A stretch of 64,000 bases of DNA from Schizochytrium sp. TIO01 (Eukaryota; Sar; Bigyra; Thraustochytrida; Thraustochytriidae), in contig SMSO01000035.1 of assembly GCA_004764695.1 (NCBI GenBank), forward strand, positions 3,415,040-3,479,039, given 5' to 3'. The notes beneath the pieces were generated by a model, which was not told the origin of the DNA, ran no database searches, and saw only the letters and a list, made by a program, of their open reading frames with translations. Below are positions 1 to 64,000 of this stretch, one piece after another. Both the position numbers and the translations under genes were made by a program. Position 1 is the first letter of the stretch. The number at the start of each line of letters is the position of its first letter.

Positions 1-524
1 GCTTCAGATTTCTGGATATATCCATCAAGACTGACAAGGCGTTGTATTTTGGCAAGAAGTAGTTGCTCGTTCAGTTCTAAGGATTTTTCCGCTTCGAGAA
101 GGTCGCCCATCTGACTCTTGTAAAGTTCCATGTACAAAGGTTTATACGAACCTTTTAAGCGATCATAGAAATCACTTTCATCGATGGAGCCCTTTGAAAA
201 GGCATGCAGAAACACGTAATCGTCATCTCCTAAGGCACCAATGAGTTTCTGTTCCAGTCTCTCAATTTCTTGCGACAACTCGACTTTTTCAGCCTCGAGG
301 TTCACAATTCCTCTATCCACACGCACATACTCCTCCTTTTTTTTCTTGAGCTCAGCTCTACCCGCCTCTAGGCTAGATTGAACAATGGTTCCCGGATTTA
401 CACTGCTCAACACTCTGGTACCTTCTCGGGTCGGTCCAATCATCCGAAATACCGAAGAGGTATCTCCTTGACGTGGACCTAGTATACCAATGGTACTGGC
501 AGCTCTCCTTAAACCCTTGAACAT
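1..524 (-). CDS. Coiled-coil protein of unknown function (3' end cut by window edge)
   Basis: The minus strand is open from an ATG at 524-522 to the window edge, about 174 codons without a stop. An in-frame TAA lies upstream with no ATG between, so this ATG is the likely start. The protein begins MFKGLRRAASTIGILGP. From about residue 60 it becomes strongly charged and heptad-like (runs such as AELKKKKEEY and EIERLEQKL), a typical coiled coil, and a mixed acidic/aromatic stretch follows. I do not recognise a family and the C-terminus lies outside the window. The plus-strand frame over 490-888 is an antisense and AT-rich shadow. The reading is supported by uninterrupted length and protein-like composition; function is unknown. 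Confidence 0.6.
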   Translation of the reverse strand, partial: MFKGLRRAASTIGILGPRQGDTSSVFRMIGPTREGTRVLSSVNPGTIVQSSLEAGRAELKKKKEEYVRVDRGIVNLEAEKVELSQEIERLEQKLIGALGDDDYVFLHAFSKGSIDESDFYDRLKGSYKPLYMELYKSQMGDLLEAEKSLELNEQLLLAKIQRLVSLDGYIQKSE

Positions 525-1530
525 GGTGTTCAAACGATTGTTGGATCCTCGAACGATTGGGGTCTGCTGCTGCTGCAAACTAGTTTGTGATGTTTGGTGT
601 GAAGCTTCGTCTAATGTTTATGCATTATTTACTAACGAAACCCTAGATGATTTTTTTTGTTTCACACACACTCCGCATCATCTATCTAGTATAAATCCTA
701 AGCTATTAAAAAAAAGAAAACAAAAAAAGAGAAACTTCCTGGTGAAAGTACGTACTATTACGAATAAACTTAAAAACTCCGCGAATCAAGGAACCCTCGC
801 TCGCCAACTAACTGAAGGAATATCATCATTTGGATGGCCAGAAAAAAAAACTAAGAGAAGGCTACCCTACTGCTCATCATTACAATGATAAATTAAAAAC
901 ATATCTTTTAAAAATGTTAAATTATTAAAAAAAGCTAGTCTATATATTTACTTCATTAGTGTACTCACTATGATGATTTTATGTTAATTTTTAGATCATG
1001 TCCTTGGGTACTTGGCCGAGCTTGTAGGCACCTTAAACCAATAACAAAATCATATGGTTTCTTTCTTCCTTCTAGTTAGTAGCTTAACTAATGCTCAGTG
1101 TTCAATATGAAAAAAAGAATCCTTATATTTGATCCAATTGGAAGCTTCGCCAGCGCTTGCCAAGCATGGTGTTCAACGGCACCAATATGCGAGATTTATT
1201 TTAATAGGTAGAATTTAACTCTTCTGAGGTAATTGAATCTCAGGCCCACTGCCCTCCTTGTTCTTGTTGTTGTTAAAATTCTAAGCACCCATATATATAT
1301 ATATTTCTTCAGTGATCAATCAAGTGTAACCCTTTCCATGTTTGGCTGGTCCATCAGAACAAGCGGTGCTGCGTCGCAGAGTGGTCGCGTTGCTCCCGGA
1401 GACGGTGGCGGAAAGTACTCTGTCGTGCCCCAGGACCATGAAACGGGCCACATCATGAACCGGCCGAAGCATAAATTGCACCACTTCGGCCTTTGTGGAT
1501 GGAGTAGATGACACGCGCCTCACCCGATCG
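525..1530. other. Intergenic, AT-rich
   Basis: This is AT-rich sequence between the coiled-coil gene and the SASA-like pseudogene, with a short TA run near 1293. Open frames here are short and lack coding character. I see no recognisable gene. Confidence 0.5.
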
Positions 1531-3834
1531 ATGCGCATCCACCGCATCCTGTTGCTCTTCGTTTACCCTGTTTTACTGGCTGTGCTTGTGATTGCCGGAT
1601 TCTGTGTATCAATCTACGAACACACAACATGTCTTCCAGTTTCACACTACTCTGTTGTCCAAACGAACTTTAGCAGTCGTTTGGGTGAAGCGCTGGGACA
1701 GACAGTGCCAACACCTTCTTCGGCTCCCACGCCGTCGCCCGTCTGTGGCGGAAGCACCACCCGCACCGAGTCCCGTGTCATCATAATCTTCATCTTCATC
1801 TTCATCTTCTGCTGGGGCCATGGCTGACGAGTCCTATGGAGACGATTCTACCAGCAGCAGCAGCGGCAGTTCAATTGATGGCAGTCTCTCAAGCTCTGCG
1901 CTGGGGACTGAATATTCAGAGGAATACTCCCTCAAACCAGGCCAGGTTATTTTAGGCTCGGAGACTGTTCCGGACTACTACGAAAGCTTGGAGGGCAAGC
2001 TGATGACTCTTCTGCCCACTGTTGAACAAACCTCTGCGCCAAGACTCTTTCCCACGGCGTCTCCGACCACACCCACTGCTCCCACTGTGCCTGCCGTTGA
2101 ACCCACCCTATCCCCAACCCTTGTGGGCGGAGACAGCGGTGGTAGTGGAGAAGATGAAGACACCTACTCCGAAGTAGGGGATGGCAAGGTCTCTCGCTGG
2201 ACTTATGATGACATTGTTACACGAACAGGAGACTTTACCGGCGGCACGACCGACTATCAGACCATGTTTTGGCAAGGTGATCTCAAATTGATCTAGCCTA
2301 ACGACGATGGTTATGTTTACTTAGCTCTCAGTCAATTAGGAACCAAAGTCAGTTCAACCTCCTTCACAGAGTATGTACTGGAAGGCACGATGGGTACAGG
2401 GTCCATGGCAGTGCCCTGGGAGTACGTCACAAGCCCCGTCGCAGCCGTGCGGATGAATGCTACCGAGGCCATCGAGCACCGCAAGCTTAATCTGTGGAAT
2501 GTTTTATATTGCCAATTCCCTGCTTGTCAGCGAGCTAATGTTTGGCAAGATTATCATGTGTGTGGGTCAGCGCAACATAGGTATGCCTGTCAAATATGAC
2601 CTCGCTGCCACTGGTTCTGTGGCCAAACATGACGCGCAGATCCACAGCTACCGAATGGCGTACCAATACACGGCCAATGATGTCTCTGCTCACAGTTGGG
2701 ATAACACCGAATCCAACCTCTCTGAAATCAGCGCTGAGTGCTATGCTACTGCCGTCGCTTACCTAGACCGCTTTCCTAATGCGGGATATATCGGTGCTGT
2801 GACCAGCACCTCACCAGAAACCTCATTCAAACACTTTATTCCTGACTGGATCAATTCTTACTCTAATGATCGTGGTTATAACCGCGTCCTTTCACAGGTG
2901 CGTTACAATGGCATCGAAATCCTCCTCGTCCCATGCTTATGAGGGAATGCTAACTGCGGCAAATATGAACAATCACATTGATGTTCTGTTTACCCAGTTT
3001 TTTAAGACTTATCTCCAAGCCACACACCCCAACACGAAAGTAGCCCTTATGGGCGCCTACCTGATATCCACATCAATGGAGGCATTGGTGGTGCAGTCGA
3101 ACGAGTTGATGCGTAATTATGTGGACGTCTCGTTGCACGCGTATGGCTTGAGTGCAACGTTCGTCAGTACATACGACTTGGAAGACCCATACCTTCGTGT
3201 GGACCAGACCATAGTACACACTTCAGACGGTTGTGCTGATGATGACGAGACGGTGTGGCCTCGGTTCCTGGATGGATGGTGTGAGAATCAGGAGTCGAAC
3301 CGTATCTTTGACAAAGTTGGGATGCCCCGCCTCAAGGGTCCCATTGGGTACCGAGGCGTTGTTCAGCTTTACCTGAATATTACCAGCAGCCAAGATGCCT
3401 CGTTTTACCTAGCTCCCAGCTTTACTTCATTCGCTGTGGAGAATGATCGTAGTATCTTATTGACCTTTAATCGACCCGTTAGTTTTAGCAACGCCACCTT
3501 CCAGTCTTACGAGATCCCGTTTCGCTGGGCGGGAGTTACATCAAGCGCATACTATGGTTACAACTCAGGCGGCGAGCGCATTGAATCATCGGGTGTTTTC
3601 GTCAGCGAAGATGGGCATGTATTGAATATCACGCAAACGCACGCAGATTATTTTTCAATTGCTATGAAATCGGCCTTTTATGCACAGACAATGTTTACCT
3701 GCTGTAATAACTATGATAACTACGTTTCTTCGAGTAGTGGTACAGAAGATCTGGTTTGCCCGCCGATGAACTGCGGTCTTAATTCCCTCGAGGACCCTTA
3801 CATTCCTGTTGATATATTTAGAACTAACGATTAG
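1531..3834 (+). pseudogene. Decayed SASA-family (sialate O-acetylesterase-like) gene with N-terminal membrane anchor
   Basis: Pieces in three frames line up in order with the SASA/DUF303 carbohydrate esterase family. A putative signal anchor (MRIHRILLLFVYPVLLAVLV, from 1531) is followed by Ser/Thr/Pro-rich linkers. The block LMFGKIIMCVGQRNIGMPV matches the family pattern around the catalytic GQSN, and ISAECYATAVAYL plus GYIGAVTSTSPET matches the later oxyanion-region block. A YEG..AN-like segment and a C-terminal beta-domain ending in PVDIFRTND follow. Lesions: a frame change near the CTTCAT run at about 1790, an in-frame TAG at 2294-2296, a frame change near 2490, and another near 2890-2940. 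The nucleophile codon at 2571-2573 is CGC (Arg) where the family has Ser (AGC would be one base away). I infer an inactive, decaying gene. Introns could explain some frame changes but not the stop plus the lost serine. Confidence 0.6.
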
Positions 3835-4668
3835 GAGCAGAATTATTGAATTTTTTTTTGGTTGGTTGGTTGGTTGGTTGGTTGCTTGCTTGATGTTGCT
3901 GCGGGAAAGGGGGAGGACAAAAAAGGAATACATACATGTAAAAATGACCAACCTTTACTTGAGCACGGAAGTGACCAGCATCAAATTACTTTTTCCTTAT
4001 TAAAAAAAAAGAATTAAATTTAAAGAATAACCAAAGTCGGCCACGAAACGATGACCAAGCAAAAGAGTAAGAGGCACTCCTTCACTACCAGCCCACCACA
4101 TCCCGAGTGACTAAGGGAGACCTTCCCCCTTCAGTACGCACGGACTTGAGCCCCCATCCTTCTCCATCTGCCTACTTCCTCCTCCTTCTTCCCCAACGAA
4201 GTCAATGACCAAGCCATATAATTTGTTTGCTCTAGCTCCTACACTCTACATAGCTAGGATCGTGCCCGTGGTCACTTTGTACGAACTTACGTAAATAAAT
4301 ATGACTCTAAGCCTCTAATTTTTATCTATTCTTTAATTGCAAGGGGCCCACCAGGTGAATTAGAAATATCAACGATCATGGAATTAGTAAGAGCCCTATA
4401 TACTAGATGCGTTCTAAACCCAATTTAAATCATTCTTGGCACAACATGTTGGTAATTCACAATTGCGAAAAACTGCAAGAGGAAACATATACTACTAGGG
4501 TTTGAATCAGTACCGAGGTCACGCCGCAGTCTCTCATGTGGGACTTCAAAACTTGAAGGACTTTCTTCAATTATTAGAGAATGCTAAAACGCTAAACAAG
4601 AATTGAACAATATTTTATCAAACAGAGAAAGCTGAAAACGTTGGGCATAAAGTTAGGGATGCGTGCAA
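3835..4668. other. Intergenic with short TTGG repeat
   Basis: Right after the pseudogene stop lies a TTGG/TTGC tetranucleotide run (about 3857-3893). The rest, to the end of the next minus-strand gene, is unremarkable AT-rich DNA. I see no gene. Confidence 0.5.
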
Positions 4669-5745
4669 TTATTCTTGAAATTTGAGACGCTTCTCTGGGC
4701 AGAGTCCCTTTATGCCTTCGTCTTCATAAATATGCTTCAAGAGAGATAACTGAACATAGGTTTGGTATGCTCTGTCCCCTTTTTTAATACAAAATTTCAG
4801 ACTGTCACCCTCTGCAGCCGTGTGATTTTGCGCAAAATAGCGAATAAGGTGAAGGATTAACGCTGATCTGCAACATCCGTCTTGCTTGAAGGGTTCCATG
4901 AAGGCATTTTCGAACCTAAGCTTAAGACAGCGATCCTTTGCTTCTAGAAGGCTAGATTTACTCACAAAGGACGTGGGGTCAGTAGGTTCGAGTGAGCAGC
5001 ACACAGTGACGAGGATTCGGGCCAAAGATTTGATGAGACCCGATTCGAAAAAGCCTGCAGTGGGATCTATCCAGAAACAATCGCCAGAACTGTGAGAAAA
5101 AGTCATGGCGCACCAGTCATCCTCCAACTTAATCAGTGCAACCGCCAGCATCGCGGAGTAAAAGACATGAGGAAGGTTCTGGTCATCATGCAATGATATA
5201 TGATGATTTTCACAGATCTCCTGCACATGGCCAGCATGAAGCAATCTAATATTGTCTTGCGATTGAAGTTTGAGCAGCTCCAGCCAGATAGCTACGCACA
5301 TGACAGGTGTTGTGGGTGCTTCACCTTTACAATCCAGCAATTTCCTCATATCCCTTACAGTGATCTTTCTTCTATAGTCTTTGTCCCTTGGTCCGCCTAT
5401 CTCCAAGAGCTTGCAAGTATCATCACCAATCGCTCCGCTCTTAATTCTCGCAATCATTCTAGTAAGAATTCCTTTATCAGGGTCAGATTCCGCAGCTCGT
5501 TTGCGAATTCCTGCTAGGGCTTGCGAAGCAGAAAGCTTCTCGAGATGGTCGCTCGTGTTCGCACCTGTCGCACTAGCTGTTGATTGCTTCCTGACTTCTG
5601 TAGCCTTCAGTGCATTGCAGCTTTGCTTTTCTTTGCCTGATTCCTTTGGAGTTTCGTTTCTGGGATCATATCCATCTAGGCAGGCAAGGTCTATAGAATC
5701 CACCCCCCGTGCCAACATCCCCCTCGGCCCACCACGTTCGCTCAT
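4669..5745 (-). CDS. Ulp1-like (C48) cysteine protease fold protein, degenerate active site
   Basis: The ATG at 5745-5743 gives 358 residues; the frame is open further upstream but only from a TTG. The N-terminal ~100 residues are charged and Ser/Thr-rich and probably disordered. The C-terminal half has the outline of a Ulp1/SENP domain. The segment LEDDWCAMTFSHSSGDCFWI, followed by DP, corresponds to the HWxxxxxD region, and QDGCCRSALILHLIRYF corresponds to the Q...CG region. The expected catalytic His before Trp is Asp (about residue 210). The Asp (about 227) and a Cys pair (about 291-292) are present, but the Gln-Cys spacing is short. I infer a C48-fold protein that is probably not an active protease. 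It resembles the two other Ulp1-like genes at 27-31 kb. The family call rests on motif order only. Confidence 0.5.
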   Translation of the reverse strand: MSERGGPRGMLARGVDSIDLACLDGYDPRNETPKESGKEKQSCNALKATEVRKQSTASATGANTSDHLEKLSASQALAGIRKRAAESDPDKGILTRMIARIKSGAIGDDTCKLLEIGGPRDKDYRRKITVRDMRKLLDCKGEAPTTPVMCVAIWLELLKLQSQDNIRLLHAGHVQEICENHHISLHDDQNLPHVFYSAMLAVALIKLEDDWCAMTFSHSSGDCFWIDPTAGFFESGLIKSLARILVTVCCSLEPTDPTSFVSKSSLLEAKDRCLKLRFENAFMEPFKQDGCCRSALILHLIRYFAQNHTAAEGDSLKFCIKKGDRAYQTYVQLSLLKHIYEDEGIKGLCPEKRLKFQE

Positions 5746-6033
5746 CGTCGAGCAAAGGTCTCTCGTTCCCTCTGACAACAACAATTCTGTTCGCTTCGTC
5801 CCTTCGGTAGACGTGCTTCAGTCGTCGCTTTCTCTTTGAGCTCTTTCTTCTCGTGTGCCACCGGTCTTCTCAAGTGTACAACTAGCAGGTCCTAGCTTCC
5901 CCTTGCTACTGATCACAACCAGCTTGCCCTGGCGCGCGTACAATCCTCAGCGCTCCTGCTGCTGAAGGTCTCCGAGTTCTGTGTTTGCTTTGCGGAAAGG
6001 CTTCGTAGGCTTACTTTTCTGATAAGAGTACTC

Positions 6034-8298
6034 AGTACTCACTACTTTCACCTTTAGTTATAAAAAATGGGCGAAGAACATTATCGCTCTCGATTTTGTG
6101 AAGCTTTTCCTCCTTCGTTCTTTCCTTCTATTGCTCTCTGCATTTTGAGAGTACGCGAGCCAGGCTAATCTTGCATCACTCCAATCGACGCAAGGAAACG
6201 TCAGAAAGCCAAGTTGGAGAGGTCTGAGGCTCGGAATGTTGCTTTGGGCTTAGTGTATGGAGTAGTCTTGTGAGTTTTGGTGAAAATGTTGGAGAGCTCG
6301 TTTCCTGTGAATAGAGACAAACTTACTTTTGCAAGGCGAGATTCCCTGACAGTCGCGACTATGCGGACCCCTTGTAAGTGGAGGAGAAGGGACATTTCGG
6401 CCGAGCCGTGGGGCCACAGACCCACTGTTTGGTTCACGTCGAGGTCACGATTTATTGGAGGAGTTCCTGCATATTGACAATTCACTATTGAATTTCGTGA
6501 TAATTTCATCGTGGCTGTGCCTGAGAGGGCAATGAACTCTCCGAAGGGGAGATATCGTTGTCTTGCTTGAGAGTGTCATAATGCTGTCGACTGTGTACTG
6601 ATCATCATGCGGGAATTCCCTTTGAGGTTTTATGTTGAAAATTTAGTAGTAAATTGAATATACAATCAAATAGTAAAGACACTCGGGGGTTTGGGATGTG
6701 GTGACGGGGAATATAAATGTTGGAGATGTATGCGCGTCTGTTTTGAGTTATTTTATAATTTAACTTTGGGCTCGAAGCTGGGTTTGGACTCCTGACAACG
6801 CGAAAAGGTTTACCTTTAGACAACAAAGCAACATTTTTTGATGCGCAGCGACCAATTGGATTGTCCCTGTAAAAGTGACTTAGAAAGTCCCAAGCGTTGC
6901 ATTAGTCTCACACGGTGAGACATGTGGGATTTGTCATTTTTGGCAGGTCCTATGTTTGTGAATACGCAATGATAAAGGGTAATGCGATGTAGTGTGAATT
7001 TGGGGGAGGGGCTTGACAGTTTTACGAGTGGGTGAAGCTGCAATAATTTTACAAGGCGAGTATATGATATTTGGAATGCAAGGTCTATTGAGAATCAATA
7101 TGAGTGAACTGAAAATATGGAACAGAAAAAAAAGTAAGAAACATCTCTCATTCTGCGCTGTTTTTACTATCTACAAACTCTAAATTTTACAATTATACAT
7201 TTATTGTTTAAAATTTTTTGGGTATAGTTAAGATAAGCTTGCCACTAACATGCGAAGAACTAGATGAATTTTGGCGAGTTTAGATGCAAAGTCTGTTTAA
7301 AATTTATCAATGTAAGTGAGGAGGGTGAGGAGGAGATGCGAAACAGGAAGAAAGTGAGAAACACCCTCCTTTCTGTTCTATTTTTACAATCTACAACTCA
7401 GAAATATTAAATTGATTAGTAAGTTATGCTACAAAACATAGTTGCCAAAGGAATATATGATCAAATAGTATATTTTATGTAATTGCAGTTTTAAGACAAA
7501 AGAGGTTGTAAATCTGGATACCAAGCTAAAGCAAGCCCATCTTTTACTTTACATTACTAACCTCTTCCTTGTCACACAGTTCATCGTACTTACCAATAAA
7601 GATCTTGCACACTACCTTGAAGTTCCATACGAATTGCCCATCATAAGTACCAAGTTCTGGGCGGGTGCCTGCCGTACTCAAATACATCAAGCAAGCGCAT
7701 TGGGCATAATGCATTCCTTCAAGGAGAACCCTTCCCTTCAGATCACAGAGTACATCGACGCAAGATTTAAGTTCGCACCATTCCCCCTCCAGGCAGCATT
7801 TCCAGATAAGTTCTCGTCGCCCACTTCATACGCTCTCGTTATCTGGACTGCCTAAGAACTTTTTACGTATCGGAGAATTGCAAGTATCTCCTTCACAGGA
7901 GTCGCTTTCAGATTGTTGACGACTCCCCGAATCTATACAACACAGATTTGCGTGTCTCTGCTGGCCTTTCCAACCTAAAGCCAGCGATAACTTCGACCCC
8001 ATTCGACTCGTACAGGTCAGACCCCGTCGCTTCCTAGTTATTTCTCAATGTTTCTGCTTAAACGCACCAACTCCTCTTTAAGGTGTAACTTTCCTTTTCC
8101 CTTCATAATCAGGCACCTTATCTTCTTCGTGTATCATACGATACATACGCTCCAGAGAGTCTCAACTTTCGTGTTCAGTTAGTTTTACTTCCCGTTCTAA
8201 GGCAGTTCCCCTTTAACTCTATTGTGCAGCTTATGTAGCACTTCCTACGTCCTCAGCAATACATTTACTCAATCTTGAACTTGTATTTTCTCAAAGAA
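6034..8298. repeat. 2.27-kb direct repeat, copy 1
   Basis: This segment recurs almost unchanged at 13694-15976 in the same orientation. The shared start is agtactcactactttcac and the shared end is gtattttctcaaagaa. I see no terminal inverted repeats or matching target-site duplications, so it is not an obvious LTR or DNA transposon. Inside lie a good donor-like GTAAGT at 6374-6379 and a good acceptor (tactaac at 7555-7561, cacag ending 7579). A ~92-codon frame after the acceptor runs from 7580 to a TAA at about 7855. This looks like a duplicated, decaying intron-containing gene remnant of unknown identity. Confidence 0.85.
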
Positions 8299-9726
8299 TG
8301 AAGTAGAGGTTCAGGGTATCTATACAAGGATGTTTTCAATACCCCTCACAAGACTTTATGAATGCCCTCCAAGTAAATATCGAGACATTGCAGAACAAAC
8401 GAGAACCGATATAAGTCAAGACTCTATGTAACATTCAACAGTATGATGAAGTATGTCAAAGTTACAGAGTCGGTCACCCTGTTCCTTGCATTCTTAGACT
8501 GAATAGTATAAAGGCACTTTCTACGAGTCTAAAAATTACGGGGTGCTTCCAAGTTTGACTTCGAAAGCTCTACGATCAGAGGACTGATTAGTATCACCGC
8601 GAAGAGTTAGACACATATCCAGGAAAAGGTGCAGGAAAAGGTGCAACCGCGCAGGGGGTGTCCAGATATTTAGAGCCTTAGGAAGGGCTGCTGATGACGA
8701 ACGAATCCAATCAAACTGTTTCTTTGCACCTCTGCGCCGGAGGTCATCCTCGTGGACAATTGCTCTCAGCTGCGAAGAGCACTCCAAAGAAATCAAGCAA
8801 GCACGCAAGCAAGCAAGCAAGCAGGCAAGCAGGCAAGCAAGCATTTGGACAAAGTGTTTCTGTGTGGACAAATGAAAAAACAATGATTGGGACGGAAATA
8901 AAAATAAAAATAAAAATAAAAATAAAAATAAAAATAAAAATAAAAGAAAAAGGAAAAGAAAAGAAAAAGGAAAAGAAAAGAAAAGGAAACGGATGAGTGT
9001 CAGTCAATACTGAAAAAGCGCACACGGTCCCAAATCTTGAGTTTGGAGTGCACCGCCGCTTTCCCACGGCTTAGATACCGCCAATCGACCGGGCTCGTGG
9101 GTAAATGGAGGCACCATTTCGAAACGAAGCCAGCGGCCTAGCGTTGATCCTTTTGCGAAGGTTGGTTACAGTATCCTATCGTGAGAGAGGCCTGGAGAAC
9201 CCGTACGTGCAGGCGGACGGGCTCCCGGGAAGAATCGACCTTCTCAATGCTGCACTATCGTAGCCTCCTCCAAACACTCACTGGTGGGTGGGTGAACGTG
9301 CGTGCAAGTACACGTGTACGCGAGCCCTTGTCAGGGAGTTCTCTGAGGACTGCAGGGGGTCTCGCTCGAGCGCAGCGTCAGTAAACTGGCTGTACGAACT
9401 GCCGACGGATGGGGTCGTTGACGCTCATCGCTGAAGACCTCGCTTTGGGCCTCTCCTCGACTGCTCCGGCAGTTTAGAACTCGCACTGCTATGTTCTAAC
9501 TTCAGGCTTTGTCTGTCTCAGAGACAGACGGCGTGCTGAAGCTGAGTGAGTAAGTAAGTAAGTAAGAGCTCTTCTTCAAGTTCTTCTTCAAGTTGTTCTT
9601 CAAGTTCTTCAAGTTCTATGCCCAAAGAAAGACCATCGCAATGTGTTCTTTGTTTATGGAAGGGGCCCACACTTTGCTAAGAAGTTTACGTTTCTCTGAG
9701 CGAACAGTCGAATAAATAGTGAGAAT
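8299..9726. other. Intergenic with microsatellites and a diverged dispersed repeat
   Basis: The part from about 8310 to 8870 is diverged but recognisably related to 20100-21140; both share gccctccaa, ctgattagtat and gcatttggacaaagtgtt. Within it are an AAGC-type run (8795-8845), an AAATAA run (8898-8945) and a GAAAAG purine run to about 8990. Short AAGT and CTTCAAGTT repeats lie at about 9548-9615. Open frames over these runs are low-complexity artefacts. I see no gene. Confidence 0.6.
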
Positions 9727-10091
9727 CGATGACGTGCACTCGCATTCAAGCCAAGCGCCCGACTATCTTTAGTTGAAATACACTGAGCTGCTGGCTGCAC
9801 TGGGCGTGCTGGAAATTCAAGTGCGCACAGTAGGGGCTGCCCGGCTATCTTTTAATTGGGGATCACGAAGGTGATGTGAGCGTTGAAAAACAAATGCACT
9901 AAGCAATCTGATCTGCGCTCTTGTAAGACAAATTCACCACCGTTGAAGGCCTCTCCCTTCTGTTCACGCCAGTCTCGGCTGGCGGCAAACCTGATCGGCG
10001 CACGGCATAGCCAGGAGAGGCAAGGCTAAACGTCCTAAGCAAGGCACCAAGCTGGTTGAGAGGACGTGTCCTCGCTAGCACTCTCTTGGAG

Positions 10092-12737
10092 ATGTCCTTG
10101 TTCGGCAAGATGCCGTTGCCGAGGGAGAAGATCTTGCCGAGCGAGGAGACCTTGCCGAGCGAGAAGACCTTGCCGAGCGAGGAGACCTTGCCGAGCGAGA
10201 AGACCTTGCCGAGCGAGATGTGCTTGACGGGCAAGATGTGCTTGAAGGGCAAGATGCCCGGACGGGCTTGGTTGTGCGTTCTGGTGAACATCGTAGTTCT
10301 GCTTCTGGTTGGAGTGTGGGTGGATAAAGCTTACGCGCTCCGAGAGGAACTAGACAGTGACTTCATCGCCGTTCGCGACAATGCCATGGTCTCTGGGCTT
10401 TCCATGACGGAGGACAAGATGCAGCAGAATAAGTCGGCGACGAGCTCCTTCAGTTCGCCCTCGCAGAGAGAGGTTGTCTCTAAGGAGGACAAGATGCAGC
10501 AGACAAAGTCGGCGACGAGCTCCTTCAGTTCGCCCTCGCAAAGAGAGGTTGTCTCTAAGGAGGACCAGATGCAGCAGAATAAGTCGGCGACGAGCTCCTT
10601 CAGGTCGCCCTCGCAAAGAGAGGTTGTCTCTAAGGAGGACAAGATGCAGCAGAATAAGTCGGCGACGAGCTCCTTCAGGTCGCCCTCGCAAAGAGAGGTT
10701 GTCTCTAAGGAGGACAAGATGCAGCAGACAAAGTCGGCGAGGAGCTCCTTCAGGTCGTCCTCGCAAAGAGAGGTTGTCTCTAAAGAAGCCGTGTTGCTTC
10801 AGAAGGAGTTGAAGGAGTCTAAACAGTTAATGCTCCCGACCGTGAATCGCAGCGAATACAACCTTGCGGATGTCGACGCAACCGCCAAAGTCCCGATTTG
10901 GATTGGGCCTTCGAAGCCCTTAATGCGCCGCGAGAAGGGCAAGCCACTTCGCGTCTGGTCTATTTCTGTCTACGATGACAACAACCCACCCCTCGGACCC
11001 ATGTTTACGACGGCTCAAGCGCTGCTGGACAGAGGCATCATTGACGAGGTTCACTATCACGACTTTGGTTGCAAGTCCAATGATCGAGCCCATAAGGTGT
11101 TGAGATCACACAAAGCACTTACTAGCGAGATCATCGTGGAACAAAGGAATAAAATCAAACCGTCTGCTGTGGGACCCTTAGCAACCCACCGAGCAGCCCA
11201 GGGTATGTCTATATGGCCACGCTACTGCACACCTTCAATGGTCTACGACCTGTATGCGCGCATTGCTGAGAATGACGACGTCATTCTGTTCTCAGAGAGC
11301 ACTCTTCTGGAATATCCGACACCAGAGAAGGTGGAGCGACTCCTTCTCACGGCGCAGACACAACATAAAGAGGTTGCATGGTCCGCGAATCTCATCAACA
11401 ACGCCGTCACGTCCTGGATGCATCAGGCCCTTCGCGTGCTGCCTTTCTCCATCGCGAGTTTGGACATCCCCTCCGGTGATGGTTTGAAGTCGGATCTGGA
11501 CATCAACGGTGCGCTTGCGTACAAGCTTGCTCTGCACTACGCTCGCAACAAAGAAGCCTATTCATCTATGGATGGGTATGTGTCCGTGCCTACTGGAGTT
11601 GGCATGAATTTAGACTTCGCTGCGGTTCGCGGCGAGCGCCTCCAGCAGGCGCAAAAGCATATCCTCAACGGCCTTCATCCGGTCGTTGCTCTCACCCAAA
11701 AGGTGGCGCAGGAGCAAGCTGCCCCAGTGAAAGTGGATCTTGGCGTGCTTGCAGTACAGGGTGCTCGCGCCACGCAGTCGGCATATGGCCGAGATATTAG
11801 ATCTGTTATCGCTCACGGCACCAAGACTTTTGCGCTGCCCAAGCCTGTGGACCACCCAACTTCGCGTGTCTTCAACCAATCGCGCAGTGAGAACCTCAAC
11901 ATTTGGATGATCTTTGCTGGTCGGCGGAACCGCCTCGAACTGCAGGTCGGCTTCTGGATCGAAGCCATTGAGAAGGGCTTCATCGATGAAGTGCATCTCT
12001 GGGACTATACCTGCCTGTACCCAAACAGACCTGATAGGAAGGAAAACCAAGACTACCTGATCGAGCTCTCCAGCACCTACCCCTGGATCTTTGTCTTAGA
12101 TTCTCCCTGCAATGGCTGGATTCCCGCGTACTCCTTCTACCAAATTTGGCTGCGAGAGCAAGACGTTGTTATCAAAGCTGACGACGACATCATCTACGTT
12201 CGCGTGGATGCTATCCCGGGCTTCACTGCCGCTGTTCGTGAGCACCCCATTCTCGATATTGTCAGCGCGAACGTCATTAACAATGGTGTCTGCGCGTACT
12301 TCATGCAAGCGCACGCCGGGTGCAGCACACCAGAAGAGATTGACGTGATGGAGTACCCCGAGAACGGTCCACACAACGGGTTCGGCGGCACGCTCTGGGA
12401 AACCAGAAAGGCTGCCATGAGGGTCCACGAGCACTTTGTGAAAAATCCTACCTGTTACTTTAGCATGCAAGGTCTGCAGAAGTATTCGGAGCGGTTATCT
12501 ATTAACTTCTTCGCCTGGAGTGGCGCTAAGGCAGACAGAGTCGCCTGGTACGCCTCCTTCGGCTCGGATGATGAATTTGCTCTTACTTATATGTGGAACA
12601 CCGTAGACAAGGGGCAGGAGGCTATCTACAACCCTCTTATCGTCTCGCATGCAACTTTTGGCTCGGACCAGCAGCATGCCTACGACTTCATCGTCAAGCT
12701 CTACAAAGATGCAAAGCTCCCAACTTCTCTGCGCTGA
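10092..12737 (+). CDS. Type II membrane glycosyltransferase-like protein with two GT-like halves (paralogue 1)
   Basis: I chose the ATG at 10092 (881 aa); the frame is open upstream only from a TTG. The next ATG, 10110, is the one conserved in the paralogue. Order of parts: a cytosolic tail of 6-residue LPSEET/LPSEKT repeats; one membrane helix (about residues 59-78, VLVNIVVLLLVGVW); a lumenal stem with five perfect-frame 25-residue repeats (EDKMQQNKSATSSF...; DNA 10410-10784); then two similar domains. The N-half (VWSISVYDDNN...DRGIIDEVHYHDF) and C-half (IWMIFAGRRNR...KGFIDEVHLWDY) look like an internal duplication. The C-half carries IKADDDIIYV (DDD about 697-699), a GT-A style metal site. 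The N-half has LFSEST there, so I infer it is non-catalytic. Topology suggests the Golgi. Donor and acceptor are unknown and I cannot name the GT family. Confidence 0.7.
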   Translation: MSLFGKMPLPREKILPSEETLPSEKTLPSEETLPSEKTLPSEMCLTGKMCLKGKMPGRAWLCVLVNIVVLLLVGVWVDKAYALREELDSDFIAVRDNAMVSGLSMTEDKMQQNKSATSSFSSPSQREVVSKEDKMQQTKSATSSFSSPSQREVVSKEDQMQQNKSATSSFRSPSQREVVSKEDKMQQNKSATSSFRSPSQREVVSKEDKMQQTKSARSSFRSSSQREVVSKEAVLLQKELKESKQLMLPTVNRSEYNLADVDATAKVPIWIGPSKPLMRREKGKPLRVWSISVYDDNNPPLGPMFTTAQALLDRGIIDEVHYHDFGCKSNDRAHKVLRSHKALTSEIIVEQRNKIKPSAVGPLATHRAAQGMSIWPRYCTPSMVYDLYARIAENDDVILFSESTLLEYPTPEKVERLLLTAQTQHKEVAWSANLINNAVTSWMHQALRVLPFSIASLDIPSGDGLKSDLDINGALAYKLALHYARNKEAYSSMDGYVSVPTGVGMNLDFAAVRGERLQQAQKHILNGLHPVVALTQKVAQEQAAPVKVDLGVLAVQGARATQSAYGRDIRSVIAHGTKTFALPKPVDHPTSRVFNQSRSENLNIWMIFAGRRNRLELQVGFWIEAIEKGFIDEVHLWDYTCLYPNRPDRKENQDYLIELSSTYPWIFVLDSPCNGWIPAYSFYQIWLREQDVVIKADDDIIYVRVDAIPGFTAAVREHPILDIVSANVINNGVCAYFMQAHAGCSTPEEIDVMEYPENGPHNGFGGTLWETRKAAMRVHEHFVKNPTCYFSMQGLQKYSERLSINFFAWSGAKADRVAWYASFGSDDEFALTYMWNTVDKGQEAIYNPLIVSHATFGSDQQHAYDFIVKLYKDAKLPTSLR
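10110..10260 (+). repeat. 18-bp in-frame minisatellite encoding the cytosolic tail
   Basis: Units of ttgccgagcgaggagacc and close variants encode LPSEET/LPSEKT, with alternating Glu/Lys. They are followed by diverged units giving CLTGKM and CLKGKM. The paralogue has fewer, different units (LPSEKS, LPGEKS). Confidence 0.8.
10410..10784 (+). repeat. 75-bp coding minisatellite, five copies
   Basis: Five head-to-tail 75-bp units each encode 25 residues starting EDKMQQ and ending REVVSK. All preserve the frame and differ at a few sites (NK/TK, FSS/FRS). The paralogue at 24.2 kb holds a single unit, so the array expanded after the duplication or contracted in the other copy. Confidence 0.95.
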
Positions 12738-12990
12738 CATTCACGACTACTGGTAGATTCGGGTGATAAAACACCACGTACTATCTTCAGGATAATGTCC
12801 TTGGTGTATCCTTGTCTACTCGTATCCTTGATCTGGACAAACTATCGCCATTGCATGCGCAAATCACAGTAATCTCTTCACTTAACGCCGCGCCACTGAC
12901 CCCTGTTCGCCCATCCAGCCACACTGTGTGATCTGCCCGAGGCCTTCAGAAGAGAAAGATGATGAAGATGAATTGCTCCTAGATTACGCT

Positions 12991-13693
12991 CGACTGTATC
13001 TCAATTTTAGTTCAAAAGTCGAAGAAGAGACGGCACCACATACTACGCAGCGCCTCGCGGTGCACGGCCAAGAAGACCCGACACGAAGTCCTCGTGCAGG
13101 GCAGTGCGTTGTACGGCAAGCACGCGACGGATGTTGGCGACCGTGACGACAAAGACCTCCATATCGTCCACGCTATGGTGCAGCCGTCACTCCTCGAATT
13201 AGCACGCCCAATAAGGTCTCTGGCTCGTCGTACCAACGCCAGGGATGTTGAAGAGGAACTTGAAGACGAAGCTGGAGGGGTAGATAAACTGCTGGCGGAA
13301 TTTACATGTTTGACTCTTGGTTGATTTAGAACAGAACGATGTGCTAGAACGTTCCATTTGCCCTCCATACTAAGTAAAAGTCGTTCCAAGCGCGAGTTTT
13401 TGGCTCAGTTGGACGAGAGGCGCTTGTCAGCTAGCACATTAGGAGACCACCCAGTGATAGTGGACTCAATTATTTACAGTTCATAAAGAACTTTAAATTC
13501 GGATTAAATGCTAAATCACGTCCCACAGTTAAAGCCATGTATCTTCAAATGCATATCAGAAAACTCGCCTACACAATGTGTTTGTGAGGATAAGCAGAGT
13601 TTCCCACTAGACTTTTGTCTGTTCTCTACTATGCTCTCTACCCCCCGCGTGTGTTTTTTTGAGCTCACGTCAGCATGACAGATGTAACCCTCA
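12991..13693. other. Intergenic between duplicon 1 and repeat copy 2
   Basis: A plus-strand frame runs to a TGA at 13322-13324 and reads as protein-like from about 13010 (KKRRHHILRSASRCTAKK...), but it has no ATG and no recognised motif. It may be a gene remnant. The remainder shows nothing I can name. Confidence 0.4.
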
Positions 13694-15976
13694 AGTACTC
13701 ACTACTTTCACCTTTAGTTATAAAAAATGGGCGAAGAACATTATCGCTCTCGATTTTGTGAAGCTTTTCCTCCTTCGTTCTTTCCTTCTATTGCTCTCTG
13801 CATTTTGAGAGTACGCGAGCCAGGTTAATCTTGCATCACTCCAATCGACGCAAGGAAACGTCAGAGGGCCAAGTTGGAGAGGTCTGAGGCTCGAAATGTT
13901 GGTTTGGGCTTAGTGTATGGAGTAGTCTTGTGAGTTTTGGTGAAAATGTTGGAGAGCTCGTTTCCTGTGAATAGAGACAAACTTACTTTTGCAAGGCGAG
14001 ATTCCCTGACAGTCGCGACTATGCAGACCCCTTGTAAGTGGAGGAGAAGAGTTATTTCGGCCGAGTCGTGGGGCCACAGACTGTTTGGTTCACGTCGAGG
14101 TCACGATTTATTGGAGGAGTTCCTGCATATTGACAATTCACTATTGAATTTCGTGATAATTTCATCGTGGCTGTGCCTGAGAGGGCAATGAACTCTCCGA
14201 AGGGGAGATATCGCTGTCCTGATTGAGAGTGTCATAATGCTGTCGACTGTGTACTGATCATCATGCGGGAATTCCCTTTGAGGTTTTATGTTGAAAATTA
14301 AATAGTAAATTGAATATACAATCAAATAGTAAAGACACTCGGGGGTTTGGGATGTGGTGACGGGGAATATAAATGTTGGAGATGTATGCGCGTCTGTTTT
14401 GAGTTATTTTATAATTTAACTTTGGGCTCGAAGCTGGGTTTGGACTCCTGATAACGCGAAAAGGTTTACCTTTAGACAACAAAGCAACATTTTTCGATGC
14501 GCAGCGACCAATTGGACTCTTTCGGATTGTCCCTGTAAAAGTGACTTAGAAAGTCCCAAGCGTTGCATTAGTCTCACACGGTGAGACATGTGGGATTTGT
14601 CATTTTTGGCAGGTCCTATGTTTGTGAATACGCAATGATAAAGGGTAATGCGATGTAGTGTGAATTTGGGGGAGGGGCTTGACAGTTTTACGAGTGGGTG
14701 AAGCTGCAATAATTTTACAAGGTGAGTATATGATATTTGGAATGCAAGGTCTATTGAGAATCAATATGAGTGAACTGAAAATATGGCACAGAAAAAAAAG
14801 TGAGAAACATCTCTCGTTCTGCGCTGTTTTTACTATCTACAAACTCTAAACTTTACAATTATAGTAAAATTTCTACATTTATTGTTTTTAAAAAATTGGG
14901 TGTAGTTAAGATAATCTTGTCACTAACATGCGAAGATCTAGATGAATTTTGGCGAGTTTAGATGCAAAGTCTGTTTAAAATTTATCAATGTAAGTGAGGA
15001 GGGTGAGGAGGAGATGCGAAACAGGAAGAAAGTGAGAAACACCCTCCTTTCTGTTCTATTTTTACAATCTACAACTCAGAAATATTAAATTGATTAGTAA
15101 GCTATGCTACAAAACATAGTTGCCAAAGGAATATATGATCAAATAGTATATTTTATGTAATTGCAGGTTTTAGACAAAAGGGGTTGTAAATCTGGATACC
15201 AAGCTAAAGCAAGCCCATCTTTTACTTTACATTACTAACCTCTTCCTTGTCACACAGTTCATCGTACTTACCAATAAAGATCTTGCACACTACCTTGAAG
15301 TTCCATACGAATTGCCCATCATAAGTACCAAGTTCTGGGCGGGTGCCTGCCGTACTCAGATACATCAAGCAAGCGCATTGGACATAATTCATTCCTTCAA
15401 GGAGAACCCTTCCCTTCAGATCACAGAGTACATCGACGCAAGATTTAAGTTCGCACCATTCCCCCTCCAGGCAGCATTTCCAGATAAGTTCTCGTCGCCC
15501 ACTTGATACGCTCTCGTTATCTGGACTGCCTAAGAACTTTTTACGTATCGGAGAATTGCAAGTATCTCCTTCTCAGGAGTCGCTTTCAGAATGTTGACGA
15601 CTCCCCGAATCTATGCAACACAGATTTGCGAGTCTCTGCTGGCCTTTCCAACCTAAAGCCAGCGATAACTTCGACCCCATTCGACTCGTACAGGTCAGAC
15701 CCCGTCGCTTCCTAGTTATTTCTCAATGTTTCTGCTTAAACGCACCAACTCCTCTTTAAGGTGCAACTTTCCTTTTCCCTTCATAATCAGGCACCTTATC
15801 TTCTTCGTGTATCATACGATACATCCGCTCCAGAGAGTCTCAACTTTCGTGTTCAATTAGTTTTACTTCCCGTTCTAAGGCAGTTCCCCTTTAACTCTAT
15901 TGTGCAGCTTATGTAGCACTTCCTACGTCCTCAGCAATACATTTACTCAATCTTGAACTTGTATTTTCTCAAAGAA
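13694..15976. repeat. 2.28-kb direct repeat, copy 2
   Basis: Near-identical to 6034-8298, with scattered substitutions and small indels. Donor-like GTAAGT lies at 14034-14039 and the acceptor cacag ends at 15257. The exon-like frame after the acceptor is cut by a TGA at about 15504, where copy 1 has TCA; this supports neutral decay. The repeat ends 33 bp before the stop codon of the GH127 gene on the other strand. Confidence 0.85.
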
Positions 15977-16008
15977 AAACGCGCGTACTTCAGGCCGTCA
16001 ACCGACTA

Positions 16009-18300
16009 TCATTCTTGCATGGGTTCGTCTTGTGCCATGGCCGCGAGGTGGCGAGAGGTGGTTGGGAACTCGGCAACGCGGAGATTCGTCGCGCCATAGG
16101 GGATCAGTGTCATGGTTAGCACGCCACCGGCAAGATGCATCGGAGACACAGGGCTCTGGGGGGGGATATCGGCCCATCCGGTGGTGTAGTTTGCAATGGA
16201 GGTCGTGCCGCGCAGACAGGTCTGGGCCAAGCCTTCATTACCAGTCTGCGCAGTCCGCTTGTGCTTGAGGTCCCAGGCCTCGGGACGCACAGGAGCGAAC
16301 TTAGCTCTGAGAGCCACCGGTACGAGCGCCTCGGCGAAGGGTCCTTGGCCTTTGGGCGGTTTGGGTGCAGTGCGAAGCATGTCCACGACCTCAAAGTCGC
16401 TCTCCGCACGGTCAGCATTGCCGATAACCAGAGCGTAGCGCCACTCCCCGGTGCCGAGCAGATAGTGATTCCACGAGTGCAGCTGGCCCTCGGGCAGTAG
16501 GCCAGATTCCTCCTGCTGGTTGTTGCGCGAATCACGCACAAAGCTGCGCGGCATGGCGTACAGGAGCGGGCCACGCCAAACATTCACCGCTCGCGAGTCC
16601 ACAGGTGGTGCAGGAGGAGGATCAACCTGGTAGGGTGCACGACGCTCAATGCGGACATTCATCGGTAGCGTGAGCAATACGTCTGTGTCGCCAGCTTCGA
16701 GCCAGACTGCGAACATATTGCCGGCGGGGGCCTTCTGTGGGCTGCCATCTGCGACGCGCACGCTGGCATCGGTACACCACTTGGGAATGCGCAGTTCGAG
16801 CGGGAAGCGCTCTGATGCCCCCCTAACTTCGATGCGAATGCTCTCGGCGAAAGGATAGTTGGTGTCAACACGCAGGCTCTCGATCCGTGCTCCGCCAGAG
16901 AGCTCTACAACCCGCTGCGTAGAGCTGCTAAAATAGTGCACTACTGCAAGGCTCCCCTTGGGCGTGGTCATGAGCTGACGCGCCGCAAAGCGAACCCATC
17001 CCTGGGCATGGTTTGTGATGCAACACTCGTAGACCATGCCGAAGCAATAACCGCAACCTCGCTCGCATGTTGGCTCCCCGTCCATGGCGTCAAGCTTATT
17101 GACCTGCTGAAAGTAGTTGAGCGTCCACATGGTGCCGTTAAAGAAAGCTGCTGGCATTGCGTTGTAGGCGATTTCCTCCACCCGGTCCATGTAGGTAGAT
17201 TTGCCAGAGGCCATGAACATCGTGGCGGCCGAATTCATGATTTCCACCACCGTGCAAGTCTCTGTGCCACGGTCCGGCGTGCGCCCGCTCAGACATTCAT
17301 CGCCCGTGAAAACACCTGTGGCCTGTCCGTGCAGCTTCATGATGCGATCCCATGCAGCGTGCCCGCGCTCTAGCCATGAGGCATCGCCTGTTTGCCTATA
17401 CATGAGTGCCCAGACCATCATGCCATGGCCCACATTCACACCGTGTGTCCACTGCCGATCGACATGAGGGAGCCATTTGTTGTAGCCAATTTCAATTGCG
17501 TCCTTGGTGTTGTCCGGGAACCACCCACGAGCCCGCGCCGTCGTGAACGGGTGCGTGGAGTTGCTCTCGAACCACTTTGGCCACTGTAAGCCCGACTCGG
17601 ACGTCTCCTTGAGCAGGAGGCGCAGCGTTTCGCGATCTTCCTTCGTAATCTCGGCGCCGGCGCACTTCGTGTTCTCAAACTCCAGCAAGAAATGATAGCC
17701 CTCGAAAAGCTCCTGCCACCGCGAGTAGGCCCATATCCACTCCTTGAGCGGTCTGGCGAGCAAATGCATCCGAAGACGATCCGCAAAGCGGTAGAGCGCC
17801 TTACACATGCGCGCATCGGGCTTGTTATCGATGTAGGTGGCCATGGCTGTCACGAAGCGAAAGGTCGACCAGGGGTTGCCATCCTTCAGCGGGCCAAGCC
17901 AACCATCCTGCGCGTCAGCTGTGTCCAGAACCCGCGCAATGTAGCCCTCAATCAAATTGCGGAGCTTCTCGTCTTCCGTCAGCACTGACAGTGCCCACGC
18001 GCCGTTGACCCAGTACGGAAAGGGTTCGGCCAGGTCGTTCGTCCCAGGCCCGCCTAGCCACGCACTCTTCTCCATCTTGCCCTTATCGCCGAGGGACCTC
18101 TGGCCGACAAGGCCGGCGCTCTCAGCCAGGAGCTGGTCCCTCAGCCACCCCTCGGGCTTCACGTTGCCAAGCGAGAGGGGTGTATAAGCGTTGAGCGCGA
18201 GCTCCTGCGCCGCGCTCTGCACGGACGTCGGCATCGCGACAATCATTATCGCGACAATCATCATCGCAGCCAGCAGGGTCGCCGCCGCGAAGCTCGCCAT
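16009..18300 (-). CDS. Secreted GH127-type beta-L-arabinofuranosidase (DUF1680)
   Basis: ATG at 18300-18298, 763 aa. A hydrophobic N-terminus ending near VQSAAQ is a good signal peptide. The body is an (alpha/alpha)6-barrel type DUF1680 protein with C-terminal beta domains, near the family's usual size. Family hallmarks are visible: GDE at about 333-335, E347 and C349 in RGTETCTVVE, and C426-C427 in YECCITN. In the characterised bacterial enzyme HypBA1, a Glu and three Cys bind zinc and one Cys is the nucleophile; here the Glu-x-Cys and Cys-Cys spacing is the same, so I infer an active enzyme. The likely role is release of beta-L-arabinofuranose from glycoproteins or polysaccharides outside the cell. 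The gene is intronless and GC-richer than its repeat-filled surroundings, so acquisition from bacteria is possible but unproven. Confidence 0.85.
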   Translation of the reverse strand: MASFAAATLLAAMMIVAIMIVAMPTSVQSAAQELALNAYTPLSLGNVKPEGWLRDQLLAESAGLVGQRSLGDKGKMEKSAWLGGPGTNDLAEPFPYWVNGAWALSVLTEDEKLRNLIEGYIARVLDTADAQDGWLGPLKDGNPWSTFRFVTAMATYIDNKPDARMCKALYRFADRLRMHLLARPLKEWIWAYSRWQELFEGYHFLLEFENTKCAGAEITKEDRETLRLLLKETSESGLQWPKWFESNSTHPFTTARARGWFPDNTKDAIEIGYNKWLPHVDRQWTHGVNVGHGMMVWALMYRQTGDASWLERGHAAWDRIMKLHGQATGVFTGDECLSGRTPDRGTETCTVVEIMNSAATMFMASGKSTYMDRVEEIAYNAMPAAFFNGTMWTLNYFQQVNKLDAMDGEPTCERGCGYCFGMVYECCITNHAQGWVRFAARQLMTTPKGSLAVVHYFSSSTQRVVELSGGARIESLRVDTNYPFAESIRIEVRGASERFPLELRIPKWCTDASVRVADGSPQKAPAGNMFAVWLEAGDTDVLLTLPMNVRIERRAPYQVDPPPAPPVDSRAVNVWRGPLLYAMPRSFVRDSRNNQQEESGLLPEGQLHSWNHYLLGTGEWRYALVIGNADRAESDFEVVDMLRTAPKPPKGQGPFAEALVPVALRAKFAPVRPEAWDLKHKRTAQTGNEGLAQTCLRGTTSIANYTTGWADIPPQSPVSPMHLAGGVLTMTLIPYGATNLRVAEFPTTSRHLAAMAQDEPMQE

Positions 18301-19570
18301 CTTGGCCTTCTGAAGAAAGACCAGTTCTGAGAGCTTCAGGATCTAGGCAGGATCCACGCTCACCGTGGTCGACTCAGGGTGTCGGGCAACCTCAAGGTCG
18401 CCTTCTATCACGCTTTGCTGCAGTCGAGCAAACTCCAACACTCGTTGCACTCTCAGTGTCTGAGGTGCGCCAAATTGGGCGTCAAAATACGAAGTTCAAC
18501 TCGAGCAACGAAAAAGACTCCCAGCGTGGCTATTCTCCTGGCGCTCGCGATCTGCTTTGGCACTGGGCCTATGTGATAGATAAAAGCAAGAAAGTCGTAA
18601 AGATTGCACCAAAGTCAGGTCGCTCGCTAGCTATAGTCGGGCGGGGCTAGCTAGCCCACGGTCTGAAGTGCGCGTTTTCGTTTTCAATTTTCAGTATTTG
18701 CTTCTGCTACGTTCACGGTAAATGGACAAATGGAAAGTTGAAACGAGGAATGGACAATCTGATTCTTTTGCATGGTACTGTGGCCGTGTATTGCTTGGGT
18801 TGAGAATAGCTTTCGCTCGTCTAAATGTTAAATTTTAGAGTGGCCGTTTCTGAGCTCAATAAGAACAGAACGGTCGCAAAGAGTCCTAAAGTAGGAAAGG
18901 ACATTTTAAAAAGTAAGTATGGCCCGGAACAACAAAGGGAAAGTGTTAGTAAAATGTTGAAGAATAGAGCGTGTAAACGTTAGGTACTACTTAGTAGAAA
19001 ATCTGCTCTGTAGTTAGAACGGAAGAACCATGTGAGCATTAGTAATGTTGCTTCGTAGAGACTGTGCCCGTAAGTAGAATATAATTTGTAGTGTTTTTCT
19101 TGTTGTCGGTCTGTAAGTTGAACAGAAGAGTCATTCAATTTAAGTGTTCTGTCCGTAGTGAGTATAGACCGTAAGTAGTATAAAAATTGTTCGATTAGCT
19201 ATGTTCATGGTAGGTCTGTTCCATAAGTAGAGCGTAGTTCGAAAGTAATAGTAAAGCTGTTTCATCAGTGAAGTAATTATTAAGTAAGAATCTTTGTGTG
19301 TGAAGTGAACATATGTAATAGTAAAGTCCTTCTAAGATAAGAGCAAACTGTTAAATATAATTTAAATTAAGAGTAAGTCAATCACATTTAAAGAAGAACA
19401 GTGTCAATAACATTTAGCAAAAAGATAAAGTTAAAATAAAAAGTCTGAGAAGAACAATAGCAATACGATTGATGTTTTTACTTTTAATAGACAGTTATTC
19501 TAAAGATTCTAAAAACACCGGTGGAGCGACCGCGTAAGAAAGTTTCTTTTGGTGCTTGAGTTGGGCTTAG
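18301..19570. other. Intergenic, AT-rich, no gene seen
   Basis: The first ~300 bp is GC-richer and would contain the promoter of the minus-strand GH127 gene. Beyond about 18680 the sequence becomes AT-rich, with recurring short aagtag and taagtag words. Nothing gene-like is visible. Confidence 0.5.
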
Positions 19571-19893
19571 CATTTTGACGCCGAGTCTAGCTACAAGTTC
19601 AATTTACCTGGTATTAAAGTACGATATGTTATAACATTTTGATGCCGACTCTAGCTACAAGTTCAATCTACCGGGTATTAAATGCACAATACGTTATAAC
19701 ATTTTGATGCCGACTCTAGCTACAAGTTCAATTTACCTGGTATTAAAAGTACGATACGTTATAACATTTTGATGCCGACTCTAGCTACAAGTTCAATCTA
19801 CCGGGTATTAAATGCACAATACGTTATAACATTTTGATGCCGACTCTAGCTACAAGTTCAATTTACCTGGTATTAAAAGTACGATACGTTATA
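19571..19893 (+). repeat. 65-bp tandem repeat with alternating A-B-A-B-A higher-order pattern
   Basis: Five units start at 19571, 19635, 19700, 19765 and 19830, each opening cattttgatgccgactctag. Units 1, 3 and 5 carry ttacctggtattaaaagtac and units 2 and 4 carry ctaccgggtattaaatgcac, so the true period is a ~130-bp dimer. The array is AT-rich, lies in gene-poor DNA, and encodes no continuous frame. Confidence 0.95.
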
Positions 19894-22451
19894 TATCATA
19901 TACTGATTAAGTGTATAAAGTAGGGTGGTTCAGAGTGCTGATATGCTGGGCTTTTAAAAGTTCATACTAAAGCATTTTAATTCATGCTAATGCACTCTAC
20001 TAAAATGTTAATACATAAGTTGGTATTGATATTTACAATGCCAGGGCAGTTCAACAATATTCTTTCAAAAGCAGCTATATTTGAGAACAGAGTAGTGGAG
20101 CGTACTTAATAAAGGAGAGATTTAGTCCCTCTATACAAACTTGTGCTTGTTTTAAATACCCCTTACAAAACTGTGTGGATGCCCTCCAATTTATATTCAC
20201 ACTTTCAAGAACTGTTGTATTTTAAGGATAACTCACGGTTTTGATGTAAACATTTGTTGATATGTTAGTTTATCTTAAAGTTATAGAGTACACTAAGCTG
20301 TTCTTTTTATACTTATAGTTAACAATATTTCACCACTAGCTCCTAGTTTAAAGTAAAATTTAAAAAAGTGCCCCCCCCCCAGGTTTTCCTCTTTCAAAGA
20401 GTTCAGTAATGCACACTTCATATACCGACAGTTAACAGTATCTTACCACTATCTACTAGTGAACGTAAAAAGGTGGGTTCCCTCAAAGACCATCAGTTTA
20501 GGCGGACTAGATAGGAAGACAATGTTAAAAAAAAAAAGATAAAGCTAAGTCACAGTGGGGTGCTCAAACTAGTTTGGAATGAATGAGGTTTCTGTTAGTT
20601 TTTGAGAAAGAAGCCTGAGAAAGGAAGAATGCAAGCCGATGAGCTCTGCGTCAGAACATCAACTCCATGGAGAGCGCTCATAACAAGATCGAAGATGAGA
20701 AAAGTGCAATCCCAGCGCCCAGCTCCATTTTGTAACTTAGACGCCCCTGAAGGTTACAATGACACCTGAATATATATAATATCGTTTTAAAATATTTTTA
20801 ATGTAAAAAAAAATACGTTGTGTGCTTAGAGTTCGAAAGCTCACCACCAACAATCAGAGAACTGATTAGTATTCCCGCGAAGAGTTTACGTGTAAATTTA
20901 GATATCCAAGTTGGGCGCAAGTGAAGGTTCGCAACACCGAAGAGAATGTGCAAATATTTAGCCTTACGAAGGACTGCTGATGGCCACGAACGAATTCAAT
21001 CAAATTGTTTGATGCAAGGGCCTTCGGGAAGGCGTGGTGAGATGACACGAGCCCTCAGAGAATGTAATGAACGAGGGACAATTATTCTCAGGTGCGAAAA
21101 GCCCTCCAAAGCATTTGGACAAAGTGTTCCTGCAAAACTCTAGCTAGACCTCTTCCACTTTCTCCAATGATCCAATAAATTCTCAACTTCGCTTTAAGTC
21201 ATCCTCTCCGAAAGCAATTTATGACCTGAACGCACTGCTGTTCTTTGTTGTGAGGGAAATGTCCAAGGAAGTTTTTAAAAACCATTCTTATTTAAAATAA
21301 ATTTAGAAACAATTGGGAGCAAAAAAACAACAACAAAAAAGTAAAACAAAAAAATGAAAAGAAAATGAAAAGAAAATGGGGGGCCCGAGGAGAACATCTT
21401 GAAAGTTAGAGTAATGGTCATGACCTCTGCCTTTCTCATCTACACCATTCTCGAGGTTGGTCAACAGAGAAATTGGACATCCATGCATAAGAATTTTGCA
21501 GAGGCATCCGGAAAGCCTCTCAGTACCAACAGACGTGATCTTCAGAAGTTAATGAAAGAACGAACGGTTTAAAGGTACTGCACCAGGGGACAATATCAGC
21601 ATAAACGGCAAGTGCCAGGTCAAAAAGACTTTTTAGAAGCCACGCACGTGGCAGCCCAAACACGAGTTGGGGCAAAATTCTACAAAAGATCTTATCACAT
21701 ATCACCTCTGGTTGCCTGCCTGAGCGATATGCCAGAAGATGCCGACCAGATTCTGAGGACGGCTGACAACTCAGCTGTCGCGCTTGCTGCGACACTAGCC
21801 GGCGCAAATGAGCAATTCCGTCCATTACATAGTACTTAATGAATTGGTCGTAAATAGTGTCATAGGAAATATACCGCAGAACGTTGTCTCATGCACAAAC
21901 ATTTGCCGCGCGTCGACATCCACTCATCCAAACGGCATCGCCTGCGTAGCCATAGCCTTGTCAAGCAGCATTTACTTTCTTTAGAGCCTCCTTTTCGCGA
22001 CGATGGCCCTGCGCCTAGGAATATGTATTGGCCGGTCGTGTTGGTTCTTTTAATCAACACCCGGACAAGGACGGCAAATGCGGCACCTCGCGCCCGCCTT
22101 TAATTAATTGAAAGGAAGGTTTCACCCCCTTGGTGGGAAGTTGAGGGGCTTGAGAGTTCAGAAGGGCCCGCGGATAGCTTGGAGGCATCTATCTCATCAG
22201 AAGGCTCCGGAAGGAAACGGAGCATCAAAATGACATCAACCAACCTTCAGATCTATGGTCCATCACTTGAGCTCTTCGTTTGGTGCATTCATTGCCGTTG
22301 AAATCGTGCTCGCTGCTACACGAACCAAGAAGAAGATGCTTCGATTCTAAATATTCCAACCCTGATGACGTTGTCCAGCACCTTGCCGATAAAATCTGTC
22401 TAAATTTTAGGCACATAAAATTGGAAGTTTTCATGTTCAGGCTTTCGACGC
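19894..22451. other. Intergenic, repeat-derived
   Basis: The part from about 20100 to 21140 is a diverged relative of 8310-8870. A poly-C tract (about 20372) and A-rich runs are present. Open frames at 21.6-22.5 kb either start at GTG/TTG or carry no recognisable motif. I see no supported gene. Confidence 0.5.
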
Positions 22452-22662
22452 TGATATTGCCAATCGTTAAAATCAAGGATTACATATTTATTGAGTGGTA
22501 TCATATTAACTGGTTTCTTTTGATACGATGAGTAAAAGCTTTTAGTATTACTTTACTTGATATTGCCAATCGTAAAATCAAGGATTACATATTTATTGAG
22601 TGGTATCATATTAACTGGTTTCTTTTGATACGATGAGTAAAAGCTTTTAGTATTACTTTACT
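22452..22662 (+). repeat. 106-bp tandem duplication
   Basis: Two adjacent copies (22452-22557 and 22558-22662) begin tgatattgccaatcgt and differ by one T. The second copy runs directly into a decayed nad1-like fragment, and the whole region shares words with the unit at 22.9-23.2 kb. Confidence 0.9.
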
Positions 22663-22815
22663 TAATGTTATGGATGATGTTTCGTGTTTGGCATAGTACA
22701 ACCATGACTCTTTCAATTTGAAGCTGCTGACCTTTTTCCCGGTGGAGGTCCTTGCACGAGGGTCTTGGCGCTTTAGTTTCTTCTTATTCTTAATTCTATG
22801 CTAAAAGAAACACCA
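22663..22815 (+). pseudogene. Decayed nad1-like fragment (second copy)
   Basis: Sequence from gatgatgtttcgtgtttggc onward aligns base by base, with gaps, to the better preserved fragment at about 23020-23160, but it contains a stop right after the CLA codons. It is a more eroded copy of the same mitochondrial-type segment. Confidence 0.4.
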
Positions 22816-22962
22816 ATAATTTATTCTTTGTTCTGCTTATAGAATATCCGTACTACTTTTATAGACACGTTCTGTGGAAGAGCTATACACTTAACTTACT
22901 CAATGCTATCATTAGAGCTTGATGATATTGGTTATTGATCTACTGAATGTCCTTATATTAAC

Positions 22963-23154
22963 ATGTTTCTTCTTAGATTATATGAAGAAGTTTTTGTTGT
23001 TGCTTTACTTAAAATTATTGATACTGTTTCGTGTTTGGCTGAAACAAACCGCTACCCTTTTGAGATGCCTGACGATAAAGCTGAACTTTTTTTTTTTCAA
23101 TGTAAGGGTTCCTCTTTTGGGAGTCTAGTTTTTCCTTCTTCTTTTTGTAATTAA
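22963..23154 (+). pseudogene. nad1: Mitochondrial nad1 (NADH dehydrogenase subunit 1) fragment, putative NUMT
   Basis: A 63-codon frame contains SCLAETNRYPFEMPDDKAEL, which matches the most conserved loop of mitochondrial ND1 (LAETNRxPFDLPExExEL). SSFGSLVF then resembles the following NVEYSSFGFALF region. Expected sequence on both sides is missing and a T9 run interrupts the match, so this is not a working gene. The surrounding nuclear-style repeats indicate a mitochondrial insertion in the nuclear genome. The ATG at 22963 is probably fortuitous. Confidence 0.6.
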
Positions 23155-23165
23155 AGTCTATGTAA

Positions 23166-23507
23166 AAAAATAAAAAAAAAAAATTAAAAACTAAAAACTA
23201 AAGAAACTAATACTTTAATTCTTTTATCTACTTATTGAACAGTGTTACTATTTTTATTAATCAAAGCTACCACTAGCGCTCTTGAACTTTATAATATTTG
23301 TTTTTGGTCTACCAAATACTATTATATCAACACTTTTCTAAAGTAGATATGAAACTTTATGTTATTGCTTAACTAATGTAAAAAGAAACGCTAAAACTTT
23401 AATAAATTTATCCTACGGATGGATCAGCTCCTGTCTCGAGCACCCCAAGAGTGGCGCTGCCACAAATAGACTACGCTCTACTGATAGAACAACCAACTAC
23501 TGAAAAC
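23166..23507. other. AT-rich intergenic with a third eroded copy
   Basis: A-rich tract at 23165-23190. Sequence around 23240-23400 shares word order with 22870-23000 (tgatctac/ggtctac, ttatattaac/ttatatcaac, atatgaa), suggesting a third, very eroded copy of the nad1-flank unit. There is no gene. Confidence 0.35.
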
Positions 23508-23671
23508 CGATGACGAGCACTCACAGATTCAAGCCAAGCACCCGACTAACTTTTAATTGAAATACACTGAGCTACACTGGGCGTTCTGAAAATTCAAGTG
23601 CGCACAACAGGGGTTGCCCGACTATCTTTTAATTGAGGTTCACGAAGGTGATGTGAGCGTTGAAAAACAAT

Positions 23672-23791
23672 TTCACTAAGCAATCTGTGCTCTTGTAATA
23701 CAAATTCACTCAGCAATCTGTGCTCCTTGAATTGAAGTTCACGAAGCAACCCGAGCTCTCTTGGTTTAATTCAATTCACTAAGCCATCGCA
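23672..23791 (+). repeat. 33-37-bp tandem repeat in 5' flank of paralogue 2
   Basis: Three to four diverged units begin ttcactaagcaatctgtgct / ttcactcagcaatctgtgct / ttcacgaagcaacccgagct / ttcactaagccatcgc. They sit 180-300 bp before the chosen start codon, in the presumed promoter or 5' UTR. The first paralogue has one unit. Confidence 0.7.
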
Positions 23792-23972
23792 ACCGTTGAA
23801 GGCCTCTCCCTTCTGTTCAAGACAGTCTCGGCTGGCGGCAAACTTGATCGGCGCACGGCATAGCCAAGAGAGGCAAGGCGAGGCAAGGCAAAACATCCTA
23901 AGCAAGGTATCAAGCTGGTTGAGAGGACGCGTTCTTGCTAGCACTCTCTCGGAGTTGTCCTTGTTGGGCAAG

Positions 23973-26225
23973 ATGCCCTTGCCGAGCGAGAAGTCCTTGC
24001 CGGGCGAGAAGTCCTTGCCGGGCGAGAAGTCCTTGTTGGGCAAAATGCCCGGACGGGCTTGGTGGCACGTTCTGGTGAACATCATACTCCTGCTTCTGGT
24101 TGGAGTGTGGGTGAATAAAGCTTACACGCTCCGAGAGGAACTAGACAGTGACTACATCGCCCTTCGCGACAATGCCATGGTCTCTGGGCTCTCCATGACT
24201 GAGGACAACATGCGGCAGACAAAGTCGGCGAGTAGCTCCTTCAGGTCGCCCTCGCAAAGAGAGGTTGTCTCTAAGGAGGCCATGCTACTTCGGAAGGAGT
24301 TGAAGAAGTCCAAAAAGATAAGGCTCCCGACCGTGAAGCGCAGCGAATACAACCTTGCGGATGTCAACGCAACCGCCAAAGTCCCGATTTGGATTATGCC
24401 TTTGAAGCCCTTAATGCGCCGCGAGAAGGGCAAGCCACTTCGCGTCTGGTCTATTTCTGTCTACGATGACAACAACCCACCCCTCAAAGCCATGTTTACG
24501 ACGGCTCAAGTGCTGCTGGACAGAGGCATCATTGACGAGGTTCACTATCACGACTTTGGCTGCAAGTCCGCTGGTCGAGCCCATCAGGCGTTAATGTCAC
24601 ACAGTGCGCTTTCTGGCGAGATCATCGTGGAACAAAGGAATGAAATCAAACCGTCTGCTGTGGGACCCTTAGCAACCCACCGAGCAGCCCAGAGTATGTC
24701 TATATGGCCACGCTACTGCACACCTTCAATGGTCTACGACCTGTATGCGCGCATTGCTGAGAATGACGACGTCATTCTGTTCTCAGAGAGCACTCTTCTG
24801 GAATATCCGACACCAGAGAAGGTGGAGCAACTCCTTCTCACGGCGCAGACACAACATAAAGAGGTTGCATGGTCCGCGAATCTCATCAACAACGCCGTCA
24901 CGTCCTGGATGCACCAGGCCCTTCGCGTGCTGCCTTTCTCCATCGCGAGTTTGGACATCCCCTCCGGTGATGGTTTGAAGTCGGATCTGGACATCAACGG
25001 TGCGCTTGCGTACAAGCTTGCTCTGCACTACGCTCGCAACAAAGAAGCCTATTCATCTATGGATGGGTATGTGTCCGTGCCTACTGGAGTTGGCATGAAT
25101 TTAGACTTCGCTGCGGTTCGCGGCGAGCGCCTCCAGCAGGCGCAAAAGCATATCCTCAACGGCCTTCATCCGGTCGTTGCTCTCACCCAAAAGGTGGCAC
25201 AGGAGCAAGCTGCCGTAGTGAAAGTAGATCTTGGTGTGCTTGCAGTACAGGGTGCTCGCGCCTCGCAGTCGGCATATGGCCGGGATATGGGATCTGTTAT
25301 CAATTTCGGCGCCAAGACTTCTGTGCGGTCCAAGCCTGTGGACCACCCAACTTCGCGTGTCTTCAACCAATCGCGCAGTGAGAACCTCAACATTTGGATG
25401 ATCTTTGCTGGTCGGCGGAGCCGCCTCGAACTGCAAGTCAGCTTCTGGATCGAAGCCATTGAGAAGGGCTTCATCGATGAAGTGCACCTCTGGGACTTTA
25501 CCTGCCTGTTCCCGAACAAACCTGATAGGAAGGAAAACTACGACTACCTGATCGAGCTCTCCGGCACCTACCCCTGGGTCTTTGTTTTTGACACTCCCTG
25601 CAATGGCTGGGCTCCCGCGTACTCCTTCTACCAAATTTGGCTTCGAGAGCAAGACGTTGTTATCAAAGGTGACGACGACATCATCTACGTTCGCGTGGAT
25701 GCTATCCCGGGCTTCACTGCCGCTGTTCGTGAGCACCCCATTCTCGATATTGTCAGCGCGAACGTCATTAACAATGGTGTCTGCGCGTACTTCATGCAAG
25801 CGCACGCCAGATGCAGCACGCCAGAAGAGATTGGCGTGATGGAGTACCCCGAGAACGCTCCACACAACGCGTGGGGCGGCACGCTCTGGGAAAGCAAAGA
25901 GGCTGTCATGAGGGTCCACGAGCACTTTGTGAAAAATCCTACCTGTTACTTTAGCATGCAAGGTCTGCAGAAGTATTCGGAGCGGTTATCTATTAACTTC
26001 CTCGCCTGGAGCGGCGCTAAGGCAGACAGAGTCGCCTGGTACGCCTCCTTCGGCGATGATGAAACTTTTCTTACTCATATGTGGAACACCGTAGACAAGG
26101 GGCAGCAGGCTATCTATAACCCTCTTATCGTCTCGCATGCAACTTTTGGCTCGGACCAGCAGCATGCCTACGACTTCATCTTCAAGCTCTACAAAGATGC
26201 AAAGCTCTCAACTTCACTGCGTTGA
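23973..26225 (+). CDS. Type II membrane glycosyltransferase-like protein with two GT-like halves (paralogue 2)
   Basis: The first in-frame ATG is 23973 (750 aa); the codon matching paralogue 1's ATG at 10092 is TTG here. The layout matches paralogue 1: a short tail of LPSEKS/LPGEKS repeats, one membrane helix (about 29-48, VLVNIILLLLVGVW), a stem with only one 25-residue unit, an N-half with LFSEST in place of the acidic motif, and a C-half with IKGDDDIIYV. Sequence is nearly identical to paralogue 1 through the middle and more diverged at both ends. The probable site is the Golgi membrane. Donor and acceptor are unknown. The intact frame with mostly conservative differences suggests both copies are functional. 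Confidence 0.7.
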   Translation: MPLPSEKSLPGEKSLPGEKSLLGKMPGRAWWHVLVNIILLLLVGVWVNKAYTLREELDSDYIALRDNAMVSGLSMTEDNMRQTKSASSSFRSPSQREVVSKEAMLLRKELKKSKKIRLPTVKRSEYNLADVNATAKVPIWIMPLKPLMRREKGKPLRVWSISVYDDNNPPLKAMFTTAQVLLDRGIIDEVHYHDFGCKSAGRAHQALMSHSALSGEIIVEQRNEIKPSAVGPLATHRAAQSMSIWPRYCTPSMVYDLYARIAENDDVILFSESTLLEYPTPEKVEQLLLTAQTQHKEVAWSANLINNAVTSWMHQALRVLPFSIASLDIPSGDGLKSDLDINGALAYKLALHYARNKEAYSSMDGYVSVPTGVGMNLDFAAVRGERLQQAQKHILNGLHPVVALTQKVAQEQAAVVKVDLGVLAVQGARASQSAYGRDMGSVINFGAKTSVRSKPVDHPTSRVFNQSRSENLNIWMIFAGRRSRLELQVSFWIEAIEKGFIDEVHLWDFTCLFPNKPDRKENYDYLIELSGTYPWVFVFDTPCNGWAPAYSFYQIWLREQDVVIKGDDDIIYVRVDAIPGFTAAVREHPILDIVSANVINNGVCAYFMQAHARCSTPEEIGVMEYPENAPHNAWGGTLWESKEAVMRVHEHFVKNPTCYFSMQGLQKYSERLSINFLAWSGAKADRVAWYASFGDDETFLTHMWNTVDKGQQAIYNPLIVSHATFGSDQQHAYDFIFKLYKDAKLSTSLR

Positions 26226-26480
26226 CATCTCACGACCACTGACAGATTCGGGTGATAAAACACCACGTACTATCTTCAGGATAATGTCCTTGGTGTATCC
26301 TAGTCTACTCGTACCCTTGATCTGGACAAACTATCGCCCTTGCATGCGCAAATCACAGTAATCTCTTCACTTAACACCGCGCCACTGACCCCTGTTCGCC
26401 CATCCAGCCACACTGTGTGATCTGCCCGAGGCCTTCAGAAGAGAAAGGTGATGAAGATAGATTGCTTCTACATTGCGCAT

Positions 26481-27270
26481 CATGACAGAGGACTCTTCTA
26501 TGAATGTTTTCCACTTATAGGAGAATTGGGTCCTGCTCTTACCATAATCTCAATTTTTCTCTTTCAAACTCATTCGCTGTCTAACTGAGTTAGGCTTGAC
26601 TTTTGAGCCATCATAATGAGGACGTTCAGTCTAAATCGTCGCGATTCATCAAGTTGTACCTGCCTTAGACGAGTACCATTCTTTCAATTGGACCCGCTAA
26701 ATAAGCTTTTAAATTCCCATACATTATCATAACGTTGAGCTAGTTTTATCTTCCTGTGTAATCTGAAGTTCAACTTTTGAGTTCCTGGGGAATACTTTCA
26801 ATGCAAACAACTCCTGGAGCAAGGAATCATTCTAATAAGATCTGCGACTCCATTTAAGATATGGGCCTATATTTGGCATTGCAGCAGACCTCGATGAGTG
26901 AATCCTATTTCGTCGGCTCGTATTATTCCTGACTAAATTCCTGACTCAAAAAAAGGGAGAAATACACGAACCAATATCAAAAGATTGAGAAGACCGCTTG
27001 AGTTTTTCAAGCCTCAATGAGGATCTTGAAGGGAGAGACTAAGGTGAGTGCTCGCGAGGCAAAGCACATGCTCTCAATAGGTACTATTAAATTATGGTTT
27101 ATGTTTATGTTTATGTTTATATAACAAGACAGACAGTTGCAGGAATTAAGAGTCAGAGTGAACCGTATTAGGTGTCATTGCCAATCAGCTGTTTTTGTGC
27201 ACCAACAGCAGCTCAATGCTGCCGTGAATAATAGGAAAGAACAGAAAGTAAGTTGAAGAGTAGTGTCACC
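26481..27270. other. Intergenic, no gene seen
   Basis: AT-rich sequence with a ttatgt hexamer run at about 27095-27120. It separates glycosyltransferase paralogue 2 from the convergent minus-strand Ulp1-like gene. Nothing else is recognisable. Confidence 0.5.
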
Positions 27271-28884
27271 TCAATTAAGATGATGCTTAGTCGAGGACTC
27301 ACTGGAGAAGAAAATAGCTTTGTTCCACAAATCTTCAACTGTTTCCTCTGAAATTTTGGACAAGTCGTTTGGTTCGGTTGATAAGGTATTTGCCACAGCA
27401 AGAATCCATTTTTTCTCTTCTCCTTTTGAAGGTGTTTGCTGAAGGTACCGATGGGCATGCCTAATACAATAGTTCTCATCAATGTCTTGCGTGCCATCAT
27501 ACTCTGATGAATCAAAATGCTGAGCTCGGACGTACATCAGCCATTCACAGAGGTGATCAACAAGATCCTCATCTATTTCAACATCCTCCCCAAAGTCTCT
27601 TTGTTGAGGAAATTCACACCACCAAAATTTGGTTTCACCTTTTCCACTCATACGCATGAGGAGTGCGCTCCATGCTTCTGAGAGAAATGGGAGGACAACA
27701 AAGTTGTTTCGAGCGGAGAAAATCTCTTTAATCGTGAGGAGATCCTTTGTTGTCAAGAATGACTCGTAATTAGTTTGAAGATCTGCGTGGCGGTCCATTG
27801 CAATTTGATGAGCGACACTAGGGTGTAGAAACTTCACTCCGTTGATTTGTTTGAGATATTCTAGGCTTGCAATCATTTTGCGTGTTTCATTGTCAAACGT
27901 TGCATGGTTGGACCTCTTTCCTCCACCATATATAGAGGCTTTACAATGAGCCCTTCGGGTATCTGAAAAATCATCTTCTGATTCCAAAGATGGAGTTGAG
28001 TGTTTGGAATTTTGATCGAAGCCTGAAAGTATGCTTTTGCTTTCGTCACCATCCTCTGAGTTTTTCTCCGCTTTGTCTTTTAGGGGCGATGCTTCAAAGC
28101 CAATGTCCTCCTCAAAGTCATCTGGAGGTAGGGTTTCACGGTCGTCCTCCTCATTGTCATCGTCATTAGTCTGGAAACCCCTGTTCAATGGCTCTATCTT
28201 GTTCGGAACAAAACTTGTTTTCTCTTGGCCCGAGGAGCTATCTTCTTCTCCCAGATCAGTCTCTTCAGTTTGCGCGAAATCTTGCGTCAAGTCTGCTTCA
28301 TCACCATCCATTGGACTTTGGCAATCTCTCTTACCCGCTTCAGAGCCACAGTCGTCTTCAGCCCCCGTACTAACCTCGATCGAGTCCATATTAATTTCTT
28401 GTTTCTTAGCCTCCGTTGCCTTCTCATTCTTCGGATTGAACATCTCGCGGATGTTCATGTTCTTCGTCGCCGCCCGCTGCTGAACATTCTCCTTTTCCTC
28501 TTTCTTGACTACCTCAATTTTGATATTGCCTGTAGGTTTCACCCAGTCCCGGACAAACGTTTGCAGCTTTATATCCTTCTCTCTTATATTTTTGGGTCGC
28601 TTTGACTTCGTCAACGCCCTTGGCTTCTTCGGCGCCCTTGGCTTCTTTGCCGCCGGAGCCCTCGGCTTCTTTGGAGTCCTTCCGCTCGCAGAGTTACTGC
28701 TTGTGGAGGGAATCGGGCTAACACTGGGGTCTTCGGCAGCGCTCGCCGCCTCTGGCTCGTTGTTTGTCACGCCGACGGGCGCAGGGTCCTCAACATCCTT
28801 TTTGATGTTTTGTTTCTTGAGCTTGAGGTTGAAAGTAAGGAGTGTCTGGTCCGGGCTCGGCTGCGCTCTGCTTCTTTTAGCCAT
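27271..28884 (-). CDS. Nuclear-type acidic protein with a degenerate Ulp1-like C-terminal domain
   Basis: ATG at 28884-28882, 537 aa. The N-terminus is basic with KKPRAP repeats (KKPRAPAAKKPRAPKKPRAL), which look like nuclear localisation signals. Two adjacent psi-K-x-E sites (IKIE, VKKE) fit SUMO-acceptor consensus. Residues about 160-320 are acidic and disordered. The C-terminal ~190 residues follow the spacing of a C48 domain: FVVLPFLSEAWSALL (HW region), FWWCEF (Asp region) and TQDIDENYCIRH (Q...C region). Catalytic His is Ala, Asp is Glu, and Gln and Cys remain. I infer a pseudo-protease of the Ulp1 fold, tentative because only motif order supports it. It is the neighbour of an apparently intact Ulp1-like gene on the same strand. 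Confidence 0.5.
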   Translation of the reverse strand: MAKRSRAQPSPDQTLLTFNLKLKKQNIKKDVEDPAPVGVTNNEPEAASAAEDPSVSPIPSTSSNSASGRTPKKPRAPAAKKPRAPKKPRALTKSKRPKNIREKDIKLQTFVRDWVKPTGNIKIEVVKKEEKENVQQRAATKNMNIREMFNPKNEKATEAKKQEINMDSIEVSTGAEDDCGSEAGKRDCQSPMDGDEADLTQDFAQTEETDLGEEDSSSGQEKTSFVPNKIEPLNRGFQTNDDDNEEDDRETLPPDDFEEDIGFEASPLKDKAEKNSEDGDESKSILSGFDQNSKHSTPSLESEDDFSDTRRAHCKASIYGGGKRSNHATFDNETRKMIASLEYLKQINGVKFLHPSVAHQIAMDRHADLQTNYESFLTTKDLLTIKEIFSARNNFVVLPFLSEAWSALLMRMSGKGETKFWWCEFPQQRDFGEDVEIDEDLVDHLCEWLMYVRAQHFDSSEYDGTQDIDENYCIRHAHRYLQQTPSKGEEKKWILAVANTLSTEPNDLSKISEETVEDLWNKAIFFSSESSTKHHLN

Positions 28885-29832
28885 CGCGGGAGCCAGGCGG
28901 GACTGAGGTGCAGGGTGAGCGAGGAAGGTCTCTTGATCTACGAAGGGAGAGGAGCAAAGTTAATTTCTTCTGCTCGCTCTCGAAATAAAAGCAAACTTTT
29001 CTATTGAAAGTCATGTGTGCTGTGCGCTATTACAAGACCATATCATTTTATATGTGCAATGAATCCATCTGGGCCTCTTTCTCTTTTATGTATGGTAGAC
29101 CCATGTGTAATGTGCAAAATCATACAAGACTTGGTATAGATTGGGGCATATCCTTTTCCCTAAGAGCTGGGTCTAGTTAAAAAGTTAAAAAATGATGAAA
29201 ACAAGAGGCCTAAAGAAGGCTTCGGAATCTCGGCTTTTAGAGTTCGCGATCTACCGCCCCTCACTAGACTGATCTATGAGATATTTAGGAGAGACACGCT
29301 GATCTATGCTCCCCACAATTGAAGAGGTTGAGTTGAATAGTCTTCTCTGCCATCATTTAGGTTTTCCTGTGAAACTAAAAAACCAGAAAATAAAATTTAG
29401 AAGAACCAGCAGGAATATAGTGAGCATATCATGCTAATTCGCAAAACGTATGGACCTGAGGGTCAATAAAATCGATAAATGAGGATTGGGCTCGCAATCT
29501 CCCTCCTGTGGTGTCTCAAACCTAAACTTTGGGACTTGTTCTCAGCACCATACAATTATTATTATTTACTACCTCCATATTTTATTCATAGTACTTCCTG
29601 GTGTCAACGCGTAGACCGTGTGATTGATGTCTCCATCCAGACGCATCGTTGAGGGCTTTTCATGGAATTGAATGATAAATTGAAATTGATGGTCTTAACA
29701 AGTGATTTAATACGGTTATTGCGTTGTATTATATGTTGTGATATGCGATATGCGATATGATGCATTGAAAATATGAGTCAGAACTGAACTTCTTTGCTTG
29801 AGTCAGGAATAGCTTCCTTCGATGTTTGATAT
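28885..29832. other. Intergenic, no gene seen
   Basis: AT-rich spacer between two minus-strand Ulp1-like genes; the promoter of the downstream gene should lie just above 28884. A tatgcgata repeat occurs near 29740-29760. Nothing else is recognisable. Confidence 0.5.
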
Positions 29833-31807
29833 TTACACAGGACCTTCCACGTCTGGACATTCGTCGTTTTCACATGAGATAGGCACATGCTGCGTTTTGT
29901 GAGATTCGTCAATTAATTTCTCGGATTCAAAAGAACTCTTTTCGAGACCGGCTGCAGATGGTGAATCCTGAAGAATACTCACGTCAGACTCCATGCTCTC
30001 AAGTTCAACTCGACGAGCTTCCTCCAATGCTGCCTTCCAAAGCTCCTTGTCGCAAACGATACTAACGACATCCTTGAAGAGATTCTTTCGGTAATCTGAA
30101 ATGCGAGTTGGATCAATCATATGTTCCTGAGGGTCGAAATCGCCTTTTTTGCTTTGAACAAAAGCGCTCGCAGCAACAGCAATCCAAATTCCGCAATTAT
30201 GGCTATCATTCTGCACTCGATTTTCGTAAAACAGGGGAGCATCCCAGTTGCTCAAATCTGAAAACCCTAATTTAGTAGTATACCGCTCGAGGTTTTTAAC
30301 GAGCGCAATGAATTTTTCATTACCCAAATTAACAAGAGGATTGCAGGAGTCTACAAACCAGATCCGTGATGCCTTCGTATCAATAATCGAGGCTACCCAG
30401 TGGTTTGAGTTGATCAAGTAAGGGAAGACAATTTGATCGGCTTTCAGTTTCGACTCAAGCTCTTCAGCTGCGAACCTCTCCAGCTCGTGCCCAGCCAATA
30501 GCTGCTGTACTATATCCGGACTCACGTGTTCAACTCTGTCCCTTTTCAACCGCACGTGAAGGATTGCACTGAGAGCTGAATCTGTTACATAGCCTTCACT
30601 TGCAGTATCGTACCATAAAGATTTCAAGTCTTCTACTAGGAGGACCACCTCATGGTTTCCACACATAAGAGTTCCTAGACGCTGTTTTTTGAAAGACGGG
30701 TTCTTCCATAAAAGGGCGAGATCATCGTCTGCCGTGCGCTCATGACTACGAGTCGAGTATGACGACCTATTTCTTGAAGTTTTCTTATCCGCCAAACGAA
30801 GGTCTTGGTTGGTTTGGCAAGGGCTTTCCACGCTGGCCCTTTCAGCCTCTTCGGATTTTGCGTCATAAAACTGAGGCTCCGATGGTTCTGCTTCAGCTGC
30901 CTTACTTTCTTCCAAAGGTTCGAGGTGCATTTGAAGGTTTGCTCTTTTGGCAAGATGGGATGTCTCCTTGATCGTTAGGTTCGGCTGGCGGATGTACTCT
31001 TTTTTTGGAGGGAGTCTCAGATAGCTTCATGGTATTCCGGTCTGGTAATTCTTTGTCTGTCACCGTGCTAGAATCAGTTTTTGGCACTGCTTTCTGACCA
31101 TCTGATCCGACCTTTTCGAGTTTTCCATACGGATGTACGTTAGAAGGGTTGATGCCTTTGTTTAATTCACCTATTGGTGCGCTGCATCCGACTCTTGAGC
31201 CTCTGCAGTTTGCTGTCTTACTGGCTATAGACTCGGAAATAGGATGTTCGTCGTTCGTACTTTTAACTTGATTCGCACAAGGTGAACTTTGGTACTCTTC
31301 ATTGGTTGCACCCGACCCTGTTGTACAGGAATGCTTAGCGGGGCTAATGCTCTCCCTTGAAGTAACGTCACATCTCCCTTGCTTACATTTCGACTGGGTG
31401 TCTTTGAATGAAGCTTTAGATGCGTTTAAATTCTTTGTAGGTTTGACTTCGCTAACTGGAGTCGGCAATGCCTCCTGCAATGCGTTTTGCAACTCTGGCT
31501 GGTGACTTAGGTAGATATTAACATTGCACTGCTCACCTGCAGACACAAAATGTTGTAGGAACTCTCCTGAGATCAAGTCGTTCTTACTAGCTGACTGATT
31601 GAAATATATATTAATTGTCGAGCGGTTGCCCACAGATACTATGGAGGTCGGTCGTTCAGAGCGGATCGAAGCTTGACTTTGCATTGAAGCATTCAGGTTC
31701 ACCGTATCTGGGGGACGACGTGATAAAGACGAAGATTCATTCGTCGGCAAAGCTGAAGAAGAAGAAGAAGAAGAAGAAGAAATCGCTGATGATCCAGGGA
31801 GTGACAT
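29833..31807 (-). CDS. Ulp1-like (C48) SUMO-protease-type protein, frame broken by one base
   Basis: Two overlapping frames appear to be one gene. The first (ATG 31807, to TAA 30902; 301 aa) is Ser-rich and disordered, with two short strand-like repeats (TINIYFNQ, VNIYLSHQ). The second (to 29833; 365 aa from ATG 30930, but open further upstream) carries the protease domain: NSNHWVASIID (His about 177 from that ATG), IWFVDSC (Asp 194) and VQNDSHNCGIW (Gln 240, Cys 246), a full C48 set. Removing one T of the T7 run at 31000-31006 joins them into about 658 residues; a 31-nt GT..AG segment (30967-30997) would also do so. Likely role: desumoylating or related isopeptidase, probably nuclear. The second frame could also be a separate gene starting at 30930. 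Confidence 0.65.
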
Positions 31808-33001
31808 TTGCTAGGTTTTTGTAGTGGTACGGGCAACAAACAACACAGTTGCAGCTAATAGAAAACTGGCAATACTCAGGGTATTCCTGCCTTCTGCTAT
31901 ATCACCAAGTGGTTTTGTTAACCTTGCTTTGGTGTAGATCAAACCTCCACGCACACGCGCAGCCCCCTTCAAAGTGTGAGAGACGCAGAGCAACCTAGCT
32001 TGCCAAGACTGAAGCCGACTGAACGCTGGTACTAGTAGTTAGTCTCAAGAAATGTTTCTGCACGAGCTCCTAATCCTTACAAGTAAGAGGTGCCAAGCTG
32101 TGGCTCAGCCCACGAGAGATGGTGTGTTCCTTCAATGCAAACCAAGTGGGTCGAGCACTAAAGCACTAAAGCGATCGCAAGCACTTCCGGGACAAGTGTC
32201 TGTGTTGTCTTTATTGTGGATGGAACGCCAAGCAGCACCAGACTTATTACCAGGGTAAATAATGAAAACAATAAGACCTAAAAGTAAATAAAGAAAATAC
32301 TATGAGAGCGGCACGCTCTCAAGAAGACTGACTAATTAATTCATTGACTTCAAGTGATACATGGATGCACGCATGCGCGAAGCGGGGAGCAAAGTACATC
32401 TATGAACTAATATTAGATTGCTTATGAATGCAAAACATGTGAAATTATAACCCTGAACAACGAGTTTTTATCAAGAACTTGGGCGTATAGCTAGTTTACC
32501 TTAAAAAGCAAAAATGATATGTGGTACAATAAAGTAGGGAAACTTTGTAATAACCATTTGCCTTTTCTAGTTCTTGAATCTAGTTGATGGTGAGCATGCT
32601 AGACCGGTGTAAACATTAGCTGGAGATTCTGGCTCTTATTATAGCTGGGCCATTCGAAATTATTATGAAGTTAAAACAAATGGTAGGAGCTTGATTTTAT
32701 GAAAGGAAATATTTTAAGAGCATTAATAACCTGGCCTTGCTGATTGAGCCACGGGTTAGCGCTACTAAAAATCCTAGTATATTATCGTTATGTGGATACT
32801 TTCAGGCCTCTGGTGCTTTTATTTATGAAACTGATTTTTTAAGACAAGGTTCGAAGAATTTCTAGGAGAAGCTTGTAAAGAAGAGAAAATAGTATTGAAC
32901 GAAGATCTGTGGAAAGAATATAACATTTTTGGTTAGTTTGGTTTAGTTTCACCTCTTCAATCTACTGTTGTCGCTAACTGGCTGATTCAAGTATGTCATT
33001 C
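31808..33001. other. Intergenic, no gene seen
   Basis: Spacer between the Ulp1-like gene and UXS1, both minus strand. AT-rich beyond 32.3 kb. Short frames lack coding features. Confidence 0.5.
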
Positions 33002-34336
33002 CTAGGGCGTCTTCTTCATTTTCCTTGGGCCAACTACAGTGTTTGCTTTCAAGAGCTCTGCAGGCTTGATAGGAGTAAAACTACCGGTACGACGGAGCTC
33101 CTCACGGAAGTATTCAATGGTACGCTGCAAGCCAGTACGAACGTGTACAACGGGCTCCCAGCCCAGCACACGCTTAGCCAATGAAATATCAGGCTTTCGT
33201 CTTGACGGGTCGTCTTTGGTGGCGGGAAGATTGATAATCTTACTGGAGCTTCCAGTCATCTCAACAATCATCTCAGCAAATTGCTTAATTGTGTATTCAT
33301 CAGGGTTGCCAATGTTGACAGGGCCATCGTAATCAGAATTCATGAGTTTGATGAGACCACTGACAAGATCATCGACGTATTGAAAGGAACGTGTCTGCTT
33401 GCCAGAGCCATAAATGGTAATGTCCTTTCCTTGAAGGGCCTGGATGATAAAGTTCGACACAACGCGGCCGTCATCAGGGTGCATTGCAGGGCCAAAGGTA
33501 TTGAAGATGCGAGCCACACGCACATCGACGCCATCTTGCTTATTGTAGGCATACATCATAGTCTCGGCAACACGCTTGCCCTCATCATAACACGCACGCG
33601 GACCTGTGATACTGACGCGACCATGGTACTCCTCATTTTGTGGATGGATTTCAGGATCACCATAAACCTCACTAGTAGACGCAAGCAACACCCTCGCTTT
33701 CGTTCTCTTAGCTAGACCCAACATGTTCAGGGTACCCTCTACAGAGGTCTTAATGGTCTTCACAGGGTTGTATTGATAATGAGGCGGGGATGCAGGGCAA
33801 GCAAGGTTGTAAATCTGGTCAACTTCGATCATGTAAGGGTTGACAACATCGTGATGGATGAGCTCGAAGTTGGGATGGCCAATCCACATTTCAACATTCT
33901 CCTTGCGACCAGTGAAAAAGTTATCCAAGGCATAGACGATATGGCCTTGACGCATGAGTCGATCCACCAGGTGGGAACCCACAAATCCGGCGCCTCCAGT
34001 TACAAGGATGCGCTTCTGCTGCGTGGTGAGTAGAGTTTCCACAGGGGGAAACTGTTTGACAACTCCTGGTTGGGCGTTCATTTGCGAGACGACCTTCTTC
34101 ACCTCGGCGTCAACAAGTGAACGAACATGTTCTTCGAGTGCAGTGTTGCTAGCCACCTCCTTGGCCAGGTTGGAGGCACTCTGACCAAGGTCAGCGCCAG
34201 GTCCAAACCACAAAAGCAAGAACATGCAGGCCAGCATGCCGATCGAGACTTGCGCCCATCCAGGAACACCACCCATTCTCGCAGCAGCGCCAGATCCAAG
34301 CCGCAACCTTTGTCTTCCTGTGGTTGGCAAGACCAT
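33002..34336 (-). CDS. UXS1: UDP-glucuronic acid decarboxylase (UDP-xylose synthase)
   Basis: ATG at 34336-34334, 444 aa. A single membrane helix (about 29-44) and a short coiled stem precede an extended-SDR domain, the type II Golgi/ER layout of animal and plant UXS. Seen: NAD-binding [11 protein letters not shown] (about 112-122), [13 protein letters not shown], the catalytic Thr/Ser-Tyr-Lys set in STSEVYG and YDEGKR (Tyr 250, Lys 254), [20 protein letters not shown] and [10 protein letters not shown]. It converts UDP-GlcA to UDP-Xyl using bound NAD+, supplying xylose (and, via epimerases, arabinose) for glycans. The frame is intact and intronless, about the usual family length. Confidence 0.95.
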
Positions 34337-36547
34337 TACTGCGTAGCAAGGCTACAATTTGTATTATGCAGTGAGATGGACGATAATCTTTCTTTTCTCG
34401 AGTTTAGCTCGACAAAATGCAAGTTTGGAGCTTAAGGAAGCGCTAAGCGCACTCGCTTGAGCGCAGCAAGTTCGGTATTTCCTGTGGAGCCGGCAAGCCA
34501 AACCTGGCAGATCTTGGATCCAGGTGGCTGGCTAGAAGAGCGCCTTATTTGGTGCACACCAAATTTTTTCGCAGCCTTCAGGAGCGCCTACCCAACCTTC
34601 AATGGGTCCTCTCGTCCACACACACTTCCCGGCACAGCCCTTTCGCTGCCCGTGAACTCTAGGTTTTGATCATCGCTTGCTTGCTACAAGCGTTCTTCAT
34701 CTCCTACGGTGCTTAGAACACCTGGAACTCACTAGAACATCTAGAACTTATGAATCATGTACCACATCTAGAACACCTGGACCTCCTCCGCGCTGGGCTC
34801 TCACCCTACTATTTACACTAACCATTCTGCTAGTTCCGCCGGTTCCGTGGCTCGGGCAGGTTCCTGCAGAACAAATTAAGAACGATCCAGGAACTCAGGG
34901 AACGTTCCGAATGTGCGGGAGAATCGAAGGTGCCTGAGTAAGTAAGGAAAGGAAAGGCCTCATTTCGAGACGACCACTCGCGACTAATTCGATCCGGTGA
35001 ATGCACGGAGGCCGAAGAGAGACGGGGGGATAGAGAGTGAGGTGCGGAAGAAGGGAGGCGTCCCATGGCTTTGTGCACATCGGTTGGGACCTGGAGATCC
35101 ATTTGCAAGAGCAGAGAACCTCGCTCACGCTTTGGTCGGCTTCTGACGGGCGCATTCTTGAAGCGCCGAGGCTCGCTCGTGTCACTCTCTCTCCTGCTTA
35201 TAACGCAAAAACCGTTCTTTTGGTTGCAGTATTAACCTGTGAAGCCGCTGGCTCATATGGAACAACACGTACTAATTATAGTGTGTAGACAAGAACTGTA
35301 ATGGAATTTGAGATTGTTATACGGCGAGAGTAAGCAGCGCAGAAACGATCGGCGCGGGGTCCTATACATCGCTTAGGTAGTCCTATGGAGCGAGAGGGCA
35401 ATGGGAAAATAAGGAAATAAATAAATTCTGGAGAAAAAGAGAGAGAGAGAGAGAGAGTCAAAATTTAGTGAACGGATGAGGAAACGAACGATGAACGATC
35501 GTTGAAGGGAGCAAGGAAATGAAGGCCGGCGCTGGAAATACGGGGGGTCGAAGCTTGCAGAGCGCTGTATAGTTGATCCGCAGTAGGATCTCCAAAGACT
35601 GCTTCAATGATGCGATGATGATGATGATGGGAGATCGATAAAATGCGTGTTTTAGAAGGCAATGACCTTTTTTTTATTTTTTTTTTAAAAATAATAATTG
35701 AAATTAAGTCATTTCGGAGGAAGTGAATGCAATGTTATTCATGGCATTCAATACGAATTGAAAAGGGAAAACAGTGTTTCTAAATCAAACACATCTCGTT
35801 CACTTATCTTCTTGAGACTCGAAGTTATTCAAGTCACTATAAACTTGCAAAGTTATAAAGTTAATGCAAAGTTATAAAGTTATTGCAAAGTTTTAAGTTA
35901 TTGCAAAGTTATAAAGTTAATGCAAAGTTATAAAGTTATTGCAAAGTTTTAAGTTATTGCAAAGTCATAAAGTTATTGCAAAGTTATAAAGTTATTGCAA
36001 AGTTATTGTAAAGACGGCGGAAAAGGAGAATGATGGAGCAGAAGAGAACAAAACCCGAAACGAGCACGGAAGACGCCTTCTGCGACGCTGAGGCCTGCGG
36101 AGATTGGGGCAGACGGCCTCCGGGGCAGCGCCAGGTAGGCCGGGGAGTCGAGCACGGAGCCCTCTCCCGTCGTCGCGAGGGCGCGACGGCTGGCTCGGAC
36201 GGACCAGCTACCTGACTGACTGTCCGCAAAGGCTTGCTTGAAGGCTTGCTTGAGCTTGCAAAGAAAGCCTCGTTCACTCAGTACTTGAGGCAGATTTGAC
36301 GAACTCGGGCTTGCAGATTCGGCTTACGCTGGGGGGGACTCTGGCACAGCTGGGTGGAGTAAAAGTGCCTCGGGGTAGGCACATACACGTATTTTGCGGA
36401 GAGGGGCAATAGAGAGTACTTTATTGCAAGGAGAATTGTGCCGTGGTTTGTGCAAAGAGGTAGCCAAAATTAATTTGCTTGCTGGAGCTATCGCAGGTTT
36501 GTGGAACTGAGCGTGCTAGGGAAGCTTGCTTGAAGCTCCTGGGGAAC
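34337..36547. other. Divergent intergenic region between UXS1 and the CHAT-NB-ARC-SH2 gene
   Basis: This holds both promoters. It includes a GA dinucleotide run (35437-35458), a GAT run (about 35614-35628), a T/A tract (35668-35690), a 19-bp AT-rich tandem array (35845-36013), and a possible short first exon of the CHAT gene (36030-36134). Frames on the minus strand at 34.8-35.7 kb have no recognised motifs. Confidence 0.6.
35845..36013 (+). repeat. ~19-bp AT-rich tandem repeat (gcaaagttataaagttatt)
   Basis: About nine units alternate among gcaaagttataaagttaat, gcaaagttataaagttatt and gcaaagttttaagttatt, so adjacent variants recur in a higher-order order. The array ends about 15 bp before the candidate first ATG at 36030. 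Confidence 0.9.
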
Positions 36548-39466
36548 ATGAGCGAGGAGGCCCTTCGTCGGGCAGCGGCCCTGGTGGAAACTATGCGTGT
36601 AGACGATTCTGAGAAGGATGTTGTGGACCACACTTCTGGAGTTGAGGGACCAGAAATGGCTGAACGGATCGAAGAAGATACCAGAAACAGCGATGCGGAT
36701 GCCACGGAATACAATCATGACGGTGATGCCCTGAGCAGTACAAGGAAAATTACTAATGTAGCAGCAGATGTATATAAAGCGGAAACGCTAGACTCCTCAA
36801 GCGAGTCGCGTTCCAGCGACCTGGGCACGCAGCAATTATTTGCCTATCTTTATGCATCACCTTTAACGCAGCACGGTCAAGATGGCAACAGTAAAGAAAC
36901 AGAGGAAGAGGTAGAGGCCCTAAATGTGACAAAAGAGGCCGAAGATCTGTTGAACATGTTTGATGAGGAAGGTAAGGAGCTCAGGTTTCGTGTCGAGGTG
37001 GCAACTAGAGAGTCTTTGAGGCGAACTTTGCAATCTGAGAGTGCAAACTGCTCGGCAGATGTCATTCATTTTACCTGCCACGGACGTCAAGATTTTTTAG
37101 CTCTTGAAGATGGCGCTGGTCAACTCGACGAACTCAACGCTGATGACCTTAAGAATATGCTGAATCGGGATCGCATGCCGGATGTCGTCTTTGTGAGTGC
37201 ATGCTTCTCAGAGTTTATTGGGCACATTTTCGCTGAAGCTGGTGTAAAGCATGTTGTAGCTGTAGTTCGTGAGGTTGCAGACAAGGTCGGGAAGGATTTT
37301 GCTGAGAGGTTCTACAGAGAGCTTATCAACGGCCAAACTGTAAAGTGGGCTTTCGAGGCTGCCTGGATGGACATTGCTATGACCCCAAACCGTGACGCGG
37401 CCTGGGTAGAGCGTCAGCGAGGAAAATTTAAGCTTCTGCCTGAATTTGGTATGGACCATGATGTGCCAGTCTTTGATTCCGAGCGGTTTGGCCGGGTTCG
37501 CGTAGAAACCCCTTTAAAGGCTATTAAATTCTACCCTCGCAATATTGGCAGCTCAATCATCGGCCGGGGAATTGTGGTACAACGTATTGTGCAGGCAATC
37601 GCCCCTCGTGAACTCTGTAAAGCTAATCAAAACCGTCCTCGTTGGATCACAGTTTGCGGTACTGAGGGAATAGGCAAATCTGTGTGTACAATCCTTGCTT
37701 GTAACTATGTCAGTCAGCGGAGGCACTGTAAGGCTATTTATTATATCCATCTTGCTGATCCCAACAATGCGGGGGTATCGCATGGAATCCAAGGCGCTCG
37801 TGCTGCACTTCTTAAAGCTTTTCGTTCTAATTCCATGAATCGAAGTGACCTTAGCACAGCATCATCTGAGGCGGATTTATTCAAGGGACTGAATGAACTC
37901 ACCAAAGACTATGCAGCTTACCCTGGCGACTTGATTGTTGTTCTAGACGGCTGCACGCAATGGGCACGTTGGTCTTCTGTTGCACAACCTGCTTTGGAGT
38001 CTTTCATAAAAGACTTACTCGCAGCTTGTCCTGAGGTTACGGTTTTATGTACAAGTGGTACTGCCATTTCCCCCTCTTGTGCTAGTGTTTGGAGCACTGA
38101 AGCACATGATGAATATGGCTTACCAAGAGAACATACATTAGAGGTCTTGGGGCTGTCGACACGTTACGCAGCACAGCTTCTTCTGCAGAGAACTCAGCGT
38201 CAAATTAAGGGAATCGAACTAGGCGATAGTTTATTTGATAAAAAGACGCTTAAACAAAAGTGCGAAGAGGTACTAGCACATCACCCTGTCATTCACCAGT
38301 GCCGCGGCCACCCATTAGTGATTGGAGCTGTCGCCGAAAAATTGAATCGCTGTAGGTTCAATGACAGTGATGTCGAGGAAACAGCGCGAAGCACCGCGAG
38401 ACGATTTTTCTCCTCTGCTGAGACATCATCTGGTTCAATTGCTAGAACGCATAATATCAATGATCGTTATGGGTCAAATTCAACTCATATGCAAGAGTCA
38501 CTTCATGTTAAGCCTGGTCCTGCTGCACCTGGTCGTCGCGTGCCTCCAGATATTGACCAGAGCCAACAACCACAGCATCATAATCACCAGCACATTCCTT
38601 CCCATCATATTGATCAGCAGAATCAACACCCACACGCACCTTCATCGAACGGGCTCGGGGTGCATGCAAATAATGTAAATCCTCCTTCTAACTTTAGTTC
38701 ATTCTCCAGGTCTCGCGGCAGTGGTCAACAACTCCATGCCAATGGAAGCAATGGTATGCTCGATATGAAGAAGAGGCATGATTCGAGAACAACCATCCCG
38801 TCTTCATATTCTGGCTCTTGTTCGTCAGGTCTTATTGAAGATGATTGGGTGCCGGGGTTCGTTGATGCTGCTTGCACTGAAATCGAAGCTCTTCCAGATG
38901 GGCGAGCCATGGATATGCAATGGGATGCAGTTCTGCAAAGCACCAGATCAGCACTTCACGATATTTTTGATAAGAACCCACAAATGCGGCGCTCTCTTTC
39001 TCAAGACGATTTGTACCGCATGCGTTCGGTCTATGACCGATGCTATAGTACACAAGGCCATATCTCAACTAGAAGAGTTGTCGAGTCCTTCGCAAAATGG
39101 CTTTGTTCTACAGTGAAAACATTACTTGAGAATGCTGAATACTGGAATCACAATATCATTTACGGACTTGTTGCCAAGGAAAAAGTCAACGAGATGCTGC
39201 TTTCCAAGAGCCCGGGAACTTTCATGATTCGTGTCAGTGAATCTGTTCCTGGTAGTCTTGCTGTTGCATATCATATCCACCCTCATGGCTCACCACCTCG
39301 TGTCGTCCACTCTTTAGTTGCAATGGAAAATGGTGGGAAGGTATCACTGGAATTTCGCAATGGACGTAAACACTTCGATTCTCTTCGAGGCTTCTTGATG
39401 GCTCATGCGATTTTTGCAAAGCTCTATCCTGAACAGGATAAACAAACTGTCTTACAAGCCTTGTGA
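36548..39466 (+). CDS. CHAT protease - NB-ARC-like STAND ATPase - STAT-like SH2 fusion
   Basis: ATG at 36548 gives 972 aa; an upstream exon may add about 52 residues. Domains in order: an acidic disordered N-terminus; CHAT (caspase-like) at about 95-285, with the strand LFAYLYASPL, catalytic-type HFTCHG (His about 178) and VVFVSACFSE (Cys about 219); a STAND ATPase at about 330-610, with P-loop GTEGIGKS (371-378), Walker B DLIVVLDG (461-468), VLCTSGT and a GLPL-like CRGHPLVIG (585-593); a disordered linker rich in His, Gln, Asn and Ser (about 640-760); then a helical linker and SH2 at about 765-962. The run FAKWLCSTVKTLL...WNHNIIYGLVAKEKV and PGTFMIRVSES (FLVR-type Arg about 895) follow the STAT linker-SH2 pattern. 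I infer a cytosolic NLR-like receptor or signal protease, with phosphotyrosine binding driving ATPase oligomerisation and CHAT activation. No LRR, TPR or WD repeats are present. Substrate is unknown. Confidence 0.8.
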   Translation: MSEEALRRAAALVETMRVDDSEKDVVDHTSGVEGPEMAERIEEDTRNSDADATEYNHDGDALSSTRKITNVAADVYKAETLDSSSESRSSDLGTQQLFAYLYASPLTQHGQDGNSKETEEEVEALNVTKEAEDLLNMFDEEGKELRFRVEVATRESLRRTLQSESANCSADVIHFTCHGRQDFLALEDGAGQLDELNADDLKNMLNRDRMPDVVFVSACFSEFIGHIFAEAGVKHVVAVVREVADKVGKDFAERFYRELINGQTVKWAFEAAWMDIAMTPNRDAAWVERQRGKFKLLPEFGMDHDVPVFDSERFGRVRVETPLKAIKFYPRNIGSSIIGRGIVVQRIVQAIAPRELCKANQNRPRWITVCGTEGIGKSVCTILACNYVSQRRHCKAIYYIHLADPNNAGVSHGIQGARAALLKAFRSNSMNRSDLSTASSEADLFKGLNELTKDYAAYPGDLIVVLDGCTQWARWSSVAQPALESFIKDLLAACPEVTVLCTSGTAISPSCASVWSTEAHDEYGLPREHTLEVLGLSTRYAAQLLLQRTQRQIKGIELGDSLFDKKTLKQKCEEVLAHHPVIHQCRGHPLVIGAVAEKLNRCRFNDSDVEETARSTARRFFSSAETSSGSIARTHNINDRYGSNSTHMQESLHVKPGPAAPGRRVPPDIDQSQQPQHHNHQHIPSHHIDQQNQHPHAPSSNGLGVHANNVNPPSNFSSFSRSRGSGQQLHANGSNGMLDMKKRHDSRTTIPSSYSGSCSSGLIEDDWVPGFVDAACTEIEALPDGRAMDMQWDAVLQSTRSALHDIFDKNPQMRRSLSQDDLYRMRSVYDRCYSTQGHISTRRVVESFAKWLCSTVKTLLENAEYWNHNIIYGLVAKEKVNEMLLSKSPGTFMIRVSESVPGSLAVAYHIHPHGSPPRVVHSLVAMENGGKVSLEFRNGRKHFDSLRGFLMAHAIFAKLYPEQDKQTVLQAL

Positions 39467-40693
39467 GGAGGATGTGTAGCTTGAGGTTGCAACGGTGGGC
39501 AAACCCTGACTGATTATTATAGGTCAGGAATGTATATTCTAATCGATGGCCGGGTTTAGCAGTCGAAATTGTACGTTTGTTTTAATTTTCGTTGTGCAAA
39601 CACCAAAGTGAGATAAATGTCTGTGTAGTTTTAAAAGAGAAGTTGAGGAGATACAAAGAGAAATACAGGTAAGCAAGCATATGGAATATCTTGCTCAGGT
39701 ACCAAATCAGCTTTGGTTGATCATCAAGAGAATAGAAACCCTATGTTTCTCTTTCAGACAAATAAATCTAATTCCGAGGTCTTGCCCCCTCTCTCACTGT
39801 TTCAGCCATGTTTTTTGTTTTTTTTTCAACACGGTTACAAGTGAATGAGTCTATTAGTGTGCCCTCTTTGTTTTTCGCCCGATGGTTAGTTCAGGTTTAA
39901 ATTTAGGATCCTTACAAATATAACAGCCCAACACAGTACAAACCACATTTATTTTCTGTGAGATAGGAAGATATCATTTCGTCCGTCTACAAGTTCACTT
40001 TTCCTTTTGTTTCAAAATCTGCTCTACATTTGCCATCCATGCTCTTTTAAACTCAAGTTGACGTTTTTGCCTAGGAAAACGGGACATATTCGCTTAACTG
40101 TAGTTTCCCATGTTAAACATGGCTTTTATTTTTCTAATGTGAATTATCATATCTTATTGGTCCTTTTAAATCAATCTTCTCACATTTTCACTTTCCTTTA
40201 TTGAGTCAAGCAGCGCATAGAGAGAATGGTTTTCTTATGGATCATAAGTATATATATAGCTTAACTGAACCACTATGATAAAGATGGCATGCAAATCCGA
40301 AGTTGATTGTGGCAACCATTGAACTTGAAATATATACAATTATGCGTTGCATTGGAGAGATAGGAGAGTTGAATTTTCGTAAGGACCAACCAATTTTGCT
40401 TATGCTTTCGATTCTGCTTTCGAGAGAAAAATGAGAGAATTACTATTACCTAGCTTTAAAGCTATGAAGTTTGATAGGCTTTGTTTGTTTAAGACATATA
40501 GAATATTTGAGTGCTTTTATTTTAAAGAGGGGAAATGGGACGCGCATCCTTTTCTTCTTTGGACCATCCTGGTTTACATTGCTAGCAACGGGCCTCATTT
40601 GGTATTTGCTGTGATGTGCTGTCGTGTGCCGAGGTAGCACCAACACTAGAATTTATTTAATTTGGGACAGAAACCATCAACAATACTAGCTGC
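39467..40693. other. Convergent intergenic region
   Basis: 3' flanks of the CHAT gene and Ctf4, both ending here. AT-rich, with a T tract at about 39809-39829. No gene seen; terminator or polyadenylation signals are not obvious enough to place. Confidence 0.5.
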
Positions 40694-43600
40694 TTAGATG
40701 CGCCGGCGCTTGGAAGCGCTGGTAGGCTGCTTTTTACTTTTCGAGGAACCAAGGGCCTCCTGGGTGAATGTTGATTGCCTATTCAGTTTAGGTGTAAGAA
40801 CTGGCGCCTTGTTGAACGCCGACATGAGAGACTGAGGGCCTTCAGATGTGCGCGATTTCGTGGAGTCCGCTCTTGCGATAGCAAAGGGGTTGCGCTTACG
40901 ATTTGGTGAGGTCTTGGTAGGTGTGGACGCGCCTTTGCCAATTACATCATCATCATCATCATCAATGCTTTCAGATCCCGACTCCGCGGCAAGAACCTCC
41001 CGAAGATTTTTCTTCTTATTGTAAGACTGTCCCGCCTCACTTTGCACATCCTCCTCACTATCGCTGGGCTCATTAATAGAGAGAGATTGCAGACTTGTTG
41101 AAGGGGACTTAGCGGTAAGACGCTTCCGCATCTTATTCGACCCAAGAGATTGTTGGCGACGAGGCACTTCCTCCTCCATTTCGCTTTCACCATCACTCTC
41201 ATCGCTGCTTTCATCATCTTCATCATCATCTTCAGCCTCACGGAGAGCCTCACGAATGGCAATTAGATTCTCAATGCGCTGCAACAGCATGAAATCCGCA
41301 CCCGCCTGCTGAGCCTGCTGGTGGGCAATTTGAAGAGATCGTTCCAGGCGAAGACGTTTGACCAAACCGAAGGCTCTGGCGCTCCTGTTAAGCTTGATTG
41401 CAAGAATGAGATGTTTGAGTACCTTGGCATCAAGTTGGGCTTCCTCTTCGGCGAGTTTCTGGTCTGTGAGACGAAATTCAGCTGCATCCGGGTCATTAGC
41501 TGCTACCTCCTTGGCTACCCATTGGACCTGATTGAGCACAAGGTGGGAACGAACGGAATTCTCTTCGAGCTTGTACTTAAGACTACCTGTAGCCATTTTA
41601 AGACCAGCAACGGGCACACACAACTCGTATGAGCTCAGAACAGGTCGAGGGTAAGTTTCAGGAAAACCAAGGTGTTTGCCCTTGCCCTTAAGCACAATTG
41701 CGTTGAGCTTGCCAAGCTGGATACTCACAGGCCACACAACATCATGTTTAGAGCGTCGCAACGAGTTCTCAGAGAGAACCGGTACCCAGTTCCAACCCAT
41801 TGCCTTGGAAAGTACCATGAATGTACCCTTGGAGTCAAGGCATGCAGGCATGTAACCCATTGTCTTATCGGTCATTCCAAGCCATTTCAGTGGCTTTTCC
41901 TCGCCATGCGGCATCGGGAACTGACCGGAAGCAATCATGCCTTGGATTCCACCACCACGAGTTCCTTCCATGCCAACGTTGATAAGTTGATAGCTAAGCT
42001 GCTGAGTACCGTCTGCACTAGGAGCACCAGTGTGGCATACAACAAGAAGAAAAACTCCAGCACCAACCATACTGAGAACAGGTCCAGGAAGTCGAAGAGG
42101 GGCTTCTTGGAGGCCGCTTGGACGGAAAATTCGCAAGGTTCGCTGGTTGGTTGCCACCGCAGCAAATGATGCGCCAGCCGCAACAGCACGGACCTTCTCG
42201 CTTGAAGGCAACTTGGCGGTCCAGTCAGAATTGTTCGAACGAGAATCGAATGACTTGTAGAAAACAGTTGACCCAGCACCGAAACGAGCCTCGAGGCGAT
42301 CCTCAAGTGTTTCAGCCTTGGATGAGGAATTGCCAAGAAGTTGATCTGGGTTGACGCCTGCAGCATCAGCTTGGTCAGCGATGTCCATGTATGCACGGAG
42401 CACACCGTTTTCATTCTGGTTAGCACGAATTTCATCAGCAAGGCCATCTTCAGGAAGTTCCGGGGTCCAGTCTGTATCTTTAGCGCTTTTTTGGTCGACT
42501 GAGCTGGCACCAAAGCCAGAGGAATCACCAAGCTGACCGGGTGTCGCGAAGATAGCTCCAGAGGCGCCCAAAGCTGCCATAGTGAAGCCATAGTGATCCG
42601 AGAAGCGAACCCGTCGGTGGTCTACTGAGTTTGCAAAATCAATCTCAACAGAATTATGGGTATCCTCTGAGCGGAATGTGATACTTCCAATTGAGTTCCA
42701 GGCCAAAAAACGACGTTCTTCAGTCTCAGGCGTAGCACCAGGCATAAGAACTGGCTGGCGCTGCGGCTGGCGAGGGAGGAGCTGATCAAGCGAAGATTTG
42801 ATCTGGCCTTCAAGTTCATCATACTTGACAAAAACTCCACGACTGGCGGTACTAGAATCAAATCCCGTAGTTTGGTTTCGATCAAGATCATCATCATCAT
42901 TCATGTCGAGTTCATCCCCCATGTCATCAACATCACCGACACTGTCGCCTTCACGGTCGTTTTCTTCGTTATCTTCCCTCATGAGACCATGATCCTTTCG
43001 GATTTGAGAGATTGAGTTCTTTGGATCATCGTCATCGTCATCAAGCTCCTCAAGATCCATATCGTTATTGATAACGCCCTTCTTTTGCGCTGCTTCGCCC
43101 GATTTTGGCAAACTAGGCGTCTGCTTCTCAGCTACAACCTCGAGGGCATTGCCAATTTCGGAGGGGACGACACGGGCATACCAGTGCACATTTCCATCCA
43201 TGGAGAGAGCGAGAACACCATGACGTTTCTTTGGCCATGAGAGAACCTGGATACTGCTGTGCCTGTCGCTTACACTGCCGTCTGCGGTTTCAAGAATACG
43301 CGAATCTTTAGACTGTACGTTGATCAAGGCAAGGTCACCCTGTGTGTCTGCATATACAATATATTTGTCGTTGGGAGACCAAGCCAAAGCTTGCACCTGG
43401 TGATCCTTAGCTTCTGAGGTATGAGCTGTGCGTTGAATCTTGGTCCAGGATCCAGAAGAAATTAGTTCCGCACCTGCAAGGCCGGCCACGGCCAGAGTCT
43501 TGCCAGATCGGCTCCAGGCAAGCTGCACAGGCTTGGATTTCGCGGGGTCCTCTTCAGTGTCTGCTAGAGCGAGGCGGTCAAACTTTTTCACAAGTTTGTT

Positions 43601-44822
43601 CTCAGCAAAGGCCCAAACAATAACCTGCCCATTTGTGGCAACTGAAGCCAGGAAGTCGCCTTCAGGGGACCATGCAAGGCTTTTGATTGCTGCGGAGTGG
43701 CCCTTAAGCTCCTTTACCTCCTGGGATGCCAGGTTCATTAGACGCACAATGTTCTCATCTGTGCCAATTGCAAGAGTTTGCCCGTTTGGGCTAAACGCAA
43801 CGGCGCGGACAGGACCAGGGGCACGGTACAGAAGCTTTGAGATGCGGCCTAATGATTTGGAGTCGCGGTCGCTGGGGATGGTGATCAGATTGACATGACC
43901 GCCCGATCCACCGCAAGCTGCTTGGGTGCTTTTGACCGGATGAGCATCTACGCAGAGCACATTATCGATGTCGCCGATATCCTTGAGGACCTCGCGAGTG
44001 TTTACATCAAGAAGACGAATGCCCAGAGATCCAGCAGCAAAAGGCCAACTCTGCGTCTGCATTAACTGCGAGTCCAGAGCGTCCAGGTGGAAGGACTACA
44101 CGTGAGACATGGGCAGGCATCTTGTCCGAACCAAGGCTGAAGATGGTTTTGGGGATGTCCTGAGTAGGCGCATCCCCAGTATCAAGAATATCAGGAAACT
44201 TCTCCATTTGTGAAGGAGATTGCGATTTGGGGCTATGCTGAGCACTGTCTGCGCCGTCGTTATCGTTTTGGCTTTGAGACATTTCAAGGTTGTCCGCCGC
44301 GAAGTCATCGTCCATATCAAGCAATTCCCCGTCATCCTCTTCGTCATTACTCTTTCCACTGGAAACTTTCCGATCGTGCTCCTTGCTAGCAGGTTGAACG
44401 ATAACTTTACCACCCTTGGACATTGACTTTTGCGAGGATTCAACCTTGTCATCGTCATTGTCCTCGATATCTGAGTCTTCCAATTGACTTTGGGACCCCA
44501 TGACCTCTTGCGTGGGCTGCATAGATGGATCCTCAAGGTCCATGGATGTCATACTCTGCTGTGTTTCTGCGACCATCGAGGCCTGTACTGCTCTCGACGT
44601 GCTAGATTCCTCAATCTGTTTCTCGGTCTCCTGCTTCTCAGTCTCCTCCATGGTTAATTGCTGGACCTCTGTGGCGGCGTTGGAACTCCGAATGTTACTG
44701 TTAATGTTCTTGTTTCCATCAACTGTCTTCCCGTTATCAATGTCGTCGTGGTCCATCGTATCCACAGACCCGACAGAACTAAGGTCGTCGTCCAAGAGGT
44801 TGCCCTCTTTGCCACCGGCCAT
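40694..44822 (-). CDS. WDHD1: Ctf4/AND-1 (WDHD1) replisome adaptor, frame broken by one base
   Basis: The ATG at 44822-44820 has a textbook ACCATGG context. A first frame (about 260 residues, acidic, Ser/Gln-rich) ends in SGLAVNADAELAF. A second frame (to 40694) continues AAGSLGIRLLDVNTREVLKD, the opening WD-type strand. One extra base in the A4 run at 44039-44042 separates them. Then come seven or so WD40-like repeats (AVAFSPNGQTLAIGT, LAWSPEGDFLAS), an acidic linker, the SepB/Ctf4 beta-propeller (SEKVRAVAAG..FAAVAT, GWNWVPVL) with its helical bundle, and a low-complexity basic tail (KRNPFAIARAD, ending KRRRI). Ctf4 trimers link CMG helicase to DNA polymerase alpha and other clients. The acidic N-terminal extension before the WD domain is unusual. 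The break is likely a sequence error, because both sides are intact. Confidence 0.85.
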
Positions 44823-46760
44823 GGTGGGTCTGCGAGCGAGGACCTCGGTCTTCGCAAGCGATCTTTGCAGGCCAACGGAGCGAGGCTTCAAGCTCTGCAA
44901 GAAACTCGGTCACTCGATAACTGCGCTCTGGACTGTTGAAGTGCCTTGCAGCACTCCGACAGTTTGTTGTTTGTCAGTCGCGATTGCAGTTAAGTCGTTG
45001 TCCTCAGTTCGTGTTCATACTTCGACTTTAAAACTTTAATCAATGAAGATGGTCGTTAGGTTACTTACTGACCTAACCACCGCCGCGATGAGCAAAAAAA
45101 ATGGGTTGTGCAGATTTCTTCCTAAAAGAAAGTAAAATGGGTTGTGCACTTCCAATGGGCTTGGCTTAATCAAATTTGGTTATTGATTAACTACTATGGA
45201 GCCAATGCCACAGTATACAAGGAAAGCCGCACGGTGGGCTAGAGATCGTTTCCTTTCAGGCCCGCTTAATCTTTCGTCGAGGCAGCAAGTCTGCTCGTCA
45301 AAGAGCAGAAGAGAAGAGTCGCTCCTTGTATCTATGAAAACGCTAAAAATTATAATCACCAAATGGTAGTGCCTATAAATGAAATCTTATCATTATTTTA
45401 GGTCTTTGTTTAGCAAGGTAAGAAATTGGAATGGCCCAGGAACCACCAAGCTCTAAACACAGCAAGTGAGGCAGACCTTCAATTCAAGTTATAAAAGTAC
45501 GTCGACCAGAAGCCTGATGGCACCTCAGCAATTCCCTCCGGGTAAGTAATCGCATATGCGCAAGCGAAAATGTTGAGGGCACTTCTGGCTGCAGTTTGTT
45601 CCGGTGGCCTTGGGCGACGCAGCATTGACCGTACCATTATCATGCCATAGTGGGCCCCGTCAAGCAAAAAGAGATTTTCAAATGTCAGATTGGTGCCTAT
45701 ACAGACGTCTCCGCTGTGTACAAAGACTTTGGTAAGGGGGTCAACTTCAACAGGCCGGGCTTGCGGATCCTACTGGACTATCGAGATTCACTGCAAGCTT
45801 ACACTTTGACTCTGTGACAACTATAAATATGAAAACTCAACAAGTTAACAAAATAAATCAAATCCAAGTCAGCTCGAATGATATGTCGTTCGTTGGCTGA
45901 AGACAAGAGATCATTCACAAAGCCGAGCTTTCCCCCTGCCAATGATGTCAACTGGTTAGTTGCCGAGATAATTGCACTCCGAAACTATGCAATGAATGTG
46001 GTACCATCCGCGACAAGCTCGGAACATTCAAAATCTTCAAATGCCCTAAATGCCTGCAAACACGTGCCCGATCGTGATACCCATGTTACCAGAGGCATTA
46101 CTTCGCGCTACCTATTCAAGGATATAATTTAAGAATTACCTTTGAGTCGTGGATTAGTTTTTTCACCCGCGATTGGGCCTTAGCCCCATTTTATTACCAT
46201 AGGAAATGCAAGTTTTGCAGACTTTACAGGTTAAATCCTTAGGGCACCGTAATACATTACTATACATAGCGTAAGCACTCTCTCGAATTAGATGCTGTTC
46301 TTGTTGATCCTTAACTTGGATATAAAATTCGAGTCTATGTAGCAGACATACAAACATGCTAAATGTCATACAAATGTGTCTTAACATACTCAAGTTAAAG
46401 AGCTCATAGAAACAGCCTTTACTGATGATGAGCGGCTCCCATAATAGATTGAGCGATGTTTTGAATGCACCATTTGGCGTATTGCTATTGTGGAACAGCT
46501 AGCATTTGTATATAGTGGTGCTAAGAGAAATCAAAGCCCATCAAACTTGACACAAAACTTAACCATGAAAATGCAAGGAGTCCATAGTAAAAGATCAAAA
46601 CCTAAACTATCAAAGTAGTGGGACGATTCAGCTTATTGGGGGATACAGAGAAATCTCACAGTACATGAAGAATATTACGCATTTGGTATATTATTAACTT
46701 TTCCTAATTCAATTGATGTGGACAATGAACTTTTCATTCGCTCAACCGAAAGCATCCAGC
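44823..46760. other. Intergenic, no gene seen
   Basis: Upstream of Ctf4 and downstream of NSUN2. The first 200 bp is the likely Ctf4 promoter. A short direct repeat, aaaatgggttgtgca, occurs at about 45096 and 45137. An 84-codon ATG frame at 45878-46132 lacks any recognisable motif and I do not call it a gene. Confidence 0.45.
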
Positions 46761-49418
46761 TTATGCCTCTGCCTCCTTGACATCACCCTGAGCAGGTGTT
46801 GCCTCTTCCTGATCTTCCTTTTCAGCTTCGGTTTCAGCAGGGCGCTTGTTGCTGTTTGGCTTGGTTTCTTCTGCTCCCTCCTTAGTCTCTGCCTTGGCTT
46901 CTGCTGATTCTTCCTTCTCCTTCTTAGCAGCGGCGGCAGCAGACTCCTTAGCAGCTTCAATCTCAGCCTTCTTCTGGAGCTCCTTCTCAAGACGGTCCTT
47001 GGCGGTATCTTCAAGATGCTCCACAAGCACGGACTCAACATCGCTCGTACAGGGCTTCATGAGACCCGCCTTAATGCAGTGGTTGTAGGTGCTCATGAGC
47101 TCCTCCTTGTTGACAAGGGCGTGAAGCGTAAGTCCAGCCCAGAGGGACAGTGCGAAGGGCTTTCCGAATGTGTCAAGGTAGCGCTCGTGGTCCTCCTTCG
47201 TGAGTCCAGCGATGACAGCACCCTTGTTAAAGGATCCCGTGAAGTGCTCTTGAAGACGCTCAGTGAGTGCCTGCATTGGGACTCCAAAAAAGCGGTCGCG
47301 GACAAGCTTAGCCTTGGGGTCCTTGACGTCGAAGGTCGAGAAGTGGATGAGCTGCGCGAAGTCATCAAGGGTGATCTCGACCTTGCGCTGTGTGACAAAG
47401 GGGAGGACGAGCTCGAGAGCGCCCTGAGTGAAGCGGTAGGCATCCTCAACACCGCGGCGCTTCTCTGTACGCTTGAGAAGGACCATGCCACCATTCACAA
47501 CATGGAGCTTCTGCTTCTTGTTAGAGTGGATAATCTCGGCAGCGGACTTGGAGAGGAAAGTGATGTTCTTTGGCGCGACCTCATTCTTCTCGACAGCGCG
47601 GGTCTTTTCGAGGCGGCGGCGCTTGTTGACCTTGGATCCGAGTCCGGCCTCTCCGGAGCCGGTACGGTAAAAGAGCTGTGAGACATTGCCAAATTCAGAT
47701 TGGATTCCAAAGTAATCAGTGACAGGGTCCCAGAGACTGTTTGGGACCGGGATCATATCGTCGTCACGCATGACCTGGGCCTCGCGCTCTGTAATCTCGT
47801 TCTCCTCGAGCTCCTCCTCCTCTTCTTCCTCCTGGTTCTCTGCTGCTTCCTTGTTATCCTCGTCCTTCATCTTGGCATCCTCATCAGTTGACGCCTTAGG
47901 TTTCTTTGCCGGCATAGGTTTACGCGTTGACTTGACCTTCTTGAGCACAGCCACAAAAAATCCACCTGTATCCTGATCATTAGGCATGATTCTCATGCAC
48001 CTGTCTAGGTGCATCTTAGCAGCCTCCTCTTCAGTGGGCGGGAAGCATGATTTATAGGCCGCAGGCACATCCTTTCCAGGGGGGTTCTCTTTGGCGAATG
48101 CCTCGTACTCCTCAAAGGTCTCAAATGTGCGGAGGCTGAGGTTCTCTGGCGCACCCTCGATGACATCATCAGGCTTGACCTCCTTGTGGTTAGGGCAATC
48201 ACCCTTATCGGACTTGGTGGGGTCGATCTGGGGAATTGCCACTTTCCAAGTAGACTTTCCAGCGCGTCTGATAAGACCGGGAAGTTGACCCTCGGTGTCC
48301 ACAAGCTCCACAGCACCATCGAAGTGGCGGAGGAGTTGAGCCACAACAGCCTCATCTTCCATGGGGTTGATGCTGCATGTAGAGTAAACCATGGTGCCTC
48401 CAACGCGGAGCATGTTGAGTCCTCGGCGTGCGATCTGGATCTGGAGCGGGTGTAGGATAAGGCCGCTGCCAGGTGTCCAGGAGCGCCAGAGGTCGGGAGA
48501 CTTTCGAAGGGTTCCGTCTCCACTGCAGGGCACATCTGCGAGGATGCGGTCGAAGAAGCCTTCCCCGTGTTCCTCGCGGTAAGCCCTTAGCTTCTCGCGG
48601 TCGTTCTCGTTCACAATGTTCTCCAGGGATGGGAATGACTGCGCGTTGTGGCACGTTACAATCAGGTTTGCACTGTTCGTGGCCCTCATGCGGTTCATCA
48701 ACATGTGCGTCCGGTTCGCAGCAGCATCGTTTGCAACCACCAGACCTGTCGGGGGTGCAAAATTCCTGCTCCTATCGTCCTTGTGGATGGCCTCCAGCAG
48801 CTGTGCTGTCTTAGATCCGGGCGCAGCACACATGTCGAGCACTTTGTGATGCGGTTGTACGTCCAGGAACTGCGGCGGAATCATTGATGCCTCCTCCTGG
48901 CGCATGATGTTGCCTGTCTCCTCCTCAGCAATCAAAAAGTTCTTCAGGTTTCCAAGGCTCTTCATCTTGCGAACCGTGCGACGGTCAACGCCAAAGCGCC
49001 ATGCGTTACGCTCGGGGTACCATGGGAGGGCAAGTGGCGGCATGACGGTGTCCACGTGTGCCTGCTCGCGTTCTTCAGGGGGCACCTGCATGGGGAGACC
49101 TTGTGAGAGCTCAGTCTCGATCTTCTCGCGGAGCTGGTTGACGTAGGGAGAGGAGGCATCGAGGCGGATGGTAATGGGGAGGACCTCGAGCATTTTGACA
49201 TAAAAGGCGTCACGGTCAGCATCGGAGTCAAAGACGCCCTGCATGGCGTAGTACTCGCGGTGCACGCGGTTCGTGGTCGCCTTCACGAGCCACGCTTTGC
49301 CACGGCGGGGGTCGTCGCGGCTGTCACCACCCTTGTTGTTGTTGCCATTGCCATTGTTGTTGTTATTGTTGTTGTTGCGACGCCGGGCGTGACGCTTACC
49401 GCGAATGTGTTTGCCCAT
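46761..49418 (-). CDS. NSUN2: NSUN2/Trm4-type tRNA (cytosine-5-) methyltransferase
   Basis: ATG at 49418-49416 in ACCATGG context, 885 aa. A basic tail with an Asn run (AAC repeat) leads into the NSUN fold. Motifs: KNFLIAEEETGNIMRQEEAS, VLDMCAAPGSKT (SAM motif I, about 193-204), ILADVPCSGDGT (Cys 298) and MVYSTCSINPMEDEAV (Cys 348), the two cysteines that release and attack the base in RNA m5C enzymes. A FFVAVLKK strand follows the catalytic domain, then a PUA-like C-terminal region and an Ala/Glu/Lys-rich tail with probable coiled coil. It methylates C5 of cytosines, mainly in tRNA, in the nucleus or nucleolus. The frame is uninterrupted and slightly longer than the human enzyme because of the tail. 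It is divergent from eIF2B-delta, 1.3 kb away. Confidence 0.95.
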   Translation of the reverse strand: MGKHIRGKRHARRRNNNNNNNNGNGNNNKGGDSRDDPRRGKAWLVKATTNRVHREYYAMQGVFDSDADRDAFYVKMLEVLPITIRLDASSPYVNQLREKIETELSQGLPMQVPPEEREQAHVDTVMPPLALPWYPERNAWRFGVDRRTVRKMKSLGNLKNFLIAEEETGNIMRQEEASMIPPQFLDVQPHHKVLDMCAAPGSKTAQLLEAIHKDDRSRNFAPPTGLVVANDAAANRTHMLMNRMRATNSANLIVTCHNAQSFPSLENIVNENDREKLRAYREEHGEGFFDRILADVPCSGDGTLRKSPDLWRSWTPGSGLILHPLQIQIARRGLNMLRVGGTMVYSTCSINPMEDEAVVAQLLRHFDGAVELVDTEGQLPGLIRRAGKSTWKVAIPQIDPTKSDKGDCPNHKEVKPDDVIEGAPENLSLRTFETFEEYEAFAKENPPGKDVPAAYKSCFPPTEEEAAKMHLDRCMRIMPNDQDTGGFFVAVLKKVKSTRKPMPAKKPKASTDEDAKMKDEDNKEAAENQEEEEEEELEENEITEREAQVMRDDDMIPVPNSLWDPVTDYFGIQSEFGNVSQLFYRTGSGEAGLGSKVNKRRRLEKTRAVEKNEVAPKNITFLSKSAAEIIHSNKKQKLHVVNGGMVLLKRTEKRRGVEDAYRFTQGALELVLPFVTQRKVEITLDDFAQLIHFSTFDVKDPKAKLVRDRFFGVPMQALTERLQEHFTGSFNKGAVIAGLTKEDHERYLDTFGKPFALSLWAGLTLHALVNKEELMSTYNHCIKAGLMKPCTSDVESVLVEHLEDTAKDRLEKELQKKAEIEAAKESAAAAAKKEKEESAEAKAETKEGAEETKPNSNKRPAETEAEKEDQEEATPAQGDVKEAEA

Positions 49419-50724
49419 GGTTCGCCGAGGTGAAGTTTACGGTTTGCTGAGGTAGTTTGGGTGTTGAAGACTCAAATGCCGATGGCAAGGGTCTCAAAAA
49501 GTTTTTCACTGGTGTAGGAGACCAGAGACCAGGTTTCGAAGGCCACGGAGTAAGACGCGCCGAACGCGAAGGTGAGGTCCTTCGTCGTCGACTTACTCGC
49601 AAGCTTCGATGATTGAGTGATCAACCGTGATCAACCTATCGATGAGGTTTGGGCCAAAGCTCTTGGCAAATCAATGCACGAGCGTGGAAAGAACACCAGA
49701 TTTTCAATGGTAATCGTTATAAGCCGTGAATGGAATCAATTTCTTCTATTGTACAGTACATTTGTTTCATTTGTTACAATAGGTTATTTTAGTTTTCTAT
49801 GAAACAAGTTCAACCAAATGAAACTTAAAAAGGTTTCCAGAGCAGCTTAAACCAGAGCACCGAATAAATCGTCAACGATGAACATACTGTCGAATGACAA
49901 TCAATTCACACGCCAGGCTCCTGCGATGACACATTTGGCATTCTAGACCCTCTGGATCACATGGTTCAATATACAGCTTGCTCTCTAGCTACTCAGCTGT
50001 TCGCTGCGCGCTTCAAAGCTCATCTCCATTTTGGCCAGAACTTCTCTCCTTCTCTGTCCCTCACCACCAATCGCTATAACCTACTTGCGATTCTTATACT
50101 CCACTTGTCAACCTATTTACTCTCTGTAATAAACTCATATAACTGACTTTGGGCTCTTTTCACAATACGCTATTCACCTTTTCTCCATTTTACTTTTTTA
50201 ATCTAGCATTCTATCAACCCAAAGGAGGCACCTAGGTACTGTCTTAGAGCTTTACAAATTCCTTCTTACCAAAACTGTAAGAATTAAATATGCGATAGTA
50301 TTGCGGTATTTCGTGTTCCGCTGATATTAATCTTCTACTTCAACTAAGGTATACATACCCCTATAGTTATACGTACACAGATACCTGAATGCATTGTAAG
50401 TACTAAAATACTTGGCATGTAGTTGCTTATATATTTAATAAGCTAGGCAATATATTTTAGTACAGGATGGTGTATTTTATTTGGTCCGATGTATTTTCTC
50501 TGTTTCTCTGTCTTTGATCATCTGAGGTCGTGGCGCTGCGCATCACCAAGCCTCATTCTTGCAAGCTGCTCTGCAGCGCCGTGGCTGTCGAGCGTCATCC
50601 GCTCGCTATTTCCTAACTAACTTTTCGATCTCTTTCTGTGTACCTTTATATCGTCCTTTCGGACACTCAGCTAGCACCAGCAGAGCTTTGTTTGAGGTCC
50701 TTTCATCGGGCACAGCATCGCGCC
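49419..50724. other. Divergent promoter region NSUN2 / eIF2B-delta
   Basis: Holds the start-proximal regulatory DNA of both neighbours. Pyrimidine-rich and CT-rich sequence lies just before the eIF2B start. No gene seen. Confidence 0.5.
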
Positions 50725-52230
50725 ATGAGCGAGCTCGAAGCAGCCGCCAACGAAGGCCAGGCTCAGGAGGTGCAGCCGTCTCAGGCAGAACTAGAAGCTG
50801 AGCAAAAGCGTGCAGAAAAGGAGCGCCGCCGCAAGGAGTTTGAGGCTCGCAACAAGGACAAGCTTGCCAGCAAGCCTAAGCTGTCCAAGAAGGAGCGTCG
50901 CGAGAAACAGGAACGCGAAAAGGCCGCTAAGCAAGCAGGCGTGTCTGTAAAGAACGCTCCAAAAGTTGCAGGTCAGGCTAGCAATGGGGCCTCTTCAACT
51001 GGTAACGTCGCTGGCGGAAATAACAATGCCTCTGGAAGCGTCGCAGGAAATCCCGGCTCCAGGAGTTTTGGAGGAGGGTCTGTGGCCGAGTCCGCTGCAG
51101 CGCAGCAGCAACAGCTTCTAGTGCAGCAGGTGCAACAGGAGATGGCTCAGAAGCAGTCTCTTTCCAACGTCTTCGCACACCTTACACCGTTCAGGCCACA
51201 AGTGAGCTCCGCATCAATGCAGGTTGATCTCGGCGAGGATAACAAGGTTCACCCAGCGGTGATCTCGGTGGGACTTAAGTTCGCATCCGGAGATCTGCGA
51301 GGATCGAACACACGCATGGTGGCCATGCTTCAGGCCTTTAAGGAGGTTATTGCAGACTATTCCCGGCCGGAGAATGCCAGCGTTGCGCGTGATCTTGACC
51401 GTCGACTCAAGCCAATGATTCAGTTTCTCATTGACTGCAGGCCGCACAGTATTAGCATGGGCAATGCCATCAAGCACCTTCGTCACGCTATCTCTGCGCT
51501 CCCGCCTGATTTGACAGAGGCTGAGGCGAAGGAGGAACTATTTGATGTCATCGATACCTATGTGCACACCAACGTTACTCTTGCTCAGAAGGAACTCGTT
51601 CGCATTGGACTTAGCAAGATTTCCAACGGCGACGTCATTCTCACCTTCGGTCGTAATGGAGCAGTGGAGAAGCTTTTGCTGGCCGCACACGAGCAAGGTG
51701 TACGTTTTGAAGTCGTTGTCGTGAGCTGTCGTCCGGACCACGATGGTGAGGACATTGTCAAGCGTCTTGCCTCTGCAGGCATCCCGTGTACCTTTATTGT
51801 GCTCTCATCTATCTCTTATATGATGGGTTCTGTCACCAAGGTTATTCTTGGCGCTGCTGCTATGCTCTCTAACGGTACGATGCTTGGGCAGGCCGGCACC
51901 GCGCTCGTTGCTATGATGGCAAAGAGCATGCGCAAGCCTGTGCTAGTATGCTGTGAGTCTCACAAGTTCTCAGAGCGTGTTCAACTGGACAGCATCACCA
52001 ACAATGAGATTGGAGACCCCGATGCTCTCGTGCTTCCTGAGGCTTGGGATGGCGTGGAGGGCCGTCCCACGTTAGCCTCTTGGCGCGAGAACCCGCAGCT
52101 CGAGCTTCTCAACTTGCGCTACGACCTTACACCTCAGGCTTATATTTCTGTGCTGGTGACCGAATTTGGACTTGTCCCGGCCACCTCTGTACCCGTCATT
52201 GTCCGTGAGAAAGAGGAGGTGATGCTTTAA
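50725..52230 (+). CDS. EIF2B4: Translation initiation factor eIF2B subunit delta
   Basis: I place the start at ATG 50725 (GCCATGAGC context), 501 aa; the frame upstream opens only at a GTG. The first ~110 residues are Lys/Glu-rich (KERREKQEREKAAKQAG), the disordered tail typical of the delta subunit, followed by a Gly/Ser/Asn linker. The C-terminal half is the regulatory eIF2B alpha/beta/delta fold: HSISMGNAIKHLRHAI, DVILTFGRNGAVEKLL, FEVVVVSCRPDHDGE, ISYMMGSVTKVILGAAAMLS, NGTMLGQAGTALVAMMAKS, KPVLVCCESHKFSERVQLDS and the NNEIGDPD turn. It belongs to the decameric GEF that recharges eIF2 with GTP and senses eIF2-alpha phosphorylation. Frame intact, family-typical length. Confidence 0.95.
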   Translation: MSELEAAANEGQAQEVQPSQAELEAEQKRAEKERRRKEFEARNKDKLASKPKLSKKERREKQEREKAAKQAGVSVKNAPKVAGQASNGASSTGNVAGGNNNASGSVAGNPGSRSFGGGSVAESAAAQQQQLLVQQVQQEMAQKQSLSNVFAHLTPFRPQVSSASMQVDLGEDNKVHPAVISVGLKFASGDLRGSNTRMVAMLQAFKEVIADYSRPENASVARDLDRRLKPMIQFLIDCRPHSISMGNAIKHLRHAISALPPDLTEAEAKEELFDVIDTYVHTNVTLAQKELVRIGLSKISNGDVILTFGRNGAVEKLLLAAHEQGVRFEVVVVSCRPDHDGEDIVKRLASAGIPCTFIVLSSISYMMGSVTKVILGAAAMLSNGTMLGQAGTALVAMMAKSMRKPVLVCCESHKFSERVQLDSITNNEIGDPDALVLPEAWDGVEGRPTLASWRENPQLELLNLRYDLTPQAYISVLVTEFGLVPATSVPVIVREKEEVML

Positions 52231-55200
52231 ACACACGTTGACACCCCAAAAAGCACATGCATGCAGACACCATGCATACATACATACTACATACATATGA
52301 AACCCATCAAATATACGCTTATGCAGTAATGCAGATATGCATGTAATACATATATGCTTGTGCATGTGCAATCTCTGTGGCACTTTCTTTTTGTGACCAA
52401 CTAACTAACAAACCTATCAACAAACAACCCAATCGACCAACCAACCATTCAAACTTCACATGAATTGAAGACCTTGGATTTAGGGTCTGGACAGGTGTAC
52501 GTTCATGCATGTCTAGATACATGCAGCAAGCAATCAAATCACAGGACGGTTCTGTTTGTGTGGGGCTCTCCTGAATTTAGTTAGTTTACTAGCAGCTTGT
52601 GAACAATAACCTTCTCAACTCCTCTGATTTGCATCTCGCCTTTTCTACACGCTCTATTTAGCAATTTTTCTCTTTCGTCTTGTTTACTGTTTGATCCAAT
52701 TACTTGTCAACACAATGCCTCTAGCCTTCGTTTCTCTTTAGGGTAAAGTTGGACCGATTTTGCTTTATTCAATTTATTCGGGTTCGTATTTCACCACTCG
52801 CTCCTTTATTGAGCTTACATCTGAGACCCATATACTTTTCACGACCTTGGCAGCCAAAGGAGTACTGAAATTACACATATTATGTAATTATGCGAAACTC
52901 TTTTCGAAGGCAGGGGACTCATTCGATTATTACAAGATTTACCCTAGTTCTGAAAAGAGAAGCCACACACAAATGGTGGGCCATCTCATGAACTAGTGCT
53001 TAAGAGTTTAAGCGTGTGCTCTGGTGTGGGTTGCAGCCATGCGATCGGGGTCCCCCTTTCACTTTTCAAATGTATCAATACCGACGTACCATGTTTTTGT
53101 TGGTATATATTGAAGGAACGTCTTAAATCGAAGGAATGCTAAGCTCCTGGAATACCAGAGTCGGAAGTGCGGACCTAGTTAACGTCAAATTAAACAAAGT
53201 TGTCAGTTTGTGATTGAGTTGTAAATAGCTCCCTAGGTATCGGTTCTTACTGAATGAAGTTTCACACGGTTGCAAGAAAATAATAGAAAAATATGTCCCG
53301 GGCGTGTTCTCCTTTTCAACTGTGAAATCCATCCATGAATCTGTAACCGAAAGCTGTTCATTCCGTCTTTGAACACACTCCTAGTTGGTTCATACTTCTT
53401 TGCTCTTTCTTAGAAACCTCATGTTGACCCTATATCGTCACTGGTGCTACTGACTCAGCGACCACACTAATACTCGTTTGATGCATGAAGTGTTCTCCTT
53501 AAGCAAGTTGTTGACCATGCGCGACCCTAATATGATTAATGAAAGGCCTGCACAGATGTTCGGGACATCCTAGCTTTGAGAAAGCCAAGCGCGCTAACGG
53601 ACACATCTTGAAACTTGTTGTCAATCTTTTATTTGCCACACGCATAGTCTTCCAAAAGATTTTCAGGAGGGTGTTATACGGTTTGCAGAGACCTTAAACT
53701 TCGTCCACAGCTATGTCGCTATTCAAAAAGGTCGTTGTCCTTGCAAAGGTCAGTATTTCGCGACTGTAGGAGTACGTGTGTGTGCACATCGGCACGCACT
53801 CGTTATCATCAGTTTCGTCGACTGAAATGCGTGGTGCACTGATATTTTAATGCCGATGAAAGCTTCTACAAAGCTCTCGCTAGAAGCTTAATTTGATGAT
53901 CTATCAGACAGCACCTCCGCGACATTAGTTCAAGAGGTTTCGGTTCTTGCAGCTCCTGGTGCCTGTTTTCGTTTCGGTTTTTGTTAATTATAAATAATGC
54001 ATGCTCTTTCTGAACCCACCACAGTTTCTAATGTTAATGGAGGAGTGGTGTCGTTGCTGTCGTCCCTCGCGGTGCTCGTAATTGCATTCGGCGAGACGAG
54101 ATGAGGTAAACGTGGCTCTCAGCATCACTTTGATTGGCTCCAACTCCTCATTTCCACCTGCGAGTTCTCTCAGGAATCTCAGAGCTTCCCGAAACACTTT
54201 TATTCCCACCACGTGGATTTCTCTCTCTCTCTTCGACGTGTCATTGGCGAGCTTGCGGCGCAGGCATAGCTTGCGACCCTTCGTGTCGTCAGTTGCCTTT
54301 CGCAGCAGCAGTCTCTGCCAAGTAAGAGCTAAATAGTCCATTTGCACTCGCTACTAATTTTCTGTGCTGCTCACGGCGATGCTCGATCTCGCAATCTCCA
54401 ACAAACTCCACATTATTTAATTAATTAAGCGCCTTCATTCATTTTGTAAAAACGAGTCTCGAAGGCCCCGAAGGCGGAAGTTGTCTTACCTCTGTGCACC
54501 TTTATCTCCAGAAACGAATTAGGCCGCGTAGAGTCAAGCGAGGGCGAGCTTAATCTCGTGGTGGAGGTCAACATGCTCCAAAGTGGTGCTGCGCTTTTGC
54601 ATTGTTTTTGCTTCTACGCTTTAACTTTCAAGATATTATTTCAATTGATTTTTCAATTTAAAAAAAAAAAAAAAAAAAAAAAACGTTTTTAATATTGCTG
54701 TATTTTAAAATTAATTTTCTTCTTTTAAATGACAGAAAAGAAGCATCATATAACCTGCAGCGTTGCAAGAAAAGGAAAAGAAGAAGAGCTCTGAAAAGCC
54801 AGATCAGAAAGGATCCATCTTCTTGAGCAAATAAACAGACGAATCACCTATTCGATCAGAGATAGAATAGCAGCACAGAGAATAAACAGTCTACTTCACT
54901 CCATAAATTCGATATAGGTATGTATATATTATACATACTTATGCAGTAGCTTGTACAATGTTCATCGTGCCTTAGTACACGAGCCAAAAGGCGGCTTTGA
55001 CTATAGGGTTTACTCAGGAGTTGAAGTTGACCGCCGGTTCGTTCCCGGCCGCGAGTTCCGGCTCCGGTCCAGCGAGGCGCTCGAATTGGCCTCGCGTTGC
55101 TCGCAAACTCTGCAGGCGGTTCGCCGGGCAAGCGAGCTAAACGAGCTCCCTGCGTTTAAGCTCTTCTTGGTGAATGTGAGAAACCTCGGGACCTTGCGAG

Positions 55201-55275
55201 GTGCCCCTTTCAATTGCTGCTTCATTGTACAAAGCAAAGCACGATTTATTTCGCTGTCCTTCATGAAGAAATCCA

Positions 55276-55330
55276 TAAACGACAAGTTTACATTTACGTT
55301 TACATTTACATTTACATTTGCATTTACAAC
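55276..55330 (+). repeat. acattt/tttaca hexamer repeat
   Basis: About seven units of tttaca with single-base variants (tttacg, tttgca). Any frame through it is FTFTFT-type low complexity. Confidence 0.85.
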
Positions 55331-55854
55331 TCAACAACAGAAATATCGAAATGCAAACAAACTTGGGATTCCAAAGGCAGACCAAAGCCAAACAAGAGGA
55401 CAACAACAGCATGCGCCCAATGCGCAGCTCGTTGTTGGCGGCGTGCGACATGAGATTGGAGTCCAATCCAGGTCATCATCTTCACAGACGGACACCATCT
55501 CGAGGCAAGCAATAACGAGATCGACTAACTCCTCCACAGAAGTCGCAGCTGCAGCCCAAAGTCAGTTTATAAGTGTCAGCAAAGCTGTGCTCTAAGTGGA
55601 GCTGATCCAACCCGCCTCGAAAAACCAAGCCATTGCGCAAGACAGCAGAGAGCAGTATTGGAGCGGAGTTCTGGTCGAGAAGAGGCCCTTTTCCCTCGGC
55701 CAACCAGCCTATCCATGCTCAGCTGCTTTATTCGCGATCCAACTCTTCGCAGCGATCGCTGCTCTCATCACCAAACAAACATGGATGGTACCATCGCGAG
55801 CTGCTAAAAATAAATGGATAGCGACGTTTTTCGTACCTTTTTCTAAAGCAACAT

Positions 55855-55902
55855 AAATGAATGAATGAATGAATGAATGAATGAATGAATGAATGAATGA
55901 AT
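55855..55902 (+). repeat. (AATG)n microsatellite
   Basis: Twelve or so perfect aatg units, followed closely by ttttgt/tttta-rich sequence. Confidence 0.95.
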
Positions 55903-56088
55903 TTTACTTTATTTTATATTATTTTGTTTTGTTTTGTTTTATTTCAACAGACAGTCCAAACAAAAGCTTTTACCTGTCTGACTAATTAGCTACATTTTAC
56001 TTAATTTCCAGGCGCCACTGCTCCTCCGGAAAGTAGAACAGCCGGAGCAAAAAGCAGCCTCGCGTCTGAGCTGTCCTCGTCTGTCCTA

Positions 56089-56113
56089 AGAAGCAAGCAA
56101 GCAAGCAAGCAAG
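56089..56113 (+). repeat. (AAGC)n microsatellite
   Basis: About six aagc units ending in one variant, aaga. Confidence 0.9.
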
Positions 56114-57527
56114 AAAGCCAAGCCTAAGGTCTCCTTCCCACCATCGCTGCCTCACGGTCCCACGCTCTTTGGTCTTCCTGTGCCAAGTTTGGCGCTTACT
56201 TGTCCAAACGGAGCGTCGCTCTGACCAGTTTATCAGTCAGTCAATTTATCACTCGCGAGGAGGAAGCACGCAAAGTCGACGAACACCTAACTGGCTGCCC
56301 TCTCCCATTAGTCAGTATCTCTAAGAGTAGGTAGCAAGTGATTTTTTTAGAACTAAACAAAAAAAAACTTTTAAAAAAAACTGAAGTACCTATTAGATTT
56401 TTATATGAATTTAATTAGATTTAATAATAATAAATAGAGATTATTAATATTCCTTCTTCCTTTGGCTTTTCTTTCAAGTTCTTACGACCTTTTCTGATTT
56501 TTGGTCATTCTTTTTACTAATTTGTAGAATGATCCTACGACAAAGGGGGTCCTTTTTCTCCATTAAAATTAGAAACTAAGTTACAGTTGGTTATGTATGA
56601 AAGAATCGATTTGGTTTAGTTTTTGCAGACGAAGCATGAGCTGGATGGCTTATGGTTGAGACAAGTGGAACTATCAAAAGCAGAAGAGAAGTAAGTAAGT
56701 TTTAATGGTTTGTATGTTGGTTGGCTTGCTTGCTTGCGTGTTTGTGCCTGCTGCAAATGTTATGGGGGTATTGAAGAATGAGCAACCTCGAGCGACGGAA
56801 GTGGAATTGGGCGTCTAAGCTAACTTCGAGTTTGAGCTCTTGAACATCTACATAAGTTGATGTTGAACTAGAGGTCCAACTTAGAATTGGTGTTTGCTGT
56901 ACAGTCGGTGGCTACGTCAAATCAACGAAACCATGAAAGTGAACCTGAGCAACCTAAACAGTACAAGAAAACAGGTTGATCCTAATGAATCAACCAATCG
57001 CCCAATCGGGAACATCGCCATAGAGTTAGCAGCTGTCATTCACATTCAGTTCAGCTGTCCTCTATTGCAATCGCAGTTTGTGCTGCGATTTATGCTAAAC
57101 CACATCCAAGCAGACTGCGAGACCTATGGGCATCTCTGTCATCAGCCAGCTAGTCCACCGGTGAGAGAATCCTGAGGCTTCCTCGGGATCCTTGGCCTCG
57201 CCCAAAGACTGCGAGCAAGCTCTCGCATTGCATCGCCTTGCATTGTATCGATCGTCACATCTACCTCGATTAGCGCACATCAAAGGGTACCAAGGTACCT
57301 CAGAACTGCAAAGACGAAGACAATGTACCTCGCTCGCTCGACATCTCCAAGAAGGTACCTTATCTCCTACCCGGATGTCACCGGGAGCACGAATTGGACG
57401 GAAGCAGTTGAGGCTAGTTCCTGGCCAGGAAGCTCGAGAGCTTTCGATGAGCAGGAACTTCGGAAAGGCAGGCAATTCGCTTCTGTGGCACTTGTCCTCG
57501 ACAACTCCAAAGAGGTGCCTATCTTAG

Positions 57528-57636
57528 ATATTCATGCATTCATCCATGCATTCATCCATGCATTCATCCATGCATGCCTTACGCTGATTGCTTACGGCCG
57601 TATTCACTCACTCACTCACTCCCTCACTCACTCACT
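57528..57636 (+). repeat. 12-bp (attcatccatgc) and (ACTC) repeats
   Basis: Three to four 12-bp units (57528-57576) are followed after a short unique spacer by a ctca run to 57636. Confidence 0.85.
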
Positions 57637-57745
57637 TGGGAAGTCAATCGAAGAGGCAGTCAATTGCTCGCGGCCTCTCAAGCAAAGCTAACTACTCGGC
57701 TCCCGCGGGTTCCACAGGGTGGCTGAAGTCTTCCTTTGCAGGTGT

Positions 57746-57834
57746 GGCCATCCATCCATCCGTCGATCGATCGATCACCTTGCTTGCTTGCTTGCTCGCT
57801 CGCTCGCTCGCCTGCTCGCTTGCTTGCTTGTTTC
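57746..57834 (+). repeat. Chained tetranucleotide repeats (ATCC, GATC, TTGC, TCGC)
   Basis: Successive runs change one base at a time: catc, gatc, ttgc, tcgc, then ttgc again. Short units pass into one another without unique spacers. Confidence 0.85.
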
Positions 57835-58254
57835 CGGAGGGACACAACGCGATGCAATGTCACGTCTTTCCACGCAGCGCAGCGCAGTGCAGTGCAGCAG
57901 TGCAGTGCGAACTACGTCACCGCGGCGACTTCGGCACACGGAGTCGTGTCATGGAAGTGAGTGAGTGAGTGATAACATGCAAATAAAATAACAAATGCCG
58001 AACGAACGAAGGAATGCGCACGACGCGAAACAAAGCATCGCAGCAACAAACGAAGGAAGGAAGAAGAAGCAGAAGAAGAAGCAGAAGAAGAAGAAGAAGA
58101 AGAGCACATCCAAAGAAAGAGCGGACCGCCCATCGATGGGCAGGATCAGACAGCCTGCCTGCCTGCTAGCTGCCTCTAAGAGTGGTGCTAGGAGTGCCGG
58201 TGGAAGGAGAGAACTTCGCTCTTTCTAATCTAACTTTGTTGTCTCCTCAAATTG

Positions 58255-58375
58255 AACGAATGAATGAAAGATTGAATGAAAGAAAGAAAGAAAGAAAGAA
58301 AGAAAGAATGAATGAATGAATGAATGAATGAATGAATGAATGAATGAATGAGTGAATGAATGAATGAATGATTGA
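58255..58375 (+). repeat. (GAAT)/(GAAA) compound microsatellite
   Basis: gaat units pass into about seven gaaa units and then more than ten gaat units, with one gagt variant. Confidence 0.95.
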
Positions 58376-58512
58376 GATTGGTGCGATGGGCACAGTGGTC
58401 ACTGTTTTGCAATGGAGGACGCCGCGTCCATTGCACAGCACCGCACTGCACTGCACTGTCCCGTGCTGTATCGCGGGAGCACATGCATGCATGTCCTTTG
58501 CTATTTCATTGG

Positions 58513-58763
58513 CTCGAGTTGAGTTGAGTTGAGTTGAGTTTCTGTAGTGCCCGTGTACATTAATTAATCATTGCAATTGCATTTGAAGAAGGGCGCAAAG
58601 AAGTGCTTTTGCGAACTGGGATCCAGGAGCCCTGAAGCCCTAAGCTTTGGCCAGAGGGCGCTCTTCCACGGGGTGCCGGCAGCCAGCAGAGCGGGAGCTA
58701 TCTGTCTGGAGTGGACTTGGCTTGAGCCAACCTGAGCTGAGCTGAGCTGAGCTGAGCTGAGTG
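58513..58763 (+). repeat. (GAGTT)n and (GAGCT)n pentanucleotide repeats
   Basis: Five gagtt units at about 58513-58540 and six gagct units at about 58733-58763; the units differ by one base. A GAA run follows at 58814-58839. Confidence 0.9.
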
Positions 58764-59148
58764 CAGTTTCGTTCGACAATTTCTGTCTGAGGAATCCATT
58801 CGATACTACACACCAAAGAAGAAGAAGAAGAAGAAGAAGTGAGAAGAATAAAATAACTTGAACTCGCCAAAAGTTATACACTTTTTAATATAATCATGAA
58901 AATCTTACTTTCATGTTATATCGTAAACTTGAATTAAAAGAGCCTGATTGAAATTTAATTTGAAAAATAATCAGCTAAATAAATGCCTGCTATCTACATA
59001 CTAGAACTGCCATCATAAACAAACTATTAATTAATTAATTAGATTATTTATTTAGTTATTTATTTATTTATTTATTGAGATGAGCAGAAGAAAAGCAAAA
59101 ACGATTTTACTTTGAGAGTAGAAAGGAAAAGAAACGATTTTATTCACC

Positions 59149-59153
<5 letters not shown>

Positions 59154-59179
<26 letters not shown>

Positions 59180-59180
59180 G
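59154..59180 (+). repeat. (TTCT)n microsatellite
   Basis: About seven ttct units, preceded at 59055-59078 by an attt run. Confidence 0.9.
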
Positions 59181-60030
59181 CCATAATCATAGTGCGCGCG
59201 ATTAGGGGAATTGGTAGGACCTGGCTCCTTATTGTTTGTTATGGCGCCTTCTAATTAATGTTGTTTTGCTTTTGTTGTTTTTTTTTGATGAAGAAGAAGA
59301 CTTTAGAAGGAGAAGAATAAGAAAGAGAGGTGGCGAGGCAGAATAGATTTCGCCTCGCGCCGCCGTCTCGCGCGGCCGATTCGATCTGCCGTGGCTCCGC
59401 GAGGTCGGCGCCGTCTGCGGTAGTGCAGAATTGTATTTCTGGCTTAGCTTGCGTGCTTGGCAAGAGGCGCGAAAGGTAGCCAGCGGCCTTGGATTGGTTA
59501 GCGAGGTAAATTTAGTTCTTCTCTCGCTTCTCTCTTTTGCCTGGCGAGGACGACCTCAAGCTTCCGCTGCGTTCAAGACGGAGTTGAAGCGCGACCTTGG
59601 CTTGGTCTGGAAACGAACTTGCTGCACTTGTTGCATCATCTGTGCTGCATCACGCTTATTTGGTTTTCTGTGCGGTTATTGCAGTCTGGGCATAGTTTGC
59701 AAGAGTCTCGTAATTGGGCTTCTTGTGGGGATGCGCGAGGGCGCCACTCAAACTTGACAATTTTGGGCTTCGATTCTTTAAGTTTTAGCGCACTTCGACT
59801 TCGACTCGATCTCAGAGCTGGACTCTGACTTTGACTTTGGGTTTCCTGCGTTGAGTTTTAAAAGACAAAACCTCGTTATACGCTTTCTTGGACTTGTTCT
59901 GGGGACTGACTACCTAGGGGCTGTGTTGAAGTAACACAGGCTGAAGCAACGCAGCATTGGCCTCCTTTTTCTTTCTTTAAGCACCAATATTCAGATACTC
60001 TTAGGAATTAGTTGAAAGCTATAGCGCACC

Positions 60031-62346
60031 ATGCCTTACCAAGAGCACTTTCAGCAAATGCCATGGGCCCTATCTGGTCAAGATGTGACCGCGGTATTTC
60101 TGGGTTGCTGTGTGCCAGTATGCATGCAAATCCTTGGACACAAGTACCTGCGCCCGCGGCTTGAGGCTATTTCTAAACGAAGGGCACCTTGGTACGTGCG
60201 TCTAGAGAAAATTCTCTCGATGGCCACCCGCACGGCATACTTTCATGAGCCTCTTCTCATGGGGCTCCCGGGCCGTGTAGATAACACTTTAGGACTTGTC
60301 AGCAGATATCGTGACCATCCTATCTTTATGCAGGAATTGCACAAACGCCGTGTCAACTCAGGATGGAATTTCCTGATACTCCTAACCTTCATTTTCACCT
60401 TTGCTTCACCCGCGTTTTATGATCCCTCAGGTAGCACCTTTGACTACGCTTGGAAAACTTTCATCTTTTCACTTGCTGGTCTCTGCCAGTCGGCTCTGAC
60501 TCACGTCAAGGACGATGTTTCCATCCTCTTTGCATCGTGGCCTGACTTTTCGCGTGCTCTTATGGCCGTCAACACCTTTGCGCATACTACGGCACCTTCC
60601 AATGCAGGTGTATTTTTCACCGTATCTATGTGCCGACAGCTATACATGGCTCTCTACTTTGAGAGCTTCGCAGCTTACATTCTTTATTCAGTGGTCTTCC
60701 TATTCATTCCAATGTTTAATAGTGAGTGGTTCTGGTACCGCTCGGTAGGCTACCCTCTTGCCATGCTCGTTGTGTCCTCCGGCATGGTCCTGCCTGCCAT
60801 GCAGGAGCGTGTGCTTCGGCTTGACTCCAAGGTAGAGGAATACATCCGCGAAAAGGTGTTTGAGGCCAACATGGAGGAGCTAGAGAATGTGCAAAACAGG
60901 CACGAGGCGGAGTTGAAAAGACGTCATGAAGAGTACATTTGTGCTTTGGAGAATAAACACAAGGAAAGCACTCAAAAACTGCACATGGTACTATCATATA
61001 CTGCGCATGAATACCGCAACCACTTCTTTCAGGCGCGTGGTGCTCTAGATGATCTTCAAGATATGGCACATAGCTCAGAGATGCCTACCGCAGATGCGGG
61101 GGCTATTGTGGAAGCATCCAAAACTCTTGGCAGCGCGCACGCCATGATTCAAAGCCTTTTTGATGATGTTTTGCAAATGCATCGCCTAGAAACTGCTGGG
61201 GAAGTAGACTGGCGCGGCTCAGCGAGACCCTTCCAAGTTGGCAGGGACCTCTTTGAGCGTGCCCAGGATTACGGCATGACTAGTCTACGTCGCCAGTCGG
61301 AGGTTACATTTGAGGCAGTCTTAAATGGTGACCCAACAGCTGAAGTCATGGGAAACCCAGAAAAGTTTCTTCAGGTTATCACCAACCTTATCTCCAATGC
61401 TGTCAAGTTCACAGCAACAGGCAGCATTTCCCTAGAGCTCTCCTGCATTCCTATTCCAACCTCTTCCACCGAGATGGAACTCTCATTGGTTGTTAGTGAT
61501 ACTGGCCAAGGTATTCCTGAGGAAAAGATTGGCAAACTCTTTAAACCCTTTGCGCAAGCACGTTCTGCTGCAGAATTTGGTTATGGCGGATCAGGCTTAG
61601 GACTGTACTTTGCGCGGAATATAATGCTAGCCTACCCTCATGGATCTCTTGATGTTGAATCTAAGATTGGGAAAGGCACTACCTTTAGGGGTCGCTTACG
61701 TCTACCTCTTAATCCCAATCCTTCTCCGGACAAGTCAAATGTAGAGATTGCAAGTCCCGAAGTTACTACACCCACCAGTACTTCGTCCTCTTCCTCACCT
61801 CTCAAAGGTGGTGCTGGAGCCTCTGGTCTTTCTACAAAGCTAAGCAATGGCATTAGTAATGGAGCCAAGAAGGCAAGTAGTAGCAATGGTACAGCCAATG
61901 GCTCGAACAATAACGGGGACATATGGGAGGAGTCGGATGTGCTTGTCGTAGATGACTCGCAGGTTAACCGAGCGCTTCTTCGCCGGATGCTTGAGCGGCG
62001 TTGTTCTGCTGAGACCAGGATATATGAGGCTTGCAATGGTCAAGAGGCTGTCACAATGGCTACTGAACTTGGCAGTGCCATCTCTGTAATTCTTATGGAC
62101 CGCCACATGCCTGTAATGGATGGCATTGAGGCTACGCGCCATATTCGCGAATTCAATCAAAGCGTGCTAATCATCGCTGTCACGGGAAATGCTGATGATG
62201 AAACACATTCGCGATTTCGCTCAGCAGGTTGTGACGTGGTGTGGCATAAGGGCTCATCTGTAGCTTCTCTCTTTAGTCTCATTCGTAAAGTGCGGCATGC
62301 CAAGACAAACGGAGATACTTTGCCGCGGGAGATTCCTGCTCACTAA
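60031..62346 (+). CDS. Membrane-bound hybrid histidine kinase with receiver domain
   Basis: ATG at 60031 in CACCATGCC context, 771 aa. The N-terminal ~270 residues contain about five to six hydrophobic helices (for example NFLILLTFIFTFASPAF and YILYSVVFLFIPMF), probably a membrane sensor, followed by a coiled coil (EELENVQNRHEAELKRRHEE). The dimerisation helix has YTAHEYRNHFFQ (His 326), an atypical H-box without the usual Pro. ATPase motifs follow: LQVITNLISNAVKFT (N box), VSDTGQGIP (G1) and GYGGSGLGLYFA (G2). After a Ser/Asn-rich linker comes a receiver domain with VLVVDDSQVNR, phospho-acceptor Asp 690 in LMDRHMPVMDG, and Lys 740. It should autophosphorylate on His and pass phosphate to its own Asp, then to an HPt protein encoded elsewhere. 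The stimulus is unknown. Frame intact. Confidence 0.9.
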   Translation: MPYQEHFQQMPWALSGQDVTAVFLGCCVPVCMQILGHKYLRPRLEAISKRRAPWYVRLEKILSMATRTAYFHEPLLMGLPGRVDNTLGLVSRYRDHPIFMQELHKRRVNSGWNFLILLTFIFTFASPAFYDPSGSTFDYAWKTFIFSLAGLCQSALTHVKDDVSILFASWPDFSRALMAVNTFAHTTAPSNAGVFFTVSMCRQLYMALYFESFAAYILYSVVFLFIPMFNSEWFWYRSVGYPLAMLVVSSGMVLPAMQERVLRLDSKVEEYIREKVFEANMEELENVQNRHEAELKRRHEEYICALENKHKESTQKLHMVLSYTAHEYRNHFFQARGALDDLQDMAHSSEMPTADAGAIVEASKTLGSAHAMIQSLFDDVLQMHRLETAGEVDWRGSARPFQVGRDLFERAQDYGMTSLRRQSEVTFEAVLNGDPTAEVMGNPEKFLQVITNLISNAVKFTATGSISLELSCIPIPTSSTEMELSLVVSDTGQGIPEEKIGKLFKPFAQARSAAEFGYGGSGLGLYFARNIMLAYPHGSLDVESKIGKGTTFRGRLRLPLNPNPSPDKSNVEIASPEVTTPTSTSSSSSPLKGGAGASGLSTKLSNGISNGAKKASSSNGTANGSNNNGDIWEESDVLVVDDSQVNRALLRRMLERRCSAETRIYEACNGQEAVTMATELGSAISVILMDRHMPVMDGIEATRHIREFNQSVLIIAVTGNADDETHSRFRSAGCDVVWHKGSSVASLFSLIRKVRHAKTNGDTLPREIPAH

Positions 62347-63236
62347 GCGTACATATTGTTTTTGAAAACAAAGTAAAATCAAAGGCGAACGATATCCAAT
62401 GCAACCAACAAGCTATTTACAAATCCTCTCTTAGATGTACTGTTAGGACCAGTGAGCGCAGCTGGCGCCTTTTGGGGAATGTGCTAACGTGCTATACTGC
62501 TCTTGACGCCGAAGACAAAACGAAAGCTTTGCTTGGATGTACCTACATCCTGTTTCCCTACACTATGAACTTATGCCCATTTACCTTATGGTATGACCTT
62601 GTCTCGCCAGCTTACATGAGGATCCACCTCCTCGTTTTTACGTACAAGTATTGATTGATGCACCAACTATCATTTGTATAGCTGGTATTCTCTTTTGCTG
62701 GCGTTTACTCTTTATTATATAGAACTTTACTTCCTTGGTTTTGACTATTCAAACATGGTGCACTTTTGCTCGTTAAACTTCGAGCACTACCCCTCCTGCA
62801 CCAAAGATCAATAATTAAATCAAAATTACATTAACTAACGAAATAACAAGGAATTCTTTGTGTCTTATAATTAGTTTTTTTTTCAATAATTTAGTTTTGG
62901 AAGCCCAGTGTAGTCTCGGATTGATTTCACTTCATTCGTATCGTGGATTGCCCTTTAACATATAGCCATATCGTATTGGAGCTTCGCTTGTGAAATCAAA
63001 TAGAAAAAGGCAACTTTACCTTCCAAAGTTTACAAGACATAATAGAAGTCTTTCTTCTGATGGAACAGAGATAAAAGTTCATAAACTAGCACCAGTCTTC
63101 ACTATTTAGCCCTGACCCGCAACAAGAGCTGGGGCAAAAAGAAGAAGAAGAAAATCAAACATTTAAAGAGACGACTTGTGTTTGAAAAGTATTTTGATTA
63201 TTATTTCCATGAAGATAGAACAGATGGTTTTCATTT
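62347..63236. other. Convergent intergenic region
   Basis: 3' flanks of the kinase and the TBC gene. AT-rich, no gene seen. A T9 tract lies near 62876. Confidence 0.5.
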
Positions 63237-64000
63237 TTACACTGCACTTGCGTGCATACGTAACCTTCTAACTAGATCTGGATCTAATTTAAAAAGGAAT
63301 GGAAAGGCCACGGCAATAAGACGAGTTGCATCCATCTGTGGAAAATCCCGCCCACTCACATACTGCTTAGCCATTTCGTTAGTCTCATCCATGAGCTCAT
63401 ATCGTAGCAGCATCATCTGCGAAGCGTAAAAGATAATGTTCAAATGTACACCTGCTGCAAAGTAGATATCCCAAAGATGGAGAATACTGTCAAGTGGTGG
63501 ACAACACGCACTCAATGTCATAATTGGGGCAAACGCATAAACTTGCGTCCTGGCTCGCATATTGTCAATCAAATAATCCGCTAGCTGAGGATCCAAAGCA
63601 CGCAGACATTCCTCAAACAACGCACATCCTTCTGATACACCGTCAAGATTTTTGCTCATATACGCTGGAATCAGCTTAGTAACAAGAGCATCGAAACAGA
63701 AAAAGGCATCGAGTTCTGGCATGACATAAAGCAGAACACCGCAAATCACGTTCATACCTTGAACATAGGTGAACTGATCTTGAGTGTACGAATGTACAAA
63801 CGCATTGAGTACCCTGACAATACGTGCTTCCGGAACCACATCCTCGAAAGCTTTGCAGTTTTTAAAGGTGCGAAAGGTATCATTTCTAATTTTGCCACCA
63901 AGCTTTGGGTGCTCTCCTCGACGAACTAAGTCCATGTAGCGTTTGGAATCAAGATGTCTAACCCCTAACAGTAATTTCCACGCGCGTGCTCTTTGAGACA
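63237..64000 (-). CDS. Bub2-like TBC-domain RabGAP (N-terminus cut by window end)
   Basis: The frame ends at a TAA at 63237-63239 and remains open to the window edge. Sequence upstream of the Met at 63935 still reads as TBC domain (ARAWKLLLGVRHLD), so that Met is internal. Both GAP fingers are present: IRNDTFRT (the IxxDxxR arginine finger) and FTYVQGMNV (the YxQG glutamine finger). TLSACCPPLDSILHLWD and AGVHLNIIFYASQ follow the Bub2/Cdc16 branch closely, and the short C-terminus also fits. In yeasts this GAP acts with a Bfa1/Byr4-type partner on a Tem1/Spg1-like GTPase to restrain mitotic exit or septation; a similar role here is inferred. Gene start lies beyond the window. Confidence 0.8.
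   Translation of the reverse strand, partial: SQRARAWKLLLGVRHLDSKRYMDLVRRGEHPKLGGKIRNDTFRTFKNCKAFEDVVPEARIVRVLNAFVHSYTQDQFTYVQGMNVICGVLLYVMPELDAFFCFDALVTKLIPAYMSKNLDGVSEGCALFEECLRALDPQLADYLIDNMRARTQVYAFAPIMTLSACCPPLDSILHLWDIYFAAGVHLNIIFYASQMMLLRYELMDETNEMAKQYVSGRDFPQMDATRLIAVAFPFLFKLDPDLVRRLRMHASAV

Follow-up and report, generated by a model that had tools for sequence, protein, structure and literature searches.

A single open frame in Schizochytrium sp. TIO01 joins a CHAT-STAND core to a STAT-type SH2: a candidate NLR-like, phosphotyrosine-gated protease

In fungi, CHAT is found in some of the NLR sensors that control gasdermins, and one gasdermin is activated by a CHAT protease with TPRs; the caspase-like CHAT domain serves such NLR or repeat-bearing sensors as their signalling module (PMC12881547, accessible part). 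The partners named in that part of the account are WD40, TPR, ANK or kinase-like domains, not SH2 (PMC12881547). SH2 can occur at the variable C-terminus of the Amphimedon NCOA6-clade TRADD-N proteins of the death superfamily, but these have N-terminal Death-like domains and TRADD-N, and the accessible text describes no CHAT-STAND-SH2 order among them (PMC8195603). STATs, of which Dictyostelium STATa (1uur) is the nearest solved example, combine a linker region with an SH2 bearing an FLVR-type Arg. According to the accessible part of PMC3934975, the Dictyostelium TKL kinase Pyk2 phosphorylates STATc and the phosphatase PTP3 inhibits it.

Here we describe a gene from a 64,000-nucleotide stretch of the Schizochytrium sp. 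TIO01 genome (the window), whose protein shares the CHAT module with the fungal systems and an SH2, preceded by a linker-like region, with STATs, but has SH2 where the former have other partners and CHAT-STAND in place of the coiled-coil and DNA-binding domains of the latter. Its features are as follows, with C24, C32 and C33 denoting paralogues from the same genome, the one eukaryotic genome examined.

36548..39466, + strand: one open frame of 972 codons (972 aa), encoding from the N-terminus a CHAT domain, a STAND NTPase, a linker rich in His/Gln and a STAT-type SH2 with its linker-like region
36836..37480, + strand: caspase-like CHAT protease domain, aa ~97-311, matched by Pfam PF12770 over aa 126-283
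37079..37081, + strand: putative catalytic His178 in HFTCHG (aa 174-179), invariant in a three-sequence CHAT alignment with C33 and C32
37202..37204, + strand: putative catalytic Cys219 in VSAC (aa 216-219), invariant in the same alignment
37520..38347, + strand: STAND-type P-loop NTPase (aa ~325-600), with sub-cut-off NPHP3_N, AAA_16 and NB-ARC matches and colinear with a bacterial CHAT-STAND-TPR protein
37658..37681, + strand: Walker A GTEGIGKS (aa 371-378), its GxGK core invariant in four paralogues
37937..37954, + strand: Walker B-like motif VVLDGC (aa 464-469), aligned with the bacterial protein
38300..38317, + strand: GxP-type motif CRGHPL (GHP, aa 587-589), aligned with GNP of C33, C32 and bacterial proteins
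38420..38839, + strand: linker of low complexity, aa 625-764, judged by eye to be rich in Ser, His and Gln, with the frame open and the codon score positive
38915..39145, + strand: STAT linker-like region (aa ~790-866), aligned through a linker-SH2 profile (A3) to the region directly before the SH2 of STATa and STAT5A
39146..39427, + strand: SH2 domain (aa ~867-960; Pfam PF00017 match aa 872-946; STATa 4e-8)
39230..39232, + strand: FLVR-type Arg895 in FMIRVSES (aa 892-899), the same in the C24 SH2 and aligned to the Arg of STATa and STAT5A

On the + strand the open frame begins at 36464 and ends with the stop codon at 39464-39466, and the first ATG within it lies at 36548 (context AACATGA). 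The codon-usage log-odds of the coding frame were highest of the six frames in 18 of 20 windows of 300 bases starting between ATG and stop, the last two of which extend past the stop, and were above zero throughout; in the windows at 38348 and 38498, in or adjoining the His-rich linker, a minus-strand frame was slightly ahead while the coding frame stayed positive. A stop-free 125-codon linker would arise by chance with P ~0.003 by formula, and did so in 18 of 10,000 shuffles. Stronger evidence for a fusion than these statistics comes from C24, a second single-frame gene in the 64 Mb genome, which has the same order without a long spacer and so argues against a chance frame. The CHAT-STAND-SH2 architecture as a whole is well supported. 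On one side of the gene lies a sugar-nucleotide epimerase-family gene and on the other a WDHD1/Ctf4-like gene.

The initial annotation, made from the letters alone, had proposed a single-frame fusion of CHAT and SH2, and Pfam bears this out: in the 972-aa protein PF12770 matched at 6.7e-16 (59 bits against a cut-off of 24) and PF00017 at 6.9e-5 (23.3 bits against 21), so that both domains on whose absence it would have fallen are above threshold, with NPHP3_N, AAA_16 and NB-ARC below it mid-protein. The motifs it had pointed to (HFTCHG, VSAC, GTEGIGKS, a Walker B motif, a GLPL-like motif, here GHP, and FMIRVSES) all lie where it placed them. PADLOC and NCBIfam searches and a search of viral contigs returned no match for the protein, and within one open-access paper library we found no paper containing both 'CHAT domain' and 'SH2'.

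The window CHAT aligned to those of C33 and C32 with 30% and 32% identity, respectively. His178 and Cys219, which we take to be the catalytic residues, are kept together with the surrounding conserved positions, which argues for retained catalysis. A genome search with PF12770 gave at least four matches, so no large CHAT expansion is seen. One match (C3) is a separase, whose C50 domain matches the CHAT model, and was removed from the CHAT-STAND set; the CHAT of C5 showed no ATPase match and was excluded from alignments and tree.

GxP is a STAND marker, and in the window ATPase Walker A, Walker B and GxP are present in order. The domain had been called NB-ARC-like, but the NB-ARC model scored 15.2 bits against a cut-off of 23.5 and matched only aa 565-600, for which reason we do not file it as NB-ARC, and STAND appears the better name. 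Relatives do pass Pfam cut-offs: C24 for AAA_16 and AAA_22 (it is the one previously known locus among the 17 places listed in an AAA_16 genome search), and the colinear bacterial protein for NACHT, nSTAND1 and NB-ARC. Against PDB sequences, a profile built from four ATPase sequences recovered no STAND structure at a convincing E-value; its best rows (E 0.001-0.003), Hsp104/ClpB-type and unrelated chains with partial profile coverage, were set aside as no evidence of class.

The bacterial protein, from an Anaerolineae MAG (L067:3695-6832), has the order EAD7-CHAT-STAND-TPR and is colinear with the window protein at 29.5% identity over 518 aa. The two share the CHAT and STAND core, with HYSGHG, VSAC, GAPGIGKS and GNP as the bacterial motifs, but the bacterial protein has EAD7 at its N-terminus and TPRs at its C-terminus, whereas the window protein matches neither and carries the linker-SH2 instead. 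Because the CHAT-STAND halves are colinear, SH2 occupies the place of the TPRs of this one bacterial protein found, which agrees with the earlier suggestion that it sits in the sensor position. No LRR, TPR, WD or ANK repeats were detected in the whole window protein at E <=10 or in its C-terminal part at E <=1. With an N-terminal effector and a STAND domain lacking C-terminal repeats, it would work like an NLR without being a canonical one.

Searched against PDB sequences, the whole window protein matched Dictyostelium STATa (4e-8) followed by STAT6 and STAT5 chains (~1e-4). The STAT character proposed for the SH2 was recovered by the two-sequence profile A3, for which the best 11 of 143 PDB matches are all STATs, led by STATa (E 1.5e-9); its alignment to STATa and STAT5A continues well N-terminal of the SH2. 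The window SH2 scores similarly against STATa (34.7 bits, phmmer) and C24 (38.1 bits, BLASTP), the programs being different. Arg895, presumably the phosphotyrosine-pocket residue, is common to the window and C24 SH2 domains together with Ser897 and Glu898, and Lys877 lies at what we take to be the alphaA2 position. Pfam STAT_linker (PF21354) had no match in the window protein and only 0.064 in C24, significant in neither, and the STAT coiled-coil and DNA-binding domains had no Pfam match in either protein.

C24 and the window protein are distant relatives, with BLASTP matches over the linker-SH2 (2e-6) and the CHAT/P-loop stretch (4e-4) and 19-27% similarity by region. The C24 CHAT is recognizable (26.6 bits against 7.3 for the top one of 2000 shuffled decoys; hhalign 95.5%) yet lacks both His and Cys, the sites reading IGSG and SAQ. 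C24 keeps the SH2 and P-loop; its GxP is not clear in the alignment, its Walker B reads LEN, and its PADLOC and NCBIfam matches are weak and mostly to the P-loop. Its CHAT is apparently a dead protease, and C24 is perhaps a regulator of the window protein. With five CHAT-STAND cores, the best tree keeps the two that carry SH2 apart and places C24 with C33 (87.5/67). Of the three topologies uniting the SH2-bearing pair, the AU test rejects one (p 0.044) but not the others (p 0.48 and 0.23), so that the tree is compatible with one origin of the SH2 fusion as well as with more than one.

The other two cores are differently equipped. In C33 a receptor-like N-terminal region precedes the core; the protein has no PADLOC match and one weak NCBIfam match. 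In C32 the core lies inside a giant SPRY-bearing frame; its CHAT scored 36.4 bits in the genome search with both motifs aligned, and was unlisted by Pfam on the long C32 piece. A search of the genome for gasdermin families gave no match, with controls silent too, and allows no conclusion.

The genome also has four classical PTP matches, two of them strong (1e-62 and 1.3e-36), and two kinases with tyrosine-kinase-like loops (HRDIA(S/A)RN and an (I/L)(K/R)W.APE P+1 loop) among 19 motif-bearing loci, from 30 loci examined of 146 kinase matches. Together the two strong PTP matches and these kinases make phosphotyrosine signalling plausible. A tandem-SH2 protein (C31) with a Tyr-rich tail by eye was rejected as a STAT, Pfam finding no STAT core domain in it.

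The window protein may well be a cytosolic phosphotyrosine-gated STAND protease, a reading we hold to be evenly poised. At rest the ATPase would keep the N-terminal caspase-like CHAT domain off. Once a kinase had phosphorylated a partner protein on tyrosine, the linker-SH2 at the C-terminus would bind the modified residue, and the protein, recruited and concentrated, would undergo its nucleotide switch and oligomerize; CHAT domains brought together would then cut a substrate that is perhaps the executioner in a cell-death or immune response. C24, with neither His nor Cys in its CHAT, would adjust the output by joining the assembly or competing with it, in the manner of cFLIP and caspase-8. We infer cytosolic location, phosphotyrosine binding, ATP switching, oligomerization, proteolysis, substrate and cell-death or immune role from sequence. 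Somewhat more tentatively, we propose an NLR-like system in which a CHAT-STAND module of bacterial type, serving death or immunity, was rewired to a STAT-type SH2 sensor, active protease and pseudoprotease form a regulated pair, and sister CHAT-STAND genes are fed by a membrane receptor-like region or SPRY.

Animals keep phosphotyrosine-SH2 signalling apart from caspase activation and link the two modules through adaptors. In the window gene, phosphotyrosine reader, ATP switch and protease apparently form one chain, with the protease of a second such gene looking dead, and tyrosine phosphorylation may act as the direct trigger of an ancient protease of cell death or immunity. If so, a single protein would connect tyrosine phosphorylation directly to a caspase-like effector, and would do so outside animals, and the CHAT-STAND sensor slot would be open to a signalling reader, not just to ligand-binding repeats. 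It would also offer a simple experimental system for how a STAND protease is switched on, and bear on the wiring of bacterial-type conflict systems into eukaryotic signalling.

Less probably, the SH2 serves assembly or autoinhibition by binding phosphotyrosine in cis or on a second copy, like a STAT dimer or Src-like clamp, and the trigger lies elsewhere, for example in the nucleotide state, a cleavage event or an unknown ligand. The STAT dimer is made by SH2. STATs dimerize once a tyrosine near the C-terminus is phosphorylated (PMC3934975, accessible part), and the window protein has Y641, Y754 and Y960 in or near likely flexible regions; the position of its SH2, corresponding to the TPR region of the bacterial relative, speaks for a sensor instead. 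Also unlikely, to a similar degree, is a role outside death and immunity, with the protein acting in housekeeping or development as a regulated protease, much as separase does. The genome's own separase with its CHAT-matching C50 domain, the small number of PF12770 matches (at least four) and the epimerase-family and WDHD1/Ctf4-like neighbours fit such a task, but both the fusion to STAND and the kinship with the bacterial EAD7-CHAT-STAND-TPR protein speak for conflict-type systems (for EADs, PMC8195603, accessible part).

We consider it rather improbable that the window protein is a phosphotyrosine-recruited scaffold or regulator in which CHAT has ceased to work as a protease and the ATPase as a switch. 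Such a protease-free role of the architecture does seem to exist, since C24 retains SH2 and P-loop after losing His and Cys, but in the window CHAT these residues and the neighbouring conserved positions are intact. Finally, although the spacer is of low complexity, a minus-strand frame leads slightly in two of 20 codon windows and CHAT-STAND genes without SH2 occur in the genome, it is highly improbable that two adjoining genes, CHAT-STAND and SH2, only look fused through a chance-open spacer, given its low chance of staying open, the positive codon score throughout and the existence of C24, whose single frame has the same arrangement but no long spacer.

The window lies at C34:3415040-3479039 of the 64 Mb genome (G000, 37 contigs), in which Spt6, separase, classical PTPs, and a WDHD1/Ctf4-like gene indicate a eukaryote. 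One frame in the window, 36548-39466, encodes a protein of 972 aa with Pfam matches above the cut-off to CHAT (6.7e-16) and SH2 (6.9e-5). Matches to NPHP3_N, AAA_16, and NB-ARC, all below the cut-off, are placed between these two domains. Neither neighboring gene is relevant to the CHAT-STAND-SH2 finding:
Window 33005-34351, minus strand: sugar-nucleotide epimerase-family gene
Window 40697-44095, minus strand: WDHD1/Ctf4-like gene
A 19-base AT-rich unit is repeated 8.6 times in tandem at window 35845-36006, some 540 bases before the ATG.

As judged from sequence, the main evidence that this frame is one gene is a paralog on contig C24. Its 936-aa open frame has Pfam matches to AAA_16 (2.8e-11), SH2 (7.8e-6), and, weakly, STAT_linker (0.064), and BLASTP aligns it with the window protein over both the linker-SH2 region (2e-6) and the CHAT and P-loop (4e-4). 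Pfam did not detect a CHAT domain in the C24 protein, but a profile of the three other CHATs did so with 26.6 bits, where the highest-scoring of 2000 shuffled decoys reached 7.3, as did hhalign (95.5%). In alignments C24 has IGSG at the His motif and SAQ at the Cys motif, and a clear GxP was not seen in its aligned core. Together, these matches and alignments indicate that this genome encodes the architecture in two genes, one with the protease His-Cys dyad and one lacking it.

Codon log-odds, trained on nine other long ORFs (the two window neighbors and seven from fetched loci, including the C33 and C32 paralogs), ranked the window frame first of six in 18 of 20 300-base intervals starting between the ATG and the stop, the final two of the 20 running past the stop. 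In the other two, in or adjoining the His/Gln-rich linker, a minus-strand frame scored 0.14 and 0.18 versus 0.12 and 0.11 for the coding frame. A linker of the same length and composition would be stop-free by chance in about 3 of 1000 cases by formula, and was so in 18 of 10000 shuffles.

By its sequence, the window SH2 is of the STAT type. When the linker-SH2 regions of the window protein and C24 were combined in a profile and run against PDB sequences, Dictyostelium STATa (1.5e-9) and STAT5A (1.2e-7) were matched, and STATs fill the first 11 rows among the best 60 of 143 matches. The FLVR-type Arg895, aligned with the Arg of STATs, and Ser897-Glu898 are common to the window protein and C24; we take Lys877 to be the alphaA2 position. 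The STAT alignment begins well upstream of the SH2, within the STAT linker region. Support for this putative linker is weaker than that for the SH2, since the Pfam STAT_linker model matches neither protein significantly.

Beyond the window gene and C24, we found two CHAT-STAND genes in the genome, on contigs C33 and C32, and a CHAT-like protein on C5:
L013:319-5169, minus strand: C33 CHAT-STAND gene, 1617-aa frame
L014:264-9500 and L015:3-5951, minus strand: C32 CHAT-STAND gene, 5063-aa frame, taken in two pieces
L065:241-2934, minus strand: C5 CHAT-like protein
The C33 protein begins with a hydrophobic, signal-like stretch and carries PAASP-type repeats; its EGF-type matches reach 0.00011 at best, none of them above the cut-off. 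One hydrophobic segment near residue 862 precedes the C-terminal CHAT-STAND, a layout resembling that of a membrane receptor whose output would be caspase-like. The C32 protein combines SPRY (1.2e-13) with a C-terminal CHAT-STAND; its LRR-like repeats were seen by eye, LRR having no Pfam match. The CHAT of C5 is weak (0.00011, below the cut-off) and is split by a long insertion between the half with the His and the half with the Cys; the protein also has a polyQ/QH tail, and no ATPase match was found in it. A CHAT match on C3 is a separase and was left out of the CHAT-STAND set. A C36 protein (L058:1-2343, minus strand) has NB-ARC above the cut-off (1.7e-7); the 781 aa read matched neither CHAT nor SH2.

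The window ATPase reached no Pfam cut-off, and an ATPase profile did not convincingly match a STAND structure in the PDB. A single scan of prokaryotes with the CHAT alignment confirmed just one locus among 111 candidate stretches as related to the core:
L067:3695-6832, plus strand: EAD7-CHAT-STAND-TPR protein, 1046 aa, Anaerolineae MAG
In a five-protein BLASTP database this protein is 30.9% identical to C32 over 540 aa, 29.5% to the window protein over 518, 32.1% to C33 over 333, 28.3% to C5 over 99, and 24.7% to C24 over 162 (E only 0.003). Where the bacterial protein has TPRs after the core, the window protein in contrast has the linker-SH2. The SH2-bearing cores (window and C24) do not group in a five-sequence tree; of three topologies pairing them, two were not rejected (p-AU 0.48 and 0.23) and one was (0.044), so the tree is compatible with either one or two SH2 fusions.

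No paper among the open-access PMC full texts searched contained CHAT domain and SH2 together, with or without NB-ARC, and none there combined SH2, thraustochytrid, and STAT. In the same collection, CHAT domain was absent among the matches listed for STAND and thraustochytrids, and the match listed for SH2 domain, NLR, and protist was judged irrelevant. Part of one paper describes SH2 among the C-termini of Amphimedon TRADD-N proteins (PMC8195603). Since most subscription papers and the eukaryote sequence databases lay outside the search, the same architecture may have been deposited under an automatic name.

The mechanism we propose builds on what the sequence shows: the domain order, the motifs, the paralog, and candidate phosphotyrosine writers and erasers; phosphotyrosine binding, switching, oligomerization, proteolysis, and the outcome would be its steps. 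The proposed outcome leans by analogy on fungi, in which, according to sections of one paper, some gasdermin-controlling NLR sensors bear CHAT (PMC12881547). A gasdermin search of this genome was empty, and no control matched either.

Genome-wide we found at least five PF00017 (SH2) matches, one in Spt6, one each in the window and C24 proteins, and two in a tandem protein that is a possible phosphotyrosine partner:
L017:2436-4376 (C31), minus strand: tandem-SH2 protein, 647-aa frame, Tyr-rich tail (by eye)
Also present were four matches to PTPs, strong in two cases (classical PTPs), and at least 146 to PF07714. Excerpts of two papers state that Dictyostelium has no bona fide tyrosine kinases, TKL kinases substituting and feeding STATs (PMC3934975; PMC4758236). 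A script found the HRD motif in 19 of 30 fetched PF07714 loci, two of the 19 having HRDIASRN or HRDIAARN with a P+1 loop of IKWMAPE or LRWAAPE. Loops of these types mark tyrosine kinases. One of the two is an ankyrin-kinase with a SAM match below the cut-off, and the other has Drf_GBD just below the cut-off and a weak SAM match. A further kinase-family match (C13:877408-878292, minus strand) falls within a frame that stays open for 23,480 codons.
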